DNA from: Parolsenella massiliensis
GTDB taxonomy: Bacteria > Actinomycetota > Coriobacteriia > Coriobacteriales > Atopobiaceae
Length of the DNA: 64,000 nucleotides
NCBI RefSeq assembly: GCF_900143685.1
Contig: NZ_LT671675.1
Span: 285,111-349,110 of the forward strand
Direction: 5' to 3'
The notes beneath the pieces were generated by a model. It was not told the origin of the DNA. It ran no database searches and saw only the letters and a list, made by a program, of their open reading frames with translations. Positions 1-64,000 of this stretch are shown here, one piece after another. How positions within the stretch are numbered: the first letter of the stretch is position 1; every line of letters starts with the position of its first letter. Both the position numbers and the translations under genes were made by a program.

Positions 1-375
1 GCCATCGTGGTGTGCGACCGCTTCTACGACTCGACGCACGCCTACCAGCACGGGGGCCGTGGCCTGTCCGATGCACTCGTGAGCCGGGCCAACGAGCTTG
101 GTTGCTGTGGCCTGTCCCCGAACGTGACGCTCGTGCTCGACATCGACCCTGCGGCTGCCCTCGCGCGCGCCACGGCGCAGGGTGCAGACCGCCTCGAGGC
201 GGAGGGCCTGGCGTTTCAGCAGCGCGTGCGAAAGGACTACCTGGCCCTCGCGAAGGCAGACCCCGCCCGCGTGCGCGTCATCGATGCTGCGGGCGATCCT
301 GGGCTGGTTGCGGGCCGCATCGACGCCGCGCTCGCGCGTGCGGGCGTCTCGGCCGGCGAGGTCTCCCATGGCTAG
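1..375 (+). CDS. tmk: Thymidylate kinase, C-terminal part (5' end outside window)
   Basis: Partial gene: the frame is already open at base 1, so the P-loop half lies upstream of the window. The visible 124 residues begin AIVVCDRFYDSTHAYQ, matching the DR(Y/F)xxSxxAYQ substrate-binding motif of bacterial dTMP kinases, and continue through a VTLVLDIDP strand and a LID-like DRLEAEG segment. The family phosphorylates dTMP to dTDP using ATP in the cytosol. The stop codon overlaps the start of the next gene, holB, which is the usual tmk-holB order in many bacteria, so the two are probably co-transcribed. Confidence 0.93.
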   Translation, partial: AIVVCDRFYDSTHAYQHGGRGLSDALVSRANELGCCGLSPNVTLVLDIDPAAALARATAQGADRLEAEGLAFQQRVRKDYLALAKADPARVRVIDAAGDPGLVAGRIDAALARAGVSAGEVSHG

Positions 376-1516
376 CGGCGAGCCGGTGCCGGCGGCGCTC
401 AGGCGCATCGAGGGCCAGCCTCGCGTGAGGGAGTTTCTCGCGGCCGCTGTGCGCGAGAAAAGGCTCTCGCACGCCTATCTGTTCCTGGGCGCGCCGGGCT
501 CGGGCCAGGGCGAGGCGGCCCTTGGGCTCGCCGAGTGCATCGTGTGCCCGTCCGGCGGATGCGACGCCTGCGACGAGTGCATACGCGTGGCCCACCGAAC
601 GCACCCGGACGTCCACTGGATCGTCCCCGAGGGGACGAGCGGCTACGTCGTGGAGCAGGTCCGTTCGCTCATAGCCGACGTCTCGCTTGCGCCCGTGCGC
701 GCCAAGGCCAAGGTCTACATCCTCGACCGCGTGGAGACGCTGCGGGACTCCTCGGCAAACGCCCTGCTCAAGACCATCGAGGAGCCGCCCGAGGGCGTCG
801 TGTTCATCCTGATGGCCCGAACGGCCGACGCCGTGCTCCCCACGATCGTTTCACGCTGCCAGCTCGTGCCGTTTCGCGTCTCGAATCCCGCCGAGACCGC
901 CCGAAGGGTGGCACTCGCCTGCGGGGTGGACCCGAGCGACACGGCCGCCCGCGTGGCCCTGGCCATCGCGGGCACGCCGGAGCGCGCCGTTGACTTTCTC
1001 GGCAGCCCGGCCCGCAGGGAGGCGCGCCGGCTCATGGTCCGCTCGCTCGACGCACTTGCCCGTGACGACGCCTGGGACGTGCTCTGCGCCGCCCGCGACC
1101 TTGTCGTGGCGGCAAAGGCCCCGCTTGACGACGTGCGTGCGAGCCAGGACGAGCAGGCCACCCAGGACGCCGACTACCTGTCGAGCAAGGCCATGAAGCT
1201 CGTGGAGCAGCGCAACAAGCGCGCCCTCTCGGCCCAGGAGCGTTCGGGTATGATGGAACTTCTAGCAGCGGCGAGCTCGCTGCTTCGCGACTGCCTCATG
1301 CGCCTCGAGGGCGTGGCCGAGCCGGTCGTGAACGCCGACGCGGCAGACGTCGTCGAGCGCATCGCCGCAAAGGCGAGTCCCGCCGGCGTGCTGGCGGCCC
1401 TCTCGGCCGTGGACCGCGCTGCGGACGACCTCGCCCATAACGTATCCCCCCAGCTGGCCCTCGAGGTCATGCTGTGCTCTTGCAAGGAGGCACTATGCCC
1501 ACCGTCATTCCGGTGA
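368..1516 (+). CDS. holB: DNA polymerase III subunit delta prime
   Basis: 382 aa. Clamp-loader AAA+ subunit. The sequence shows the degenerate P-loop GAPGSGQGEAA near residue 40, a four-cysteine zinc module (CPSGGCDACDEC), the DRVETLRDSSANALLKTIEEP walker-B/sensor region, and the SRC motif (IVSRCQ) that supplies the arginine finger in delta prime. The ATG at 368 is chosen because the homology begins at once (RIEGQPRVREFL) and it sits inside the end of tmk. The gene overlaps the start of the next gene by 22 bases, so tmk, holB and ricT form one transcriptional run. Confidence 0.93.
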   Translation: MASGEPVPAALRRIEGQPRVREFLAAAVREKRLSHAYLFLGAPGSGQGEAALGLAECIVCPSGGCDACDECIRVAHRTHPDVHWIVPEGTSGYVVEQVRSLIADVSLAPVRAKAKVYILDRVETLRDSSANALLKTIEEPPEGVVFILMARTADAVLPTIVSRCQLVPFRVSNPAETARRVALACGVDPSDTAARVALAIAGTPERAVDFLGSPARREARRLMVRSLDALARDDAWDVLCAARDLVVAAKAPLDDVRASQDEQATQDADYLSSKAMKLVEQRNKRALSAQERSGMMELLAAASSLLRDCLMRLEGVAEPVVNADAADVVERIAAKASPAGVLAALSAVDRAADDLAHNVSPQLALEVMLCSCKEALCPPSFR

Positions 1517-3090
1517 AGTTTGCCTATGCCACGCGCGACCTGTGGTTTGACCCCAAGAACTCCGACGCGGTCGAGGGCGACCACGTCATCTGCTCCACGG
1601 AGCGCGGTACGGAGATGGGCCTGGCCACGGGCGACCCCATGGAGGTCGACCAGACCGAGCTCAACCGCAAGACCGACGGCGCCGCGCTCAAGCCGGTGCT
1701 GCGCGTTGCCACCGACGCGGACTTTGAGCTCGCAGACCGCCTGGCCGAGAAGGGCGAGCGCGCGTTCCCGACGTTTCGCCGGCTCGTCTCCAAGAGCGGC
1801 CTGGACATGAAGCCCGTGGCCGTCGAGTATCTGCTCGGCGGCGAGAAGTGCGTGTGCTACTTCTCGGCAGACGAGCGCATCGACTTCCGTCAGCTCGTGC
1901 GAGACCTCTCCCGCGAGCTGCACGAGCGCGTCGACATGCGCCAGATCGGCGTGCGCGAGGAGGCTGCGCTCATGGGCGGCTTTGGCCACTGCGGCCAGGA
2001 GCTGTGCTGCACGCGCTTTGGCAGCGGCTTCGAGCCCGTCTCGATCCGCATGGCCAAGGAACAGGACCTGCCGCTCAACTCCAACAAGATTTCTGGCGCG
2101 TGCGGGCGCCTCATGTGCTGCCTGCGCTACGAGTTCGAGGCCTACCGCGACTTCAAGCAGCGCGCGCCCAAGAAGAACGCCGTGATCCAGACGCCGCTTG
2201 GCACGGCCAAGATCGTGGAGTACGACACGCCCAAGGAGCAGCTGGCGCTTCGCCTCGAGAACGGCAAGCAGATCCGCGTGCCGCTCGGCGAGATGGAGGC
2301 GAGCGACGCCGCCAAGAAGAAGAGCGAGGAGCTTGGCTGCCCCTGCCGTCCCGACACGGTGCTGCGCTCCACGATGGAGAAGCTCAACAGCCCCGAGGTG
2401 CGCGCCGCCCTCGAGGAGATTGACCGCAAGGCTGGCCTCATCCCCGAGGAGACGTTCGCCTCCGAGGACCTCTTCGTGAGCGAGGGCCGCTCCGGGCGCC
2501 GTCGCCGCAACAAGGGCGGCAACAAGGGCCAGCGCCCCGAGGCCGTGCAGCCAGACGCCGAGAGCGCCTCCGAGCAGAGCCAGGGCCAGAAGCGCCGTCG
2601 CCGCCACAAGACCGTCGAGGTCTCCGGCGAGGCCGCGGAGAATCTGCCGGGCCAGGCAAAGGCCGCTCCCGCCAAGCAGAGCGCACCTGGCGAGGGCAGG
2701 CGCTCGAGGCGTCGCCACCACGTCGAGGGCGAGCAGCCCGCGGCCGAGGGCCAGCAGCGTAGTGAGGCCCGTCGCGAGCGCCGTCACAACGCGCCCAAGC
2801 CCGATGCCGAGAAGGCCGCCGAGCAGCCCCAGTCCGAGGGCCAGGGCCAGCAGAGGCGTCGCCGCCGTCGCCGTCCGGGCGACAAGGGCGGTGCGGCCGC
2901 CGAGGCCCAGCAGCGCCCCCAGGCCCAGCCCTCCGGCGAGCCCAAGAAGCCCAAGCACATGGCCTCACAGCCCGGCGACTCCCAGCCTGCCTCCGAGGGC
3001 GACGCCCCCAAGCGCAAGCGCCGCCGTCGCCACCGCGGCAACGGTGGGTCCGGCAACGCCCCTAACCCCGGCACCCCCGCGGGAGAGTAA
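1495..3090 (+). CDS. ricT: PSP1-domain protein, RicT/YaaT family, with long basic tail
   Basis: 531 aa. The first ~330 residues are a typical PSP1/RicT protein. Clustered cysteines sit in GHCGQELCC (C166, C171, C172) and GACGRLMCC (C203, C208, C209), the family signature linked to iron-sulfur binding in the Bacillus RicA-RicF-RicT complex, which affects RNase Y-dependent RNA maturation and development. The start is ATG 1495, with AAGGAGG at 1484-1490; an earlier in-frame GTG (1474) is less likely. Residues ~330-531 are an extra low-complexity tail rich in Arg, Lys, Glu, Gln and Pro with repeated RRRR-type blocks, nearly doubling the usual family length. That tail may bind RNA, but this is an inference. 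The position after tmk-holB is conserved in Gram-positives. Confidence 0.88.
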   Translation: MPTVIPVKFAYATRDLWFDPKNSDAVEGDHVICSTERGTEMGLATGDPMEVDQTELNRKTDGAALKPVLRVATDADFELADRLAEKGERAFPTFRRLVSKSGLDMKPVAVEYLLGGEKCVCYFSADERIDFRQLVRDLSRELHERVDMRQIGVREEAALMGGFGHCGQELCCTRFGSGFEPVSIRMAKEQDLPLNSNKISGACGRLMCCLRYEFEAYRDFKQRAPKKNAVIQTPLGTAKIVEYDTPKEQLALRLENGKQIRVPLGEMEASDAAKKKSEELGCPCRPDTVLRSTMEKLNSPEVRAALEEIDRKAGLIPEETFASEDLFVSEGRSGRRRRNKGGNKGQRPEAVQPDAESASEQSQGQKRRRRHKTVEVSGEAAENLPGQAKAAPAKQSAPGEGRRSRRRHHVEGEQPAAEGQQRSEARRERRHNAPKPDAEKAAEQPQSEGQGQQRRRRRRRPGDKGGAAAEAQQRPQAQPSGEPKKPKHMASQPGDSQPASEGDAPKRKRRRRHRGNGGSGNAPNPGTPAGE

Positions 3091-3097
3091 CTAAGCC

Positions 3098-3130
3098 AAG
3101 GCCCCGATGGCGTCGAGCCACCGGGGCCTT
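3098..3130 (+). terminator. Hairpin terminator after ricT
   Basis: AAGGCCCCG at 3098-3106 pairs with CGGGGCCTT at 3122-3130, with a smaller GGC/GCC stem in the loop. It lies just after the ricT stop. It lacks a long T-run, so termination strength is uncertain. Confidence 0.7.
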
Positions 3131-3142
3131 ATCCGTCTCGCG

Positions 3143-3220
3143 GGGCGGCGCAATGCCCATCGCCTGCTCAGACAGCTTCGCTTTGCGAAGAACTCGCATG
3201 CGACGGACATCGCGCCGCCC
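3143..3220 (-). repeat. Long hairpin element with conserved core, copy A
   Basis: Outer arms 3143-3163 and 3200-3220 (21 nt) pair on the minus strand with three G-U wobbles and no mismatches; on the plus strand the same positions would be A-C mismatches. This suggests the minus-strand RNA is the functional form. The minus-strand core reads GCATGCGAGTT, a small stem CTTCGC/GCGAAG with a 3-nt loop, then CTGTCTGAGCAGGC. Related copies lie at 17924-18003 and 18113-18188. It begins one base after the dtd stop codon, so it is at the 3' end of the dtd transcript. Confidence 0.75.
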
Positions 3221-3673
3221 TTACAGCTCGTCCGTGTCCAGCCAGATCGTGAACGGCCCGTCGTTGACCAGCTCGACGTCCATCATCGCCCCGAATACCC
3301 CGTGGCCCACATGCTCCTTGCCGAGGTCTTGCTCGGCCAGGCCGCAGACGTACTCGTACAGCTCGTTGGCACGGCCAGGCTCGCCTGCCTCGGTAAAGGA
3401 GGGGCGGCGCCCGCGCTTGCAGTTGGCGTAGAGCGTGAACTGGCTCACGACGAGCGCCTCGCCTCCCACGTCGAGAAGCGACAGGTTCGTCTTGCCCGCC
3501 TCGTCGTCGAAGATGCGCAGGTCTCGCATCTTGCGCCAGAGCTTGTCGGCCACCGCCTCGTCGTCATGCTGGCCCACGCCGAGCAACACGAGCAGGCCGT
3601 GGTCGCAGCTGCCCACAACCTGGCCGTCCACCGTGACGCTCGCGCGCCTCACGCGCTGGATGAGTGCCCTCAT
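3221..3673 (-). CDS. dtd: D-aminoacyl-tRNA deacylase
   Basis: 150 aa, the full usual length for the family. It starts MRALIQRVRRASVTVDG and carries the catalytic SQFTL motif and the NDGPFT segment that corresponds to the conserved NxGPxT cross-subunit signature. The enzyme removes D-amino acids (and glycine) mischarged onto tRNA in the cytosol. It lies downstream of the M32 carboxypeptidase on the same strand, separated by a ~48-base gap with a GGGGAGTGTCCCC palindrome, and ends next to long hairpin copy A. Confidence 0.95.
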   Translation of the reverse strand: MRALIQRVRRASVTVDGQVVGSCDHGLLVLLGVGQHDDEAVADKLWRKMRDLRIFDDEAGKTNLSLLDVGGEALVVSQFTLYANCKRGRRPSFTEAGEPGRANELYEYVCGLAEQDLGKEHVGHGVFGAMMDVELVNDGPFTIWLDTDEL

Positions 3674-3692
3674 CGCCCCTCCAATCCTGATG

Positions 3693-3718
3693 AGGCAAGG
3701 GGAGTGTCCCCTGTCCCA
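3693..3718. repeat. Short GGGGA-type palindrome (family 1, copy 1)
   Basis: AAGGGGAGTGTCCCCT lies in the gap between the M32 carboxypeptidase and dtd. It resembles the GGGGACnGnnCCC-containing palindromes at 7613, 9662, 37001 and 38358. This is a weak copy. Confidence 0.45.
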
Positions 3719-3721
3719 CCT

Positions 3722-5236
3722 TTACAGATCGTAGATGCCCGAGAACTTCTCGGTGAGGTAGCGCGTGTAGTGGCTCGCGTCGAACGGCGCGCCGCAGGCG
3801 GACTCGATGAGCGGCATCGGGTCGATGGCGCGTCCGTGGCACCACACGCGTTCGCGAAGCCAAGCGCGGATGGGCGCAAGGTCGCCGGACTCGCAGGCGC
3901 CCTCGAAGTCCACGCCGTCCGCACGCATGGCGTCGAGCAGCTGCGCGCCATAGGCCCCGCCCAGCGCGTAGGTGGGGAAGTAGCCCAGGTCACCGCACGA
4001 CCAGTGGACGTCCTGGAGGCATCCCAACGTGTCGCTGGGGACCTCAAGGCCAAGGTAGCTCGCGTAGCGCTCGTTCCACAGGGCGGGGACGTCTCGCGCC
4101 GTGGCCGTGCCGTCGAACAGCATCTGCTCGATCTCGTAGCGGATGATGATGTGCAGCGGGTAGGTGAGCTCGTCTGCCTCCGTGCGCACGAGGCCGGGCT
4201 CGGCGCGGTTCACGGCGAGGTAGAGCTCGCGTGCGCTGACGCCGTCGAAGCGCCCCGGGAAGCGGCGGCGCAGCGCCCCCAGCAGCACCGGCGCAAACGC
4301 CTCGCTGCGGCCGACGTAGTTCTCGAAGAAGCGGCTCTGGCTCTCGTGCACGCCGCTCGAGACGCCGCCGTTCAGGATCGTGCGGTCATAGGCGGGGTCG
4401 ATGTTCTGCTCGTACATGGCATGTCCGCCCTCGTGCAGCATCGAGTAGACGTTGCTGATGACGTCGTTCTCGTACACGTGGGTGGCGATGTAGGCGTGGG
4501 CGCTGCACACCGAGTCCGTGAAGGGGTGCTCGGTCTCCGCGAGCGTGAGCGCGCCGGCGCGCAGGCCCTCGATGTCGAGCAGGTCACGAGCGAGTGCCAT
4601 CTGGGTGTCGTGGTCGAACGTGCCCTCGATGCAGGCGCGGCTCGGCTGCCAGCCCCTCTCGCGCATCGCGGAGACGAGCGGCACCACGCACTCCTTCACC
4701 TGCGAGAAGAACGCGTCGTAGAAGGCGCGGGACGTCCCGCGCTCGAAGTCGTCGAGCAGCGTGTCGTAGGCGTCCTGTCCCGGGCGGCGCAGCTCGGCGA
4801 TCTCGCGCATGGTGGCCACCATGCGGTCCAGGTAGGGCGAGAAGCTCGCCCAGTCATTCTCGCGCTTGGCTCGGGTCCAGACGCTTTGGGCCTCGCAGCA
4901 CAGGCGCGCGAAGTCGGCCTGGGTGGCTGCCGGCACGCAGACGCGCTCCTCGCGCTCGCGGCCAAGCACGCGGACCTGCGCGGCACGCACCTCGTCGAGC
5001 TCGCCTTCGGCGGTCGCCGCCCCCAGGCGCGCGAGCAGCTCGCCCGTCTCGTCCGAGCACATGAGGTCGTGGACCTCCTCCTCGAGCGTCGCGAGCGCCT
5101 CGGCTCGGGGGCCGGCCGCCTCCGCGGGGTCTGTCGTCTCGCCGGCGAACATGATGGACGTCGTGGCGTGGCGGTGGGCGAACAGGTGCGCCTGCAGGGC
5201 GTCGAGCGCCTTGAGGTCTTGCGCGATGGTGGGCAT
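3722..5236 (-). CDS. Thermostable carboxypeptidase 1 type metallopeptidase (M32 family)
   Basis: 504 aa, normal length for M32. The zinc motif HEGGH (H268 and H272) with MYEQN and the downstream HESQSRFFENYVGRS block are diagnostic of carboxypeptidase Taq-like enzymes, which remove C-terminal residues from peptides in the cytosol. The start codon is preceded by AAGGAGG at good spacing. No signal peptide is seen. It is divergent from glmM, with a ~170-base shared upstream region. Confidence 0.92.
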   Translation of the reverse strand: MPTIAQDLKALDALQAHLFAHRHATTSIMFAGETTDPAEAAGPRAEALATLEEEVHDLMCSDETGELLARLGAATAEGELDEVRAAQVRVLGREREERVCVPAATQADFARLCCEAQSVWTRAKRENDWASFSPYLDRMVATMREIAELRRPGQDAYDTLLDDFERGTSRAFYDAFFSQVKECVVPLVSAMRERGWQPSRACIEGTFDHDTQMALARDLLDIEGLRAGALTLAETEHPFTDSVCSAHAYIATHVYENDVISNVYSMLHEGGHAMYEQNIDPAYDRTILNGGVSSGVHESQSRFFENYVGRSEAFAPVLLGALRRRFPGRFDGVSARELYLAVNRAEPGLVRTEADELTYPLHIIIRYEIEQMLFDGTATARDVPALWNERYASYLGLEVPSDTLGCLQDVHWSCGDLGYFPTYALGGAYGAQLLDAMRADGVDFEGACESGDLAPIRAWLRERVWCHGRAIDPMPLIESACGAPFDASHYTRYLTEKFSGIYDL

Positions 5237-5405
5237 GGCTCCTCCTTGTTAGACGTTGCACGCAGCCAAGTGTACTCGCGCTTGCGCGTTTTTCGTCTAA
5301 GTGGGGAGGGGCCTGCGGGGGCGGTGCATAATTGATGGCGCTTCCTAGCGAACGGGGGCGAGCGCCTCACGGGCCTTGCCCCACAACTGACTTAGGAGAA
5401 CACGC

Positions 5406-6737
5406 ATGAAGTACTTCGGCACCGACGGCTTCCGCGGCCGCGCCAACGAGGGCCTCACGGTCGATCACGCATTCGCCATCGGACGCTTCGTGGGCTGGTA
5501 CTACGGCCTGCGCGAGGGTCGCAAGGCAAAGATCGTCATTGGCAAGGACACGCGTCGCTCCAGCTACATGTTCGAGTACGCGCTCGGCGCCGGCCTGGTG
5601 GCAAGCGGCGCGGACGCCTATCTGCTCCACGTCACCACGACCCCCTCGGTGAGCTACGTCGTGCGCAGCGAGGGCTTTGACTGCGGCATCATGATCACCG
5701 CGAGCCACAACCCCTACACCGACAACGGCATCAAGCTCATCGGCTCGGACGGCTACAAGATGGAGCCCGAGGTCCTCGAGCTGGTCGAGGACTACATAGA
5801 CGGCAAGTCCGAGGTGCCCCTGGCCACTGGCGAGGAGATCGGCCGCACGATCGATTACGTCGAGGGCCGCAACCGCTACATCGGATTCCTCATCTCCTCG
5901 GCGAGCTTCTCGCTCCACGGCATGCGCATCGGCCTCGACTGCGCCAACGGTTCCTCTACGCCCATCGCCAAGGGCGTGTTCGATGCCCTGGGCGCCAAGA
6001 CCTACGTGGTGTCCAACGAGCCTAACGGCTTCAACATCAACCGTGGCTGCGGCTCCACCCACATCGAGCAGCTCCAGAACCTCGTGAGCGAGAAGGGCCT
6101 CGACGTGGGCTTCGCCTTCGACGGCGACGCCGACCGCTGTATCGCGGTCGACGAGCACGGCAACGTCGTCGACGGCGACCTCATCATGTACGCGTGCGGC
6201 GTCTACCTGCACAAGCGCGGCCAGCTCGCCAATGACACCGTCGTGACCACGGTCATGAGCAACCTCGGCCTGTACAAGGCGCTCGAGGCGGCGGGCCTTC
6301 GCTACGAGCAGACCCCGGTGGGCGACAAGTACGTTGCCGCCTGCATGGCCGAGAACGGCTACTCGCTCGGCGGCGAGCAGAGCGGCCACGTCATCTTCTC
6401 CAAGTACAGCAACACCGGAGACGGCATCAACACGAGCCTGCGCATCATCGAGGCCATGCTCGGCTCCAAGAAGACGCTCTCCGAGCTCACCGAGCCGGTG
6501 AAGATCTACCCGCAGCTGCTCAAGAACGTCGTCGTGGCAGACAAGCAGGCCGTCATGGCAGACGAGCGCGTCAAGGCCGCCGTCGCCAGCGTCGAGACGT
6601 CGCTCGAGGGCGAGGGTCGCGCGCTCGTGCGCGCGAGCGGCACCGAGCCCATGGTCCGCGTCATGGTCGAGGCGGCAACCCCTGCCATCTGCGAGCAGTA
6701 CGTCAACGAGGTCGTCAAGGTCATCGAGTCGCTGTAG
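5406..6737 (+). CDS. glmM: Phosphoglucosamine mutase
   Basis: 443 aa. It converts glucosamine-6-P to glucosamine-1-P for UDP-GlcNAc and peptidoglycan synthesis. Visible signatures are the start KYFGTDGFRGRAN, the active-site loop TASHNP with catalytic S100, the metal-binding DGDADR (D239, D241, D243), GEQSGH in the sugar-binding loop and RASGTEPMVRV in the phosphate-binding domain. SD AGGAGAA precedes the ATG. A strong terminator follows. Confidence 0.95.
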   Translation: MKYFGTDGFRGRANEGLTVDHAFAIGRFVGWYYGLREGRKAKIVIGKDTRRSSYMFEYALGAGLVASGADAYLLHVTTTPSVSYVVRSEGFDCGIMITASHNPYTDNGIKLIGSDGYKMEPEVLELVEDYIDGKSEVPLATGEEIGRTIDYVEGRNRYIGFLISSASFSLHGMRIGLDCANGSSTPIAKGVFDALGAKTYVVSNEPNGFNINRGCGSTHIEQLQNLVSEKGLDVGFAFDGDADRCIAVDEHGNVVDGDLIMYACGVYLHKRGQLANDTVVTTVMSNLGLYKALEAAGLRYEQTPVGDKYVAACMAENGYSLGGEQSGHVIFSKYSNTGDGINTSLRIIEAMLGSKKTLSELTEPVKIYPQLLKNVVVADKQAVMADERVKAAVASVETSLEGEGRALVRASGTEPMVRVMVEAATPAICEQYVNEVVKVIESL

Positions 6738-6747
6738 GGCTCTGCCC

Positions 6748-6780
6748 GGCCCGTCTGCCGTCCGGCAGGCGGGCCTTCTT
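6748..6780 (+). terminator. Intrinsic terminator after glmM
   Basis: GGCCCGTCTGCC (6748-6759) pairs with GGCAGGCGGGCC (6764-6775), loop GTCC, followed by TTCTTTTTC. The T-run abuts the SD of the next gene. Confidence 0.88.
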
Positions 6781-6795
6781 TTTCTGGAGGCATGG

Positions 6796-7602
6796 ATGAG
6801 GCTCATTCTCTCGGACATCGACCGCACGATTCTGCCGTTTGGCATGCAGTCCGTTCCCAAGCGCACGCGCGAGGCCATGCACGAGGCCGTCGAGCACGGA
6901 TGCGCCGTGGGCCCGTGCACGGGCCGCTCGCTGGCGTGGGCGTCCATCCTGTTCGACGGCGACGATATGTGCACCTCCACCTGCATCGCCACGAACGGCC
7001 TGCAGGTCTATCACGCCGGCGAGATGGTGCTCGAGAAGACGATCCCGGCCGAGTGCGTGCGGCGCATGGCAGACGTCGTCTCCGGCATCGAGCATGCTGG
7101 CCTCGTCTACTTCGACGACGCTCAGCCGCTCCTGTGCGCGGGTACGGCCGAGGACCTCACGGTGGCGTTTCCCCGCTATGGCAAGATCTGCAAGCCGGCG
7201 GGCCTTCCCACCCATGACGTCGTGAAGGTGAATGCCTTCGTCGCCAGGGACGAGGAGAGGACCTACGAGCTGGCGCACCTGCTTTCCGCCGAGCTTCCCG
7301 AGCTCGACTTCGACGTGCCGCAGGTGGGCTTCACCAACATCATGCCCGCAGGCTGGAACAAGGGCGCGGCCGCCCTGTACCTGCGTGACTACCTCGGCGT
7401 GGCGCCCGAGGATGTCTTCGTCTTCGGCGACGCCGAGAACGACCTCACGATGCTCACGGCCGTGGAGAACTCCGTGGCCGTCGCCAACGCCGCGCCTGCC
7501 GCGGCTGCGGCAGCTCGCTGGCACATCGGCGCATGCGAGGACCTCGCCGTGGCCGATGCCATCTCCGCCCTGGCCCGCGGCGAGTTTCCGTTCGAGCGCT
7601 AG
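6796..7602 (+). CDS. HAD-superfamily (Cof-type) phosphatase
   Basis: 268 aa. Motif I is DIDRT (D7 nucleophile, D9), motif II CTGRS, and motif IV GDAENDLTM near the C-terminus, with a C2-type cap between, as in Cof-like sugar or cofactor phosphatases. The usual glycine of DxDGT is replaced by arginine. ATG 6796 is used with TGGAGG upstream; an ATG four bases earlier is out of frame. The substrate cannot be told. The gene sits between glmM and an insertion sequence. Confidence 0.85.
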   Translation: MRLILSDIDRTILPFGMQSVPKRTREAMHEAVEHGCAVGPCTGRSLAWASILFDGDDMCTSTCIATNGLQVYHAGEMVLEKTIPAECVRRMADVVSGIEHAGLVYFDDAQPLLCAGTAEDLTVAFPRYGKICKPAGLPTHDVVKVNAFVARDEERTYELAHLLSAELPELDFDVPQVGFTNIMPAGWNKGAAALYLRDYLGVAPEDVFVFGDAENDLTMLTAVENSVAVANAAPAAAAAARWHIGACEDLAVADAISALARGEFPFER

Positions 7603-7612
7603 GTCGCAAGCT

Positions 7613-7635
7613 GCAAAAGGGACAGCCCCCTTTGC
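7613..7635. repeat. GGGACAG-type palindrome (family 1, copy 2)
   Basis: GCAAAAGGGACAGCCCCC followed by TTTGC forms a short hairpin directly after the HAD gene and ~35 bases before the IS left end. It resembles the other GGGGAC-containing palindromes of the window. Confidence 0.5.
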
Positions 7636-7677
7636 TGGTTTCGCCAAGAAGAAAGGGGTCGTCGGCGTCATTGAACT

Positions 7678-7711
7678 GCCTCCCATTTCTTGGACACGAG
7701 AAATGGGAGGC
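7678..7711 (+). promoter_or_regulatory. Hairpin masking the transposase ribosome binding site
   Basis: Bases 7678-7690 and 7699-7711 form a perfect 13-bp stem with an 8-nt loop. The 3' arm contains GGGAGG (7705-7710), the SD for the orfA ATG at 7718. A transcript entering from outside would fold and hide the SD, while one starting inside the loop would not. This is a known strategy for limiting transposase expression from read-through; its use here is inferred. Confidence 0.75.
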
Positions 7712-7717
7712 TTTCTC

Positions 7718-8209
7718 ATGCGGGCGGACCTCAGGTTTAGATACGACGTCGGGGTGAGGAGGAGGGCCGCGGAGCTCTTCTCCTCTGGACTGGGCTGCAG
7801 GTCGGTCGCCGCCAGCCTCCCGGCCCCGATTGCCGCCGTGAGAAAATGGCAGGAGATATACCGCGCGTTCGGGAGCGAGGTGCTGCTGCGCATGGACGGG
7901 AAGCAGGCCAGGTACACGTACGAGCAGAGGGTCGCCGCCGCCTCGGCCGTCGTCGACCGCGGGATGCCAAGGCCGGCGGCGATGGCCAGGTTCGGCATCA
8001 TGTCGAAGTCTCCCCTCGACCGCTGGTGCAGGCTCTACCGGGAGGGCGGCGCGGAGGCGCTGCGCCCGAAGCCCAGGGGCAGGCCGAAGGCCGCGGGGCC
8101 CGGGCCGAGGAGCCGCGAGGAGGAGCTCGAGGAACGCTGCCGCAGGCTCGAGGCCGAGGTCGCCTACCTAAAAAAATTGCGCGCCCTGGCCGAGCGGGAC
8201 GGGCTCTGA
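7718..8209 (+). CDS. IS3-family transposase OrfA (helix-turn-helix)
   Basis: 163 aa. It contains two HTH-like segments (RRAAELFSSGLGCRSVAASL and RVAAASAVVDRGMPRPAAMA), a basic PKPRGRPK linker and a C-terminal coiled coil (EEELEERCRRLEAEVAYLKK), the layout of IS3 OrfA proteins that bind the terminal repeats and dimerise. ATG 7718 has a GGGAGG SD that lies in a hairpin. The reading frame runs over the A7 site and stops at TGA 8207-8209. Confidence 0.88.
   Translation: MRADLRFRYDVGVRRRAAELFSSGLGCRSVAASLPAPIAAVRKWQEIYRAFGSEVLLRMDGKQARYTYEQRVAAASAVVDRGMPRPAAMARFGIMSKSPLDRWCRLYREGGAEALRPKPRGRPKAAGPGPRSREEELEERCRRLEAEVAYLKKLRALAERDGL
8170..8176 (+). promoter_or_regulatory. Programmed -1 frameshift site (A AAA AAA)
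   Basis: A run of seven A at 8170-8176 is positioned as A-AAA-AAA in the OrfA frame. A -1 slip moves ribosomes into the OrfB frame (IARPGRAG), producing the OrfAB fusion transposase. This is the standard arrangement in IS3-family elements. Confidence 0.85.
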
Positions 8210-9081
8210 CCGGGGCGAAGGCCGAGGCGGTCGCGGCCCTGCGCGCCGAGGGGCACTCGCTGCGGCACCTGCTCGCGTGCTCGGGGCTCGCAAGGTCGAC
8301 CTACTACTACGCCCTGGCGCACCCGCCGCGGCCGACGAGACCGGAGCTCTGGGAGGCGGCGGCCGAGATCTTCTCCCGCACCGCCAACGGCTGCGGCCAC
8401 CGCCAGGTCGCGATGTGCCTCAGGGCGGAGGAGGGCGCCGTGATCGCCGACAAGACGGTGCTCAAGATGATGCGCGAGATGGGGATCCGCTGCGGCATAC
8501 GCCGCGAGACCGCCTACCACAGGTACAGCTCGTACAGGGGAGTCGTGGGCAGCACGTTCGAGAACCTGCTCGCCCGGGACTTCGCCGCCGGCGCCCCGTG
8601 GGAGAAGCTCGGCACGGACGTCACCGAGTTCAAGGTGGCCGGCGGCAAGGCCTATTGGGCGCCCACGCTGGACTTCTGCACCAAGGAGATCGTGGCGAGC
8701 GACGTCTCGGCCTCGCCCGACATGACCCAGCAGCTTAGGATGCTGGATGAGCTCCTGGCGAGGCTCCCGGAGGGGGCGTCGCCGGTCATGCACTCGGACA
8801 TGGGCTGGCAGTATCAGCACGAGCGGTACGCGGCGAGGCTCAGGGAGGCTGGCATCGCCCAGAGCATGTCCCGCAAGGGCAACTGCATCGACAACGCCGC
8901 CACCGAGCAGCTCTTCGGCCACGTCAAGGACGAGTTCTACCGGGGCTGCGAGTGGGACAGCTTCGAGGACTTCAAGCGCGACCTCGAGGCGTACGTCGTC
9001 CACTGGAACACGCGCCGGAGGCAGGTAAGATTGAAGGGCCTGACCCCGGAGGAGTTCCGGAGACAGGCCCTCACGGCCTAG
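8170..9081 (+). CDS. IS3-family transposase OrfB (DDE integrase domain)
   Basis: About 303 residues, read as the -1 extension of OrfA; there is no obvious independent start. An HTH_21-type N-terminal part (LACSGLARSTYYYAL) precedes an rve catalytic core with the three acidic residues in GTDVTEF, HSDMGWQYQ and NAATEQLFGHVKDE, and the typical end HWNTRRRQVRLKGLTPEEFR. No stop or frameshift breaks the catalytic region, so the transposase is probably functional. Confidence 0.92.
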   Translation, partial: KKIARPGRAGRALTGAKAEAVAALRAEGHSLRHLLACSGLARSTYYYALAHPPRPTRPELWEAAAEIFSRTANGCGHRQVAMCLRAEEGAVIADKTVLKMMREMGIRCGIRRETAYHRYSSYRGVVGSTFENLLARDFAAGAPWEKLGTDVTEFKVAGGKAYWAPTLDFCTKEIVASDVSASPDMTQQLRMLDELLARLPEGASPVMHSDMGWQYQHERYAARLREAGIAQSMSRKGNCIDNAATEQLFGHVKDEFYRGCEWDSFEDFKRDLEAYVVHWNTRRRQVRLKGLTPEEFRRQALTA

Positions 9082-9156
9082 TCGCTATTCAGGCGTCCAA
9101 GTTTTGGGGCGCAGTTCACGGGGCGGCGGCCCCTTCGTCGTGTATGCCTCGTTTCC

Positions 9157-9576
9157 CTACTTCACGACGCCCTTGCGAAGCAGGATGTTGGCGTAGGTGG
9201 CCTCCTCGGAGGTGGCCACGATCGCGTAGGTCTTGCGGGCGCGCTCGATGAAGGCGTCGTGCTCCATGTGCGTGATCCTCACGTCGCCGCAGTGCTTCTT
9301 GATGATCTCGCGGTACGTGGCCCAGATGGGAGGCTCCTCGGGCGTGGGGCTCTCCATCATGGCGACGGGGCTGTCGACGTAGTCGTCGAGCGGCATGAGC
9401 GTGAGGATGGAGTCGAGGATCTCCGGCACGCCCAGGCCGATGCAGCGCACGAGCAGGTTGCCGCTCGAGGTGGCCGGGTAGTTGCCGTCGGACAGGACGA
9501 TCTCGTCGCCGTGGCCCATCTCCATGAGGACCTTGAGCAGGTCTGGCGAGACGTTCTTGGGAATACCATTCAGCAT
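9157..9576 (-). CDS. RbsD/FucU-family sugar mutarotase
   Basis: 139 aa. The pattern starts MLNGIPKNVSPDLLKVLMEM followed by GHGDEIVLSDGNYPA, which contains the conserved histidine and aspartate of the RbsD/FucU fold. The C-terminal part (FIERARKTYAIVATSEEATY) is the FucU-type tail. FucU interconverts alpha- and beta-fucose; RbsD does so for ribose. Similarity looks closer to FucU, and a fucO gene lies at the far end of this window. The start is the ATG with GGGGAG upstream; a longer frame to 9606 lacks an SD. Its 3' end is 38 bases from the IS right end. Confidence 0.82.
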   Translation of the reverse strand: MLNGIPKNVSPDLLKVLMEMGHGDEIVLSDGNYPATSSGNLLVRCIGLGVPEILDSILTLMPLDDYVDSPVAMMESPTPEEPPIWATYREIIKKHCGDVRITHMEHDAFIERARKTYAIVATSEEATYANILLRKGVVK

Positions 9577-9661
9577 GCTTGCTCCCCTTTCGCGGAGGTT
9601 CTTCACGTACTCACTGTTATAGCCGCAGGCCTCGCGGCCCTTGCCGGCGCATCCGCCAGCG

Positions 9662-9694
9662 GCGTGCCAGAGGGGACGGGTTCCACTGGCACGC
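9662..9694. repeat. GGGGACGGGTTCC palindrome (family 1, copy 3)
   Basis: GCGTGCCAG (9662-9670) pairs with CTGGCACGC (9686-9694) around the loop AGGGGACGGGTTCCA, followed by TTTT on the plus strand. It lies between the GntR gene stop and the fucU-like gene start, both minus strand. The loop sequence is shared with the element at 37001. Confidence 0.7.
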
Positions 9695-9708
9695 TTTTGC
9701 CGGGGCGG

Positions 9709-10437
9709 CTAGTCGCGGGGCAGTCCCGCGCGGTCAAGCGAGGAGAACTTGAGCCCAAAGTAATCCCAGCGCAGGTAGGAGAGGGCATCCTCGACCACCT
9801 CGCCCGTGGCGAGCGTCGTCTGCTTGTGCTCGCGCACGACGGGCGCGTCTCCCGTGAAGCCAAGCACCTTGGCGACGTCTGGGGGAGCGGGAAACATCAC
9901 GTCGTCCTCCTCGGTTGCTGCCTCGTCGTTCAGCGAGATGTTGAAGTCCTCGCGCACGCGGCGATAGACCGAGACGTACTCGCTCGGGTCGAGGTCTCCT
10001 CGCACGAGCCTGCTGGGGATGTAGGAGCGCTGCAGCACCACAGGCACGCCGTCGCAGCTGCGTATGCGCACGATCTTGTGATAGCCCTCGTTTGCGGCCA
10101 GGTGCATCATCGACTTGACCTCGGGGTCGTTCCCGGGCTCCATCGAGACCACGCGGACGCTCTCCTTGTTCGTGGCACCCTCCCAGGGCTCCATGTCCGT
10201 GAGCTCCACGAGCCTGCGCTTGCGCGTGCGCGAGACGAACGTGCCCTTTCCCTGGCTTCTCACGAGGTACCCCATGTTCACGAGCTCGCGCAGTGCGCGC
10301 ACGATGGTGATGGAGCTCACGCCGTAGCGCTCGATGAGCTCCGACTCGCTGTAGAAGCGCTGGCCGTTCTCGAACTTCTTGCTCTCGATCTCCCGGCGCA
10401 GGTCCTCCTTGATGAGGGCGTACTTGGGCGTTCTCAT
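9709..10437 (-). CDS. GntR-family (HutC/UTRA-type) transcriptional regulator
   Basis: 242 aa. The N-terminal winged HTH spans about residues 5-70 (LIKEDLRREIESKKF, SESELIERYGVSSITIVRAL, RSQGKGTFV). The rest is a UTRA ligand-binding domain (PVVLQRSYIPSRLV, LSYLRWDYFGLKF). The start MRTPKYALIKEDLR is chosen because it begins at the HTH; the frame extends 23 codons further upstream. It is divergent from nagA, with a ~200-base shared region, so it may control nagA and amino-sugar use, as NagR/YvoA-type regulators do. That link is inferred from position. Confidence 0.88.
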   Translation of the reverse strand: MRTPKYALIKEDLRREIESKKFENGQRFYSESELIERYGVSSITIVRALRELVNMGYLVRSQGKGTFVSRTRKRRLVELTDMEPWEGATNKESVRVVSMEPGNDPEVKSMMHLAANEGYHKIVRIRSCDGVPVVLQRSYIPSRLVRGDLDPSEYVSVYRRVREDFNISLNDEAATEEDDVMFPAPPDVAKVLGFTGDAPVVREHKQTTLATGEVVEDALSYLRWDYFGLKFSSLDRAGLPRD

Positions 10438-10506
10438 GGCATCACACCGCCTACGGACGTCGTCCGCGGCTTCGGCGCGAAGCGGGTGGCGGACGGGGAC
10501 AGACAT

Positions 10507-10518
10507 ACTATATTTAGT
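10507..10518. promoter_or_regulatory. Candidate GntR operator between gntR and nagA
   Basis: ACTA-TATT-TAGT is a short perfect dyad inside the AT-rich stretch 10503-10525, in an otherwise GC-rich divergent region. Its size and position fit a GntR-family operator. Confidence 0.4.
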
Positions 10519-10634
10519 GTATCGATGGGAGGCCCCGCGGGGCCAACCCCTCGGCGGATGTCAGTTTGGACGGCATGTGCGTCGTATGCCATGCCGGCGG
10601 CTGCGGGTGTGCCCGCACACGAGAGAGGACGAGC

Positions 10635-11816
10635 ATGGCAACGTATGCAATCAAGGCCGACAGGTTCTTCCTGCCGGGTTCCTCCGTTGAGGGTGGCTAC
10701 CTCACGGTGAGCGATGGCGTCTTTGGCACCTGGAGCGCCGAGGCCCCCGAGGGCGTCGAGGTCCGCGACTACACGGGCAGCATGATTGCCCCGGGCATGG
10801 TGGACACGCACATCCACGGCTTCTTCGGCCACGCCACGATCGACGCGGACGCCGAGGGCATTAACGCCTCGAGCCTCGAGCTCGCCCGTCGCGGCACCAC
10901 GTCCTGGGTCCCCACGACGTTCACCGACGACGCCGACCACGTCGGCGAGTGCTGCGCCGCCATCGCCGCCGCCGACGAGGCGCGCGACTCTAGCTTCCGC
11001 GGTGCCCACATCCAGGGCATCTACCTGGAGGGCCCGTTCTTCACGATGAAGCACGTGGGCGCCCAGAACCCCGAGTACCTCATCGACCCGAGCTACGAGG
11101 TCTTCAAGGGCTGGCAGGAGAAGGCCGGCAGCCGCATCGTCAAGAGCGCGCTTGCGCCCGAGCGCGAGGGCTCTGTGGCCTACATCGCCGCGCTCGACGC
11201 CGAGGGCGTCGTGACCTCCGTCGGCCACTCCGACGCCACCTACGAGGAGGCGCTTGCCGCCGTGAACGCCGGCGCCACCTGCTTCGTCCACACCTACAAC
11301 GGCATGCGCGGCCTGCATCACCGCGAGCCGGGCACGCTCGGCTGCGCCATGTCCACGCCCGAGACCTACGCCGAGGTCATCTGCGACGGCAAGCACGTGC
11401 AGCCTGCCGCCATCAAGGCGCTCGTGCGTGCCAAGGGCTGGCAGCACTCCGTGCTCATCACCGACTGCCTTGGCTGCGGCGGCCTTCCCGAGGGCCACTA
11501 CATGAGCGGCGGCCTTCCCGTCGTCATGGAGGGTGGCCTGTGCTACCTCGAGAACCCCGATGGCACGAAGGGCAACATCGCAGGGTCTGTGCTCACGCTC
11601 GCCAAGGGCGTCAAGAACGTCGTGGACTGGGGAATCGCGAGCGCAGACGAGGCCATTCGCATGGCCACGGAGGTCGCGGCCCGCTCCGCGCGCATCGATC
11701 GCGTCTGTGGCTCCATCAAGCCGGGCCGCGCGGCAGACTTCGTCGTGTTCGACCACGAGCTCAACCTTCGCGAGACCTATCTGGCGGGCGAGACGCTCGG
11801 TGCGCCCGAGGACTAG
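10635..11816 (+). CDS. nagA: N-acetylglucosamine-6-phosphate deacetylase
   Basis: 393 aa. Amidohydrolase with the HxH metal motif MVDTHIHG (H59, H61), the catalytic-metal glutamate in YLEGPF, GHSDATYEEA, THTYNGM-like VHTYNGMRGLHHREPG and ITDCLGCGG. It deacetylates GlcNAc-6-P to glucosamine-6-P, feeding glycolysis or, via GlmM nearby, cell-wall precursors. The start ATG 10635 is at the beginning of homology (MATYAIKADRF). It precedes, on the same strand, a mannose-family PTS operon, but a terminator separates them. Confidence 0.93.
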   Translation: MATYAIKADRFFLPGSSVEGGYLTVSDGVFGTWSAEAPEGVEVRDYTGSMIAPGMVDTHIHGFFGHATIDADAEGINASSLELARRGTTSWVPTTFTDDADHVGECCAAIAAADEARDSSFRGAHIQGIYLEGPFFTMKHVGAQNPEYLIDPSYEVFKGWQEKAGSRIVKSALAPEREGSVAYIAALDAEGVVTSVGHSDATYEEALAAVNAGATCFVHTYNGMRGLHHREPGTLGCAMSTPETYAEVICDGKHVQPAAIKALVRAKGWQHSVLITDCLGCGGLPEGHYMSGGLPVVMEGGLCYLENPDGTKGNIAGSVLTLAKGVKNVVDWGIASADEAIRMATEVAARSARIDRVCGSIKPGRAADFVVFDHELNLRETYLAGETLGAPED

Positions 11817-11865
11817 CCATCTAGCGAGATAAATATCTCTTATTGAGGCGTTTACCAGCAGGTAT

Positions 11866-11909
11866 GTGGCCCGTAGGCGATTTGAAACGCCTACGGGCCA
11901 CTTTTGTGA
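11866..11909 (+). terminator. Intrinsic terminator after nagA
   Basis: A 14-bp perfect stem, GTGGCCCGTAGGCG / CGCCTACGGGCCAC, loop ATTTGAAA, then TTTTGT. Confidence 0.93.
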
Positions 11910-11912
11910 CAC

Positions 11913-12110
11913 AACCGTTCGCCGTGCGAATTGAAACGGTTACAGAAGCGACACACCGAGTAACAACAAAGTTCATATACTAAATCGCGGACCCAAGGGC
12001 CCGGGTCTGCCCATGCGCCTCCGGCGTGGGGGCGCGTAGGTAAACAGGCATCTCTCCAACCTGGGGTTCGGGAGATGCCAGGGATCAGGGGATCCCGAGA
12101 AAGAGAAGAG
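11913..12110 (+). promoter_or_regulatory. Regulatory region and structured leader of the PTS operon
   Basis: The ~300-base gap after nagA holds a terminator and then this region. AACCGTT (11913-11919) and AACGGTT (11935-11941) are inverted repeats around TTCGC-CGT-GCGAA, plausible operators for the LacI-type regulator at the operon end. A -10-like TATACT lies at 11976-11981 without a good -35, which suggests activation. The presumed leader then folds: GGCATCTC and GAGATGCC around 12048-12079 form a stem just before the SD of the IIC gene. Confidence 0.5.
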
Positions 12111-12123
12111 AGGGTGATTTGGA

Positions 12124-12906
12124 ATGGGCTTTCCGCAGATCATAGCTCTTACTGTGTATGCGGCGTTTGTCACGTGGGAGATGCTGGGACCGCAGTTCTA
12201 CCTGTCGAAGCCGGTTATCGCTGGCCTGTTCGCAGGCGCCGTCATGGGTGACGTGGCCACTGGCCTGTTCATCGGCGGTACGCTGCAGCTGATGGTCCTC
12301 GGCGTTGGCACCTATGGTGGCTCGTCGATTCCTGACTACATGTCTGGTGCCCTTATCGGCACCGCCTTCGCCGTCACGACTGGCTCGACCGAGGTCGGCC
12401 TCGCAATCGCCGTGCCGGTGGGCCTGCTCCTCGTTCAGTGCGACATCCTTGGCCGTTTCTGCAACACCGCGTTCCAGAACATGGCCGACGCCGGTGCCGA
12501 GGAGAAGAACTGGCGCAAGGTTGAGCTCGGCTGCCTGCTCGGCACCATTCCTTGGTGCCTGTCCCGCGCCATTCCCGTCTTCCTGTGCCTCGCCCTTGGC
12601 CAGGACGTCGTCGCCAGCCTCGCCGCCGCCGCTCCCGAGTGGCTCCTCAACGGCTTCAAGTGCGTCTCCGGCATGCTCCCCGCAGTCGGTATCGCCATCC
12701 TGCTCCACTTCATGCCGCTCAACCGCTTCTGGCCGTACGCCCTTCTCGGCTTCGTGCTCGCCGCGTACCTCAACGTGCCGATGCTCGGCGTCGCCCTCGT
12801 TGGCCTCGCCTTCGCTGCCGTGAAGTACTACGAGTTCACGCAGCAGAAGCCTGTTGTCGCTGTGGCTGCTAGCACCGAGGGAGGGACCATCGATGACGAC
12901 GAGTAA
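12124..12906 (+). CDS. PTS system mannose-family EIIC membrane component
   Basis: 260 aa, hydrophobic, with many predicted membrane segments. The N-terminal GFPQIIALTVYAAFVTWEML and the internal GLFAGAVMGDVATGLFIGGT stretch are typical of mannose/sorbose/N-acetylgalactosamine IIC proteins (AgaW/SorA type), which form the sugar channel with IID. Substrate is not readable; the neighbouring nagA and SIS genes suggest an amino sugar or hexose. It overlaps the IID gene by 14 bases. Confidence 0.92.
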   Translation: MGFPQIIALTVYAAFVTWEMLGPQFYLSKPVIAGLFAGAVMGDVATGLFIGGTLQLMVLGVGTYGGSSIPDYMSGALIGTAFAVTTGSTEVGLAIAVPVGLLLVQCDILGRFCNTAFQNMADAGAEEKNWRKVELGCLLGTIPWCLSRAIPVFLCLALGQDVVASLAAAAPEWLLNGFKCVSGMLPAVGIAILLHFMPLNRFWPYALLGFVLAAYLNVPMLGVALVGLAFAAVKYYEFTQQKPVVAVAASTEGGTIDDDE

Positions 12907-13699
12907 CACCGCTCTTTCTCAGAAGACGCTCAACAAGGTCTTCTGGCGCTGGTACTTCTGGGGCCAGATTGGTTGGAACTACGAGAAGATGCAGGGCTCT
13001 GGCTACTGCTACGCCATGATGCCCGCCCTCAAGGAGATCTACACCAACGAGGACGACCTGCAGGTTGCCGTGAAGAACCACCTTCAGTTCTTCAACACGA
13101 CGCCCGACATGGCCTTCATCATCCTCGGCATCGACTGCGCCGTCGAGCCCGAGCTCAAGCTTGATGGCCTCGAGGCCGTCAGTGGCATCAAGACTGGCCT
13201 CATGGGCCCGTTCGCCGGCGTGGGCGACTCCATCTTCGGCGTCGTCATCCCGACGATCTTCGGCGCCATTGCCGCCTACATGGCTCTCGACGGCAACCCC
13301 GTGGGCTGCTTCATCTGGATTGCCATGGGCGTCGTGACGACCATCATCCGTTGGTTCCTCTTCAAGATCGGCTACACCCAGGGCCAGTCCGCCGTGGGCA
13401 CGATCGCCGAGAACATGAAGCCCATCACCGACGCCGCCTCCATCCTTGGCCTCGTCGTCGTTGGCGCCCTCGTGTGCTCCGTGGTCTCCATCCACGCGCC
13501 CGGCACCTTCACCTTCGGTGACGTGTCCCAGCCCGTCCAGGACCTGCTCGACGGCATCATGCCGTCCCTGCTTCCTCTGTGCGGCACGGCTCTCGTGTAT
13601 TGGCTGCTCTCCAAGAAGGGTATGACTTCCAACAAGGCGATTCTCATCGTCATCGTTGTTGGTCTGCTGCTTGGCTGCACCGGTATCCTGGCTAAGTAG
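12893..13699 (+). CDS. PTS system mannose-family EIID membrane component
   Basis: 268 aa. The block NKVFWRWYFWGQIGWNYEKM with GSGYCYAMMPALKEIY is the standard EIID N-terminus, followed by NTTPDMAFIILGID and a membrane domain with GPFAGVGDSIF. The start MTTSNTALSQK at 12893 is preceded by GAGGGAGGGA inside the IIC gene. It works with IIC as the membrane permease of a mannose-type PTS. The order IIC-IID-IIB places soluble IIA last, unusually far downstream (16424). Confidence 0.93.
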   Translation: MTTSNTALSQKTLNKVFWRWYFWGQIGWNYEKMQGSGYCYAMMPALKEIYTNEDDLQVAVKNHLQFFNTTPDMAFIILGIDCAVEPELKLDGLEAVSGIKTGLMGPFAGVGDSIFGVVIPTIFGAIAAYMALDGNPVGCFIWIAMGVVTTIIRWFLFKIGYTQGQSAVGTIAENMKPITDAASILGLVVVGALVCSVVSIHAPGTFTFGDVSQPVQDLLDGIMPSLLPLCGTALVYWLLSKKGMTSNKAILIVIVVGLLLGCTGILAK

Positions 13700-13723
13700 A
13701 CCCAAGTCTGAGGAGGTAGCACT

Positions 13724-14224
13724 ATGGCTGAAGAGTTCGAGGGCATGCCCGGCATTGTTGCGATCCGCATTGATGACCGACTCATTCACGGGCAGGTCGT
13801 GGCCTATTGGTCCAACTCGCTCAAGCTCACGCGCATCATGGTCGCAAATGACGACGTCGCCGTTGACGACATGCGCAAGTCGGTACTGAGGATGGCGGCC
13901 CCTGCTGGCATCAAGACCTCGATCATTCCGGTCGAGCGTGCTGCCAAGCAGATTCTTGAGGGCAAGTATGCCGGTCAGCGCGTGTTCCTCATCGTGAACA
14001 AGCCGGCTGACATCATTCGCCTCATGGACCTTGGCCTGCCCATCAAGACGATCAACATCGGCAACATGGGTGGCAAGGACGACACGAAGCCCATCAAGAA
14101 GTACGTCAACGTCACCGACGAGCAGGAGCAGCAGTTCCGCGACCTGCTGGACAAGGGAGTCGAGATCACGACTCAGCTCGTCCCGCAGGACCCGGTGACC
14201 CACCTGACGGACTATCTCAAGTAG
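13724..14224 (+). CDS. PTS system mannose-family EIIB component
   Basis: 166 aa. RIDDRLIHGQVVAYW carries the phosphoryl-accepting histidine (H22) of mannose-family IIB proteins, followed by IMVANDDVAVDDMRKSVLRM and NIGNMGGKDDTKPIKKYV. It passes phosphate from IIA to the incoming sugar. SD GAGGAGG precedes the ATG. A terminator follows. Confidence 0.93.
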   Translation: MAEEFEGMPGIVAIRIDDRLIHGQVVAYWSNSLKLTRIMVANDDVAVDDMRKSVLRMAAPAGIKTSIIPVERAAKQILEGKYAGQRVFLIVNKPADIIRLMDLGLPIKTINIGNMGGKDDTKPIKKYVNVTDEQEQQFRDLLDKGVEITTQLVPQDPVTHLTDYLK

Positions 14225-14232
14225 GGCCCAGT

Positions 14233-14274
14233 GAGAGGGGTCGGGCGCCGAGCGCGACCCGGCGCCTCTTTTTT
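14233..14274 (+). terminator. Internal terminator between IIB and the SIS gene
   Basis: GAGGGGTCGGG-type arm pairs with CCCGGCGCCTC (one mismatch, one G-U), followed by TTTTTT. It splits the PTS locus into IIC-IID-IIB and a distal SIS/TF-like/IIA part, so distal expression is either lower or driven by its own promoter. Confidence 0.75.
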
Positions 14275-14283
14275 GCGCGCTTG

Positions 14284-14338
14284 CCCGCTCGCCGGGCGAG
14301 CGGGTCCACTGAAACCAGGGCGAGGGGCTCTGGCTTCA
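14284..14338. promoter_or_regulatory. Two dyads upstream of the SIS gene
   Basis: 14284-14304 is a perfect 21-base palindrome (CCCGCTCGCC / GGCGAGCGGG). Next, TGAAACCAG (14310-14318) and CTGGCTTCA (14330-14338) form a near-perfect inverted repeat with an 11-base spacer. Both lie between the internal terminator and the SIS gene and may be operator sites for separate control of the distal genes. Confidence 0.4.
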
Positions 14339-14408
14339 ATGGGCTCATGTCCGCAAGACGCTAGGAAAGGCGCTGACGCGCAACAACCAAGGGAAGGGGC
14401 ACAAGGAT

Positions 14409-15122
14409 ATGAACAAGACCGCAGAGCGTTTCAAGGCAGAGATCATCAAGCGCATCGACGAGGTCACGGATGGCCAGGACGAGGCCATCCACGAGGCTGC
14501 CACCATCTTTGCCGACACCATCGAGCGCGGCGGCATCATTCGCGCGTTCGGCTCCGGCCACTCCTTTGGCAATGCCCTCGAGATCTGCGGCCGTGCCGGC
14601 GGCTACATCCAGACCCGCATCATCCGCGAGCCGTCCACGGGCATCTACGAGATGCTCAACGGCACGGGCGTCCAGTTCATGAAGAAGCTCGACCTTCGTC
14701 CGCAGGACTGCCTCGTCGTCATCTCCAACTCCGGCCGCAACCCCCTCGGCATCGAGATGGCCGAGATCGCCCAGCAGAAGGGCGTCAAGACCATCGTCGT
14801 CACCGCACTCGAGGTCTCCAAGGCCGGCACGTCGCGTCGCGCTGACGGCAAGCTGCTGTATGAGTTCGGCGACGTCGTCCTCGACAACAAGAGTTCGTTC
14901 GGCGATGCCTGCATCGACGTCGAGGGCCTCGACACCAAGGTGGGCGGCACGTCGCTCTACACCGGCTGCATGCTGCTCGACTGCGCCATCATGGAGTCGC
15001 TCGACATCCTGCTCGAGCGTGGCGTCACCCCGCCCGTCTTCATGAGCGCCAACGTCGACGGCGGCCCCGAGTTCAACCAGAAGCTGCTCGACAAGTTCGC
15101 CGATCGTCTGGCAGAGTACTAG
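14409..15122 (+). CDS. SIS-domain phosphosugar-binding protein (UPF0309-like)
   Basis: 237 aa. A single SIS fold: AFGSGHSFGNALEICGRAGG near residue 46, ISNSGRNPLGIEMAEIAQQKG in the middle, and TALEVSKAGTSRRADGKLLYE. It resembles UPF0309-type proteins that bind phosphosugars rather than the larger AgaS or GlmS isomerases. In a PTS operon it probably isomerises or removes the phosphate group product, but the reaction is unknown. Confidence 0.82.
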   Translation: MNKTAERFKAEIIKRIDEVTDGQDEAIHEAATIFADTIERGGIIRAFGSGHSFGNALEICGRAGGYIQTRIIREPSTGIYEMLNGTGVQFMKKLDLRPQDCLVVISNSGRNPLGIEMAEIAQQKGVKTIVVTALEVSKAGTSRRADGKLLYEFGDVVLDNKSSFGDACIDVEGLDTKVGGTSLYTGCMLLDCAIMESLDILLERGVTPPVFMSANVDGGPEFNQKLLDKFADRLAEY

Positions 15123-15192
15123 GGATTTGGTTCACGGCGCGTCCCGGGTGCCGCTTGGTGCCCGGGGCGCGCGTTCGCTTGAGGAGTTGTGC

Positions 15193-16377
15193 ATGGGGGT
15201 TACGAGCATAGAGAGAAAGCCCGGCGAGGGCGGGTTCGAGACGTGGAAGGTCACGTTCGACGTTGACGTGTCGCACGTGGCGCAGGCGGACGAGCCCGGA
15301 GCCGCTCCGGAGGTTGACGAGGCACTCGAGCGCGAGGGCATCGTGTCGCTGTTCGTGCCCAAGGTTCGTAATGCCTGGGGAAACGAGCTCGAGCTCTCGG
15401 TGTTCCCGTGCCCCAAGGCAGACATCGCCAGCGCCGCTCCCTATCCGCTCGGCCCCGTGAAGGCCCCGCACGTGAGCGAGGCCGAGGTTGACCAGAGCGT
15501 GGCGCAGCTCGTGGCCGGCCATGGCCAGCTTGCGCCCGCCCTCGGCGTGTCTGTGCCTCGCATGGGTGACACCGTGGTCATCGACATCCAGGGCAAGGCG
15601 CCCAGTGGCAAGATTGATGACCTCACGAAGACGAACTTCCGTTACCTCGTGGGCTCGGCTGCCCTCCCCGGAAAGGTGACGACGCTGCTCTTGGGCATGC
15701 GCATCCGAGAGACGAAGCGCTGCAACCTCTCCCAAGGCTGGCGCATCCACGGAGAGCTTGGCGACGGCGGTCGCTCGCGCGCCTGCGAGCTGCGCGTGGC
15801 CGTGCGAGACATCCTGCGCGTGAAGGCTCCCAAGCTCACCGACGAGTGGGTTGCCGAGAACATGCCCAACGCCAAGAACGTCCGAGGCCTCAAGGACATC
15901 GTTCGCAAGACGCTGCGCGCCGATGCCGAGAGTGCCCAGCATGACGAGCTGCTCGAGCGTGCTGCCAACCAGCTGACGGGCCGCGTGACGTCCATGCCTC
16001 CCGAGGACGCGATGACCGAGATGGCCAACTCCTCGTTCGAGGGCCTGCTCGAGCAGGTCCATGGCGGTGGCTACACCATCACGGAGTACCTGAACTCGCA
16101 GCACACCGACGAGCAGAAGCTTCGCGGCATGCTCAAGGCCCAGGCAGGCTCCGAGCTCACGCGCCTCATGGCGCTTGACGCCCTCGCGAGGGACAACAAG
16201 CTCGAGCCGGGCGAGCAGGATTACGCACAGGCCGCCCGCACCGTTGGCAAGGCGGGCATCGAGAACCCCCAGGAGGCGCTCGAAGGCTCGTTCGGCTGCG
16301 TCTACGCGCGTCAGCTCGCCCTTCGCGCCCGTGCGAACGAGTGGCTGCTCGAGCGTCAGGGCCTCGGCCGCAAGTAG
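15193..16377 (+). CDS. Trigger-factor-like protein encoded in the PTS operon
   Basis: 394 aa. The middle resembles the FKBP-like PPIase domain of trigger factor (MGDTVVIDIQGKAPSGK, LVGSAALPG, LLLGMRIRETKRCNL) and leads into the trigger-factor C-terminal arm domain (ILRVKAPKLTDEWVAENM, GLKDIVRKTLRADAES, long helices to the end). The N-terminal ~115 residues lack the GFRxGKxP ribosome-docking motif of true Tig, and no other ribosome signature is seen. The start ATG 15193 has GAGGAG upstream. It lies between the SIS gene and IIA, with only 46 bases to IIA, so it appears to be part of the sugar operon. A dedicated chaperone for the PTS membrane proteins is one guess; a moonlighting sugar-responsive factor is another. 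Confidence 0.8.
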   Translation: MGVTSIERKPGEGGFETWKVTFDVDVSHVAQADEPGAAPEVDEALEREGIVSLFVPKVRNAWGNELELSVFPCPKADIASAAPYPLGPVKAPHVSEAEVDQSVAQLVAGHGQLAPALGVSVPRMGDTVVIDIQGKAPSGKIDDLTKTNFRYLVGSAALPGKVTTLLLGMRIRETKRCNLSQGWRIHGELGDGGRSRACELRVAVRDILRVKAPKLTDEWVAENMPNAKNVRGLKDIVRKTLRADAESAQHDELLERAANQLTGRVTSMPPEDAMTEMANSSFEGLLEQVHGGGYTITEYLNSQHTDEQKLRGMLKAQAGSELTRLMALDALARDNKLEPGEQDYAQAARTVGKAGIENPQEALEGSFGCVYARQLALRARANEWLLERQGLGRK

Positions 16378-16423
16378 GAAAGGACAGGGCGCCCGCGGGC
16401 ACCCCGACAACAGGAGGAATCAC

Positions 16424-16852
16424 ATGATCGGCTTCATTCTCACGGGTCACGGCGAGTTCGCCCCCGGCCTCGCAAGCGCGCTCGAGCTCGTCGCGGGCAG
16501 GCAGGAGGGCTTCAAGGTTGTTCCGTTCGACGTCGACAAGGCCGCCGACTATCCCGAGCTCATCCACTCCGAGATCGCCGCTATGCGCGAGCAGACCGAC
16601 GGCGTCGTCGTGTTCTGCGACCTTCTCGGCGGCACGCCCTTCAACCAGGCCATGATGGCCTCCCAGACCACGCCTGACGTCGAGATCGTCGTGGGCGCCA
16701 ACCTGCCCATGCTCATCGAGACGCTCTTTGCCCGCAGCTCCGACGCGAACGCCACGATTGGCTCGCTCGTCGAGACGGCCGTCAACGCCGGCAAGAACGG
16801 CGTCGACACGCGCAAGTTCGAGGTCTGTGCCGACGACGAGGACGACGAGTAG
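16424..16852 (+). CDS. PTS system mannose-family EIIA component
   Basis: 142 aa. ILTGHGEFAPGLASAL carries the active histidine H9, phosphorylated by HPr; VVFCDLLGGTPFNQAM is the second family signature. SD AGGAGGAA precedes the ATG. It is split from the IIC-IID-IIB genes by the SIS and trigger-factor-like genes. Confidence 0.93.
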   Translation: MIGFILTGHGEFAPGLASALELVAGRQEGFKVVPFDVDKAADYPELIHSEIAAMREQTDGVVVFCDLLGGTPFNQAMMASQTTPDVEIVVGANLPMLIETLFARSSDANATIGSLVETAVNAGKNGVDTRKFEVCADDEDDE

Positions 16853-16908
16853 AAAAACTAGACGTGCGGGGCTCTCTCCCCGCGATCACCTGATGGGAGG
16901 CGAGGGCC

Positions 16909-17907
16909 GTGGCAACCATACGAGACGTCGCAAGGCGAGCGGATGTGTCGGTTGCCACGGTCTCGCGCTATCTCAACGGCGCACAGCTGCGTGAGGACAA
17001 CCGGGTCAGGATCGCCGAGGCCATCGAGGAGCTGGGATACCAGCCCAACATCATCGGCCGCGCCTTCGCGACGGCGCACAGCTACACCGTGGGCATCCTC
17101 ATCAGCAGCGCCACGAACCCGTTTGCGGCCTCGCTCATGGGGCTCGTCGAGCACGAGCTCGAGCGCCTGGGCTATGCAGCCGTGTTCGTCGAGTACCAGG
17201 GAGACGCCGACTTCCTTCGCGAGAAGGTCGAGTTTCTCCAGATGCACCAGGTGGACGGCCTCATCGTGGTGCTCTCAGAGCTTGCGCCCACAAGCGTCGA
17301 GTTTCTTCGCGAGGTGGCCGTGCCGCTCGTGCTCATCGACAACCCGCTCGTGGGGTCAAGCGCCGACTCCATCGTCGTGGACAACTGCGATGCGGTGTGC
17401 AAGGCAGTTGGCGCCATGCTTGACACAGGCCACGAGAAGGTGGGCCTCGTCTCCATGCAGCAGATCTCACACGTGGGTATCGAGCGGGCCCGAGGCTGGA
17501 GGCTTGCCCATGAGGATCGTGGGCTTCCGGTGCCCGAGGAGCTCGTGTGCTTCTGCGACAGCGTGAAGGAGGCCGCTACCCAGGCAACCTGCGAGCTGCT
17601 GTCCGCAGGTGCCACGGCAGTCTTTGCCTGCAACCACTATCTGGAGCTCGGGGCCCTCAAGTGCATGCTCCGCCGAGGCCTGTGCCCTGGCGTCGACGTG
17701 GGCTTTGCCGGCTTCGACGAGCTCGAGTTCGCCGACATCTTCGACCCCATCCCCACAAGCGTCATCCAGCCGGTCGTGGGAATCGCCTCCCTTGCCGCCA
17801 GCCTCCTTGTAGGCCGGATAGGTCGCGGCTTCGCGCCGGACGGCATCCATCGCCTGGCCTGTGAGGTGCGCCTCACCGAGTCCGTGCTCGGCGGGCTGCC
17901 GGCGTAG
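16909..17907 (+). CDS. LacI-family transcriptional regulator
   Basis: 332 aa, GTG start with GGGAGG upstream. N-terminal HTH (ATIRDVARRADVSVATVSRYL) and hinge (IIGRAFATAHSYTVGIL), followed by a periplasmic-binding-protein-like sensor domain. It lies 56 bases after the IIA gene, with only a weak GCGGGG/CCCCGC hairpin between, and is probably the regulator of the PTS operon. Confidence 0.92.
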   Translation: MATIRDVARRADVSVATVSRYLNGAQLREDNRVRIAEAIEELGYQPNIIGRAFATAHSYTVGILISSATNPFAASLMGLVEHELERLGYAAVFVEYQGDADFLREKVEFLQMHQVDGLIVVLSELAPTSVEFLREVAVPLVLIDNPLVGSSADSIVVDNCDAVCKAVGAMLDTGHEKVGLVSMQQISHVGIERARGWRLAHEDRGLPVPEELVCFCDSVKEAATQATCELLSAGATAVFACNHYLELGALKCMLRRGLCPGVDVGFAGFDELEFADIFDPIPTSVIQPVVGIASLAASLLVGRIGRGFAPDGIHRLACEVRLTESVLGGLPA

Positions 17908-17923
17908 GTGGGTTGCTGCGAGT

Positions 17924-18003
17924 GGGCGGGCGGGGTGTCTGTCGCCTGCTCAAACAGCTTTGCTTCGCAAAGAACTCGCATGCGACAGACACCCCGCCCG
18001 CCC
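17924..18003 (-). repeat. Long hairpin element with conserved core, copy B
   Basis: A perfect 22-bp outer stem (17924-17945 with 17982-18003) encloses the conserved core. On the minus strand this reads GCATGCGAGTT, inner stem CTTTGC/GCAAAG with loop GAA, then CTGTTTGAGCAGGC. Compared with copy A the inner stem differs at two positions that compensate each other. It lies after lacI and is followed by CCCTTTAAG. On the minus strand it would be read after aroM. Confidence 0.85.
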
Positions 18004-18112
18004 TTTAAGCCCCACGTTGTCGACGTGCGCGAGGCCGCCCGCTGACGGGCTTCGGGCCGTTCGCCTGAATGCCGTCCGCACTAAGGCTCCCGCTTAAGGG
18101 AAAACAGTGCGG
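18004..18112. other. Gap between hairpins B and C
   Basis: No gene is supported. It contains CCGCACT (18075) and AGTGCGG (18106) which can pair, plus the small hairpin GCCCG-CTGA-CGGGC. Nothing else is recognised. Confidence 0.5.
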
Positions 18113-18188
18113 GGGCTGGCCGAGGGCCTATCGAATGCGAGTTCTCCGCAGGAGCTGTCCGAGCAGGCGATAGGCCCTCGGCCAGCCC
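18113..18188 (+). repeat. Long hairpin element with conserved core, copy C
   Basis: A perfect 21-bp outer stem (18113-18133 with 18168-18188) with arms unrelated in sequence to those of copies A and B. The plus-strand core reads ATGCGAGTT, inner stem CTCC/GGAG with loop GCA, then CTGTCCGAGCAGGC. It is inverted relative to copy B, and ends 12 bases from the aroM stop. Confidence 0.85.
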
Positions 18189-18199
18189 TTTAGCGGGCA

Positions 18200-18880
18200 T
18201 TACCCCATCAGCTCGGAGACGACGCTTGCCACGAGCGTGCGCGGGAGCAGGACGTCCAGGCCGCTCTCGCGTCGGGCGGCGTCGCGCATGGCGACCGTGA
18301 ATCCCATGCAGTCGAGGCAGAGGAAGGCGTCGTCGTGGCCGCGCAGCGTGCGGGCCGCGGCCATGACGCCGTCGATGCCCTTGTAGGGGCTTGCGGACAC
18401 GACGTCGATGTCCACGCCGCTTGCAGCCCACCACTCGCGGGCCTGATCGGCCTGGGAGGCCTCCGGCACCATGACGGCGACGCGGCGGCCGCCGGCGAGG
18501 GCGCGGGCCGTGGAGTGCAGCAGGGGCTGCGGAAACACGAGCGGAACCGTATGCCTGAGCTCGGGAAACGATCCCGTGCACAGCACGATGATGGCGCGGC
18601 AGCCGTCCCGCTCGGCCTCGTCGATCTTTGCCTGGACGAGGGGGACCACCTTGTCCCCCGAGAAGGTTGCCTGGCTGCCGTCGCGCATGCGCGAGACGAG
18701 CACCTCCTGCCCAGGCTCGGGCGCCAGGTCGCGCTCGATGCCTGCGAGCGTGAGGCCGTCGAGCGCACCGTACTCGACGAGCTCGAGGTTGAGCGCGAGC
18801 TTGGGGATGAGGTCGCACGTCATGTCGGTGCGGGGCGACTGGCCCACCGTGATGCCTGCGATTCTCGTGTGCTGAGACAT
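18200..18880 (-). CDS. AroM-family protein
   Basis: 226 aa. ITVGQSPRTDMTCDLIPKL at the N-terminus, the GALDGLTLAGIE segment and IIVLCTGSFPELRH match AroM (PF07302), a family of Asp/Glu racemase-like fold proteins with unknown function. The start is the ATG with AGGAGG upstream; the frame extends nine codons further. It is 80 bases downstream of the DUF1177 gene on the same strand; the pairing of AroM and DUF1177 is recurrent in bacteria. A terminator between them suggests attenuation. Confidence 0.85.
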   Translation of the reverse strand: MSQHTRIAGITVGQSPRTDMTCDLIPKLALNLELVEYGALDGLTLAGIERDLAPEPGQEVLVSRMRDGSQATFSGDKVVPLVQAKIDEAERDGCRAIIVLCTGSFPELRHTVPLVFPQPLLHSTARALAGGRRVAVMVPEASQADQAREWWAASGVDIDVVSASPYKGIDGVMAAARTLRGHDDAFLCLDCMGFTVAMRDAARRESGLDVLLPRTLVASVVSELMG

Positions 18881-18913
18881 GAATCCTCCTGTTGCTGCGA
18901 GCCTCAAAAGAAA

Positions 18914-18938
18914 AGCCCGCCGGAGCTGCCGGCGGGCT
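18914..18938 (-). terminator. Terminator after the DUF1177 gene
   Basis: AGCCCGCCGG (18914-18923) pairs with CCGGCGGGCT (18929-18938). On the minus strand it is followed by TTTTCTTTTG. It lies between DUF1177 and aroM. Confidence 0.88.
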
Positions 18939-18960
18939 CGTGTGTCGCTTCTGGCGATCG

Positions 18961-19899
18961 CTACTTGGCCTCGCCCATGCCCTGGAAGCGCGTCATGTCG
19001 CCGTACAGGTCCTTGAGGTGGGAGAACTGGTCCTCCTCATAGAACTTGCAGGCGCCGGGGCCGTAGACCTTGGCGACCTCGACGGCGAAGCGCGCGGCCT
19101 CCTCGACGTCGGCGCCGTGCGTGGCGCCCGTGGCGCAACCGGCGACCATCTGCTCGGTGGCGATGGCCACGCCCACGACGGGGGCGCTGGTGGCGGTGGC
19201 GGGCTGCAGGATGCTGTTCAGGTGGTAGAGGTCATTGCCGTAGGGCGTGATGTCCTGTTGGGAGAGGGCGAAGACCTCGGGCATCTCGCCCGTGACGCGC
19301 GTCATGACGTCCATGAGGTCGTTGGAGACGGACAGGATGTAGCCCTGCATGACCGTCGGCGAGATGGCGATGCCGTTGAGGTTGATGATGCGGTTGCCCT
19401 TGGTGGTGTCGATGGAGACGATGGCGTCCATGCGCTCGTCGACCTCCATGCGGTTCATGGTCTCCATGTCGATGGGGGAGTCCATGAAGGGGACGGGCTC
19501 GTGCGGCAGCGTCGGGGCGTCGGGGCAGATGTGGGTGGCCACGATGACGTCGCCCTCGAGGATGTCGCCGTTCTCGTGCATCTCGACGAGCTTGAGCGCG
19601 GCGGTGAGGGCCGCCACGGCGCCGTCACCGTCGGACACGGCGCCAATCATCTCGGGGCGGGCGCCCAGGCCGCCGAGGCGGCCGACGATGCCGAGCGTGG
19701 GGGCGGTGCCACCGCTGGACTTGCCGTTCGAGCCGGGGATGAGGACCTTGATGCAGTCGGTGCCGCCGCGCTCGCCGCTCACGCGCTCGACCGTGACGTC
19801 CGTGGCGCCGTGAGCGCGCAGGAAGTCCGCGGTCTCGTTGCCGCTGGCCTGGGGCTTGTCGATGAGGTCGTAGACGTCGAGCATCTGGCGAAGAAGCAT
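18961..19899 (-). CDS. DUF1177-family protein
   Basis: 312 aa. Features include VYDLIDKPQASGNE, IPGSNGKSSGG, GIVGRLGGLGARPE, GAVSDGDGAVAALT and VATHICPDAPT, consistent with the DUF1177 family, whose biochemical role is unknown. Conserved aspartate and histidine residues (SDGDG, THICPDAPT) suggest a metal or small-molecule site. With AroM it forms a two-gene unit divergent from pepC. The neighbouring peptidase and dipeptide transport genes suggest amino-acid-related metabolism, but this is inference. Confidence 0.8.
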   Translation of the reverse strand: MLLRQMLDVYDLIDKPQASGNETADFLRAHGATDVTVERVSGERGGTDCIKVLIPGSNGKSSGGTAPTLGIVGRLGGLGARPEMIGAVSDGDGAVAALTAALKLVEMHENGDILEGDVIVATHICPDAPTLPHEPVPFMDSPIDMETMNRMEVDERMDAIVSIDTTKGNRIINLNGIAISPTVMQGYILSVSNDLMDVMTRVTGEMPEVFALSQQDITPYGNDLYHLNSILQPATATSAPVVGVAIATEQMVAGCATGATHGADVEEAARFAVEVAKVYGPGACKFYEEDQFSHLKDLYGDMTRFQGMGEAK

Positions 19900-19926
19900 G
19901 GTGGCTCACTTTCGTTTGAATGTATT

Positions 19927-19940
19927 CGGTCGACCGGTGC
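19927..19940. promoter_or_regulatory. Palindrome in the DUF1177-pepC divergent region
   Basis: CGGTCGACCG is a perfect 10-base palindrome within TTCGGTCGACCGGTGC, in the 140-base divergent spacer. It may be an operator. No convincing -35/-10 pair was identified beside it. Confidence 0.35.
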
Positions 19941-20039
19941 GGTCATCTGGAACATGATAGGACAATATGAAGCTTGCAAAGTCTCCCAAGCGCTATGCTG
20001 AAATACATTGCCGGAAATAGTGACCAAGGAGCATGCAAC

Positions 20040-21455
20040 GTGGCCCTAGACGAACTGGACTTCTCTGCCGTGAACGAGCTGACGAACGAGTTCGCCAGCG
20101 TGCGCGCCAACCGCGTGGCCCGCAACGCCGTGACGGCGCTCAACGTCGTGGAGGCGAGCGTCGACCGCCGCCAGGCGCGCAACTACCAGGACACGTTCGG
20201 CGTGTCACTCAAGACCGCCAAGACCGTCACCGGCCAGCGCCACTCGGGCCGCTGCTGGATGTTCTCGACGCTCAACGTCCTTCGCTCGAAGGTGCTCGAG
20301 AACCTCGACATCGACGACTTCGAGTTCTCGCAGAACTACATCCAGTTCTATGACAAGCTCGAGCGCTGCAACTCCCGTCTGGAGTACGTCATCGACACGG
20401 TGGACCTGCCCTGGAACGACCGCGAGGTCACCCAGCTTATGCTCACGCCCGTCGAGGACGGCGGCCAGTTCGTCTTCTGCTGCAACCTCGTGAAGAAGTG
20501 GGGCGCCATCCCCAAGGCGCTCATGCCCGACACGGCGTGCAACAAGGACACCGCCCAGATGAACTCGCTGCTCACGACTCTTCTGCGCAAGGACGCCACA
20601 ATTCTTCGCAAGATGGCCGCCGACGGCGCCACGACCGAGGAGCTGCGCGCCAGGAAGCAGGAGATGCTGCCGGAGTTCCACCGCATCCTGTGCTGCTGCC
20701 TGGGCGAGCCGCCCGTGACGTTCGACCTCACGATGGAGGTGGGCGAGGGCGCCGACGTGGACAAGAGCAAGGTGAGCCGCCAGCTGTCCGCCAACGGCGG
20801 CAAGGAGAGCCTCGTCCTGCGCGACCACGGCATCACGCCGCGCGAGTTCGTGGAGCGCTACGTCAAGCTCAACCTCGAGGACTATGTCGAGCTCGTGAAC
20901 TTCCCGGGCGAGGGCCGTCCCTACGAGCACGCCTACGGCATCCGCTACTTCGACCCGGTCATCGGCGGCCAGCGCCTGCGCTTCCTCAACATGCCCATGG
21001 AGGACCTCGAGAACGCCGCCGTGGAGTCGCTCAAGGCGGGTGTGCCCGCGTTCATGATGTGCGCGGTCAACAAGAAGCTCATGCGCAAGGACGAGGACTT
21101 CTCCGGCGTGCTCGCGCTTGACGGCATGGACCTCGACGGCACGTTCGGCGTCGACCTCTCCCAGACCAAGGCCGAGATGATCGACGACCGCGAGTGCGGC
21201 ATGACGCACTGCATGGCCTTCCAGGGCGTCGAGCTGGGGCAGGACGGAAAGCCCGTGGCCTGGCGCGTCGAGAACAGCTGGGGAGACGACTTCGGCTTCG
21301 ACGGCTACCTCGTCATCGACGCCGACTGGTTCCGCCTGTACGGCGGCGATGTCGTGGTGGAGCGTCGCTTCGTGCCTGAGCGCATCCAGAAGCTGTGGGA
21401 CACGCTGCCGCTCGAGGACGTTGCCTACTGGGACAACATGCTCGCCATCGGCTAG
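20040..21455 (+). CDS. pepC: Aminopeptidase C (C1B, bleomycin hydrolase family)
   Basis: 471 aa. Catalytic cysteine C72 in HSGRCWMF, H390 in MTHCMAF and N412 in VENSWGDDFG form the papain-like C1B triad. PepC is a cytosolic hexameric aminopeptidase that processes peptides. The GTG start at 20040 is favoured by AAGGAG at 20026-20031; an upstream in-frame ATG would add residues with no family match. It lies before the dipeptide transporter and adds to the peptide-use theme. Confidence 0.92.
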   Translation: MALDELDFSAVNELTNEFASVRANRVARNAVTALNVVEASVDRRQARNYQDTFGVSLKTAKTVTGQRHSGRCWMFSTLNVLRSKVLENLDIDDFEFSQNYIQFYDKLERCNSRLEYVIDTVDLPWNDREVTQLMLTPVEDGGQFVFCCNLVKKWGAIPKALMPDTACNKDTAQMNSLLTTLLRKDATILRKMAADGATTEELRARKQEMLPEFHRILCCCLGEPPVTFDLTMEVGEGADVDKSKVSRQLSANGGKESLVLRDHGITPREFVERYVKLNLEDYVELVNFPGEGRPYEHAYGIRYFDPVIGGQRLRFLNMPMEDLENAAVESLKAGVPAFMMCAVNKKLMRKDEDFSGVLALDGMDLDGTFGVDLSQTKAEMIDDRECGMTHCMAFQGVELGQDGKPVAWRVENSWGDDFGFDGYLVIDADWFRLYGGDVVVERRFVPERIQKLWDTLPLEDVAYWDNMLAIG

Positions 21456-21485
21456 GTGACACGCCCGGAGCGGACGCCGCGCGTC

Positions 21486-21555
21486 ACCGAAATTGGATAT
21501 TATTTCGGTTCTATAAACCCTCGCATCGTCATAAGGCGGCGCGGGGGTTTCTTTT
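21486..21555 (+). terminator. Dyad and intrinsic terminator after pepC
   Basis: ACCGAAAT (21486) and ATTTCGGT (21502) form a hairpin, followed by AAACCCTCGC (21515-21524) pairing with GCGGGGGTTT (21541-21550, one mismatch) and CTTTTG. The second structure is the likely terminator. Confidence 0.75.
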
Positions 21556-21658
21556 GTAAGGTGCTTAATATGAAATGATAGGAACTATTTCCGCTCATTC
21601 GTCACAGTTGCGGCTGGCCCGCTCACCGGGCTGGCCCTTTTCCTTAAAGGGAGGAAAA

Positions 21659-23257
21659 ATGAAGGACCTCAAGATCTCCAGGCGTTCGTTCATCGGCGGT
21701 GCCACGATCTTCGGCGCCACCGTCGCCGCTGCGTCCCTCACCGGCTGCGGTGGCTCTGGCTCCGCCTCCACGGACGAGGCTGCCTCCACCACGGGTGGCA
21801 CGCTGAACATCACGCTCGCCTCTTCCCCGAAGTACCTCGACCCGTGCAAGTACACGGGCGTGTACGAGTCCCAGGTCATCAACAACGTCTGCGACACGCT
21901 CGTCCAGTACAAGATGGACCTGTCCGAGATCGTGCCGTGTCTGGCTACTGACTGGACGATCTCCGATGACGGCATGACCTACACGTTCAACCTGCGCAGC
22001 GATGCCAAGTTCCAGGCCGGCCAGTACCAGGACGGCCGCGCCCTCACGGCCGACGACGTCAAGTACGCCCTCGAGCGCTCCGCGACCGAGTCCGCCATGA
22101 ACCGCCTGTCCATGCTCGACCACGTCAACGTCGTCTCCGACACGCAGGTCGAGTGCGTCCTGAAGCAGCCCGCCGCCTCCTTCCTTACGGCGCTCACCGA
22201 TGCCGGCAATGTCATTGTCCCGAAGGAAGAGGTCGAGGGCTGGGGCGACGCCTTCGGCGACCACCTCGTGGGCTCCGGTCCCTTCTCCCTCAAGTCCTTC
22301 ACGAAGGACCAGGTCTCCGAGCTCGTCCGTCACGACAACTACTGGGGCGACAAGCCTACGCTCGACGGCGTGAACTTCAAGGTCATCACCGACACCTCGC
22401 AGGCCGTCAACGCCCTGCAGACCGGTGACGCCGACGTTACGACCGACGTGTCCGGCGAGTCCGTCCAGGTCGTCAAGGACGATGGCAACCTCACGCTCGA
22501 CCAGAAGGACGCCCTGCACATCACCTACTGCTACATGAACCAGGTCAACGGCCCCTGTGCCGACCAGAAGGTCCGCAAGGCCATCCTCATGGCCGTCGAC
22601 CGCCAGCAGATCTGCGACGGCATCTGGCAGTACGGCGAGGGCTCCGTGGCCACGCTCCCGCTGCCGAAGGGCTCCTGGGGCTACGACGAGTCCGTCGAGG
22701 CCGACATCCCCGCTTACGACCCTGAGGGCGCCAAGAAGCTGCTCTCCGAGGCCGGCTACCCGGACGGCATGACGCTCTCCTACTACTACAGCACCTCCAC
22801 GACCGGTGACAAGGTCGCCACAATCCTGCAGCAGCAGCTCAAGAACGCCCTGAACATCGACCTCGACATCCACAAGGGTGACTGGGGCACGTTCTCCGCT
22901 GACGCCGCCTCTGGCGCCGCCGACATCTACTCGATGTCCTGGACCTGGTACCCCGACCCCTACTTCTTCCTCAACAAGCTCTTCAGCCGCGCTGAGCTGG
23001 GCGCCCTGGGCAACGGTGCGGGCTTTGACCACGACGACGTCGAGGACCTGCTCGACAAGGGCCTCGAGGCCACGGACCAGAACGAGCGTGCCGGCTACTA
23101 CAAGCAGGCGCTCAAGGCCATCGTCGCCTACGACCCGATCCTGGTCTACGGTTCGCGCAAGGTCACCACGGGCCTGTCCAACAAGGTGCAGGGCTTTGAG
23201 AGCCGCGCCGACCAGCTCGTGTACGTCGTGAACAGCGAGGTTAACGTCTCCAAGTAG
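21659..23257 (+). CDS. Dipeptide/oligopeptide ABC transporter solute-binding lipoprotein
   Basis: 532 aa, SBP_bac_5 family. The N-terminus has both a twin-arginine motif (ISRRSFIGGA) and a lipobox (SLTGC), so it is probably a Tat-exported lipoprotein. The mature part includes GGTLNITLASSPKYLDPCKY and GSGPFSLKSF. It captures peptides at the outer face of the membrane for DppBC. SD GGGAGG precedes the ATG. It heads the dpp operon; the downstream hairpin at 23284 may reduce permease expression relative to the binding protein. Confidence 0.92.
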   Translation: MKDLKISRRSFIGGATIFGATVAAASLTGCGGSGSASTDEAASTTGGTLNITLASSPKYLDPCKYTGVYESQVINNVCDTLVQYKMDLSEIVPCLATDWTISDDGMTYTFNLRSDAKFQAGQYQDGRALTADDVKYALERSATESAMNRLSMLDHVNVVSDTQVECVLKQPAASFLTALTDAGNVIVPKEEVEGWGDAFGDHLVGSGPFSLKSFTKDQVSELVRHDNYWGDKPTLDGVNFKVITDTSQAVNALQTGDADVTTDVSGESVQVVKDDGNLTLDQKDALHITYCYMNQVNGPCADQKVRKAILMAVDRQQICDGIWQYGEGSVATLPLPKGSWGYDESVEADIPAYDPEGAKKLLSEAGYPDGMTLSYYYSTSTTGDKVATILQQQLKNALNIDLDIHKGDWGTFSADAASGAADIYSMSWTWYPDPYFFLNKLFSRAELGALGNGAGFDHDDVEDLLDKGLEATDQNERAGYYKQALKAIVAYDPILVYGSRKVTTGLSNKVQGFESRADQLVYVVNSEVNVSK

Positions 23258-23283
23258 GCGTAACCACTTCTAGCAGCCATTTT

Positions 23284-23323
23284 GCTGCGGGGCAGCCGGG
23301 CAAGCGCCTGGTTGCCCCGCAGC
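23284..23323 (+). terminator. Stem-loop between binding protein and permease genes
   Basis: GCTGCGGGGCAGCC pairs with GGTTGCCCCGCAGC, loop of 12. No T-run follows, so partial termination or mRNA 3'-end protection is more likely than full termination. Confidence 0.6.
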
Positions 23324-23408
23324 GTGTATTGACCCGGTCATAAATGGCCGGCCGATGGTCCGTCTGGTACGTACACCTGCGGACCCTTGTAAGAAGGGTG
23401 GTGGACAG

Positions 23409-24368
23409 GTGGCAAAGACAATCCTGAAGAGAGTCCTCCAGATCATTCCGGTGCTCTTCGTCGTCGTCACCTTTACGTTCATGCTCACGCGTATGATCCC
23501 GGGTGATCCGGCGACCATGATGCTGGGCCCGCAGGCGTCCCCGGACGCCATTGCGCTCATGAAGGAGAAGCTCGGCCTCAACAAGCCGATGCTGCAGCAG
23601 TACATCGACTACTTCCTGGGCATCTTCCAGGGAGACTTCGGCTACTCGTACTCCTACAGCAGCTCGGTGATGCCGCTCATCATGGGCAAGATCCCCGCAA
23701 CGCTCTCGATCACGCTGACGGGCCTCGTCCTGGCGCTTCTCGTGGGCGTGCCCATCGGCGTCGAGTCGGCCGTGAAGCAGAACACCGCGTTCGACTACAT
23801 CTTCATGGTGCTCGCGCTCGTGGGCGTCTCCATGCCGATTTTCTGGCTTGGCCTCATGCTCGTGCTGCAGTTCTCCGTGACCCTGGGCTGGCTTCCGGCC
23901 ATGGGCATGGGCAACATCGCCAACGGCGCTTGGGACGTCGTGAGCCACATGATCCTGCCGTGCTTCTGCCTGGCCACGATTCCGGCCGCCACGTTCGCGC
24001 GCATCACGCGCTCGAGCATGCTCGAGACGATCAACTCCGACTACGTGAAGAGCCTGCGCGCCCGCGGCGTCAAGGAGTCGCTCATCATCTGGAAGCACGC
24101 GTTCAAGAACGCCCTGCCGCCCATCCTGACGGTCCTGGGCCTGCAGCTTGCCTACTGCTTCAGTGGCGCTGTGCTCACGGAGAGCATCTTCTCCTGGCCT
24201 GGCATGGGCACGCTCATCGTCAACGCCGTCAACAGCCGCGACTACTCGCTCATCCAGGGCGTGGTGCTGTTCAGCGCCATCGCGTTCGTGTTCATCAACC
24301 TCATCGTCGACATCATCTACATGTTCATCAACCCGCGCGTCAACTACGAGGGCGGAGGGAGCAACTAA
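23409..24368 (+). CDS. dppB: Dipeptide ABC transporter permease
   Basis: 319 aa, GTG start (VAKTILKRVLQIIPVLF) after AAGGGTGG. Membrane protein with the DppB/OppB pattern: TRMIPGDPA, GDFGYSYSYS, and the EAA-type loop RARGVKESLIIWKHAFKNA. Together with DppC it forms the channel. The stop overlaps the dppC ATG by one base (TAATG). Confidence 0.92.
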   Translation: MAKTILKRVLQIIPVLFVVVTFTFMLTRMIPGDPATMMLGPQASPDAIALMKEKLGLNKPMLQQYIDYFLGIFQGDFGYSYSYSSSVMPLIMGKIPATLSITLTGLVLALLVGVPIGVESAVKQNTAFDYIFMVLALVGVSMPIFWLGLMLVLQFSVTLGWLPAMGMGNIANGAWDVVSHMILPCFCLATIPAATFARITRSSMLETINSDYVKSLRARGVKESLIIWKHAFKNALPPILTVLGLQLAYCFSGAVLTESIFSWPGMGTLIVNAVNSRDYSLIQGVVLFSAIAFVFINLIVDIIYMFINPRVNYEGGGSN

Positions 24369-25282
24369 TGTCAGATACCAAGGCATTCTCCGCTCAGGAG
24401 GCGCTGAGCGAGCAGTCCACGCTCGACATGCTCAAGCGCGAGCGCAAGGCGAACGACGCCTGGCACAAGCTCGCCCGTAACAAGATGGCCGTCGTCGGCC
24501 TCGTCATCGTGGCGTTCATGGTGATTCTCGCCGTGTTCGCGCCGCTTCTCGCCCCACAGAACCCCGACGCCATCGACGTCACGAAGAGCTTCCTGAAGCC
24601 CGGCGTCGAGGGGCACATCCTCGGCACCGACGCCTATGGCCGAGACCTGCTCTCGCGCATCATCTATGGCGCCCGCATCTCGATCTTCGTGGCCGTGGGT
24701 GGCTCGATCCTGGGCGCCATCGTGGGCATCCTGCTCGGACTTGTCGCCGGCTACTTCGGCGGCGTCGTCGACTCCGTGATCATGCGCATCATGGACGGCA
24801 TGATGGCGTTCCCGTTCATCCTGCTCGCCCTCATCCTCATGACGATCCTGGGCACGGGCATCATCAACGTGATTCTCGCCATTGGCGTCTCGAACGTCCC
24901 GAGCTTCGCGCGCGTCGTGCGCGGCCAGGTGCACATCGTCAAGAACTCCGAGTACTGCAACGCCGAGCGCGTGCTGGGCGCCTCGGGCTCGCGCATCCTG
25001 TTCCGCCACATCCTCATGAACTCGATCTCGCCGATCATCGTGTACTTCACGCTGAACGTGGCGAGCGCCATCATCTCCGAGGCGGCCCTGTCGTTCCTCG
25101 GCATGGGCATCACGGCGCCCACGCCCTCGTGGGGCAACATCCTGTCCGAGGGCAAGGAGGCGTTGCGCACCGCTCCGCACATCGCCACCGTCTCCGGCAT
25201 GTTCATACTCGTCACCGTCGTTGGCTTCAACCTGCTTGGTGACGGCGTCCGCGACGTCCTCGACCCGAAGCAGAAGAGGTAG
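24368..25282 (+). CDS. dppC: Dipeptide ABC transporter permease
   Basis: 304 aa. LGTDAYGRDLLSRIIYGARIS is the classic DppC/OppC signature and GASGSRILFRHILMNSISPI the EAA loop; ALSFLGMGITAPTPSWG follows. Second membrane subunit, translationally coupled with dppB. Confidence 0.93.
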   Translation: MSDTKAFSAQEALSEQSTLDMLKRERKANDAWHKLARNKMAVVGLVIVAFMVILAVFAPLLAPQNPDAIDVTKSFLKPGVEGHILGTDAYGRDLLSRIIYGARISIFVAVGGSILGAIVGILLGLVAGYFGGVVDSVIMRIMDGMMAFPFILLALILMTILGTGIINVILAIGVSNVPSFARVVRGQVHIVKNSEYCNAERVLGASGSRILFRHILMNSISPIIVYFTLNVASAIISEAALSFLGMGITAPTPSWGNILSEGKEALRTAPHIATVSGMFILVTVVGFNLLGDGVRDVLDPKQKR

Positions 25283-25287
25283 GTGCC

Positions 25288-26328
25288 ATGAGCGACAAGA
25301 CGAACAACGCCGAGCAGGTTGCATGCCCTGCGGAGCACCTTGTCGAGGTCCACGACCTCAAGACGTACTTCCACACGGCCGCCGGCACCGCCAAGGCCGT
25401 CGACGGCGTGAGCTTCACGCTCGACCGAGGCAAGACGCTCGCCATCGTGGGCGAGTCCGGCTCGGGCAAGAGCGTCACGGAGAGCTCCCTCATGCGCCTG
25501 CTCCCCAAGACGGGCAAGATCGAGGGCGGCACCGTGGAGTTCGACGGCCACGACATCGTCCACGCCACCGACGCCGAGCTTCGCGAGCTGCGCGGCAAGG
25601 ACATCTCGATGATCTTCCAGGACCCGATGACGGCCCTGGACCCGGTGTTCAAGGTCGGCAGCCAGATGATCGAGAACATCCGCATCCACGACGGGCTGGA
25701 CAAGGCGGCCGCTCGCGAACGCGCCATCGAGATGCTGCGCCTCGTGAGCATCCCCAACCCCGAGAAGCGCATGGACTCCTATCCTTATGAGCTCTCGGGC
25801 GGCATGTGCCAGCGCGTCATGATCGCCATGGCCATGAGCTGCCACCCCAAGTTCATCATCGCCGACGAGCCCACCACGGCCCTCGACGTGACGGTCCAGG
25901 CGCAGGTGCTGTCGCTGCTCAAGGGCCTGCAGGACGAGATGGACACGGGCATCCTGCTCATCACGCACAACCTGGGCATCGTCTGGCAGATGGCCGATGA
26001 CGTCATGGTCATGTACGCGGGCCGCACGTGCGAGTACGCCTCCATGGAGGAGCTGTACTCCAACCCGATGCACCCCTACACCTGGGGCCTTCTCGACTCC
26101 ATGCCCAAGCTCTCCGACAAGGCCAAGACCGACCTCAAGACAATCCCGGGCGTGCCGCCCGACCTGAGGCTCACGGGCACCTGCTGCAACTTCTACAACC
26201 GCTGCCCGTACGCCTGCGAGAAGTGCAAGAGCGAGGTGCCGCCCCTCGTGGAGGTGCGCCCCGGTCACTTCGTGGCGTGCCACAGGCAGAACGGCGAGCA
26301 GACGCTCGTCCGTGGGGAGGCGAACTAA
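25288..26328 (+). CDS. dppD: Dipeptide ABC transporter ATP-binding protein
   Basis: 346 aa. Walker A GESGSGKSVTESSL, signature LSGGMCQRVMIA, Walker B FIIADEPTTALDVT, and the oligopeptide ABC C-terminal extension with cysteines (FYNRCPYACEKC), which coordinates an iron-sulfur cluster in some DppD/OppD proteins. Follows dppC by five bases. Confidence 0.93.
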   Translation: MSDKTNNAEQVACPAEHLVEVHDLKTYFHTAAGTAKAVDGVSFTLDRGKTLAIVGESGSGKSVTESSLMRLLPKTGKIEGGTVEFDGHDIVHATDAELRELRGKDISMIFQDPMTALDPVFKVGSQMIENIRIHDGLDKAAARERAIEMLRLVSIPNPEKRMDSYPYELSGGMCQRVMIAMAMSCHPKFIIADEPTTALDVTVQAQVLSLLKGLQDEMDTGILLITHNLGIVWQMADDVMVMYAGRTCEYASMEELYSNPMHPYTWGLLDSMPKLSDKAKTDLKTIPGVPPDLRLTGTCCNFYNRCPYACEKCKSEVPPLVEVRPGHFVACHRQNGEQTLVRGEAN

Positions 26329-27321
26329 ATGGCCAACGACAATGTGATTCTTGGCATCAAGAACCTCAACAAGGAGTTCCGTCTTCGTGGCGACGGTCTC
26401 TTCGGCAAGCCTCAGACGCTGCATGCGCTGTCCGGCGTGTCGTTTGACGTCTATGAGGGTGAGACCCTCGGCATCATCGGCGAGTCCGGTTGTGGCAAGT
26501 CGACCCTCGGCCGCTGCATCGTCGGCCTTCATGAGCCCACGAGCGGCGAGATCATCTACAACGGCCAGGACATTAGCAAGCTCAAGGGTGCTGCCCGCAA
26601 GCCGGTGAGCAAGAACATCCAGATGATCTTCCAGGACTCCTACTCGAGCCTCGACCCGCGCTTCACGGCCGCGGCGGCCATCGAGGAGCCCATGCTCATC
26701 CATGGCACCGAGCCCGACGCCGCCAAGCGCCAGGAGCGCGTGCTCCAGCTCATGAAGGAGGTCGGACTCGACGTCCAGCACCTCCAGCGCTACCCGCACG
26801 AGTTCTCCGGCGGCCAGCGCCAGCGCATCAACGTGGCCCGCGCCCTGTCGCTCGACCCCAAGATCATCGTGTGCGACGAGCCCGTCTCGGCACTCGACGT
26901 CTCCATCCAGGCGCAGGTCCTCAACCTGTTCCGCCGCCTTCAGCGCGAGCGCGGCCTCACGTACGTGTTCATCAGCCACGACCTGTCTGTGGTCAAGCAC
27001 ATCTCGGACCGCGTGGCCATCATGTACCTTGGCCGCGTCATGGAGATTTCGCCGGCGCACAGCATCTACGAGAACCCGCTGCACCCCTACACGAAGGCGC
27101 TCCTCTCGGCCATTCCGCCCGAGAACCCCTTCGAGCGGCACCCCGAGATGAAGCTCGAGGGAGAGATCCCGAGCCCCGTGGGAGACCAGGTGGGGTGTCC
27201 GCTCGCCGGCCGCTGCCCCAACGCCACGGAGCGCTGCCACCGCGAGCGCCCGGCGCTCGTAGAGACCGAGCCCAACCACAAGGTGGCCTGCTTCCTGTAT
27301 CACGACGAGGTCGCCGAGTAA
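26329..27321 (+). CDS. dppF: Dipeptide ABC transporter ATP-binding protein
   Basis: 330 aa. Walker A GESGCGKSTLGRCI, signature FSGGQRQRINVARAL, Walker B IIVCDEPVSALDVS, and the extension CPLAGRCPNATERC. It starts immediately after the dppD stop. It pairs with DppD as the nucleotide-binding dimer. Confidence 0.93.
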   Translation: MANDNVILGIKNLNKEFRLRGDGLFGKPQTLHALSGVSFDVYEGETLGIIGESGCGKSTLGRCIVGLHEPTSGEIIYNGQDISKLKGAARKPVSKNIQMIFQDSYSSLDPRFTAAAAIEEPMLIHGTEPDAAKRQERVLQLMKEVGLDVQHLQRYPHEFSGGQRQRINVARALSLDPKIIVCDEPVSALDVSIQAQVLNLFRRLQRERGLTYVFISHDLSVVKHISDRVAIMYLGRVMEISPAHSIYENPLHPYTKALLSAIPPENPFERHPEMKLEGEIPSPVGDQVGCPLAGRCPNATERCHRERPALVETEPNHKVACFLYHDEVAE

Positions 27322-27342
27322 CATAGAGCCAGCTTAGAAGTC

Positions 27343-27370
27343 GCCCGGCCAGGCCTGAGCTTGGCCGGGC
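27343..27370 (+). terminator. Stem-loop after dppF
   Basis: GCCCGGCCA pairs with TGGCCGGGC, loop of 10. No T-run, so it may only trim or partially terminate the dpp transcript. Confidence 0.55.
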
Positions 27371-27394
27371 TGTTCACGAGAGGGGATTGCGAGA

Positions 27395-28657
27395 ATGGCA
27401 GTCACGAAGCAGCAGCTTCACGAGACGGTGCTCGCCCACAAGGACGATCTGCTCACGCTGTGCCAGCAGCTCATCCAGATCAAGAACCAGAGCCCGATCG
27501 ACGACCAGGAGCCCGGCATCGAGTTCGTGCGCAACTACCTGGCGGAGCATGGCATCGACTCCGAGCGCATTGTGGCCGACACCGGCGAGGACTACCCGGT
27601 GGTCTACGCGCGCATCGGCTCCGACGAGGGCTTCCGCGTCGTGCTTAACGGCCACGTGGACGTTGTGCCCGTGGGCAACCTCGACGGCTGGGACTTCGAC
27701 CCGTTCTCCGGAGAGATTCGCGACGGCAAGATCTTGGGCCGCGGCACGTCCGACATGAAGTGCGGCCTTGCGGTGCTGCTGTTCTCCATGGCCATGCTCA
27801 ACGAGAGTGGCGCCGACCTCAAGGGCGACATCCGCCTGCACGTCGTCTGCGACGAGGAGATCGCCGGCACCGGCACGAAGTGGTTCTGCGAGAACGGCTA
27901 TGCCGACGGCGCGAACGCCGTCATGGTGGGTGAGCCCACCGGCCACGACACGATCGAGATTGGCCAAAAGGGCATCCTGCACCTCACGCTCACGGCCCAC
28001 GGCACGCCCGGCCACGGCTCCACGGGCAACTACAAGGGCGACAACGCCATCACCAAGCTTGCGAAGGTCATCCTGAACATCGACGACCTCACCGCCGTGC
28101 CCGGTCACTACGACGCCTCCCAGGCCCGTGCGCTCGCCAACTCTCGCACGATCGCCGAGCGCACGATCGACAATCCCAACGTGGGCAACGTCATCGACCA
28201 CTGCTCGGCCAACGTGGGCATCATCCAGGGCGGCGGCAAGATCAACCAGGTGCCCGACCTGGCCTCCTGCAACGTCGACGTTCGCCTGCCGTACGGCTGC
28301 AAGCACGAGGACGTCGTGGCCGCCGTTGACGCCATGATCGCCAAGAGCGGCGTCACGGGCGTCGAGGCGAGCTACGAGTGGATCGCCGAGGGCAACTACA
28401 CCGACGACGAGTCCAAGCTCGTGACGAGCCTCAAGGCCAACATCGAGCAGGTCTGGGGCGAGGAGTGCCTGCCGGCCTACCAGTGGGCGAGCTCCGACGC
28501 CGCGCACTACCGCAAGCTCGGCGCGCCGACGATCCAGTTTGGCCCGGCCAACAACGCCGGCATCCACGGCTACAACGAGGACGTGGACGTCATCGACGTG
28601 GTGCACGCCGCAGAGATCTACATGATGTCGCTGTGCGACATGCTGGGGGTGGAGTAG
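27395..28657 (+). CDS. M20-family metallopeptidase (ArgE/DapE-type)
   Basis: 420 aa. LNGHVDVVPVG and GRGTSDMKCGLA give the metal-binding histidine and aspartate, DEEIAGTG the catalytic and metal glutamates, GEPTGHD the next ligand, and FGPANNAGIHGYNE the C-terminal histidine. The lid domain (GTPGHGSTGNYKG) is present. Such enzymes hydrolyse dipeptides or N-acyl amino acids. Directly after the dpp genes and overlapping nothing, it probably splits the imported dipeptides. Confidence 0.9.
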   Translation: MAVTKQQLHETVLAHKDDLLTLCQQLIQIKNQSPIDDQEPGIEFVRNYLAEHGIDSERIVADTGEDYPVVYARIGSDEGFRVVLNGHVDVVPVGNLDGWDFDPFSGEIRDGKILGRGTSDMKCGLAVLLFSMAMLNESGADLKGDIRLHVVCDEEIAGTGTKWFCENGYADGANAVMVGEPTGHDTIEIGQKGILHLTLTAHGTPGHGSTGNYKGDNAITKLAKVILNIDDLTAVPGHYDASQARALANSRTIAERTIDNPNVGNVIDHCSANVGIIQGGGKINQVPDLASCNVDVRLPYGCKHEDVVAAVDAMIAKSGVTGVEASYEWIAEGNYTDDESKLVTSLKANIEQVWGEECLPAYQWASSDAAHYRKLGAPTIQFGPANNAGIHGYNEDVDVIDVVHAAEIYMMSLCDMLGVE

Positions 28658-30130
28658 ATGAGCGAGCAGGTCGTGGCGCAGGCCGCAGATCCCAACGCGG
28701 TGCCTGCCGCCAAGCAGAGCAAGACCCTGACCTGGGGCGTGGGCGAGGAGTCCATCGACTACGTCGCCAGCGCCTCTCACCTCGACATCTATGACCCGCA
28801 GCGCGTGCTCGAGGGCAAGATGTTCAACGTGAGCTACGTCGCGAGCGCCGTGAACGGCGAGGCGGTCGATGCGGCGTCGCGCCCCGTGACGTTCGCGTTC
28901 AACGGCGGCCCAGGCTCGGCCTCGGTGCCCATCAACTTCGGCGGCCTTGGTCCCCGCCGCGTCGTGAGCGAGGGCGAGCAGTTCGCGAGCGCCCGCTACG
29001 AGGTCGTCGACAACCCCGGCACGCTTCTGCGCGAGACCGATCTCGTCTTCCTCGACGCCCTGGGCACTGGTTGGTCGTTCGTGGCAGACGGCTATGACAC
29101 CAAGCGCGTCTACGGCCTCGAGGAGGACGCGCGCACGTTCTGCCGCGCCATCATCCGCTGGCTCGACGAGCACAATCGCTGGGGCAGCCCGCTCTACATC
29201 TACGGCGAGTCCTACGGCACCATGCGCTCCGCCGTGCTCATGCGCTACCTGGGCGAGGCCGGCGTGCCGCTCGCGGGCGTCGTCATGCTCTCGGCCTACT
29301 TTGACTGGTCACAGAACCTGCCGGGCAACGACCTCTACTACCTGGGCATGCTTCCGAGCTTTGCCTCCACGGCCCAGCACTTTGGCATCACGGGCCGCGG
29401 CGTGGACGAGGACAAGTGGTTCGACGAGGCAAGCGAGTTCACGGCGACCGAGTACGCCGCCTCGCTCATGAAGGGTGACCGCATCGACCCGCGCGAGAAG
29501 CGCCGCGTCGCCAAGAAGATGGAGCGCTACATCGGCATCCCCGCCGAGCTCCTTCTCGCGCACAACAACCGCATCGAGCTCGAGGACTTCCGTGCCAACC
29601 TCCTCAAGGACAAGGGGCTCATGTGCGGCCGCCTCGACATGCGCTACACCGAGACGATGACGCTGCCCGTCCAGCGCAACACGTTCTACTTTGCTTGCGA
29701 GGACCCGGCGGGCCACGCCCTGGAGAACGCCTGGTACGGCGCCTTCCGCAGCTTTCTGCGCAGCGAGCTTGGCTACGAGAACCCCGCCGAGTACCGCCTG
29801 TCCGTGTGGGGAGAGATCGGCATCGGCTGGAACTGGGTGCACGACGAGCCGGGCATGGACGACACCAAGACGGCCGCGCCCAACCTCGCGTTCGACATCG
29901 CCACGGCGCTGCGCCGCAGCCCCACGACCAAGCTCGCCATTCTCGGCGGCCGCTATGACGCGGCGACGCCCTGGTGGAACATGGACCACACGATGAGCCA
30001 GCTGTTCCTGCCCAAGCAGCTCAAGGACCAGATCACCTACCACCGCTACGGCTGCGGCCACATGGCCTACACCGACGTCCCCACGCTCATGCAGATGGTC
30101 GACGACATGCACGAGTTCTACGCCAAGTAG
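28658..30130 (+). CDS. S10-family serine carboxypeptidase, no signal peptide
   Basis: 490 aa. FAFNGGPGSASVPINFGGLGP (oxyanion region), YGESYGT with S185, GGRYDAATP with D434 and YGCGHMAYTD with H468 form the S10 serine carboxypeptidase triad. The protein begins with a polar, alanine-rich segment and shows no signal peptide, whereas well known S10 enzymes are secreted or vacuolar. It starts directly at the M20 stop, so the two are coupled; a cytosolic carboxypeptidase acting on imported peptides is the likely role. Confidence 0.88.
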   Translation: MSEQVVAQAADPNAVPAAKQSKTLTWGVGEESIDYVASASHLDIYDPQRVLEGKMFNVSYVASAVNGEAVDAASRPVTFAFNGGPGSASVPINFGGLGPRRVVSEGEQFASARYEVVDNPGTLLRETDLVFLDALGTGWSFVADGYDTKRVYGLEEDARTFCRAIIRWLDEHNRWGSPLYIYGESYGTMRSAVLMRYLGEAGVPLAGVVMLSAYFDWSQNLPGNDLYYLGMLPSFASTAQHFGITGRGVDEDKWFDEASEFTATEYAASLMKGDRIDPREKRRVAKKMERYIGIPAELLLAHNNRIELEDFRANLLKDKGLMCGRLDMRYTETMTLPVQRNTFYFACEDPAGHALENAWYGAFRSFLRSELGYENPAEYRLSVWGEIGIGWNWVHDEPGMDDTKTAAPNLAFDIATALRRSPTTKLAILGGRYDAATPWWNMDHTMSQLFLPKQLKDQITYHRYGCGHMAYTDVPTLMQMVDDMHEFYAK

Positions 30131-30137
30131 GAGAGAG

Positions 30138-30830
30138 ATGGACACGACAACCCTCATCAGCACCGCCGGCATCTGCGCCGTCGTCTTCATGCTGCTTGTC
30201 TCGGTGCTCCCCGGCATGCTTCGTGGTGTCATCGCCAACAAGGCCCAGAACCAGTTCATGTCTGGAGACTTCGACGGCGTCATCAAGACGCTGTCCGGAC
30301 CCGTGGCCAGCTTCTGTCTGCCCAAGTACAACCAGGAGTTCATGCGCCTGAACGCCTACGAGGCCAAGCAGGATGTCGAGGGCGTGCAGCGCACGCTCGA
30401 CGCCATGCTCGGGCTTCGTGCCACGCCCGAGCAGCGCCGCATCCTTCTGTCCCGCGCGCTCAACTTCTACGAGATGCAGGGCGACGAGGAACGCGCCACA
30501 CACGTGCTCGACCTCATCGACTCGCACGTGGGCAAGTGCCAGGGCGACGCGCTCGAGGCGGCCAAGGAGCTCAAGCGCGACTCGCGCCAGACGTTCAACA
30601 TCGCGTTCAGGGGCTCGTACGCCTACATCGCCGAGATGGAGCACGCCCTGGCCAGCGCAGACGCCGACGAGTGCGCGAGGCTCAACTACTACCTGTCGCT
30701 GCAGTATGGCAACAAGGGTGACGAGAAGCGCTCCCGCGAGTACCTCGACCGCATCGCCAAGTCCTACGGCCTGGTTCCCAACGAGGGCGAGGGCAAGCCG
30801 GCTGACGAGGATGCCCCGACCGCCGAGTAG
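30138..30830 (+). CDS. Membrane-anchored protein with TPR-like helices, function unknown
   Basis: 230 aa. One N-terminal membrane segment (about residues 8-30) followed by helical repeats: QNQFMSGDFDGVIKTL, KQDVEGVQRTLDAML, ILLSRALNFYEMQGDEERA, SREYLDRIAKSYGL, and an acidic tail. I do not recognise the family. It is seven bases after the S10 gene and closes the peptide operon before a terminator, so it may organise the peptidases at the membrane, but this is a guess. Confidence 0.7.
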   Translation: MDTTTLISTAGICAVVFMLLVSVLPGMLRGVIANKAQNQFMSGDFDGVIKTLSGPVASFCLPKYNQEFMRLNAYEAKQDVEGVQRTLDAMLGLRATPEQRRILLSRALNFYEMQGDEERATHVLDLIDSHVGKCQGDALEAAKELKRDSRQTFNIAFRGSYAYIAEMEHALASADADECARLNYYLSLQYGNKGDEKRSREYLDRIAKSYGLVPNEGEGKPADEDAPTAE

Positions 30831-30859
30831 CCGCTCGACAGCCATCAGGCTTTGCTAAC

Positions 30860-30922
30860 TACGCAGCTTTTGACCGAGATGGGCCACATGAGGCCCGATG
30901 AGGTCAAAAGCTGCGTATTTTT
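30860..30922 (+). terminator. Terminator of the peptide operon; repeat family 4, copy a
   Basis: TACGCAGCTTTTGACC (30860-30875) pairs perfectly with GGTCAAAAGCTGCGTA (30902-30917), with a nested GGGCC/GGCCC hairpin, then TTTTTC. The upstream GCTAACTACGCAGCTTTTGAC is similar to the left arm of the next element at 30993. Confidence 0.85.
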
Positions 30923-30984
30923 CTCGCCTGCTGGACGGCTACGGGGTCCCTCGCGCACGCTAGCGACTTGTCAGTGCGCTGGAG

Positions 30985-31051
30985 TTAGCTAATGACGCAG
31001 GATTTGACTTGATCGGCCTCCTGAGGCGTGATTCAAGTCGAAAGCTGCGCA
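30985..31051. repeat. Palindromic element, repeat family 4, copy b
   Basis: GTTAGCTAATGACGCAGGAT and TTGACTTGA (ending 31012) pair imperfectly with TCAAGTCGAAAGCTGCGCA (31033-31051). It shares GCTAA-nn-ACGCAG-nn-TTTGAC with copy a. No gene is supported in 30923-31108. Confidence 0.65.
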
Positions 31052-31106
31052 GTTTGCATAAGCGGCGAAGGCGGACGGCCCGCGCAAGGGGACGTTGGCG
31101 CAGCTG

Positions 31107-31386
31107 TGCTAATATACGCAGCTAGGCAATGACGGAGAGGTTTGGTTGTCGCGTCGCCAGCGGATGAGAGATGGGGCCCACCGGCTGAGAGGTCCCTCCA
31201 AGGCTGACGGCCAGAGTTCACTCCACCAGCCGCGAGCTGAACGCGCATGCGCAAGTAGGTGAGCCGTACGCCCCACGGAACGGGGACAAGAGTGGGCACG
31301 TCGGGCAGTCATCCGGCGGCCAAGCAAGGTGGTACCGCGGAGAAGCTCCGCCCTTGCTCGCACAGGCGAGCGGGGGCGGTTTTTTG
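31107..31386 (+). ncRNA. Phenylalanine T-box leader of pheST
   Basis: The T-box sequence AGGTGGTACCGCGG lies at 31327-31340. A terminator follows: CCGCCC (31348) pairing with GGGCGG (31374-31379) and an internal GCTCG/CGAGC, then TTTTTT. Upstream is a long structured leader; TTC followed by A at 31217-31220 (CAGAGTTCACT) is a plausible Phe specifier. Uncharged tRNA-Phe would stabilise the antiterminator and allow pheS/pheT expression. A TAATAT-like -10 sits at 31109-31114. Confidence 0.88.
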
Positions 31387-31448
31387 TTGCCGCGACAGGC
31401 TCGCGACAAGGACGGGCAGCAGCCCGCGAAGGAAAGGGGCAGGTAGGC

Positions 31449-32525
31449 ATGACGATCATCGACGACCTCAAGGCCATCGAGAGCGAGGCGGCCAAGGGCA
31501 TCGGCGGCGTGGGAGACCTCGCCGAGCTCGACCGCATTCGCGTGGCCGTGACGGGCAAGAAGGGCTCGCTCACCGGCGTGCTGCGCCAGATGGGCCAGCT
31601 CGACCCGGAGGACCGCCCGCGCGTGGGCAAGCTCGCCAACGAGGTCCGTGCCCGCATCGAGGTGTCCCTCGAGCAGCGCAAGCACGAGCTGGAGCACGCC
31701 GCCCTCGAGGCGCGCATCGCCGCCGACTCGGTGGACGTGACGCTTCCCGGCCGCGTTCCCAACGTGGGCTCGGAGCACCTGATCTCCCAGATCATCGAGG
31801 AGATCGAGCAGATCTTCTGCGGCATGGGCTACACCGTGGAGGACGGCCCCTACATCGAGACGAGCTACTACAACTTCACGGCGCTGAACGCCCCGCTCGA
31901 CCACCCGAGCCGCAGCGCCCGTGACACGTTCTACGTCGAGGACAACAACCCCGGCAGCCTCGAGCACTCCGAGGCCCACGCCAATGGCGAGTCCGACATC
32001 CTGCTGCGCACGCAGACCTCCGGCGTCCAGGCGCACACGATGGAGAGCCACGAGCCGCCCATCTACATGATCTGCCCGGGCACGGTCTTCCGCCCCGACA
32101 CGCCCGACGCCTGCCACCTGCCCCAGTTCAACCAGATCGAGGGCCTCGTCGTGGACGAGGGCATCACGTTCGGCGACCTCAAGGGCACGCTCGACTACTT
32201 CTGCCGCGAGATGTTCGGCAAGGACCGCGCCACCCGCTACCGCCCGCACTTCTTCCCCTTCACCGAGCCCAGCTGCGAGGTCGACGTCTCCTGCGGAGTC
32301 TGCGGAGGCAAGGGCTGCCGCTTCTGCAAGGGCACCGGTTGGCTCGAGATTCTCGGCTGCGGCATGGTCGACCCCAACGTGCTCGACAACTGCGGCGTCG
32401 ATCACGAGAAGTACACGGGATTCGCCTTCGGCATCGGCGCCGAGCGCGTTGCCGCCCTTCGCTACGACCTGCCCGACCTGCGCATGCTCATGACTGGCGA
32501 CATGCGCTTCCTCTCCCAGTTCTAG
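31449..32525 (+). CDS. pheS: Phenylalanyl-tRNA synthetase alpha subunit
   Basis: 358 aa. N-terminal coiled-coil region, then the class II catalytic core: motif 2 region FRPDTPDACHLPQFNQIEG, RPHFFPFTEPSCEVDV, and motif 3 GFAFGIGAERVAALRY. It carries the CGVCGGKGCRFCKGTGW insertion with four cysteines, found in a subset of bacterial PheS proteins. Start ATG 31449 follows the T-box and an AAAGGGGCAGG SD-like stretch. Confidence 0.95.
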   Translation: MTIIDDLKAIESEAAKGIGGVGDLAELDRIRVAVTGKKGSLTGVLRQMGQLDPEDRPRVGKLANEVRARIEVSLEQRKHELEHAALEARIAADSVDVTLPGRVPNVGSEHLISQIIEEIEQIFCGMGYTVEDGPYIETSYYNFTALNAPLDHPSRSARDTFYVEDNNPGSLEHSEAHANGESDILLRTQTSGVQAHTMESHEPPIYMICPGTVFRPDTPDACHLPQFNQIEGLVVDEGITFGDLKGTLDYFCREMFGKDRATRYRPHFFPFTEPSCEVDVSCGVCGGKGCRFCKGTGWLEILGCGMVDPNVLDNCGVDHEKYTGFAFGIGAERVAALRYDLPDLRMLMTGDMRFLSQF

Positions 32526-32627
32526 GGCTTCCCACGGCACCCAATCTGGCCGCTCAAACCGTCGCTCGCGTACCTTAAGTACGCTTCGCTCCTCTTTCGC
32601 GGCCATCTCGGGCACCGTGGAAACCCC
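32525..32627 (-). repeat. Long hairpin between pheS and pheT (family 3)
   Basis: A left arm (about 32525-32553) and right arm (32599-32627) pair extensively; differences in the inner 21 positions are mostly G-U wobbles on the minus strand. The minus-strand core reads GCGAAAGAGGAGCGAA, inner stem GCGTAC/GTACGC with loop TTAAG, then GAGCGACGGTTTGAGCGGCC. The 3' strand resembles the TGTYYGAGCAGGC of the copies at 3143, 17924 and 18113. It starts at the last base of the pheS stop codon. Confidence 0.7.
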
Positions 32628-32673
32628 TAACTGAATCCCCCGACACTACCTGCGCAACAGAAAGGCGTATGAC

Positions 32674-35136
32674 ATGCGCATCTCATATGAGTGGCTTGGC
32701 TCCATGGTGGACCTGCCCGAGGATCCCCACGTCCTGTACCACGAGCTCATCCGCACCGGCACCGAGGTCGAGACCATCGAGCGCGTGGGCGAGGACCTCG
32801 ACCACGTCGTCGTGGGCCAGGTGCTCTCCAAGAAGCCCCACCCCGACTCCGACCACATGTGGCTGTGCCAGGTCTCCGTGGGCGACAAGAACGTCGACGA
32901 GGCCGGCAACCCCACGCCGCTGCAGATCGTGTGCGGCGCGCAGAACTTCAACGAGGGCGACAAGATCGTCGTCGCGATGATCGGCGCCGTGCTTCCCGGT
33001 GACCTCAAGATTAAGAAGAGCAAGCTGCGCGGCGTCGAGTCCTGCGGCATGAACTGCTCCGAGCGCGAGCTTGGCCTGGGTGGCGACCACTCCGGCATCA
33101 TGATCCTGCCGCCCGACGCCCCCGTGGGCATGCCGTTCACGGACTATCGCGGCACGTCCGACACCGTGCTCGACTGCGAGATCACGCCCAACCGCCCCGA
33201 CTGCCTGTCCTACGTGGGCATGGCCACCGAGGTGGGTGCGGTACTCGACGAGGACACGCACATCGAGCTTCCCGCCATCCAGCACGAGGAGGGCCCCAAG
33301 AGCGCCGACCTCGTGGACGTCAGGATCGCCGACACGAGCCTGTGCTGCCGCTACGTGGCCCGCGTCGTCCGCGGCGTGAAGATCGGCCCCTCGCCCGAGT
33401 GGCTCGCCCGCCGCGTCATCGCCGCCGGCAGTCGTCCCATCAACAACGTCGTGGACGTCACGAACTACGTGATGTACCTCACGGGCCAGCCCCTGCACGC
33501 CTTTGACCTGGGCAAGCTCTCCGAGCGCGATGGCCGCCGCCACATCGTCGTGCGTGCCGCCCGCGAGGGCGAGCAGCTCACGACGCTCGACGGCCAGGAG
33601 CGTACGCTCACGAGTGACATGGCCGTCATCACCGACGACGGCGAGCGCCCCGTGGCCCTTGCCGGCGTCATGGGCGGCCTCAACTTCGAGATTGACGACT
33701 CCACCGTCGACGTCCTTCTCGAGAGCGCCTGCTTTGACAAGAGCCACATCTCGCGTACGAGCCGCAACCTCAACCTCATGAGCGAGGCGTCCATCCGCTT
33801 CGAGCGCCAGGTCGACGCCGCGAACTGCGAGGAGGTCGCAGACATCGCCGCCGCGCTGTTCGAGAGCTGCTGCGGCGCCACGGTGTGCCGCGGTCGCGTG
33901 GACGAGTACCCCGTGCCCGTGAAGGCCGCGCGCATCAGCCTGCGCGGCGAGCGCGTGCGCAGCGTCTGCGGCGCCCCCATCACCAACGAGGAGATCTCAC
34001 ACCTGCTCGAGCGCCTGGGCTGCGCCGTCGTGGCCCAGAAGGGCGGAAGCGACTTCGAGGTCGTGGCGCCCACGAGCAGGCCCGATCTCACGCGTGAGGC
34101 CGACCTCATCGAGGAGGTCCTGCGCCTGTGGGGCATGGACCGCGTCGAGCCCACGCTGCCCGCGGCCAAGAATCACCACGGCGGTCTCACGGTTGACCAG
34201 CAGCGCACCCAGCTGATCGGGCGCACGCTGCGCGCCTGCGGCCTGTCCGAGACGTTCACGTACTGCTTCGCCGAGGACGGCGACCTTGCGCGTGCCAACA
34301 TCTCCGAGACCGGCCGTGGCGTGCCCGTGCGCATCAAGAACCCGCTGCTTGCGAACAACTCCGAGATGCGCCGCTCCATCCTGCCGGGGCTTCTGCGCTC
34401 CGTGGCCTACAACCTGGACCACGGCGTGCCCGACGTCGCCCTCTACGAGCAGGGACGCGTCTTCTTTGGCCACGAGAAGCGCACGCTTCCCGACGAGCCG
34501 CGCTACGTCGCCGGCGTGCTCTGCGGCGCCTGGGGCCTCGACGGCTGGAACGAGAAGCACCATGCGCTGGACTTTTTCGACGCCAAGGGCGTCGTGGAGC
34601 GCCTGCTGTCTGCCCTGCGCATCACGAAGGTTCGCTTCAAGGTGGCAGATCCTGCCGAGTACCCCTGGCTGCAGCCGGGCCGTGCTGCCGAGGTCTACGC
34701 CGGCGGCGAGCTTCTCGGCTGGGTGGGCAACGTCCACCCCACGAGCCTTGCCAACTTCGGCATCGACGAGGACGTCGTGGCGTTCGAGCTGGCCGAGCAG
34801 CACCTGCTGCGCCTGGCCGCCCGCGAGCTGCCCTACCAGGACGTCCCCACGCTGCCGGCCATCACGCACGACCTGGCCATCGTCGTCGACGAGGACGTCA
34901 CGTGCGAGATGCTCACGCAGCGCATCACGAGCGCGGGCGGCAAGCTGCTCGAGAGCGCCCGCCTGTTCGACGTCTACCGCGATCCGGTGCGCGTGGGTCT
35001 GGGCAAGAAGTCCATGGCCTTCCAGCTGACGTATCGCGCGAGCGACCACACGCTCACGAGCGAGGAGGTCGAGCGTGCCCACGAGAAGCTCGTCAAGAAG
35101 GTCTGCCGCTCCACGGGCGGCGAGGTGCGCGGCTAG
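32674..35136 (+). CDS. pheT: Phenylalanyl-tRNA synthetase beta subunit
   Basis: 820 aa, full length. N-terminal tRNA-binding (EMAP-like) domain (VVVGQVLSKKPHPDSDHMWLCQV), B3/B4 editing domain (CRYVARVVRGVKIGPSPEWL, NVVDVTNYVMYLTGQPLHAFD), B5 domain, catalytic-like core (NPLLANNSEMRRSILPGLL) and C-terminal anticodon-binding FDX-ACB domain (LPAITHDLAIVVDEDV, RVGLGKKSMAFQLTYR). The 148-base gap to pheS holds a large hairpin. Confidence 0.95.
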   Translation: MRISYEWLGSMVDLPEDPHVLYHELIRTGTEVETIERVGEDLDHVVVGQVLSKKPHPDSDHMWLCQVSVGDKNVDEAGNPTPLQIVCGAQNFNEGDKIVVAMIGAVLPGDLKIKKSKLRGVESCGMNCSERELGLGGDHSGIMILPPDAPVGMPFTDYRGTSDTVLDCEITPNRPDCLSYVGMATEVGAVLDEDTHIELPAIQHEEGPKSADLVDVRIADTSLCCRYVARVVRGVKIGPSPEWLARRVIAAGSRPINNVVDVTNYVMYLTGQPLHAFDLGKLSERDGRRHIVVRAAREGEQLTTLDGQERTLTSDMAVITDDGERPVALAGVMGGLNFEIDDSTVDVLLESACFDKSHISRTSRNLNLMSEASIRFERQVDAANCEEVADIAAALFESCCGATVCRGRVDEYPVPVKAARISLRGERVRSVCGAPITNEEISHLLERLGCAVVAQKGGSDFEVVAPTSRPDLTREADLIEEVLRLWGMDRVEPTLPAAKNHHGGLTVDQQRTQLIGRTLRACGLSETFTYCFAEDGDLARANISETGRGVPVRIKNPLLANNSEMRRSILPGLLRSVAYNLDHGVPDVALYEQGRVFFGHEKRTLPDEPRYVAGVLCGAWGLDGWNEKHHALDFFDAKGVVERLLSALRITKVRFKVADPAEYPWLQPGRAAEVYAGGELLGWVGNVHPTSLANFGIDEDVVAFELAEQHLLRLAARELPYQDVPTLPAITHDLAIVVDEDVTCEMLTQRITSAGGKLLESARLFDVYRDPVRVGLGKKSMAFQLTYRASDHTLTSEEVERAHEKLVKKVCRSTGGEVRG

Positions 35137-35185
35137 GCTCGCACCTGCACCTTGGGGCGTGGCCCCTCAACATACGCGTTGTGTA

Positions 35186-35220
35186 ACGGGCGGTCTCGCG
35201 CTAGTCGCGAGGCCGCCCGT
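35186..35220 (+). terminator. Hairpin after pheT
   Basis: ACGGGCGGTCTCGCG pairs with CGCGAGGCCGCCCGT (one G-T pair). No T-run follows. It lies ~50 bases after the pheT stop. Confidence 0.6.
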
Positions 35221-35239
35221 GCGTGCTACCATAGGCGCC

Positions 35240-36061
35240 ATGCCAAGTTGGAACGTACATATCGCACACGCGCAGCGCCTTCTGGCCGAGTGTCCGCCCT
35301 CCTCGCTGGGCATTCGCGACGCCAACGCGTTTCTCTTCGGCAACCTCGTCCCAGACGTATACGTGGGCTATATGCTGCCGAATCCCTCGGGCATCCTGCC
35401 TTACTCGCTCACGCACTTCGCTGACCCCTGCGCCATCCCCGTTCCGCGCGAGCGCGAGTTCTGGGATCTGTACGTGGAGCCCACGCTCGAGTTGCCCACA
35501 GAAGTTCCGCTGGGTCCTGCCAGCATCACGGTGGAGCAGGGCGTGGAGATCTCCCGTGCGGGTGGTCATTTCGCCATCCCGGCCACGAAGGCCGCCCATG
35601 AGGCCGTGCAAGAGCGTTTGCTCTCGAGTGACTATCGGGCCTCGGACGTCGTGCTCGGGGCATGGGCCCACCTCATGTGCGACCACGCCTACAACGAGGC
35701 CACGCACGCTTGGCTCCAGCGCTATCACGTGCCGGCCGGCGAGCGCACGCGCATCCGCAAGCAGGGGGACTTCGATAAGTTCGGCCGCACGCTGCCCATC
35801 ACGCTCAAGGGCGAGCTGACGGACGCGCTCCTTGCCCAGACCGAGGAGTTTCCGCAGTATGGCCTACGCCGCATAGACGTCGAGCGCTCCGTTGGGGTTG
35901 CAAACGGCATCGTTGACGACAACCGCGCCAACCACATCGACGGCACGCCCGAGTACAGCCTGTTCACATCGGACTTCTTCCATGAGGTCTTCGAGCATGC
36001 CAATGACTGCCTTATGGAGCGCCTCACGGCGTACGGGGCGCGCGTCTCAGGCGGCAAATAG
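35240..36061 (+). CDS. Zinc-dependent phospholipase C-like domain protein
   Basis: 273 aa. MPSWNVHIAHAQRLL, FLFGNLVPDVYVG, SLTHFADP and LGAWAHLMCDHAYNEATHAW give the His/Asp pattern of the Zn-dependent PLC/S1-nuclease-like fold (PF00882-type). No signal peptide is visible, so it is probably cytosolic. The substrate is unknown; phosphoesters are the family norm. Confidence 0.75.
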   Translation: MPSWNVHIAHAQRLLAECPPSSLGIRDANAFLFGNLVPDVYVGYMLPNPSGILPYSLTHFADPCAIPVPREREFWDLYVEPTLELPTEVPLGPASITVEQGVEISRAGGHFAIPATKAAHEAVQERLLSSDYRASDVVLGAWAHLMCDHAYNEATHAWLQRYHVPAGERTRIRKQGDFDKFGRTLPITLKGELTDALLAQTEEFPQYGLRRIDVERSVGVANGIVDDNRANHIDGTPEYSLFTSDFFHEVFEHANDCLMERLTAYGARVSGGK

Positions 36062-36095
36062 CCTCTTTCGTTGTCTGTCTACCTAACAAAATTGC

Positions 36096-36196
36096 AGGTA
36101 GCATGTGGTTGACTAGTCCTCTGTTTATCGCCTGGAGATTTGATTGAGGTAGCAGGTGCGAGGTAAACTTTTCGATGTTCTGGTCAACTGGTCAAG
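36096..36196. promoter_or_regulatory. Direct repeats upstream of gntR
   Basis: AGGTAGCATGTG (36096-36107) and AGGTAGCAGGTG (36147-36158) are direct repeats in the 180-base gap, and TGGTCAACTGGTCAAG (36181-36196) contains a tandem TGGTCAA, with its complement TTGAC at 36109. These could be GntR operator sites controlling the gene that follows. Confidence 0.4.
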
Positions 36197-36242
36197 TTGC
36201 ACCTAAGCCTGCGCCGCGCGCGCCCGCGAGGAAGGCCTTCTC

Positions 36243-36977
36243 ATGTCGGACTTCGAGAGGAAAGACACCTCCCTGCTCTACGTGCAGGTGGCCGACTACG
36301 TTCGCGAGAAGATCTACTCCAAGGAGTGGGGCGTCGACGAGCGCATTCCCTCAGAGCACGAGCTCATGGCGATGCTGCACCTCTCGCGCGGCACGGTGCA
36401 GAAGGGCATCCGCTCTCTTGTGGAGGAGGGTCTGCTCGTCCAGCAGCGCGGCCGTGGCACGTTCGTCATCGAGCCGGTCATGGCGCGTCCCTCGGGCAAC
36501 AAGCTGCACTCGTTTGCCGAGTCCATGACCGAGCAGGGCATCGACTTCGTCACGAAGGTCGTGGACAAGCGCATCGAGCGCGCGAGCCGCATCTGTGCCA
36601 GGAGCCTCCAGATTGAGGAAGGTTCGCCCTACCTGTACCTCATGCGCGTCCGCTTCGTGGCAGACGAGCCGGTCATGCTCATTGAGAGCCGCGTCAACCT
36701 CGAGCCGTGCCCGGGGCTCGAGAACATCGACTTCGAGCGTGAGGGCCTGTTCGACGCCGTGGAGCGCACAAGCGGCCAGCAGATCGGCACCGCGGAGATG
36801 ACGTACAGCGCCCGCGCCGCCGGCAAGAAGCGTGGCCGCTGGCTGCAGTGCGGCGAGCGCTCGCCGGTGCTCGACCTGGACCAGCTCGTGAGGCTCGACG
36901 ACGGCACGCCCGTCGAGTGGGGCAGCGTCTGGATGCCCGCCAACCGCTGCGTCATCAGCTCGGTCCGCACGCGCTAA
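36243..36977 (+). CDS. GntR-family (UTRA-type) transcriptional regulator
   Basis: 244 aa. Winged HTH: LLYVQVADYVREKIYSKEW, IPSEHELMAMLHLSRGTVQK, QQRGRGTFVI; then a UTRA sensor domain (YLYLMRVRFVADEPVMLIES). Autoregulation through the repeats just upstream is plausible. The next gene is an iron-type alcohol dehydrogenase, with a palindromic repeat between them. Confidence 0.9.
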   Translation: MSDFERKDTSLLYVQVADYVREKIYSKEWGVDERIPSEHELMAMLHLSRGTVQKGIRSLVEEGLLVQQRGRGTFVIEPVMARPSGNKLHSFAESMTEQGIDFVTKVVDKRIERASRICARSLQIEEGSPYLYLMRVRFVADEPVMLIESRVNLEPCPGLENIDFEREGLFDAVERTSGQQIGTAEMTYSARAAGKKRGRWLQCGERSPVLDLDQLVRLDDGTPVEWGSVWMPANRCVISSVRTR

Positions 36978-37000
36978 CGCGGCGGCGGCGGTGCCGTGAC

Positions 37001-37071
37001 CTGCCAAAGGGGACGGGTTCCTTTGGCAGACCGGATGGACATGACAGATGAACCCGTCCCCTTTGGCAGGC
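37001..37071. repeat. GGGGACGGGTTC palindrome (family 1, copy 4)
   Basis: CTGCCAAAGGGGACGGGTTC (37002-37021) and its exact reverse complement (37051-37070) form a 21-bp inverted repeat with the flanking C/G. The left half is itself a hairpin CTGCCAAAG/CTTTGGCAG around GGGACGGGTTC, as in the copy at 9662. Confidence 0.8.
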
Positions 37072-37155
37072 ACTTAATTAAACTTACAACCGAATTGGCT
37101 CCCTGGCCTGGCGGCGGGCCTAGAATGGTCCCTAAGCTAGAGACGAGGAGGCCCC

Positions 37156-38346
37156 ATGGATCTCACTACCACAAACTATCTTCCCAGCTACACCGTGGGC
37201 GTTGACGCCTATAAGGCCGTACCCACCGTCACGAGACGCTTCGGCACCACGGCCGTGCTCATCGGCGGCAAGACGGCCATGGAGAAGGCCGCCCCGCGCC
37301 TGCGTGCGGCCCTCGAGGGCATGGGTGTAAGCATCACGGCCCAGATCTGGTATGGCGGCTCGCCACGGCACGACGTTGCGGCCAAGCTTGCGACAGACCT
37401 GCGCGTACAGGCGGCGGACATGGTGTTTGGCATGGGCGGCGGACGCGCCATCGACGAGACCAAGGAGATCGCCGAGCTCGCGGGAAAACCGCTGTTCACG
37501 TTCCCCACGGTGGCCTCGAACTGCGCGCCCGTGACGGCCATTGGCGTCTTCTACAAGCAGGATGGCTCGGTGGACAACTACTTCCTGCCCAAGGAGCCGC
37601 CGATCCACTCGTTCATCGACACGAAGGTCATCTCCGAGAGCCCCGACGACTATTTCTGGGCAGGCATCGGAGACGCCCTCTCCAAGCAGCCCGAGGTGGA
37701 GCTCTCGAGCCGCGACCTCGACCTGCCTCACACGCCGCTCATGGGCCGCGCGCTGGCGGTCTCATGCGAGCGGCCGCTCTTCGAGTACTCGGCCAAGGCG
37801 CTGGCCGACAAGCGCTCCGGCACGTCAAGCTATGAGCTCGAGCAGCTCATCCTCGACATCATCATCTCGACGGGCCTCGTGTCCAACATGACCACGAACC
37901 TGGGGGCCGAGCAGGGCGCCTACTACTTCAACTCCAGCACGGCGCATGCCTTCTACAACGCGTACACCGGCATCGGCGCCGCCGCCGAGCGCCACCTGCA
38001 TGGCGAGGTCGTCTCGTTTGGCGTTCTCGTCCTCAAGGCGTTTGACGACATGCCAGACGACCTCGAGAAGTTCGCCGCGCTGAACGCCAGTCTCGGCCTT
38101 CCCACGACGCTTGCCGAGCTCGAGTGTCCCGAGGACGCCCTGGCTGGCATCGTGGAGCGTGCTCAGAAGACCAATGAGTGGGGCCGCGCCCCCTACGGCT
38201 TCACGCCCGAGCGCTTCGAGCAGGCCATCCTTGACGCCGACGCCTACGGCCGCGCGCTCGCCGCGGGTGACGCCGCCGCCCAGGCCGCAGCCCTCAAGGC
38301 CGTCCACGCCCACCGCTGCGTGACGCCGGTGCCCCGCAAACTCTAG
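37156..38346 (+). CDS. Iron-containing alcohol dehydrogenase (glycerol dehydrogenase-like)
   Basis: 396 aa. FGMGGGRAIDETKEIA is the NAD-binding GGGxxxD region, FPTVASNCAPVTAIGV the second, and GAAAERHLHGEVVSFG the metal-binding histidine region. Similarity is to GldA-type dehydrogenases. Substrate not readable. It is flanked on both sides by family 1 palindromes (37001 and 38358) and preceded by a GntR regulator. Confidence 0.82.
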   Translation: MDLTTTNYLPSYTVGVDAYKAVPTVTRRFGTTAVLIGGKTAMEKAAPRLRAALEGMGVSITAQIWYGGSPRHDVAAKLATDLRVQAADMVFGMGGGRAIDETKEIAELAGKPLFTFPTVASNCAPVTAIGVFYKQDGSVDNYFLPKEPPIHSFIDTKVISESPDDYFWAGIGDALSKQPEVELSSRDLDLPHTPLMGRALAVSCERPLFEYSAKALADKRSGTSSYELEQLILDIIISTGLVSNMTTNLGAEQGAYYFNSSTAHAFYNAYTGIGAAAERHLHGEVVSFGVLVLKAFDDMPDDLEKFAALNASLGLPTTLAELECPEDALAGIVERAQKTNEWGRAPYGFTPERFEQAILDADAYGRALAAGDAAAQAAALKAVHAHRCVTPVPRKL

Positions 38347-38357
38347 CGGAGACGTGC

Positions 38358-38432
38358 CTGCCATTGGGGACGGGTCCTTCTGACATGCCAACGGAACCCG
38401 TCCCTTCTGACAGAGCCCGTCCCCAATGGCAG
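38358..38432. repeat. GGGGACGGG palindrome (family 1, copy 5)
   Basis: CTGCCATTGGGGACGGG (38358-38374) pairs exactly with CCCGTCCCCAATGGCAG (38416-38432). The interior has a direct repeat CTTCTGACA and the GGAACCCGTCCC sequence shared with the copy at 37051. Confidence 0.8.
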
Positions 38433-38460
38433 CTGCCCACTGTCACCGCTGCTAACAAGA

Positions 38461-38494
38461 GGCGCCCCGAAGTCCGTGTGGGCTTCGGGGCGCC
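38461..38494 (-). terminator. Terminator after pyk (shared by convergent genes)
   Basis: GGCGCCCCGAAG pairs with CTTCGGGGCGCC, loop of 10. It lies between the convergent Fe-ADH and pyk genes and could serve both; the T-rich side is weak. Confidence 0.75.
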
Positions 38495-38528
38495 TTGCGC
38501 TCAATGCGTGGACTTGCGTGCGCGAGAC

Positions 38529-39980
38529 TTACTTGTCGCTGGGAACCTGGGCCACGAGCAGCATATTCGTCGAGGTGATGTAGTCACCCTGCGACGGGGC
38601 CGTGTTGGGGTCGCCGGCCGTGACGCACGCGAGGTCGCCGGAGTTGATGAGGCCGTTCTCCTTGGCGAGCGAGAGCGCCTGGCGCACCGTCTCGTCGATG
38701 GCGCCCTGGGCGGTGCCCTTCAGCACAGTGACGCCCCAGTAGAAGCAGCACTTGCGCACCGTCTCGTCGTGCGGGGACACGGCAAAGATCGGCAGCGTCG
38801 GGCGGAAGTTCGAGATGAGGCGAGCCGTGCGGCCACTCTCGGTGGGCGTGAGGATGCACTTGGCGCCCACGCGGTTGGCCGTGGTGACGGCAGCGAAGCC
38901 GATGGAGCCGTTGACGTCACGGACGCCACCGCGCTCGTGGTAGTTGTGGCGCTCCTCGAGGTACTGCTCGGTCTCGCGGCAGATGGAGGCCATCATCTTC
39001 ACGGCCTCGACGGGGTACTTGCCGGCCGCCGTCTCACCGGAGAGCATGACGCAGTCCGTGCCGTCCATGATGGCGTTGGCGACGTCGTTGACCTCGGCGC
39101 GCGTCGGGCGCGGGTTGCGGATCATGGAGTCGAGCATCTGCGTGGCCGTGATGACGGGCTTGTAGGCGGCGTTGCACTTGCGGATCATCTGCTTCTGGGC
39201 GTGCGGCACCTTCTCGGGCGGAATCTCGATGCCCAGGTCGCCGCGGGCCACCATGACGCCGCTGGAGTGGGCGAGAATGTCATCGAAGTTCTCGATGCCC
39301 AGGGCGCACTCGATCTTGGGGTAGATGGAGACGTTGTCGCGGCCGTGCTCGTGGCAGATCTGGCGGATCTCCTCGACGCCCTTGCCGTCGCGGATGAACG
39401 AGGCGGCGATGGCGTCGATGCCCAGCTCGCAGCCGAAGATGATGTCCTCGCGGTCACGCTCGGTGACGGCGGGCAGCGAGATGTCGACGCCCGGAATGTT
39501 CACGCCCTTGTGCTCACCGAGGTCGCCGGCGTTGGCAAGGGTGCAGTGGATGTCGGTGCCCTCGACGGCGTCAACGTCGAACTCGAGCAGGCCGTCGTCG
39601 ATGAGGATGCGGTCGCCGGGCTTCACCTCGTTGGGGAGGTTCTTGAAGTCGAGCGAGAAGCGATCGTGGTTGCCCACGACGCCGTCATCGGTCGTGATGA
39701 TGGTCTTGTCGCCCGTCTCGAAGTGGACCTTCTCGCCGTTCTCGAGCACGCCGGTCCGGACCTCGGGGCCCTTGGTGTCGAGAAGGATGGCCACGGGGAT
39801 GCCGAGCTCGGTCGAGACCCTGCGCACGCGCTCGACGCCGGCGCGGTGGTAGTCGTGGCTGCCGTGCGAGAAGTTGAAGCGGGCGACGTTCATGCCGGCC
39901 TTGATGAGCTTGCGAAGGACGTCCTCGCTCTCCGTGGCGGGGCCCATGGTGCAGACGATCTTGGTCTTCTTGGACTGCAT
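38529..39980 (-). CDS. pyk: Pyruvate kinase
   Basis: 483 aa. TKIVCTMGPAT, NVARFNFSHG, LLDTKGPEVRTG, the catalytic-site YPKIECALGIENFDDI, MVARGDLGIEIP and ATQMLDSMI are all present. No extra C-terminal PEP-mobile domain. Start MQSKKTK with AAAGGAAAG upstream; the open frame extends 62 codons further without support. It makes ATP and pyruvate at the end of glycolysis, upstream of the D-2-hydroxyacid dehydrogenase transcribed just before it. Confidence 0.95.
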   Translation of the reverse strand: MQSKKTKIVCTMGPATESEDVLRKLIKAGMNVARFNFSHGSHDYHRAGVERVRRVSTELGIPVAILLDTKGPEVRTGVLENGEKVHFETGDKTIITTDDGVVGNHDRFSLDFKNLPNEVKPGDRILIDDGLLEFDVDAVEGTDIHCTLANAGDLGEHKGVNIPGVDISLPAVTERDREDIIFGCELGIDAIAASFIRDGKGVEEIRQICHEHGRDNVSIYPKIECALGIENFDDILAHSSGVMVARGDLGIEIPPEKVPHAQKQMIRKCNAAYKPVITATQMLDSMIRNPRPTRAEVNDVANAIMDGTDCVMLSGETAAGKYPVEAVKMMASICRETEQYLEERHNYHERGGVRDVNGSIGFAAVTTANRVGAKCILTPTESGRTARLISNFRPTLPIFAVSPHDETVRKCCFYWGVTVLKGTAQGAIDETVRQALSLAKENGLINSGDLACVTAGDPNTAPSQGDYITSTNMLLVAQVPSDK

Positions 39981-40095
39981 TTCTTTCCTTTCGAATGACG
40001 GGTGCCGAGCCGCTTGCCTGGTACCCGGGGGCGGGTGGGGGATCCCGCCTGCTTGGCCTCGCGTCTCCGTATTGCGCGGGCCTCCGATATCAAAA

Positions 40096-40121
40096 GCGCC
40101 GCCCCGTCGGGAGGGCGGCGC
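40096..40121 (-). terminator. Terminator after the D-2-hydroxyacid dehydrogenase gene
   Basis: GCGCCGCCC pairs with GGGCGGCGC; on the minus strand TTTTGATATC follows. It separates this gene from pyk. Confidence 0.85.
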
Positions 40122-40128
40122 GATTTTG

Positions 40129-41121
40129 CTAGCAGACGACGGCGGGACCGGTGAGCTCCTCGCCATTGGCGAACGCGGAGGCGTTGTCGAGCGTCGTCTT
40201 GGCGATGGAGGCGAGGGCCTCCTTGGTGAAGAACGCCTGGTGGCTCGTCATGACCACGTTCGGGAACGAGCAGAGCGTCGAGGTGACCGACTCGATGATC
40301 GTGTTCGAGCGGTTGCGGAAGACGTTGTCGCCCTCCTCCTCGTACACGTCCAGGCCGGCGGCGCCGATCTTGCCGGAGCGGATGCCCTCGATGAGCGCCT
40401 TGGTGTCGACGAGGCCACCGCGGGCGGTGTTGATGAAGATGACGCCGTCCTTCATCTTGTCGATGGCGTCGGCGTTGATCATGTGACGGTTGCTGTCGAA
40501 CAGCGGGCAGTGCAGCGAGATGAGGTCGGAGCGGCGCAGCAGCTCGTCGAGCTCGACGTACTCGACCATGCCCTCGAGCGCGGGGTTCTGGTAGACGTCA
40601 TAGCCCAGTACCTTCATGCCGAAGCCGTTGCAGATGCGGACCATGGCGGCGCCGATCTTTCCGGTGCCCACGATGCCGGCCGTCTTGCCGTGCAGGTTCA
40701 CGCCGAGAAGGCCCTGCAGGGAGAAGTCGTTCTCGCGCACGCGCAGGTAGCCCTTGTGGATGCGGCGGGCGGCGCACAGGCCCAGGCCGATGGCCTGCTC
40801 GGCGATGGCCTCGGGCGAGTAGGCCGGCACGCGCAGGACCGTCATGCCGAGGTCCTTGGCCACGGGCACGTTCACGGCGTCGAAGCCGGCGGAGCGCATA
40901 AGGACGAGCTTCACGTCAAAGCCGCGGAGAATCTCGAGGGCCATGGCGGAGGCGTCGGAGTTGACGAAGGCGCACACGGCGTCATAGCCGCGGGCGAGGG
41001 AGGCGGTCACGGGCGAGAGGTCCGCCTCGAGGTAGTCCACCTTGATGTTCGGGTAGTTCTTGAGCTGGGCGTCAAAAGAGTCGCGGTCGTAGTCACGGGC
41101 GTCGTAGAACAGGATCTTCAT
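40129..41121 (-). CDS. ldhA: D-2-hydroxyacid dehydrogenase, D-lactate dehydrogenase-like
   Basis: 330 aa. KILFYDARDYDRDSF is typical of fermentative D-LDH, GIVGTGKIGAAMV is the NAD-binding loop, LHCPLFDSNRHMIN, FINTARGGLVDTKAL and MTSHQAFFTKEAL follow, containing the conserved Arg, Glu-region and His of the family. It reduces pyruvate to D-lactate, regenerating NAD. It lies upstream of pyk on the same strand. Start MKILFYD with AGGAGA upstream. Confidence 0.88.
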   Translation of the reverse strand: MKILFYDARDYDRDSFDAQLKNYPNIKVDYLEADLSPVTASLARGYDAVCAFVNSDASAMALEILRGFDVKLVLMRSAGFDAVNVPVAKDLGMTVLRVPAYSPEAIAEQAIGLGLCAARRIHKGYLRVRENDFSLQGLLGVNLHGKTAGIVGTGKIGAAMVRICNGFGMKVLGYDVYQNPALEGMVEYVELDELLRRSDLISLHCPLFDSNRHMINADAIDKMKDGVIFINTARGGLVDTKALIEGIRSGKIGAAGLDVYEEEGDNVFRNRSNTIIESVTSTLCSFPNVVMTSHQAFFTKEALASIAKTTLDNASAFANGEELTGPAVVC

Positions 41122-41510
41122 ACGTCTCCTCTTTCTGCGTCCCACCCCAGGGACGCGAGATCGATGTGATTACCGCTAAAGAATTGTAACGCGCAACTTA
41201 AGCGTGTAAGCCATTTTTTTGCGTAATGCTCGCAAATAAAACCCCAGCTAGAAGTAGTTGTATAGGGCTGAGTAGCCATTTGGGGCGCCTGCTTAAGGAC
41301 ATAACCTGGAGGCTGGCTATGTATGTGCCGCGGGCGGGCGGGGGCGCCGCACCACTTTATTGGGTATCATGCAAGGGCAGGCAGCGGGGCGAGAAGTCCC
41401 GCGCAAGACATGCGCGCGTCACGGCAGCCTTGATGAGCCCTTGCCCTTCCTGGGAATTATGATCGGGCATCAATCTGGCGCGCGCCCAAAATCCAGGAGG
41501 GGAATCTCAC
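41122..41510. other. 389-base gap between ldhA-like and ATPase genes
   Basis: No gene is supported. On the minus strand TACAAT (near 41184) with TTACAC 15 bases upstream may be the promoter of the dehydrogenase gene. TTGCG-TAATGCT-CGCAA at about 41219-41235 is a short inverted repeat. Nothing certain is seen for the ATPase promoter. Confidence 0.35.
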
Positions 41511-44195
41511 GTGAGAGAGTATCTGTCGAGCGCCAACGGGGTGCTGGGCCAGCTTGGCTCGAGCCATGACGAGGGCCTGAGCTCGGGCGAGGCCGAGGCA
41601 CGCCTGGCCAAGAACGGCCCGAACAAGCTCAAGGAGCAGGCTAAGACGCCGCTGTGGATCAGGTTCTTCCAGCAGATGGCCGACCCCATGGTCATCATGC
41701 TCATCGCCGCCGCCGTCATCAGTGCGGTGACGGGCGCCATCCAGGGCGAGATGGACTTCGCCGACGTCATCATCATCATGACGGTGGTCATCATCAACTC
41801 GGCGCTTGGCGTCATCCAGGAGGCCAAGAGCGAGGAGGCCCTCGCGGCCCTGCAGGAGATGAGTGCCGCCCAGTCCAAGGTCATCCGTGACGGCAAGCTC
41901 GTGATGCTGCACTCCTCCGAGCTCGTCGTGGGCGACGTCGTGCTGCTCGAGGCCGGCGACTCGGTGCCGGCCGACTGCCGTGTGCTCGAGAGCGCCTCGA
42001 TGAAGATCGAGGAGGCGGCGCTCACGGGCGAGTCCGTGCCCGTCGAGAAGCACGCCGAGCAGATCTCGCTTGCCGAGGGCGCCGACGACGTACCTCTGGG
42101 AGACCGCAAGAACATGTGCTACATGGGCTCGACCGTCGTCTACGGACGCGGCCGCGCCGTCGTGGTGGCTACGGGCATGGACACCGAGATGGGCAAGATC
42201 GCCGGTGCCCTCACCGAGGCCGCCGAGGAGCTCACACCGCTGCAGGTGAAGCTCGACGAGCTCTCCCACATCCTCACGAAGCTCGTCATCGTCATCTGCG
42301 TGGTTATCTTCGCCGTCGACGTCCTGCGCCACGGCTTTGGCAACATGGCCGAGGAGCCGAGCCTTCTGCTCAACACCTTCATGGTGGCGGTCTCGCTGGC
42401 CGTCGCCGCCATCCCCGAGGGCCTCGTGGCCGTCGTCACGATCGTGCTCTCCCTTGGCGTCACCAAGATGGCCAGGCGCCAGGCCATCATCCGCAACCTC
42501 TCCGCCGTCGAGACGCTTGGCTGCACCCAGGTCATCTGCTCGGACAAGACGGGCACGCTCACGCAGAACAAGATGACGGTCGTGCGCCACGCCACCGAGG
42601 ATCTCGCCGCCCACGTGCGCGCCATGGCGCTGTGCTCGGACGCCGAGTGGGACGAGGCCGCCGCTGAGGCCGTGGGTGAGCCCACGGAGGCCGCGCTCGT
42701 GGCCGACGCCGCCAAGGAGGGCATGCCCAAGGCGGACCTTACGAACGAGTACCGCCGCATCGGCGAGGCGCCGTTCGACTCGGGCCGCAAGATGATGTCG
42801 GTGGTGTGCGAGACTCCGGCCGGCCACATCGTGCAGTTCACGAAGGGCGCGCCCGACGAGGTGCTCAAGCGCTGCACGAGGATTCGCCGCGAGGACGGCG
42901 TCGTTGCGCTCACCGATGAGATGCGCGAAGGCATCCTGGCCAAGAACAAGGAGATGGCCGACGGCGCGCTGCGCGTGCTTGCGGCCGCCGAGCGCGAGTG
43001 GGACGCCGCCCCTGCGAGCTATGACGCCGCCGCCCTCGAGGACGACCTCACTTACCTGGGCCTCTCCGGCATGATCGACCCCGAGCGTCCCGAGGTGGCC
43101 GCCGCCATCGAGGAGGCCCACGCCGCCGGCATCCGCACAGTCATGATCACGGGCGACCACATCGACACGGCCGTGGCCATCGCCAAGAACCTCGGCATCA
43201 TCTCCGACCGCTCCCAGGCCATCACGGGCGTGGAGCTCGATCGCATGAGCGACGAGGAACTCGACGCCCACATCGAGGACTTCGGCGTGTACGCCCGCGT
43301 GCAGCCCGAGCACAAGACGCGCATCGTCGAGGCCTGGAAGAGCCGCAACATGGTCGTGGCCATGACGGGCGACGGCGTGAACGACGCGCCGTCAATCAAG
43401 CGCGCCAACATCGGCGTTGGCATGGGCATCACGGGCACCGACGTCACCAAGAACGTCGCCGACATGGTGCTCGCAGACGACAACTTCGCCACGATCATCT
43501 CCGCGTGCGAGGAAGGCCGCCGCATCTACGACAACATCCGCAAGGTCATCCAGTTCCTGCTGTCCTCGAACCTCGCCGAGGTGTTCTCGGTCTTTGTCGC
43601 AACGCTCGTGGGCTTTACGCTGTTCCAGCCCGTGCAGCTTCTGTGGGTCAACCTCGTGACGGACTGCTTCCCGGCGCTGGCGCTTGGCATGGAGGACGCC
43701 GAGGGCGACATCATGCACAGAAAGCCCCGCAAGGCCACGGACGGCGTGTTCGCCGGCCACATGGGCGCCGACTGCATCGTGCAGGGCATCATCATCACGC
43801 TGCTCGTTCTCGCGAGCTTCTTCGCGGGCGTCTACTTCGACATGGGCTACATCGACGTGGCCGACATGATTGCCGGCACGGCCGACGAGGAAGGCGTCAT
43901 GATGGCGTTCATCACGCTCAACATGATCGAGATCTTCCACTGCTTCAACATGCGCAGCCGCCGCACCTCGCTGTTCAAGATGAGGAAGCAGAACTGGTGG
44001 CTGTGGGGCGCCGCCGCGCTTGCGCTCGTGCTGACGCTCATCGTCGTCGAGGTCGAGCCGCTCGCCATGATGTTCTTTGGCGTCCCGGGACTTGAGCTCA
44101 CCGGGTCGCTCACGGCGCTTGGCCTGGCCTTCCTCATCATCCCGGTGGTCGAGGTCCAGAAGGCCATCATGCGCCACATCGAGAAGGAGGACTAG
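41511..44195 (+). CDS. P-type cation-transporting ATPase (P2A, calcium type)
   Basis: 894 aa, GTG start with AGGAGGGG upstream. Cation_ATPase_N, membrane helices, actuator TGES (LTGESVPVEK), ion-site PEGL (AIPEGLVAVV), phosphorylated D345 in CSDKTGTLTQNK, nucleotide domain KGAPDE, and TGDGVNDAPSIK. It resembles the bacterial PMR1/SERCA-type calcium exporters. The start is chosen by the SD; rsgA follows three bases after the stop. Confidence 0.9.
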   Translation: MREYLSSANGVLGQLGSSHDEGLSSGEAEARLAKNGPNKLKEQAKTPLWIRFFQQMADPMVIMLIAAAVISAVTGAIQGEMDFADVIIIMTVVIINSALGVIQEAKSEEALAALQEMSAAQSKVIRDGKLVMLHSSELVVGDVVLLEAGDSVPADCRVLESASMKIEEAALTGESVPVEKHAEQISLAEGADDVPLGDRKNMCYMGSTVVYGRGRAVVVATGMDTEMGKIAGALTEAAEELTPLQVKLDELSHILTKLVIVICVVIFAVDVLRHGFGNMAEEPSLLLNTFMVAVSLAVAAIPEGLVAVVTIVLSLGVTKMARRQAIIRNLSAVETLGCTQVICSDKTGTLTQNKMTVVRHATEDLAAHVRAMALCSDAEWDEAAAEAVGEPTEAALVADAAKEGMPKADLTNEYRRIGEAPFDSGRKMMSVVCETPAGHIVQFTKGAPDEVLKRCTRIRREDGVVALTDEMREGILAKNKEMADGALRVLAAAEREWDAAPASYDAAALEDDLTYLGLSGMIDPERPEVAAAIEEAHAAGIRTVMITGDHIDTAVAIAKNLGIISDRSQAITGVELDRMSDEELDAHIEDFGVYARVQPEHKTRIVEAWKSRNMVVAMTGDGVNDAPSIKRANIGVGMGITGTDVTKNVADMVLADDNFATIISACEEGRRIYDNIRKVIQFLLSSNLAEVFSVFVATLVGFTLFQPVQLLWVNLVTDCFPALALGMEDAEGDIMHRKPRKATDGVFAGHMGADCIVQGIIITLLVLASFFAGVYFDMGYIDVADMIAGTADEEGVMMAFITLNMIEIFHCFNMRSRRTSLFKMRKQNWWLWGAAALALVLTLIVVEVEPLAMMFFGVPGLELTGSLTALGLAFLIIPVVEVQKAIMRHIEKED

Positions 44196-44197
44196 CC

Positions 44198-45385
44198 GTG
44201 GGCAAGAGGTCCCAAAAGGCTAGGGATAAGGGCAAGGCGAGGCGTCGCTCCGCAGGGGGCGGCGCCTCGCGCGCCACGGATGCGGGGATTCTCGAGTCGC
44301 TGCCTTGCGTCGACGAGCTGGAGAACGTCCCGTCGTTTGCGGACATGGGGCCTGTGCAGGCAAGGCGAGACCAGCTCGAGTGCGTCCGCGAGCGCGTGGC
44401 GGCTCGCCTGGGCGAGCAGGCCGCGGCATCCGTCGAGCTTGGGTGCGTCGTGAGGCTCGACCGCGGCTTTCCGCTCGTGGCCTGCGAGGGAAGGACGCTT
44501 CGCGCCGAGCATGCGCCGGAGTTCGCGAAGGGCGAGTCTGCCGAGGCGGGCATCATGCCCACCGTGGGAGACTGGGTGGCCGTCGCCGTGCCGCCCGAGC
44601 ATGACATGGGCGTCATCCACGAGGTGCTTGCGCGCCGCAACGTCTTCGCCCGCTGGCGCGGTGGCAGGCGCGGCGAGTTCCAGACGCTTGCCGCCAACCT
44701 CGACGGCGTTATCGTCGTGGCGGCGCTCGGGGCCGACGAGCTGCCGCTGGCGCGGATCGCGCGTTCGGTGGTGCTTGCCAGGGACTGCGGCGTGCGACCG
44801 AGCGTCGTGCTCACGAAGGCAGACCGCAAGCAGACGGCCGAGGCGCTTGCGGCAGACGTCGAGCGCGTCCACAGGCTCGTGGGCGCGCAGGGAGACGTCG
44901 TGGTGACGTCCTCCGTGCTGGGCGAGGGCCTCGACGAGGTGCGCTCGCTCGTGCCCGCCGGACGCGTGGCCATGATCTTGGGCGAGAGTGGCGCGGGCAA
45001 GTCGACGCTGCTGAACGCCCTGCTTGGGGCAGACGCCCTGGCGACGGGCGCCGTGCGCGAGCGCGACGACATGGGCCGCCACACGACGGTGGCGCGCATG
45101 ATGGTCAAGCTGCCGGGCGCGGGCGTCATCTGCGACGCGCCGGGCCTTCGCAGCCTTCCGCTCGTGGGGCACGAGCGCGGCCTTGCCAAGGCGTTCCCAG
45201 AGATCTCCGAGCTGGCGCAGACGTGTCGCTTCCGTGACTGCACGCACGGCGATGAGCCGGGGTGCGCCGTCCGCGAGGCGCGCGAGGCCGGCGAGCTCGA
45301 CGAGGTGCGCGTCGAGTCCTACCTTGCGCTCGCAGACGAGATGCGCGCCAGTGCGAGCACGCTCGACCCAGACGTGGTGTTGTAG
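44198..45385 (+). CDS. rsgA: Ribosome small subunit-dependent GTPase
   Basis: 395 aa, GTG start. Circularly permuted GTPase: an N-terminal OB-like domain (PTVGDWVAVAV), then G4 TKAD, G1 GESGAGKSTLLN, G2 GRHTT and G3 DAPGLR, and a C-terminal zinc knuckle (CRFRDCTHGDEPGC). It assists 30S maturation. The N-terminal tail is basic (KRSQKARDKGKARRRS). It follows the ATPase gene closely and ends before a strong terminator. Confidence 0.93.
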   Translation: MGKRSQKARDKGKARRRSAGGGASRATDAGILESLPCVDELENVPSFADMGPVQARRDQLECVRERVAARLGEQAAASVELGCVVRLDRGFPLVACEGRTLRAEHAPEFAKGESAEAGIMPTVGDWVAVAVPPEHDMGVIHEVLARRNVFARWRGGRRGEFQTLAANLDGVIVVAALGADELPLARIARSVVLARDCGVRPSVVLTKADRKQTAEALAADVERVHRLVGAQGDVVVTSSVLGEGLDEVRSLVPAGRVAMILGESGAGKSTLLNALLGADALATGAVRERDDMGRHTTVARMMVKLPGAGVICDAPGLRSLPLVGHERGLAKAFPEISELAQTCRFRDCTHGDEPGCAVREAREAGELDEVRVESYLALADEMRASASTLDPDVVL

Positions 45386-45416
45386 CGAGCTTGCCTTGCT
45401 TTCATAGGACGAGAGG

Positions 45417-45448
45417 ACCGGTCGGGAGGGTTCCCGGCCGGTTTTTTC
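45417..45448 (+). terminator. Intrinsic terminator after rsgA
   Basis: ACCGGTCGGGA pairs with TCCCGGCCGGT, then TTTTTTC. Confidence 0.92.
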
Positions 45449-45687
45449 TTAGGCCCGAGGCCTTGGGGCCGTTCGAGCCGCTTGGTTTTCAACGGGGCCC
45501 CTGAGCTGCCGTTTCTCGAGTTTTCATCATCTACTTTGTCCCTTTTTGCACCGAAGGGCCTATTTTCTGTTGGATTCCTGCAAGGTTTGCGTTTGACCGC
45601 GCGGGAGTTTCTTCCCCACGCCGCCCGCGTGCCTTGTCTGCCGGGTGATGATGCCCGCACGGGAAGGCGAAGAGGTGGGGAGGGGAC
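45449..45687 (+). promoter_or_regulatory. Upstream region of the Tad pilus operon
   Basis: No gene is supported. The stretch 45515-45600 is clearly AT-richer than its surroundings. TTGTCC near 45536 and TATTTT near 45561 are a possible but poorly spaced -35/-10 pair. GGGGAGGGG directly before ATG 45688 is the SD of the first pilus gene. Confidence 0.4.
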
Positions 45688-46383
45688 ATGAGGAGAAGGG
45701 CGAGGGTCGCGACGTCTGTCGTCTGCGGCGTTGCCGCGGCGCTGCTCGCCATGGGCGGTGCTCAGTCCGCGCGCACCGAGGCACAGCGGGAGCGCTCCGA
45801 GCTTCTCGAGCGCTATGGCGGCGAGGTGGCGAGCCTGGTCGTTGCGCGCCGGGAGCTCGCGAGCGGAAGCGTCGTCTCCGAGACGGACGTCGAGGAGCGC
45901 GACTGGCTCGCCGACCTCGCGCCGGAGGGGGCGTTCACGTCCGTGGGCGACATCGTGGGCACCAGGCTCACGTCTCCCGTCGCCAAGGGGGCGCCCCTCA
46001 CGCGGCTGTCGGTTGCCTCGGGCGAGGGGGACGTGGAGGTGCCCGAGGGGCGCGTCGCCATCTCTGCCCGCGTAGGCGAGCGTGTGGGAATCCCCGCAGA
46101 CGTGGCGAGCGGGGCGCGCGTGCTTGTCTACGAGGCTGCCGGTGACGGCGTGCGGCTTGTGTGCGCGGACGCCCTCGTGCTTGGGGGATCTGCGGGCCGC
46201 TCCTCTTCTGACGCCTCCATCACCCTCGCGGTCTATCCGGACGAGGTGTCGGGCGTGCTCGCAGCCTCCGCGGCCGGGACCCTGCGAGTGGCGCTGCCGG
46301 CAGATGACGTGGTGGCGCAGGCGCAGACGGCGGACGAGCAGGCTCCCACGAGCGTTTCGCCCGAGACGGGAGGCGAGTCCTGA
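45688..46383 (+). CDS. CpaB/RcpC-like SAF-domain pilus assembly protein
   Basis: 231 aa. One N-terminal membrane segment, then an SAF-like beta-clip domain (VVARRELASGSVVSETDVEE, GTRLTSPVAKGAPLTRLSV) and an RcpC-type second domain. CpaB-type proteins line the pilus assembly channel; in a monoderm it would work outside the membrane without a secretin. First gene of the Tad run; ATGA overlap with the next gene. Confidence 0.8.
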   Translation: MRRRARVATSVVCGVAAALLAMGGAQSARTEAQRERSELLERYGGEVASLVVARRELASGSVVSETDVEERDWLADLAPEGAFTSVGDIVGTRLTSPVAKGAPLTRLSVASGEGDVEVPEGRVAISARVGERVGIPADVASGARVLVYEAAGDGVRLVCADALVLGGSAGRSSSDASITLAVYPDEVSGVLAASAAGTLRVALPADDVVAQAQTADEQAPTSVSPETGGES

Positions 46384-47651
46384 TGGCAACGTGGGTGATC
46401 TGCGCGGGGGAGCGCGAGGCCGAGCGGCTTTGCGACTATGTGCGCTCGTGCGATGCGTCTGCGAGTGTGGTGAGCGTGGGCGACCCACGTGTGCTCAGGC
46501 GCCGGCTGCGAAGCGACCTGGCGGGTTCGTGCGTCATCGTGGGGGAGGGCTTTGCCGGCCCGGACCCGGTGAACGTTGCCGCAGCCATCGTGCGTGACGG
46601 CACGGCCGATGAGGTGATCCTCGCGCTTGAGTCAACGTCTGGCTCCATGCGCTCGCGGGCAAGGCGCGCGGGCGTCACGAGCGTGCTCACCCATGCCGAC
46701 CTCGCCGCCCGCCAGGGCAGCACGGCGGTTCGGGCGCAAGGGGATGGTCATGCGCGCGTGCCCGGGCCGGCGGCGAGGGGAGGGGACGCGTCCCGGGACG
46801 AGGCCGCGCTGCGCGAGCCTGCGCCCCGGCGGGCCAACGTTCCCGTCATCGTGCTCGTCTCGGGCAGGGGTGGTGTTGGGAAGAGCACGCTGGCGGCGAT
46901 GTTTGGGCACGCGGCCGCGGGATGGGGCCTTGACGTGGCCCTGCTCGACCTTGACCTCGCGTTCGGCAACCTCGCGAGCCTGTGCGGTGCCGAGCGCCCC
47001 GGGGACCTAGCGTCGCTTGCCGCGGGCGTGACGTCCGACGAGGAGCTCGAGCGCTCGGGCGTGAGGGTTGCGGAGCGCCTGGCCGTATGGGGCCCGTGCA
47101 GGGCGCCCGAGTACGCCGAGACGGTGCAGCCAGTCGTGGCAGACGTCATCGCGCGGCTCACGCACGCGCATGACCTCGTGATTGTCGACACGTCGAGCAA
47201 CTGGGGAGACGCGGTGGCCTGCGCCGCCCAGATGGCGGACAGGCTCGTCATCGTCTCTGACGAGCGGCCCGGGGCCATTCCGGCACTTGCCCGCTGCGGG
47301 AGCCTTGCCGTGAGGCTGGGCGTGGCGCGGACGCGCATCGTGCGGCTCATGAACGGATGCGACCCACGCAGGCGAGACGAGTCGTTCGTGGCGCGCGCTG
47401 CCGTGGGGCTCGAGTGCGCCCGTGAGGTTCGCGTGCTCGACGGCGGGCTCGACCTCGTGGAGCTCGCGTCTGCCGGGGAGTGCGGGCAGCTGTCGGCGTC
47501 TGGCAACCCGGCGGCGCAGGATGCCTCGCGCGGACTTGCCGGCCTTCTGAAGGAGCTCGGGGCGCTTCCCGAGTGCGAGGCCGCCCATGCGGCCCTCGAG
47601 GGTGCCCAACGCCGTCGCAGGCTCTTTGGCCTGCCGCGGGAGGCGAGCTAG
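46383..47651 (+). CDS. TadZ/CpaE-like P-loop ATPase
   Basis: 422 aa. Receiver-like N-terminal region, then a MinD/ParA-type ATPase: LVSGRGGVGKSTLAAMFGHA (deviant Walker A), LLDLDLAFGNLAS, VIVDTSSNWGD. TadZ proteins place the pilus machinery at the cell pole or septum. The link between domains (~residues 115-150) is low-complexity. Translational overlap with the previous gene. Confidence 0.85.
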   Translation: MATWVICAGEREAERLCDYVRSCDASASVVSVGDPRVLRRRLRSDLAGSCVIVGEGFAGPDPVNVAAAIVRDGTADEVILALESTSGSMRSRARRAGVTSVLTHADLAARQGSTAVRAQGDGHARVPGPAARGGDASRDEAALREPAPRRANVPVIVLVSGRGGVGKSTLAAMFGHAAAGWGLDVALLDLDLAFGNLASLCGAERPGDLASLAAGVTSDEELERSGVRVAERLAVWGPCRAPEYAETVQPVVADVIARLTHAHDLVIVDTSSNWGDAVACAAQMADRLVIVSDERPGAIPALARCGSLAVRLGVARTRIVRLMNGCDPRRRDESFVARAAVGLECAREVRVLDGGLDLVELASAGECGQLSASGNPAAQDASRGLAGLLKELGALPECEAAHAALEGAQRRRRLFGLPREAS

Positions 47652-47653
47652 CC

Positions 47654-48982
47654 ATGGGCGTGCTCGAGCGCGTGCGCGAGCTTGGGATCGATCGCGTCGA
47701 GGACGGGCGGGAGGAGGGCCGCGAGCGCCAGCGCGAGTTGAGGGAGCGCCTGAAGCGCGGCCTCGTCGAGCGCCTGGGGCTGAGCGAGGTCGCGGCGCTC
47801 GTGGGCGACGGGGCGTCCGAGCTCGTGCGCGAGGAGCTTGCCGTGGCGTGCCGCGCCGTGCTCAACGAGGAGGGCTTCTCGGAGCTCGGCGACGGCGAGC
47901 GAGACGAGCTCGTGCGCCGGGTCATCGATGAGGTCATCGGGTTGGGCCCGCTCCAGCCCCTCTTGGATGACCCAACGATCACCGAGGTCATGGTGAACGG
48001 GTGCGCCTCGGTCTATTGCGAGCGAGAGGGGCGCCTGCTTCCCGTGGAGGCGTCGTTCGACTCGCCCGAGCAGGTCATGCTCGTCATGGACCGCATCCTG
48101 GCGCCCCTGGGAAGGCGCCTCGATGACGCGAGCCCCATCGTGAACGCGCGCCTTGCCAACGGATACCGCGTGAACGCGGTCATCGCGCCCGTTGCCATGG
48201 ATGGGCCGGCCGTGACCATCCGCAAGTTCTCGGGTCAGATCAGGACGCTCGAGAGCCTTGTGGAGCTGGGGTCTTTGCCCGTCTGGTTCTCGCGCCTGCT
48301 CTCGTGGTCCGTGCGGCTCAGGCAAGACATCGCGGTGGCGGGCGGCACGGGCTCGGGCAAGACGACGCTGCTCAACGCGCTCTCTGCGGAGATTCCCCAG
48401 GACGAGCGCATCGTGACGATCGAGGACTCGGCCGAGCTGCACTTCGAGGAGGGCCTGCATGTGGTGAGGCTCGAGGCTCGAGACGCCTCCATCGAGGGCA
48501 CGGGAGCCGTGACGATCCGCATGCTCGTGACGAACGCCCTGCGCATGAGGCCCGATCGCATCGTCGTGGGCGAGGTGAGGGGAGAGGAGTGCATCGACAT
48601 GCTCCAGGCCATGAACACGGGCCACGATGGCTCTCTCACCACGCTGCACGCTGGCACGCCCGTCGAGGCGATCTCCAGACTCGTGCTCATGGCGCGCTTT
48701 GGCATGGACCTGCCTGCCTCGCTCATCGAGGAGCAGGTGGCAACCGCCCTTGACCTCATTGTCATGTCGAGGCGCATGCCCAATGGCACACGTGTCGTCT
48801 CTACGATGAGCGAGGTTGCCTGCTCCACGGAAGGAAGGGTGGAGCTTTCCGAGGTCGTGTCGTTTGACGCAGGCGCTCGCTCGTGGCGGCTCGTTCGCGA
48901 GCCCGCGTTCGTGGGCCAGGCCGTTCGAGACGGCCTGCTTGACGCGGAGGAGGTTGAGGCATGGAGACGCTCCTTTGCCTAG
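47654..48982 (+). CDS. TadA/CpaF pilus assembly ATPase
   Basis: 442 aa. Walker [13 protein letters not shown] at about residues 230-241, [35 protein letters not shown] and [14 protein letters not shown] are the CpaF-type secretion ATPase motifs. It powers Flp pilus assembly from the cytoplasmic face. Start ATG 47654, just after the cpaE-like stop. Confidence 0.93.
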
Positions 48983-49893
48983 GTTCGGGCGCGTGCGCGG
49001 CCCTTGGCGCCTGGGCGCTCGCGGGTTCGGGAAGGGCCCGGATGCGTCCGCGAGGGGAGGGCATGCGTGCACTCGGCGCCATCGGGTGGCTTCGCGACCT
49101 GTGTGCGAGCCCGCCCATGGTGGCGCTTGGCAAGACCGACTACTGCCGCCGCATGGCCGATGAGCTTGCGAGAGACGTTAAGCTTGGCGCGCTGGGATTG
49201 GGTCGTGAGGCCGCGCCCGTGCTTGCGAGCGCCTGGCTATTGATTTGCGGCTGCGCTGGGCTTCTCGTGGCGCTGTCCTGGGTGGGCGCCGTGGCGGGCA
49301 TTGCCGTGGGCGTCGTGGCGTCGCTTGCATGGTGCTCCGCTCGCGAGGCTGTGCGGAGGCGAGAGCTTGCGCGCCAGGTACCGGACGTCTTTCGATCTCT
49401 TGCCGGTGCGCTTGCCGCCGGCAGGACGCTCTCCCAGGCCATCTCGTATGTGGGGTCGCTTGGGGCGGGCCCGCTCAACCGGGAGTTTGCGAGGGCCTCG
49501 CTCATGGTCTCGTGCGGAACGTCTGCCACGGAGGCCGTCGAGCGGGTGTCGCGGGCAACGGATGCGCCCGGCGTCGAGCTCATGGTCTGTGCGCTCAGCG
49601 TGTCTGCGAGGACGGGGGCGCCGCTTCAGGGGCTGTTCCTGAGGTCTGCCCGCCTTGTCGAGAGGCGCTTCGAGCTCGAGCGCGAGCTCGCGTCAAAGAC
49701 GGCGCAGGTGAGGCTGTCCGCGCGGATCGTGAGCGGGCTGCCGGTGTGCCTCGTGGCGGCACTCGTGCTTGTGTCGCCGGACTACCGGCAGGGACTGTCA
49801 TCGCCGGCGGGCCTTGGCTGCGTGCTTGTGGCGGCCCTGCTCGACGTCGTGGCGCTTCTGATTATCCGGCGCCTCATGCGGTCGGTTCTGTGA
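48961..49893 (+). CDS. TadB-like inner-membrane pilus platform protein
   Basis: 310 aa. N-terminal membrane segment, two or more central segments and a T2SSF domain ([26 protein letters not shown]) ending in membrane helices. It overlaps tadA by 22 bases and its stop overlaps the next start. TadB and TadC form the membrane platform. Confidence 0.85.
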
Positions 49894-50498
49894 TGTGGTG
49901 GCTGGCGAGCGGTGCCGCAGCCGGGGCGGCGGCGTACCTGCTGCTCGGCGGTGTTCAGGCTGACCGCGGGCGCGCCCGGGCGCTGCTTGCGAGGGTAGTG
50001 GCCGTGCCGGCGCTCAGGCGTGCGCGTGAGCGGGAGGTGAGCGCCCGCGTCGTGGCCGCATGCGAGCGGCAGGTGCCCGAGATGCTCGACATCCTGGCCC
50101 TTGGCCTGTCTGCGGGGCTGTCGTTTGATGCCTCGCTTGCCCTGTACTGCGAGAGAAGCGAGGCCGAGCTTGCCAGGCAGCTGCTTCGGGCAATGCGCGG
50201 CTGGCAGATGGGCCTTGAGGGCAGGCGAGAGGCGCTTGAGGGTCTGGCTGCCCGTATCGACGCCCCCTCGCTCGCGCGCTTTTGCGCCGCGGTGTGCGAG
50301 GCGCTCTCGTTTGGGGCGCCGCTCGCGCAGACGCTCGAGCGGCAGGCGGATGCCATCAGGGAGGAGCAGCGAGCGAGCGTGCAGCAGCGCATCGAGGAGG
50401 TGCCGGTGAGGATGCTTGTCCCCCTGGGAACGCTCGTCGTGCCGGCGATGCTGCTCGCCATTCTGGGGCCGCTGCTGTGCGCGGCGCTTGGCTCGTGA
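49893..50498 (+). CDS. TadC-like inner-membrane pilus platform protein
   Basis: 201 aa. RQVPEMLDILALGLSAGLSFD and FCAAVCEALSFGAPLAQTLE are T2SSF features. Shorter than most TadC proteins. ATG 49893 overlaps the tadB TGA. C-terminal membrane helices end the protein. Confidence 0.82.
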   Translation: MWWLASGAAAGAAAYLLLGGVQADRGRARALLARVVAVPALRRAREREVSARVVAACERQVPEMLDILALGLSAGLSFDASLALYCERSEAELARQLLRAMRGWQMGLEGRREALEGLAARIDAPSLARFCAAVCEALSFGAPLAQTLERQADAIREEQRASVQQRIEEVPVRMLVPLGTLVVPAMLLAILGPLLCAALGS

Positions 50499-50541
50499 GG
50501 TGGAAGGCGGGGCACTTTGCCCCGGTGAGAAGGGAGAGGTC

Positions 50542-50763
50542 ATGGACGTGGCAAGGGCAATGAGGCGACGGGTTTACAGGGCGCTGTGCTCGGTAAGGGA
50601 CGGGGCTCGCACGGCGCTTGGGGAGCAGAGCGGCCAGGGCACGACGGAGTACGCCATTCTCGTGGGCGTCCTCGTGCTCATGGCGATCGTGGCCGTCGTG
50701 GCGTTCAGGGACAGGCTCCAGGAGCTCTGGGCCTCGATTACCGATGGCATCAACTCGCTGTAG
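50542..50763 (+). CDS. Flp-type pilin
   Basis: 73 aa. SGQGTTEYAILVGVLVLMAI matches the Flp prepilin processing pattern: cleavage after G, Glu at +5 and Tyr at +6, then a hydrophobic helix. It is the probable major pilin. SD GGGAGAGG before ATG 50542. Confidence 0.88.
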   Translation: MDVARAMRRRVYRALCSVRDGARTALGEQSGQGTTEYAILVGVLVLMAIVAVVAFRDRLQELWASITDGINSL

Positions 50764-51301
50764 AAGACGTACGCGGCTCGTGCTCGCGGGCGTTTTCGCC
50801 GCGGCGCTCGTGGTGCTGATCGCCGGGTTCGTGGCGAGGGGGCTCTCTGCGGGAGCGGACGGTGCGGCGGTGGGTGATGTGCCTTCTGCGACGGGGGATC
50901 AGCCCGGCACTACGGCCGCGGATGGGCTTGCAAGGTCGCTGGCGGAGCTCGTCCCAGATCTTGGGGAGGCCCTGGAGCAGGGTGGCAGCACGGTCTCGGA
51001 GCGCTCTCTTGACGCCGACCTTTCCAGCGCGGCGGCAACCCTGCTCGAGGAGTACGAGGAGGAGCCTGGGGCGCTCCTTGCCCATAGTGGGTGGCTTGAC
51101 CTCACTGGACACGTCTGGGGATGCGTCGTCCTGGGTCCCGGTTGGGTGGACGTGTGCTTGGCCGAGGATGACCAGGTGAATGAGGGCACGCGCGTCCAGA
51201 CGCTTCGGATGGAGGTGTCCGAATGGAGGGATTCCTATGGGGACGTTCAAGGGGAGCCTCAGGCGAGCACGCAGGGAACAGACGGGTCAGTCGAGCGTTG
51301 A
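50744..51301 (+). CDS. Membrane-anchored protein of the Tad locus, unknown function
   Basis: 185 aa if begun at ATG 50744, overlapping the pilin stop by 20 bases. A basic start (STRCRRRTR), one membrane helix (VLAGVFAAALVVLIAGFVA) and an acidic, low-complexity outer region including LLEEYEEEPGALLAHSGWLD. I do not recognise the family. The start is uncertain; GTG 50774 is possible. Confidence 0.6.
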   Translation: MASTRCRRRTRLVLAGVFAAALVVLIAGFVARGLSAGADGAAVGDVPSATGDQPGTTAADGLARSLAELVPDLGEALEQGGSTVSERSLDADLSSAAATLLEEYEEEPGALLAHSGWLDLTGHVWGCVVLGPGWVDVCLAEDDQVNEGTRVQTLRMEVSEWRDSYGDVQGEPQASTQGTDGSVER

Positions 51302-51467
51302 GTATGCGCTGGTGCTGGGGGCGTTCCTCTCGGTCGTGCTCGTCCTTGGCCTTGTGTGGCGGTCGGTGGGACAGGGAGGACTGCAGCGGGCGTCCGAGCG
51401 TGCCGCCTCCCATGCGATCGAGGGAGAGGCGGCCATCGACGGGGCTCGCGACCTCGTGTTGTTCTGA
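51237..51467 (+). CDS. Second small prepilin-like protein
   Basis: 76 aa. TGQSSVEYALVLGAFLSVVL has the same G^xxxxEY processing pattern as Flp pilins, followed by a hydrophobic helix. ATG 51237 with GGAGGG upstream, overlapping the previous frame's end. It could be a minor pilin. Confidence 0.78.
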   Translation: MGTFKGSLRRARREQTGQSSVEYALVLGAFLSVVLVLGLVWRSVGQGGLQRASERAASHAIEGEAAIDGARDLVLF

Positions 51468-51936
51468 GCAGTGGGGGCAGGCGAGCGTGGAGGCGGCGCT
51501 GTTTGTGCCCGTCCTCATGCTGCTGCTCGCCCTGCTGCTCCAGCCGTCGTTTCTGCTCTATACGCGCGCCGTCATGCAGCAGGCCGCCTCAGAGGGGCTT
51601 CGCGTGCTCGCGACGCGCGAGCAGGGAGGCGTGGCCACGCAGGAGGCATGCGAGTCATACGTGCGGAGGCGTCTGCGGGCCGTGCCCTGCGTCGAGGCGT
51701 TTCACGTGGGCGGCGACGAGGGATGGAACGTCACGTGTGAGGGAGACGCCTCGTTGGGCTCTGTGAGCGTCGAGGTCGAGGGACGGCTGAGGCCGCTGCC
51801 GCTCGTGGGCGTGCTCACCTCGATGCTCGGCGAGGCGGATGGCGACTTGGTCGTGGTGCGGGTGCGCGTGCAGGCAAGGACGAGACCGGATTGGTTGGAG
51901 GGAAGCTATGCAGACTGGGTGTCCATGTGGGGATAA
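51412..51936 (+). CDS. TadE-like pseudopilin
   Basis: 174 aa from ATG 51412, though the start is uncertain because there is no clear SD. WGQASVEAALFVPVLMLLLA fits the TadE motif (cleavage after G, E at +5). The mature part is mostly beta-strand with two cysteines (QEACESYV, VPCVEAF), suggesting a disulfide. It is read in a different frame, overlapping the previous gene. Confidence 0.75.
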   Translation: MRSRERRPSTGLATSCCSEQWGQASVEAALFVPVLMLLLALLLQPSFLLYTRAVMQQAASEGLRVLATREQGGVATQEACESYVRRRLRAVPCVEAFHVGGDEGWNVTCEGDASLGSVSVEVEGRLRPLPLVGVLTSMLGEADGDLVVVRVRVQARTRPDWLEGSYADWVSMWG

Positions 51937-53971
51937 CAAGCGTTCGCTGCCGATGCTTGGCCTCGAGACCTTTGTCTGCGAGGACGGTGGCTACACGTCC
52001 GTTGCCGTGGCCCTTGCCCTGCTCGTGAGCCTATCCCTTGTTTGCTCGCTCGTGTCCGTCTCCTGGCTGCAGAACAGGTCTGCGGACGTGCAGGTGGTGG
52101 CGGACTCGACGGCCCTTGCCGGCGAAAACGTGGTTGCCTCGTACGCCACCGTGGCCACGGTCCTTGACTCGTGTGTGCTCACGCTTGGGCTTGCGGGTAT
52201 GGTGACGCTCGGTGCGGGCCTCGTGGTGTCTGCGATTCCGGGAATGGCCGCGATGGGCGCCCAGACCGTCCGCGCGGCAACACAGGTGCTCGATGCGCGA
52301 GCCGGCTTCGCGAGGTCGTCCGCAAAGGGGCTCAAGGCGCTCGAGGCAACGCTGCCGCTCGCCATTGCCTGCCGCTCTGCTGCCGTGGCGCAGACGAGCG
52401 AGGAGGGATCTGCCAGGTATACGGGCGTCGCCATACCGTTTCCCACGCAGTCGCAGTCTAACTTCTCTGGCCTAGACGCAGAGGTTGACGCAAGCGAGGT
52501 AGCGGACAAGGCAGCCGAGCTGCAGGAGGCATCCGAGCGGGCGAGGGAGGCGGCCGAGAGGGCAGACGAGGCAAAGAGGGCCGCATGGAGGGCAGACTGC
52601 GTGGAGGAGCCCCGGTGCCTGCGGGAGCGCGTGGACGTGCTGGCCGGGCTGTCCGCCTCGCAAAACCCGGGGTATTCATTCGAGGCCTGGACGTTTGGAG
52701 CCGCGCTTGTGCGCGCCCGGGCCTACTACGCCGCTCGTCTCGCCACCGAGGCGCCCGCCTCTTCCTCTGCCGAGGAGCTCACGAACTCCTCCGTGCGCCG
52801 TGCCTTCTATGAGTACGCGCTTGGCGAGGTTCGTCGCGGGAGCTACGAGGAGCTTGGGGACGGAAGGGTTGTCCTCGAGCTTCCGGGGCTGCCGGCCAAT
52901 GCGGAGCAGATGAGGCAGACGACGCTCTACACGGATGCGCGCTGGCCGTGCACGAGCGAGCAGGATGGCCGCACGCTCCACGCAAGTGCGGCCTGCGCGG
53001 GTGCCAAGGGCGCCGCCGCGGGGACGGCATCGCTCTCCCAGCTTGACGCTGGTGCTGCCAGGCGGTGTGACACCTGCCGCATGGACTCGTCTGCCATGGG
53101 GTCGGTCGCGGCGGCCTCGACGAGCATCGACAACGGATTTGAGCACTACTGGAAGATCATCGTGGACGAGTCGAGGGAGTACGAGGATGCCCGCGAGGAG
53201 CTTGCCCAGGCAGAGGAGCAGATGCGCGACCTTGCCGGGGAGGGCGCGAGTGCGTTCGACAAGGCCATGGAGGCCCTTGCCGTGCCGAGGCCCAGGCTCT
53301 GCCCGCCGGGGGCATGGGGATGCGTTGCCGTGGTCACGCGTGGGCAGGAGATGGTTCCCTCCCAGGTCACGAGCGCGTTTCTCGAGGAGTCGACGGTCCC
53401 GGCAGGCGCCGCGGTCTCGGCGGCGACCCTTGCGCCAGACAATGAGACCGAGGGCAACGATGTCCTGACCCGCTCCTTCGAGGCCATATCGGACGAGTTG
53501 TTCGAAGGAGACGCCGGAGTTCTGGGGTCCGTCGGAAACCTCTGGGCAAGGCTTCTCGAGGGGTACGGGGCGGCGGTGGGCAACCTCGATTCCGTTGCCG
53601 GGTCGATCCTGGACGGTATCGATGGGGTGTTTGGAACCACGGTTGGCTCTTGGCTGCGAGACAAGATCAAGCAGTCCATGCGTGATGCCGGGCTCGAGCC
53701 GGCGGACCTGAGACTGAGAAAGCCTGTTGTCACGAACAGCCAGAACGTGCTTGACAAGGCGGGCTACGACCACGTCTCCACGGCACGCGAGCTTGTGGGG
53801 AAGCTGCCGGACTCCTCGGATCCGGCGACATTGGCCCAGGCCCTGGGGCAGGAGATCGTCAACGAGCTCGGTGACGACGGTCAGGTGACGATTGCCGAGA
53901 TTCCCATTCCGGGCACGGAGCTTACGGTGCCGCTCACCATCGACGTGGGCGAGCTTTTGGGGGCCGCATGA
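51908..53971 (+). CDS. Large TadG-like protein of the Tad locus
   Basis: 687 aa. One N-terminal membrane segment (VAVALALLVSLSLVCSLVSV), then a region with a second hydrophobic stretch, an alpha-helical Ala/Glu-rich stretch (DEVADKAAELQEASERAREA-like, about residues 195-225) and cysteine pairs (CDTCRMD). The layout (N-terminal helix, QNRSADVQVVADSTALAGE) resembles TadG/TadE-associated proteins (DUF2134-like putative Flp pilus-assembly region). SD GGAGGGA before ATG 51908. Its stop overlaps the next start. Confidence 0.65.
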   Translation: MQTGCPCGDNKRSLPMLGLETFVCEDGGYTSVAVALALLVSLSLVCSLVSVSWLQNRSADVQVVADSTALAGENVVASYATVATVLDSCVLTLGLAGMVTLGAGLVVSAIPGMAAMGAQTVRAATQVLDARAGFARSSAKGLKALEATLPLAIACRSAAVAQTSEEGSARYTGVAIPFPTQSQSNFSGLDAEVDASEVADKAAELQEASERAREAAERADEAKRAAWRADCVEEPRCLRERVDVLAGLSASQNPGYSFEAWTFGAALVRARAYYAARLATEAPASSSAEELTNSSVRRAFYEYALGEVRRGSYEELGDGRVVLELPGLPANAEQMRQTTLYTDARWPCTSEQDGRTLHASAACAGAKGAAAGTASLSQLDAGAARRCDTCRMDSSAMGSVAAASTSIDNGFEHYWKIIVDESREYEDAREELAQAEEQMRDLAGEGASAFDKAMEALAVPRPRLCPPGAWGCVAVVTRGQEMVPSQVTSAFLEESTVPAGAAVSAATLAPDNETEGNDVLTRSFEAISDELFEGDAGVLGSVGNLWARLLEGYGAAVGNLDSVAGSILDGIDGVFGTTVGSWLRDKIKQSMRDAGLEPADLRLRKPVVTNSQNVLDKAGYDHVSTARELVGKLPDSSDPATLAQALGQEIVNELGDDGQVTIAEIPIPGTELTVPLTIDVGELLGAA

Positions 53972-54435
53972 GTGCCTGGGCTCGCGAGGAATCGGGCCAG
54001 ATGGCCGTGGAGCTCGCCGTTCTCATTCCGGTGATCGTCGTCGTGGCGCTCATCGGCGTGAACGTCTCGCGCTATGCCGAGTTGGTTGCGCGGTTCGACA
54101 GGGTGTCACCCGATGCGGTGATTGCCCATGGCGTCTCGCCGGCAGGCGTGTCGAGCGAGCTTGCGGGGGTGTCGGAGGTAAGGGAGGCCATCGAGCTTGC
54201 CATGGGGGACATGCCCTGCGAGGTGTCCGTGAGGGTGGAACCCCTGTCTGCGGCCGGCGACGGCATGGCGAGCTTCGACCTCGCTGCCGGCACGACGCGC
54301 TACGTCTGCGAGCTCGCCTACAGGCCCTGGCCGTCGTCCGTCCAGATTGCAGGCGTGGGCTTCGAGCTGCCCGCCATGGCCCGACACGAGAGGAGCGTTG
54401 TGGTGGATAGGTATCGAGCGGCGGTGGCCTCGTGA
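53968..54435 (+). CDS. Second TadE/TadF-like pseudopilin
   Basis: 155 aa. SGQMAVELAVLIPVIVVVAL again fits the G^xxxxE pattern. The rest is a beta-rich domain. ATGA overlap with the previous gene and GTG overlap with the next. Confidence 0.75.
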   Translation: MSAWAREESGQMAVELAVLIPVIVVVALIGVNVSRYAELVARFDRVSPDAVIAHGVSPAGVSSELAGVSEVREAIELAMGDMPCEVSVRVEPLSAAGDGMASFDLAAGTTRYVCELAYRPWPSSVQIAGVGFELPAMARHERSVVVDRYRAAVAS

Positions 54436-54848
54436 GGGGCCAATCCGACGCCTGCGAGCGATGGGTGCGGGTCGAGTTCGCGGTGGGCGCCGGCCGGGGC
54501 CGGTGGAGCGTGAGCGCACTGGTGGTGGAGAGCTTCGGGGGAAAGTTGCGGGGGCTTCTGGGCACGCGCCCCGGCGACGCTCGTGCGATGCCCCTGTTGC
54601 TCGTTGGCTGTCCGTCCGTGCACACGTTTGGCATGTGCTATCCGCTTGATGTCGCCCTCGTGGATGGCGAGGGCCTCGTGCTTGGCTCGTGGCGTGCGCT
54701 GCCGCCTGGGAGGGTCGTGCGACGAGCCGGCGCAAGGCATGCGCTCGAGAGGCCGTCTGGCGCCGACCCGTGGCCGATCGAGGGAGACCTGGTTGAGCTG
54801 ATGGACGTGTGGCACGTGATGGGAGGACAAGATGGACAAGATTCGTGA
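54432..54848 (+). CDS. DUF192-family protein in the Tad operon
   Basis: 138 aa, GTG start. GKLRGLLGTRPGDARAMPLL, CPSVHTFGMCYPLDVALVD and LPPGRVVRRAGARHALERPS match the DUF192 fold, whose function is unknown. DUF192 proteins are usually short and often secreted; this one has no signal peptide. It overlaps both neighbours, so it is clearly part of the pilus operon. Confidence 0.85.
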   Translation: MRGQSDACERWVRVEFAVGAGRGRWSVSALVVESFGGKLRGLLGTRPGDARAMPLLLVGCPSVHTFGMCYPLDVALVDGEGLVLGSWRALPPGRVVRRAGARHALERPSGADPWPIEGDLVELMDVWHVMGGQDGQDS

Positions 54849-55524
54849 GCGGGAGACAGGCATGGGGACAGAAGGTGGCGGCGGGCTCAAGACGTGCCCG
54901 CGGTGCGGCGCCAAGCTCTTCGCGGACATGGACGTGTGCTATGGCTGCCTGTACGACTTCACGTCCGAGCACGACCGCCCTGTGGACGTTGGCGGGGGCG
55001 GCGTGATGTCCGAGCTGCTTGCGGCTCTCGACGAGCCCGACCTCTCGGGTGCGGGGGACGATGCGCCGGCGACGCCTCGCGCGGCGGAGCGTCTTGCGGG
55101 CATCGAGGTGGCGCGCCCCGGCATGACCGGCGAGGCACGCCCTGACCATATCGGTGGGCCGTGCGGGGAGGACGGGCGTCTCGAGCCCGTGGCCGCACTT
55201 GTGCCTCCCACGCACGTGCGCCTTGGCATGGGCCCGCTCTCCCTGTGCCTTCGCGTCCCCGCTGAGGGCCTGTCGTTTGGGAGGGACGCGGGAAACGACG
55301 TCGTCATCGACTGCGCGTCCGTCTCGGCTCGTCACCTTGGGCTGCGCATGGAGCGGGGGAGCATGGTTGCCCGCGACCTTGGGGCGTCGAACCCGGCACT
55401 CATCAACGGGTGGGCGCTGGCGGGGCCGTGCCCCCTGCGCTTGGGTGACAAGCTTGAGGTCCGAGGCGCCGACCTCGCAATCTGGCCGGTGGCTCCGAGC
55501 GAGGCGGGAGGTGTCGAGCCGTGA
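54832..55524 (+). CDS. Zinc-ribbon and FHA-domain protein
   Basis: 230 aa. N-terminal zinc ribbon (CPRCGAKLF and CYGCLYDF), a low-complexity linker to about residue 120, then a C-terminal FHA domain (FGRDAGNDVVIDCASVSARH, DLGASNPALINGWAL). FHA domains bind phosphothreonine, so the pilus locus may be linked to Ser/Thr phosphorylation. The linker is Gly/Pro/Ala rich. Confidence 0.85.
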   Translation: MDKIRERETGMGTEGGGGLKTCPRCGAKLFADMDVCYGCLYDFTSEHDRPVDVGGGGVMSELLAALDEPDLSGAGDDAPATPRAAERLAGIEVARPGMTGEARPDHIGGPCGEDGRLEPVAALVPPTHVRLGMGPLSLCLRVPAEGLSFGRDAGNDVVIDCASVSARHLGLRMERGSMVARDLGASNPALINGWALAGPCPLRLGDKLEVRGADLAIWPVAPSEAGGVEP

Positions 55525-55808
55525 TCTCCTACACCGTGCTCTCAGACAAGACGTCGCGTGAGACGCACCCAAAGACGGGCCTGCCCGTGATCCATAGGAC
55601 CTGGGTGGTACTCGTCTCGGGCGTGTTCTACTACCTCTCGTGGCTTTCCTGCGCGCCAGACCACGAGCTTCCGGAGTGCATGGCCTTCCCGTGTGACGAG
55701 GCTGGCCACGTTGACGAGTGGAGGAGCCTTGCGTGCTGCTACTGTGTCAACCCGCACGTGGCGTTCGCGGAGGTCATGGACCAGCTGCTTGGCATCGAGG
55801 CAGCCTAG
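55521..55808 (+). CDS. Small cysteine-rich protein, unknown function
   Basis: 95 aa, GTG start overlapping the FHA gene stop. It has seven to eight cysteines (CAPDHELPEC, FPCDE, ACCYCVNPH) and a hydrophobic segment VVLVSGVFYYLSWL. Not recognised. The last gene of the Tad run, before a tRNA. Confidence 0.65.
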   Translation: MISYTVLSDKTSRETHPKTGLPVIHRTWVVLVSGVFYYLSWLSCAPDHELPECMAFPCDEAGHVDEWRSLACCYCVNPHVAFAEVMDQLLGIEAA

Positions 55809-55888
55809 CGATGCTTGCCATACCCCCAGGTTGATGGGCTGCTCAAGTCGAGCGCTCACATTTTTTCGAAATTCGGCAAATTTCTTGC

Positions 55889-55916
55889 TTGACCGTTTGG
55901 TTCGATTTGATATAGT
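55889..55916 (+). promoter_or_regulatory. Promoter of tRNA-Phe
   Basis: TTGACC (55889-55894) and TATAGT (55911-55916) with a 16-base spacer, in an AT-rich stretch ending ~30 bases before the tRNA. A near-consensus sigma-70-type promoter. Confidence 0.85.
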
Positions 55917-55946
55917 TAACGAGCTCGCAAGGCGAGCAGACATTTC

Positions 55947-56022
55947 GGCTGGGTAGCTCAGTTGGTAGAGCAGGGGACTGAAAATCCCCGTGTCAGGGGT
56001 TCGATTCCCTTCCCCGCCACCA
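55947..56022 (+). tRNA. tRNA-Phe (GAA), CCA encoded
   Basis: 76 nt. D-arm GCTC/GAGC, anticodon stem GGGGA/TCCCC with loop CTGAAAA (anticodon GAA), T-arm with loop TTCGATT, discriminator A73 and encoded CCA. The acceptor stem GGCTGGG/CCCCGCC contains a T4-C69 mismatch. It is the likely ligand for the T-box upstream of pheS. Confidence 0.93.
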
Positions 56023-56031
56023 GAAAAGATG

Positions 56032-56067
56032 CAGGTCGGAGGCCGTGAGTCTCCGGCCTGTTTTCTT
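56032..56067 (+). terminator. Terminator after tRNA-Phe
   Basis: CAGGTCGGAG pairs with CTCCGGCCTG, then TTTTCTTGT. Confidence 0.85.
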
Positions 56068-56144
56068 GTGGGGAAGAGAAGGGGAAAAATCGGGGAAACC
56101 GCTGGTGCGACTGTCCGCCGGATGACGCTCTGGCGCCCCTCGCC

Positions 56145-56774
56145 TCACCCCCGCAGATACGCGATGGCGATCTGCGTGCGGTTCCTCAGCCCAAGCTTTG
56201 CGAGGATCGAGCTGATGTGGTTGCGCACGGTTCCCTCGCCCATGTAGGCGGCCGCGGCGATCTCCTTGTTGTCGAGGCCCTGGGCGATGAGCTGGGCAAC
56301 CTCGAACTCGCGGTCCGTGAGGTGCGCAAAGGCGGCCGGTCGTGCGTCCGTCTCGTCCCCGTCGCTCGCCGTGGAGAAGTCCACGTCCTCGATGGCCTTG
56401 CCCTCGAGCACCCTCCTGCCCGCCATGACCTCCTCAAGCGCGGGCGCAATGGCTCGCACGTCGGTCTTGATGAGGTATCCTCGCGCACCCGCCTTGAGTG
56501 CCCGCACGATGTAGTCGTCGTCCGAGAACGTGGTGAGAAACACCACGCGTGCTCCTGCGTCCTCACCCAGGATCTGCTCGGCAGCCCACAGCCCGTCACG
56601 CCCCGGCATTTGGATGTCGAGCAGGGCCACGTCGGGGCGCTGCTCGCGCCACAGGGCAACGGCCTCGTCGCCATCTGACCCCACGCCGCAGACCTCGATC
56701 CCGTCCTGCGCGCCAAGGATGATCCTGAGCGAGTCACAGACAAGCCGGTCGTCGTCCACCACGATGATCCTCAT
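56145..56774 (-). CDS. LuxR/NarL-type response regulator
   Basis: 209 aa. Receiver domain with acidic pocket VDDDR, phosphorylation site D53 in LLDIQMPG, then the LuxR HTH (LTDREFEVAQLIAQGLDNKE, GTVRNHISSILAKLGLRNR). Its ATG overlaps the stop of the kinase gene, so they form one operon. It probably controls the divergent ABC transporter. Confidence 0.93.
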   Translation of the reverse strand: MRIIVVDDDRLVCDSLRIILGAQDGIEVCGVGSDGDEAVALWREQRPDVALLDIQMPGRDGLWAAEQILGEDAGARVVFLTTFSDDDYIVRALKAGARGYLIKTDVRAIAPALEEVMAGRRVLEGKAIEDVDFSTASDGDETDARPAAFAHLTDREFEVAQLIAQGLDNKEIAAAAYMGEGTVRNHISSILAKLGLRNRTQIAIAYLRG

Positions 56775-57979
56775 GCGTCCTCCTCGGTCCCGTCGTCGTC
56801 CATGTCGCTGCCACCGGCGACGCGTCCCTCGGCCTCAGTGCTGGCCGCCGTGCCCGTGCCCTTTCTGGGCACGCTCGCGAACACGCGCCAGCCCCCGCCG
56901 TCCTGGGGCCCCGCCAGGAACCTGCCGCCCAGCGCCTCGACGCGCTCGCGCATGGAGGCAAGCCCCATTCCGTCGCTACCCGTCCGGGCCTGGGCCACGT
57001 CCCCGTCATTCAAAACCACGAGCTGCCACATCGAGGGATGCTCCAGGCAGCGTGCCTCCACCCGCGTGACGCCGCTGCCGTGGCGCAGTGCGTTCGACAC
57101 CGCCTCGCGCAGCACGGCGACAAGGCATGACGCCACGTTGGCGGGCACCCCCTCGACGCCCGCTTCGACCGTGACGCTGATCCCGGAGTCCCTCGCGGCC
57201 GCCTCGGCAACGCCGCGCATCTGGGCGCCAAGGTCAACGGACTCGTCGCGCAGGGCATGGACGCTCGAGCGAACCATCGAGAGCGCCTCGTCAACCGTTC
57301 GGCTCACGTCGGAGAATCCGCGAGCGGCGTCCGCGTCGCCTGCGTGCACGATTGCCAGGGCGTCCGCCTGCAGCTTGGCCCTCGTGAGCTGGTGCCCCAC
57401 GTTGTCATGAATCTCGCGGGCGATGCGGGCGCGCTCGGCAAGCGTGGCGATCCTCACCTCGTAGTCCTGGCGCTCGAGCAGGTCGCGGTTCTTGGCCTCC
57501 AGGGAAAGCGAGCGCTCCTGGAGCTCGTCTCGCACGCGCCGGTTGCGGGCGCGCTCGCGCTCCCCGGCACCCGTACGCGCCGAGAGCAGGCAGGACGCCA
57601 GGCAGAAGAGCGCCACGGGCAGCACTGCCTCGGCGCGCACGCCCGCGTCCCGCATCCGTACGCATACAACGAGCAGCGCCGCTGCTCCCGCGGACGCCGC
57701 CCATCTTTCGCTCCCTCGTGGAACCGCCCGCACGGCGTCGTATGCCGCAAGCGGGAGAAACGCCGCCGCCTCGGGCCACGCGAGCGCAGCCGCCACCCAG
57801 GCGGCGCAGCCCGCGACCCTTACGAGCCTCCCGCACGTCCCGTCGCCTGCCACCTCGCCCGCGCCCGCGCAGGCAACGGCCGCCGCCGCGCCCACGACCG
57901 TCGCGGTCGCAAGCGGCAGAAGCGATGCCGCCGCAAGGCAGCACGCAAGCACGATGAGCTTGTCGATGAGCCTGTTCAT
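56771..57979 (-). CDS. NarL-partner sensor histidine kinase (HisKA_3)
   Basis: 402 aa. Several N-terminal membrane helices (residues ~5-130), a coiled linker, AERARIAREIHDNVGHQLT with phosphorylated H191, and an HATPase_c domain (LREAVSNALRHG, GSDGMGLASMRERVEALGG). No periplasmic sensor loop of size is seen, so it probably senses within the membrane. A C-terminal Asp/Glu-rich tail overlaps the response regulator start. Confidence 0.9.
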   Translation of the reverse strand: MNRLIDKLIVLACCLAAASLLPLATATVVGAAAAVACAGAGEVAGDGTCGRLVRVAGCAAWVAAALAWPEAAAFLPLAAYDAVRAVPRGSERWAASAGAAALLVVCVRMRDAGVRAEAVLPVALFCLASCLLSARTGAGERERARNRRVRDELQERSLSLEAKNRDLLERQDYEVRIATLAERARIAREIHDNVGHQLTRAKLQADALAIVHAGDADAARGFSDVSRTVDEALSMVRSSVHALRDESVDLGAQMRGVAEAAARDSGISVTVEAGVEGVPANVASCLVAVLREAVSNALRHGSGVTRVEARCLEHPSMWQLVVLNDGDVAQARTGSDGMGLASMRERVEALGGRFLAGPQDGGGWRVFASVPRKGTGTAASTEAEGRVAGGSDMDDDGTEEDA

Positions 57980-58061
57980 GCGCCCATTGTAGGCGAGCCG
58001 TGAGCCGCGTCTGCGCATCGGTGACATTCCTCCCGCCCCGCCGGACAATGACATATGGCAC

Positions 58062-58090
58062 TTCCTGCACGTGCCGCGGCCCCGTACGAT
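58062..58090 (+). promoter_or_regulatory. Candidate promoter of the ABC transporter
   Basis: TTCCTG (58062-58067) and TACGAT (58085-58090) with a 17-base spacer in the divergent region, ~28 bases before ATG 58119. The -35 is weak. CACGTG within the spacer is palindromic. Confidence 0.3.
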
Positions 58091-58118
58091 GGCACCATGC
58101 CCCGCAGAAAGGAATGCC

Positions 58119-59057
58119 ATGTCAGACATCGTCCACGTCCAGAACCTCGTCAAGCGCTATGGGGACATGCTCGCGCTCGACCACTTCAACCTGCGCATTG
58201 CCCAGGGAGAGATTTTTGGCCTGCTCGGCCCCAACGGCAGCGGCAAGACCACCTCGATCAACTGCATGCTGCAGCTGCTCACCTACGACAAGGGTACCAT
58301 CGAGTTGTTCGGCGAGCCCATGAGCCCCACACGCTACGACCTCAAGCGCCGCATAGGCGTGGTGCCCCAGCAGATGGCCGTCTTCGGCGAGCTCACGGTG
58401 CGCGAGAACATCGACTACTTCTGCAGCCTCTACGTGGCGGACCGCACGCGCCGCCGCTCCCTCGTGGACGAGGCCGTCGAGTTCGTGGGCCTCGGCGACT
58501 ACACGCGGTTCCGCCCCGGCAAGCTCTCGGGCGGCCTCGCCCGCAGGCTCAACATCGCCTGCGGCATCGCCCACAAGCCCGAGCTCGTCTTCTTCGACGA
58601 GCCCACGGTGGCCGTTGACCCGCAGAGCAGAAACGCCATCCTCGACGGCATCTGCCGCCTGCGCGACGAGGGCGCCACGGTGGTCTACACGAGCCACTAC
58701 ATGGAGGAGGTGGAGCAGATCTGCAGCCGCATCATGATCATGGACGGCGGCAAGACGCTCGCCGAGGGCACGAACGACGAGCTCAAGCGCATGATCTCCA
58801 TGGGCGAGAAGGTCGTCATCGAGGTGGCCGAGCTGCCTTCCGAGGTACTCGCCCGCGTGCGGGCGCTCCCGCACGTGCTGTCCGCTGACGTGTCGGCCGG
58901 CAGCCTCACCTGCTCGTGCGAGGCAAGCCCGCACAACCTCACGGACATCCTGGACGCGCTGCGTGCGCAGGGCGTGGCCCTTGGGCGCATCTACTCCGAG
59001 CCGCCCACGCTCAACGACGTGTTCCTCGAGATAACCGGCCGCGAGCTGCGCGAGTAG
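58119..59057 (+). CDS. ABC-2 transporter ATP-binding protein
   Basis: 312 aa. Walker A GPNGSGKTTSIN, signature LSGGLARRLNIACGIAHKP, Walker B VFFDEPTVAVDPQSR, and H-loop YTSHYMEEVEQI. Start MSDIVHVQNL with AAAGGA upstream; the frame extends 16 codons further. It is followed by two ABC-2 permease genes and divergent from the LuxR-type system, as in linearmycin/antimicrobial-responsive export systems (LnrLMN-like). The substrate is inferred, not shown. Confidence 0.92.
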   Translation: MSDIVHVQNLVKRYGDMLALDHFNLRIAQGEIFGLLGPNGSGKTTSINCMLQLLTYDKGTIELFGEPMSPTRYDLKRRIGVVPQQMAVFGELTVRENIDYFCSLYVADRTRRRSLVDEAVEFVGLGDYTRFRPGKLSGGLARRLNIACGIAHKPELVFFDEPTVAVDPQSRNAILDGICRLRDEGATVVYTSHYMEEVEQICSRIMIMDGGKTLAEGTNDELKRMISMGEKVVIEVAELPSEVLARVRALPHVLSADVSAGSLTCSCEASPHNLTDILDALRAQGVALGRIYSEPPTLNDVFLEITGRELRE

Positions 59058-59066
59058 GGGGTAGCG

Positions 59067-60257
59067 ATGCTAGAGACCATCAAGGTCACGATGCTCGCGA
59101 GGGCCCGCCGCGCCGACTTCTGGATCTGGTGCCTCGCCTTCCCGATCATCCTGGCCACGCTGTTCATCTTCATGTTCGGCAACCTCAAGAACTCCGACAC
59201 CGCGACATCGGTGCCCGTGGCTGTGGTCGCCGATGACGCCTGGGAGGCAAGCGGCTTCTCCCAGGTGGTGGACGCGCTCTCCGGCGAGGCCGATGACGCG
59301 CTGCTCGAGCCGGTCAGCGTCGACACCGTCGAGCAGGGCGAGCAGCTCCTCGACGAGAGCTCCGTCTTTGGCGTCTACGCCGTGGACGGCTCGGGAAATC
59401 CCCGCGTGACGCTGGGTCCGGGCGCGGGCTCCACCGACGGTACGAGCGAGAAGAGCATCAACCGCTCCATCCTCGAGACCGTTGCGAGCTCCTACACCCA
59501 GTCCGCCGCGCTTATAGAGCAAGCCATCGCCGACGACCCGTCGATTCTCGAGAACCCCGAGGCAATAGCCTCCGCGCTGGGCATCCGGGCCGAGGTGGAG
59601 CGCGTGAGTCTCACCCGCTCCACGCCCGACGACACGGTGCGCTTCTACTACGCGCTGCTCGGCATGGCGGCGCTCTATGCGAGCACGGCCGCGGCGTCCT
59701 CCCTGCTCGATGCCGCCGGCAACCTCAGCCCGCTCGGGGCGCGCCGCTGCGTGGGCGGCCAGCGCCGCTCCGTCATGCTCGTGGGCACGCTCGTGGGCTG
59801 CTGGGCCATCTCGTATGCCTGCCTCGCGCTCGTGTTCCTCTTCGTGAGGTTCGTGGCCGGTGTGGACTTCTCGGGCAGGGAGGGCCTGGCGCTGGTGGGG
59901 CTCGCCGCATCGTCGCTTCTGGCGGTGGCGCTCGGCATGTTCGTGGCGGTGCTGCCGCTCAAGGGAGGTAAGCAGTCAAGAACGGGCCTGCTCACGGCGC
60001 TCAACTGCGGCGGCTCGCTGTTCGCGGGCCTCTATGGCACGCCCGCGATGGCGCTCGCCGACGAGGTGGCCCGCGCGTGCCCGGCCGAGGCGTGGCTCAA
60101 CCCGCCCAAGCTCATCAGCGACACCTTCACGAACCTGTACTTCTACGAGAGCCTGGCCCCGTTCACGTCGCACGTGCTTGCGTGCGTGGGCTTTGCGGCC
60201 GCGCTTCTCGCCATCACGACGCTCGTCTTTGGGAGGCAGCGCTATGAGCACCTTTAA
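59067..60257 (+). CDS. ABC-2 transporter permease
   Basis: 396 aa. One N-terminal membrane segment, a large extracellular loop (~residues 40-190) and five further segments (FYYALLGMAALYASTAAASS onward), typical of ABC-2 permeases of the YhgE/LnrM group. It overlaps the next gene by 14 bases. Confidence 0.88.
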   Translation: MLETIKVTMLARARRADFWIWCLAFPIILATLFIFMFGNLKNSDTATSVPVAVVADDAWEASGFSQVVDALSGEADDALLEPVSVDTVEQGEQLLDESSVFGVYAVDGSGNPRVTLGPGAGSTDGTSEKSINRSILETVASSYTQSAALIEQAIADDPSILENPEAIASALGIRAEVERVSLTRSTPDDTVRFYYALLGMAALYASTAAASSLLDAAGNLSPLGARRCVGGQRRSVMLVGTLVGCWAISYACLALVFLFVRFVAGVDFSGREGLALVGLAASSLLAVALGMFVAVLPLKGGKQSRTGLLTALNCGGSLFAGLYGTPAMALADEVARACPAEAWLNPPKLISDTFTNLYFYESLAPFTSHVLACVGFAAALLAITTLVFGRQRYEHL

Positions 60258-61458
60258 GGCGGCGCTGCGCGTGGCCGCGGCGCACCCGCTCTACATCCTC
60301 ATCTACACGTTCTTCGTCACGCTCATGGGGGCGCTCATCGCGCTGTCCGTGGCGGGCGGCCCGGACTCGGATGCGGCCGAGCAGGCCTTCACCCCCTACG
60401 ACGCCTCCATCGCCATCGTGGACCGCGACGGATCTGCGCTCTCCCATGCGCTCGTCTCGCACATGGCGGGCCGCTACGACCTCATCGACGTGGCCGATGA
60501 GGACGGCGAGCTCCAGGACGCGGTGGCGACGGGCCGCGTGGACTGCGTGTTCTTTATCCCCACCGGCTTTGGGGACTCCCTGCTTGCCGCCGCGCGCTCC
60601 GGGGCGCAGGAGACAGAGCTGCCCAGCATCCAGGAGGCCTACGGCGTGAGCACGCAGACGTCCGTGCTCGCGGGGATCGAGGCAAGCCGCTGGGTGAGCC
60701 TTGCCGCCAGCGCCGCCGCGCTTGACGCGGGTGCGAGCGAGACCCAGGTGGCAAGCCTTGCCACCTCTTCTGCCGCCGAGCGCGCAGACGTGAGCGTCCA
60801 CGCCGCACGGCAGCAGGGAAGTGCTGCGGACCAGATCTCGGTCTATCTCAAGTTCGTGTCGTACAACATCACGTCGTCCGTGATCGTGTGCGTGGGCCTC
60901 GTGCTCTCCTCGCTCTCCGAGACCATGCTTGCCAGCCGGCTCGAGGCGGGCCCCCAGTCGCCGCGCGTGCGCTCGCTGCAGACGCTTGCCGCCTGTCTCG
61001 TGCTCACGCTGTTCGTCTGCCTGGTGAGCTGCGCCGTGGGGCTCGTGGCGCTGCACGAGGCGGTGGCGTCGCTTCCCGGCTGGCAGGTCGCGCTTGCGTT
61101 TGGGAGCAACTTCGCGTTCGCCCTCGTTCCGCTCTCGATAGCGTTTCTGCTGGCGAGCGTGGGTGTGCGTGAGGAGGTGCTCAACGCCTGCGGCAACATC
61201 CTCGGCATGGTCATGAGCTTCATGGGCGGTGCGTGGGTGCCCCTCTCGTTCATGGGGCCCGCCGTCGTGGCCGCGGCGCACTTCTTCCCCACGTACTGGA
61301 CGAACTCCTCGGTAGACGTCGCGCTGTCGGCCGCCTCGTCCGGGCTCTCGGCGGCGGGCCTGGGCGCCTACCTTACGGGCATGGGCATCACGGTGCTGTT
61401 CGCGATCGCCATCACCTCCGTTGGCCTGGCGCTCGCAAGGGCCAGGCGGCAGGGGTAG
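60244..61458 (+). CDS. ABC-2 transporter permease
   Basis: 404 aa. Same topology: N-terminal helix (LYILIYTFFVTLMGALIALS), a large loop and a C-terminal membrane domain (GNILGMVMSFMGGAWVPLSF). Its start lies within the preceding gene's end, so a pair of unlike permeases forms the channel. Paralogous to the preceding gene. Confidence 0.88.
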   Translation: MSTFKAALRVAAAHPLYILIYTFFVTLMGALIALSVAGGPDSDAAEQAFTPYDASIAIVDRDGSALSHALVSHMAGRYDLIDVADEDGELQDAVATGRVDCVFFIPTGFGDSLLAAARSGAQETELPSIQEAYGVSTQTSVLAGIEASRWVSLAASAAALDAGASETQVASLATSSAAERADVSVHAARQQGSAADQISVYLKFVSYNITSSVIVCVGLVLSSLSETMLASRLEAGPQSPRVRSLQTLAACLVLTLFVCLVSCAVGLVALHEAVASLPGWQVALAFGSNFAFALVPLSIAFLLASVGVREEVLNACGNILGMVMSFMGGAWVPLSFMGPAVVAAAHFFPTYWTNSSVDVALSAASSGLSAAGLGAYLTGMGITVLFAIAITSVGLALARARRQG

Positions 61459-61638
61459 GGCTCCCAAATGGCTTGCGCACGCTGTTCATCTTGGGGGCGG
61501 GCGGGCGTACGTCTTCGGTGAGCGGCATGGGCGAGATACGTTTAGCAACCTTGCGCGTTTGCCGAAGGCCCACGCTGGCGTGGCCCGGGCCCACGTACAC
61601 TCGGGATGTCTGTGAATCGCTTAGGAGAAGGAGCGTTC

Positions 61639-62733
61639 ATGTCCAAGATCTTCAACAGCCCCAGCAAGTACATCCAGGGCCCCGACGAGCTCGCCAAGCT
61701 CGGCGGCTACGTTGACCCGCTCGGCACCAAGGCCCTCGTCATCAACACGCCCTCCGGCGTGAAGCGCGTGGGCGCCAAGGTCGAGGCCGGCTTTGCCGAC
61801 GCCAAGGCCACGCCCGTCTACGAGGACTTCAACGGCGAGTGCTCCGAGAACGAGGTCAACCGCCTCGTCGAGGTCGCTCGTGCCAACGGCTGCGACGTCG
61901 TCGTGGGCATCGGCGGCGGCAAGACGCTCGACACCGCCAAGGCCACGGCCTACTTCCTAGGCTGCCCCGTCGTGATCTGCCCCACCATCGCCAGCTCCGA
62001 CGCCCCCTGCAGCGCCCTGTCCGTCCTCTACACCGACGACGGCCAGTTCGACCGCTACCTGTTCCTGCCGGCCAACCCCAACATCGTCCTCATGGACACC
62101 ACCGTCATTGCCGCGAGCCCGGTGCGTCTCACCGTCTCCGGCATGGGCGACGCCCTGGCCACCTACTTCGAGGCCCAGGCCACGCATGACGCCGATGGCG
62201 CCACCTGCGCCGGCGGCAAGGGCGGCCTGGCAGCCCTGCAGCTTGCCCGCCTGTGCTACGACACCCTCATGGAGGACGGCGTGAAGGCCAAGGTCGCCCT
62301 CGAGGCCGGCGCGCTCACCTCTGCCGTCGAGCACGTCATCGAGGCCAACACGCTGCTGTCCGGCATCGGCTTCGAGAGCTCGGGCCTGGCTGCCGCGCAT
62401 GCTATCCACAACGGCCTCACGCTGCTGTCCGAGTGCCACGGCATGTATCACGGCGAGAAGGTCGCCTTCGGCACCCTCGCCCAGCTCGTGCTCGCCGACG
62501 CCTCCACCGAGCAGCTCGAGGAGGTCCTCGGCTTCTGCATCGAGGTGGGCCTGCCCGTCACCCTGGGCGAGCTCGGCGTCGAGGAGGTCACGCGCGAGAA
62601 GGCCATGATCGTGGCCGAGGCCGCGTGCGCCCCGGACGACACCATGGGCAACATGCCGTTCGACGTCACGCCCGACATGGTCGCCGATGCCATTCTCGGC
62701 GCCGATGCCCTGGGCCACTACTATCTGGACTAG
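61639..62733 (+). CDS. gldA: Glycerol dehydrogenase
   Basis: 364 aa. MSKIFNSPSKYIQGPDEL is a near-typical GldA start. GIGGGKTLDTAKATA (NAD binding), CPTIASSDAPCSALSV, GMGDALATYFEA and the metal-site region AAAHAIHNGLT with GEKVAFGTLAQLVLA follow. It oxidises glycerol to dihydroxyacetone. SD GAAGGAG before ATG 61639. Confidence 0.93.
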   Translation: MSKIFNSPSKYIQGPDELAKLGGYVDPLGTKALVINTPSGVKRVGAKVEAGFADAKATPVYEDFNGECSENEVNRLVEVARANGCDVVVGIGGGKTLDTAKATAYFLGCPVVICPTIASSDAPCSALSVLYTDDGQFDRYLFLPANPNIVLMDTTVIAASPVRLTVSGMGDALATYFEAQATHDADGATCAGGKGGLAALQLARLCYDTLMEDGVKAKVALEAGALTSAVEHVIEANTLLSGIGFESSGLAAAHAIHNGLTLLSECHGMYHGEKVAFGTLAQLVLADASTEQLEEVLGFCIEVGLPVTLGELGVEEVTREKAMIVAEAACAPDDTMGNMPFDVTPDMVADAILGADALGHYYLD

Positions 62734-62756
62734 GCCATAAGACATTTGCCGTTTTA

Positions 62757-62790
62757 GGGCGCGCTGGCCGCTTGGCTGGCGCGCCCCTTC
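62757..62790 (+). terminator. Terminator after gldA
   Basis: GGGCGCGC pairs with GCGCGCCC with an inner GGCC-GCTT-GGC stem, then CTTCTC. Confidence 0.75.
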
Positions 62791-62805
62791 TCGTTGGGAG
62801 GGCGT

Positions 62806-62949
62806 CATGCAGATCGGGTCCATCATGTGCTGCTGCGGAGGCGGAGTTTGCTTTCACAACGCAGCACACGCACAAGAAGAGCCCCTCCCGTCCGTGGACG
62901 AGAGGGGCTCGATGCGTTCTCTCTGCGAGAAGACGTGCGGCGATCGCTA
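62806..62949 (+). CDS. Possible small cysteine-rich ORF, doubtful
   Basis: 47 codons: starts MQIGSIMCCCGGGVCF, ends at TAG 62947-62949. GGGAGG lies seven bases before the ATG. Five of its cysteines are in the first 16 residues or near the end, but it runs through the fucO terminator and fucO's stop, so it may be chance. The 5' half also contains the inverted repeat TGTGCTGC/GCAGCACA. Confidence 0.2.
62879..62910 (-). terminator. Terminator after fucO
   Basis: GAGCCCCTC (62879) pairs with GAGGGGCTC, with an inner CGTCC/GGACG stem; on the minus strand TTCTTGTG follows. Confidence 0.85.
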
Positions 62950-64000
62950 GGCGCTCGGGCAGATCTTCTTGAACAGGGCCACGACGTCGTCGTGGTTGGC
63001 CTCACGCGGGTTGCCCGGGAAGCAGGCGTCGGCCATGGCGTCGGTGGCGAGCTGGTCAATCTCGTCGGCCTTCATGGCCTCGCAGACGTGCGGGATGTTG
63101 ACGTCGGCGGAGAGCTGCTTCACGGCGGCGATGGCGGCGTCGGCGGCCTCGTCGTCGCTCATGCCGGTGGTGTCAACGCCCATGGCCACGGCGACCTCGG
63201 CGAGGCGCTTGGTCACGACGGGCTTGTTGAACTCCATGGCGATCGGGAGCAGCATGGCGCAGGCAACGCCGTGCGGGGTGTCATAGTGCGCGGAGAGCGT
63301 GTGCGCCATGGCGTGGTCGATGCCCAGGCCCACGTTGGAGAAGCCCATGCCGGCGATGTACTGGCCCAGGGCCATGCCCTCACGGCCGCTGCCGGGCTGG
63401 CCGCTCTTGGCCTCGGCCACGGAGTCGCGCAGGTTCTTGGAGATGAGCTGGATGGCCTTGAAGTGGAACATGTCGGAGAGCTCCCAGGCACCCTTGGTGG
63501 TGTAGCCCTCGATGGCGTGCGTCAGCGCGTCCATGCCGGTGGCGGCGGTGAGGCCGGCGGGCATGGAGGCCATCATGTCGGGGTCGACGACGGCGACGTC
63601 GGGGATGTCGTTGGTGTCGACGCAGACGAACTTGCGGACCTTCTCGGGGTCGGTGATCACGTAGTTGATCGTGACCTCAGCGGCGGTGCCGGCCGTGGTG
63701 GGAACGGCGATGGTGAACGTGGCGTGCTTCTTGGTGTCGGCAACGCCCTCGAGGGAGCGGACGTCGGCGAACTCGGGGTTCTCGACGATGATGCCGATGC
63801 CCTTGCAGGTGTCCATGGAGGAGCCGCCGCCGATGGCGACCATCATGTCAGCGCCGGACGCCTTGTAGGCTTCGACGCCGTCCTTGACGTTCTGGATGGT
63901 GGGGTTGGGCTTGATCTCGGAGTAGAGCGTCCAGGGGATGCCGGCGGCATCGAGCTGGTCGGTGACCTTGGCGGTGACGCCAAACTTCACGAGGTCGGGG
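62947..64000 (-). CDS. fucO: Lactaldehyde reductase / 1,2-propanediol oxidoreductase-like Fe-ADH, 5' end outside window
   Basis: At least 351 codons, frame open at the window end. GVTAKVTDQLDAAGI, VAIGGGSSMDTCKGIGIIVE, NPEFADVRSLEGVADT, IPTTAGTAAEVTINYVITDPEK-like, DALTHAIEGYTTKGAWELSD, GQYIAGMGFSNVGLGIDHAM with metal-binding H, and TPHGVACAMLLP match FucO closely. FucO reduces lactaldehyde from fucose or rhamnose breakdown to 1,2-propanediol. The MKFG start seen in the translation is internal; the true start is upstream. Confidence 0.88.
   Translation of the reverse strand, partial: PDLVKFGVTAKVTDQLDAAGIPWTLYSEIKPNPTIQNVKDGVEAYKASGADMMVAIGGGSSMDTCKGIGIIVENPEFADVRSLEGVADTKKHATFTIAVPTTAGTAAEVTINYVITDPEKVRKFVCVDTNDIPDVAVVDPDMMASMPAGLTAATGMDALTHAIEGYTTKGAWELSDMFHFKAIQLISKNLRDSVAEAKSGQPGSGREGMALGQYIAGMGFSNVGLGIDHAMAHTLSAHYDTPHGVACAMLLPIAMEFNKPVVTKRLAEVAVAMGVDTTGMSDDEAADAAIAAVKQLSADVNIPHVCEAMKADEIDQLATDAMADACFPGNPREANHDDVVALFKKICPSA

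Follow-up and report, generated by a model that had tools for sequence, protein, structure and literature searches.

A trigger-factor paralogue without the ribosome-docking loop in a mannose-family PTS operon of Parolsenella massiliensis

The PTS locus and its trigger-factor gene

The window analysed here is a stretch of 64,000 nucleotides from Parolsenella massiliensis (contig NZ_LT671675.1, positions 285,111 to 349,110), whose genome (G000) consists of one contig of 2,009,306 bases. It contains a mannose-family PTS operon that includes a gene, here called tigL, for a homologue of trigger factor, the ribosome-bound chaperone of bacteria. The features of the locus are:

10635–11816, + strand: nagA, N-acetylglucosamine-6-phosphate deacetylase, upstream of the PTS genes (TIGR00221 over the cut-off)
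12124–12906, + strand: mannose-family PTS IIC (EII-Sor, PF03609; profile match)
12854–13699, + strand: mannose-family PTS IID (PF03613); longest reading frame, the true start may be internal
13742–14224, + strand: mannose-family PTS IIB (PF03830; profile match)
14233–14274, + strand: hairpin followed by a T-run, terminator- or attenuator-like, between IIB and SIS; largely conserved in a second genome of the genus (G059), absent from a consensus terminator scan
14409–15122, + strand: SIS-domain sugar isomerase family protein (PRK02947 over the cut-off)
15181–15186, + strand: GAGGAG, Shine-Dalgarno-like, 6 nt before the tigL ATG, read directly from the letters
15193–16377, + strand: tigL, trigger-factor homologue of 394 amino acids (reading frame from the ATG at 15193 to 16377)
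16424–16852, + strand: mannose-family PTS IIA (PF03610; profile match, start read from the letters)
16909–17907, + strand: LacI-type regulator, downstream of IIA (profile match)

The profile matches to IIC, IID, IIB, the SIS protein and IIA bear out the mannose-family PTS operon proposed in the initial annotation of this DNA, as well as the position of tigL between the SIS gene and EIIA with Shine-Dalgarno-led starts and short gaps. A gap of 70 nt follows the SIS stop (15122) before tigL begins, and the EIIA ATG at 16424, preceded by AGGAGG, comes 46 nt after tigL.

A terminator-like hairpin at 11866–11901 lies between nagA and the PTS genes; it comes from a scan that returned 4 sites versus 4.7 expected by chance. 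The hairpin between IIB and SIS falls within a region (14225–14410) with a strong predicted RNA fold (z = -3.65 relative to 200 shuffled sequences), and it could end or attenuate transcription ahead of SIS, tigL and IIA. Since the hairpin and its T-run divide IIC-IID-IIB from SIS-TigL-IIA, TigL is perhaps made out of step with IIC and IID.

Adjoining a GntR-type regulator upstream of nagA, we found an RbsD/FucU family protein (9157–9606, - strand; PF05025 over the cut-off), which scored 114 bits with the L-fucose mutarotase model, below the cut-off of 141. Judging from nagA, the SIS protein and this RbsD/FucU-type protein, the substrate of the PTS may be an amino sugar or something similar. 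Two overlapping frames at 7232–9081 (+ strand) resemble an IS3-type transposase pair on visual inspection.

TigL matched the NCBIfam trigger-factor model TIGR00115 (tig) over profile positions 118–383 of 410 with an E-value of 3.9e-24 and 85.2 bits, below the curated equivalog cut-off of 180.2. The Pfam family Trigger_C (PF05698) was recognised at 44.3 bits, over its gathering score of 22.7. Neither Trigger_N (PF05697) nor FKBP gave a Pfam match at E ≤ 0.1, and no further domain exceeded its cut-off in Pfam or NCBIfam. Compared with the PDB as a single sequence, TigL yielded one weak match, to the chloroplast trigger factor TIG1 (7zgi, E = 0.0095), whereas a profile built from TigL and related loci (alignment A2) reached trigger factors at 2e-35. 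Alignment A2 comprised TigL (P0001) and 46 of 47 related loci; L139 was dropped by hand for its unclear start, and L149 and L155 were kept despite similar doubts.

Predicted fold and loss of the docking loop

For structure prediction, AlphaFold2 was given P0001 as first sequence, followed by 46 unchanged translations of related loci. The resulting model (pLDDT 89.1, pTM 0.76) predicts the three-domain fold of trigger factor with an FKBP-type PPIase domain:

residues ~1–73: N domain (shortened)
residues ~117–213: FKBP-type PPIase fold
residues ~214–394: C-terminal chaperone domain

Foldseek returned eight matches at E ≤ 0.001, every one of them a trigger factor, with TM-scores of 0.28–0.46 and large rmsd. 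In VIA-align the best match of the model was E. coli trigger factor (1w26; Z 15.3, 335 residues aligned over model residues 4–394, rmsd 12.1, TM-score 0.39), followed by the trigger factors 3gty (Z 15.1) and 3gu0 (14.7) and chloroplast TIG1 7zgi (12.3), the rmsd values of these matches, 1w26 included, being 9–12. As the rmsd is this large, the likeness to trigger factor holds domain by domain and not as one rigid body; residues 117–213 alone superimposed on FKBP-type domains with Z-scores of 9.3–10.8 and an rmsd of about 2–3. The comparison with Tig structures suggested in the initial annotation thus placed trigger factors first. The profile matches to TIGR00115 and Trigger_C and the predicted structure agree with that annotation in calling TigL a trigger-factor homologue. 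Its claim that the domains are recognisable holds for the C-terminal part by Trigger_C and for the PPIase part by predicted structure, but for the latter less so by sequence.

The GFRxGKxP signature with which Tig docks to the ribosome, already noted as missing, is indeed lacking in the N domain of TigL. A pattern check found no G.R.G within its first 110 residues, a stretch that includes the 100 N-terminal residues in which Wan et al. (2024; PMC11559001) score the loss of GxRxG. In the alignment, TigL has PEV and five gaps opposite GFRKGKAP of the genome's own tig. Up to a conserved proline TigL counts 74 residues and the complete tig about 45 more, so that TigL is shorter than complete trigger factor through loss of N-domain residues, and its docking loop has been lost by deletion. 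The AlphaFold model retains the N-domain strands 3–9, 16–22, 57–62 and 65–70. At the expected position of the docking hairpin it shows two short helices only (27–31 and 39–47); from the alignment and the known anatomy of trigger factor we presume that this is the place of the hairpin.

A separate, complete tig lies at G000:C1:591470-592774, upstream of clpX; it scored 287.2 bits with TIGR00115 and is the one Trigger_N match of the genome. This rules out TigL as the genome's only tig, and the separate gene stands by clpX, one of the two genes near which the initial annotation had advised looking for it. Neither of the two outcomes named there as refuting, a structure unlike trigger factor or a sole tig gene, was thus obtained. 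The genome also codes for a third protein of trigger-factor type (G000:C1:1987284-1987946; within 6162–8312 of locus L181, - strand), with neighbours taken by eye for rpmE, DUF1385 and prfA. It matched model positions 115–148 and 251–428 of 430, which cover a short linker and the C-terminal region, with no PPIase match. Genome G059 gave matches to the same three proteins. Among the second-hit loci of genomes of the family (L034–L053), 18/20 held this short family; L050 is a complete trigger factor with an assembly gap, and L043 had no open reading frame. The gap-broken complete tig of L050 (5873–6865 and 12113–12989, genome G044) lies about 5 kb from matches to mannose-family IIA and IID, which is probably a coincidence.

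Distribution, relatives and selection

A close copy of TigL was found in G000 and G059 only, among 140 genomes of the family and 395 of the order that were searched; in G059 it takes the same operon position between SIS and IIA. The next-best match was 26% identical (E = 9.3e-28) in a frame of normal trigger-factor length. The next-best loci in the family (L006–L033) look like complete trigger factors, 27 of the 28 having a frame with G[FYW]RxGxxP (L032 was without the pattern).

To follow the operon instead of the gene, 32 loci of related PTS or SIS genes (L090–L109 and L224–L235) were compared in six frames with profiles of trigger factors, motif-less trigger factors and the short proteins, and with TigL. 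Beyond the G059 orthologue (L107), a trigger-factor match was found in 0/31 of these stretches of 4–17 kb, some of which end with their contig; related PTS genes are present in 28/31 (L101, L103 and L108 show none). Of the 19 SIS loci besides the G059 orthologue, 18 hold orthologues from the genus labelled g33 that are 73–76% identical, whereas the match in the nineteenth (L108) is 39% identical. The g33 orthologues adjoin nagA and, where the contig reaches, PTS genes, without TigL, and TigL was not found in the loci of IID relatives either. Such a PTS therefore does not generally need TigL, and the survey of PTS operons proposed earlier recovered the gene in the G059 orthologue locus and in none of the 31 other loci fetched.

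Next to IID, eight TigL-free loci (L090, L095, L226, L229, L230 and L232–L234) encode a protein of 133–215 amino acids with a hydrophobic start; the one in L090 (1406–2026) matched no Pfam family. In L224 (3720–9011), a PTS of the same order, with IIC, IID and IIB 57–60% identical to those of the window, adjoins GH88 family and DUF2264 proteins. This gene company suggests breakdown products of uronic-acid glycans as substrate.

TigL of G000 and G059 is 90.9% identical with no indels and no stop, at dN 0.051, dS 0.530 and dN/dS 0.095. The ratio is similar in the N (0.101), PPIase (0.095) and C (0.091) parts; all three domains are under purifying selection, and the low value in each indicates that the shortened N domain is kept and not decaying. 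Silent-site divergence of other genes was 0.20–0.24 for the PTS subunits, 0.39 for SIS, 0.12 for tig and 0.62 for the LacI-type regulator; at 0.53, tigL has roughly double the dS of the PTS subunits. As low dS may reflect the codon use of highly expressed genes, tigL is probably expressed below the PTS subunits.

More distant relatives were collected by a scan with one peptide pattern, for which TigL, its orthologue, eight motif-less trigger-factor-like proteins and the genome's own tig served as seeds; records of the window's genome or of near relatives may be left out of it. It returned 47 loci, all but one titled Coriobacteriia or genera placed there, and G[FYW]RxG was absent from the 200 N-terminal residues of all 47. 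Eggerthella, Gordonibacter, Adlercreutzia, Slackia and Raoultibacter are among the genera with motif-less trigger-factor-like records, and Eggerthellales and other Coriobacteriia encode several such proteins (L110–L176, L236–L245). In 16 genomes of the order, a Trigger_N match was present in 16/16 and at least two in 15/16.

TigL scored 170.5 bits with a profile of 54 motif-less proteins, gathered by searches started from TigL itself, versus 117.5 bits with a profile of complete trigger factors (43 of 45 used). A tree of 77 of the 117 collected rows, made by quick search with SH-aLRT support, placed TigL on the motif-less side (support 88, not starred), with a branch of 2.55 changes per column above the TigL pair. 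When TigL was constrained to join all 31 complete trigger factors, the tree scored marginally better than the unconstrained one (p = 0.625); forcing it together with the genome's own tig lost 29.7 log units (AU p = 0.086), and with the 14 complete trigger factors of the family 16.9 (p = 0.088). By these tests TigL may group with either the complete or the motif-less proteins, and an origin as a recent duplicate of the genome's own tig is disfavoured but not rejected.

Gene company was read from 65 distinct motif-less trigger-factor-like reading frames, a sample shaped by the one pattern scan and by chosen multi-copy genomes, with near relatives counted apart. Neighbours labelled by motif patterns were galU-like in 14 cases, an FtsX/MacB-type permease in 10 (plus L173, missed by the label pattern) and an FKBP-type PPIase in 2; in 23 cases all neighbours were of other kinds, and in 16 no gene of at least 100 amino acids lay on the same strand within 300 bp. 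Pfam, applied to one example each, identified a permease and ABC ATPase (L135) and a nucleotidyl transferase (L129). MFS transporters stand beside motif-less trigger factors in L111, L236 and L237, and at 340 bp in L113 and 406 bp in L116. Molybdopterin oxidoreductases do so in L116 and L123 (Pfam) and L119 (by eye), as does an iron-sulphur operon with a nitrate-reductase-delta-type chaperone in L125. Products of galU-like genes are not membrane proteins, and these neighbours do not fit a membrane theme. The recurrence of such neighbours, counted without a random-gene control, is at most suggestive.

Possible roles of TigL and comparison with known trigger factors

In our best explanation TigL, a trigger-factor paralogue now without the docking loop, has been kept as a working part of the PTS operon and acts on the products of this operon; we give this reading as a whole a probability of roughly 0.45. 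Its identity part is nearly certain: homology to trigger factor, the predicted fold, the deleted loop, the separate tig, purifying selection and linkage in two genomes were all computed. Ribosome independence, chaperone activity and the nature of the clients we infer, and that TigL serves as folding factor for its own operon's products has somewhat less than an even chance.

Wan et al. (PMC11559001) found trigger factor to be single-copy in 97.44% of the trigger-factor-containing genomes surveyed; several homologues occurred in 390 of 15,241 such genomes, and in 367 of these 390 one copy only had kept the motif. The same holds for the window's genome with its one complete, motif-bearing trigger factor. 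The harm done by overproduced complete trigger factor was relieved by removal of the N domain. Three N-deficient paralogues of Myxococcus xanthus (MXAN_1178, MXAN_1713 and MXAN_6153) did not sediment with ribosomes and were still able to refold GAPDH; they failed to prevent its aggregation, and their potential substrates mostly differed (PMC11559001). Given such published cases, a missing docking signature is not as unusual as the initial annotation supposed. By analogy to the M. xanthus proteins, TigL would most likely be a post-translational folding factor free of the ribosome, and the aggregation result argues against a holdase.

Under the best explanation TigL would thus do without ribosome docking and be a soluble folding factor that needs no ATP and encounters its clients post-translationally. 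Given the operon position, its clients are most likely PTS or SIS products, and these would mainly be proteins made alongside it, either IIC and IID prior to membrane insertion or the IIA, IIB and SIS proteins. The two suggestions of the initial annotation, a folding factor dedicated to IIC/IID and a regulator responding to the phosphorylated sugar, are both hypothetical. Co-production with the operon would raise folding capacity while avoiding the dosage cost of an extra ribosome-bound trigger factor (Wan et al., PMC11559001). We also count in favour of this explanation that some motif-less trigger factors of related bacteria appear, from their gene order, to stand beside genes for membrane proteins or exported enzymes. 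Against it we count the 0/31 related loci, the dS of tigL, a linkage seen in two genomes, the hairpin between IIB and SIS, the aggregation result (PMC11559001), the galU company and the 16 of 65 motif-less genes without a close neighbour.

Several of these points speak for a different role, that of a general-purpose, subfunctionalised paralogue, for example for clients of stress or stationary phase, which merely shares the PTS transcript. The M. xanthus paralogues have roles in stress and sporulation, with no operon link reported in sections 10 and 11 of that article (PMC11559001), related PTS loci manage without TigL, and the silent sites of tigL are less constrained than those of the PTS genes. 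We nevertheless consider such a role rather unlikely, as the position between SIS and IIA with short gaps is found both in the window and in G059, and some motif-less trigger factors of related bacteria recur beside particular genes.

TigL directly precedes IIA and the LacI-type regulator and keeps an FKBP-type fold in the model, as might be expected of a PTS regulator or adaptor. In that role it would bind EIIA, EIIB or the SIS protein, and either adjust uptake or target the LacI-type regulator. No other domain over cut-off was detected in Pfam or NCBIfam, however, and the C-terminal chaperone part is retained in the model and under purifying selection, which makes this role improbable. We regard it as less probable still that TigL contacts ribosomes or nascent chains through a different surface to act, during translation, on the messages of its own operon: the N-domain strands remain in the model and that part is under purifying selection, but of the docking hairpin just two short helices are left, without the signature. 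A decaying, functionless duplicate, to which the long branch and the restriction to one genus could point, is hardly credible at a dN/dS of 0.095 and a dS of 0.53 without indel or stop between the two genomes.

Beyond this operon, it is possible, though we hold it to be doubtful, that in Coriobacteriia trigger factor has diversified into a set of client-dedicated, operon-encoded chaperones that act apart from the ribosome. Many of these would each be linked to a single operon whose products form a membrane, exported or multi-subunit system, such as FtsX/MacB-type permeases, MFS transporters, molybdoenzymes or the mannose-family PTS. A docking-loop-less paralogue in a PTS operon offers a clean test of whether the trigger-factor body can be reassigned to fixed clients, and motif-less trigger factors of Coriobacteriia, some with recurrent neighbours, would make the same question testable in more than one operon.

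Trigger-factor paralogues without the docking motif are already known (PMC11559001); what appears to be new is the placement in a PTS operon and the occurrence throughout Coriobacteriia of trigger factors that lack the motif. In its main text, that article contains no word starting with coriobacter, actinobacter, eggerthella or olsenella. A limited search of the open-access literature revealed neither a trigger-factor homologue linked to a PTS operon nor a description of motif-less trigger factors in Coriobacteriia.

With trigger factor proper (Tig; TIGR00115, 1w26) TigL has in common the N-domain strands, the FKBP-type PPIase fold and the Trigger_C part; it differs in lacking the docking loop with GFRxGK and in scoring 85 bits versus a cut-off of 180, and the clpX neighbourhood belongs to the complete tig. 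The short trigger-factor relatives of the window's family (median 297 amino acids) share with TigL the Trigger_C-type part, and 15/16 are without GxRxG; they form a clade of their own in the tree, and the copy in G000 has no PPIase part, unlike TigL. The motif-less trigger-factor-like proteins of Eggerthellales and other Coriobacteriia lack GFRxG as TigL does, but those of L110–L176 have a median length of 436 amino acids, in most cases a longer N domain, 19–26% identity to TigL and other neighbours. Closest in kind are the N-deficient homologues described by Wan et al. (PMC11559001), where, as with TigL, an extra copy accompanies one complete trigger factor, the motif is lost and the N domain shortened. 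Ribosome behaviour and refolding have been demonstrated for the M. xanthus proteins, and the placement in a PTS operon sets TigL apart from these homologues.
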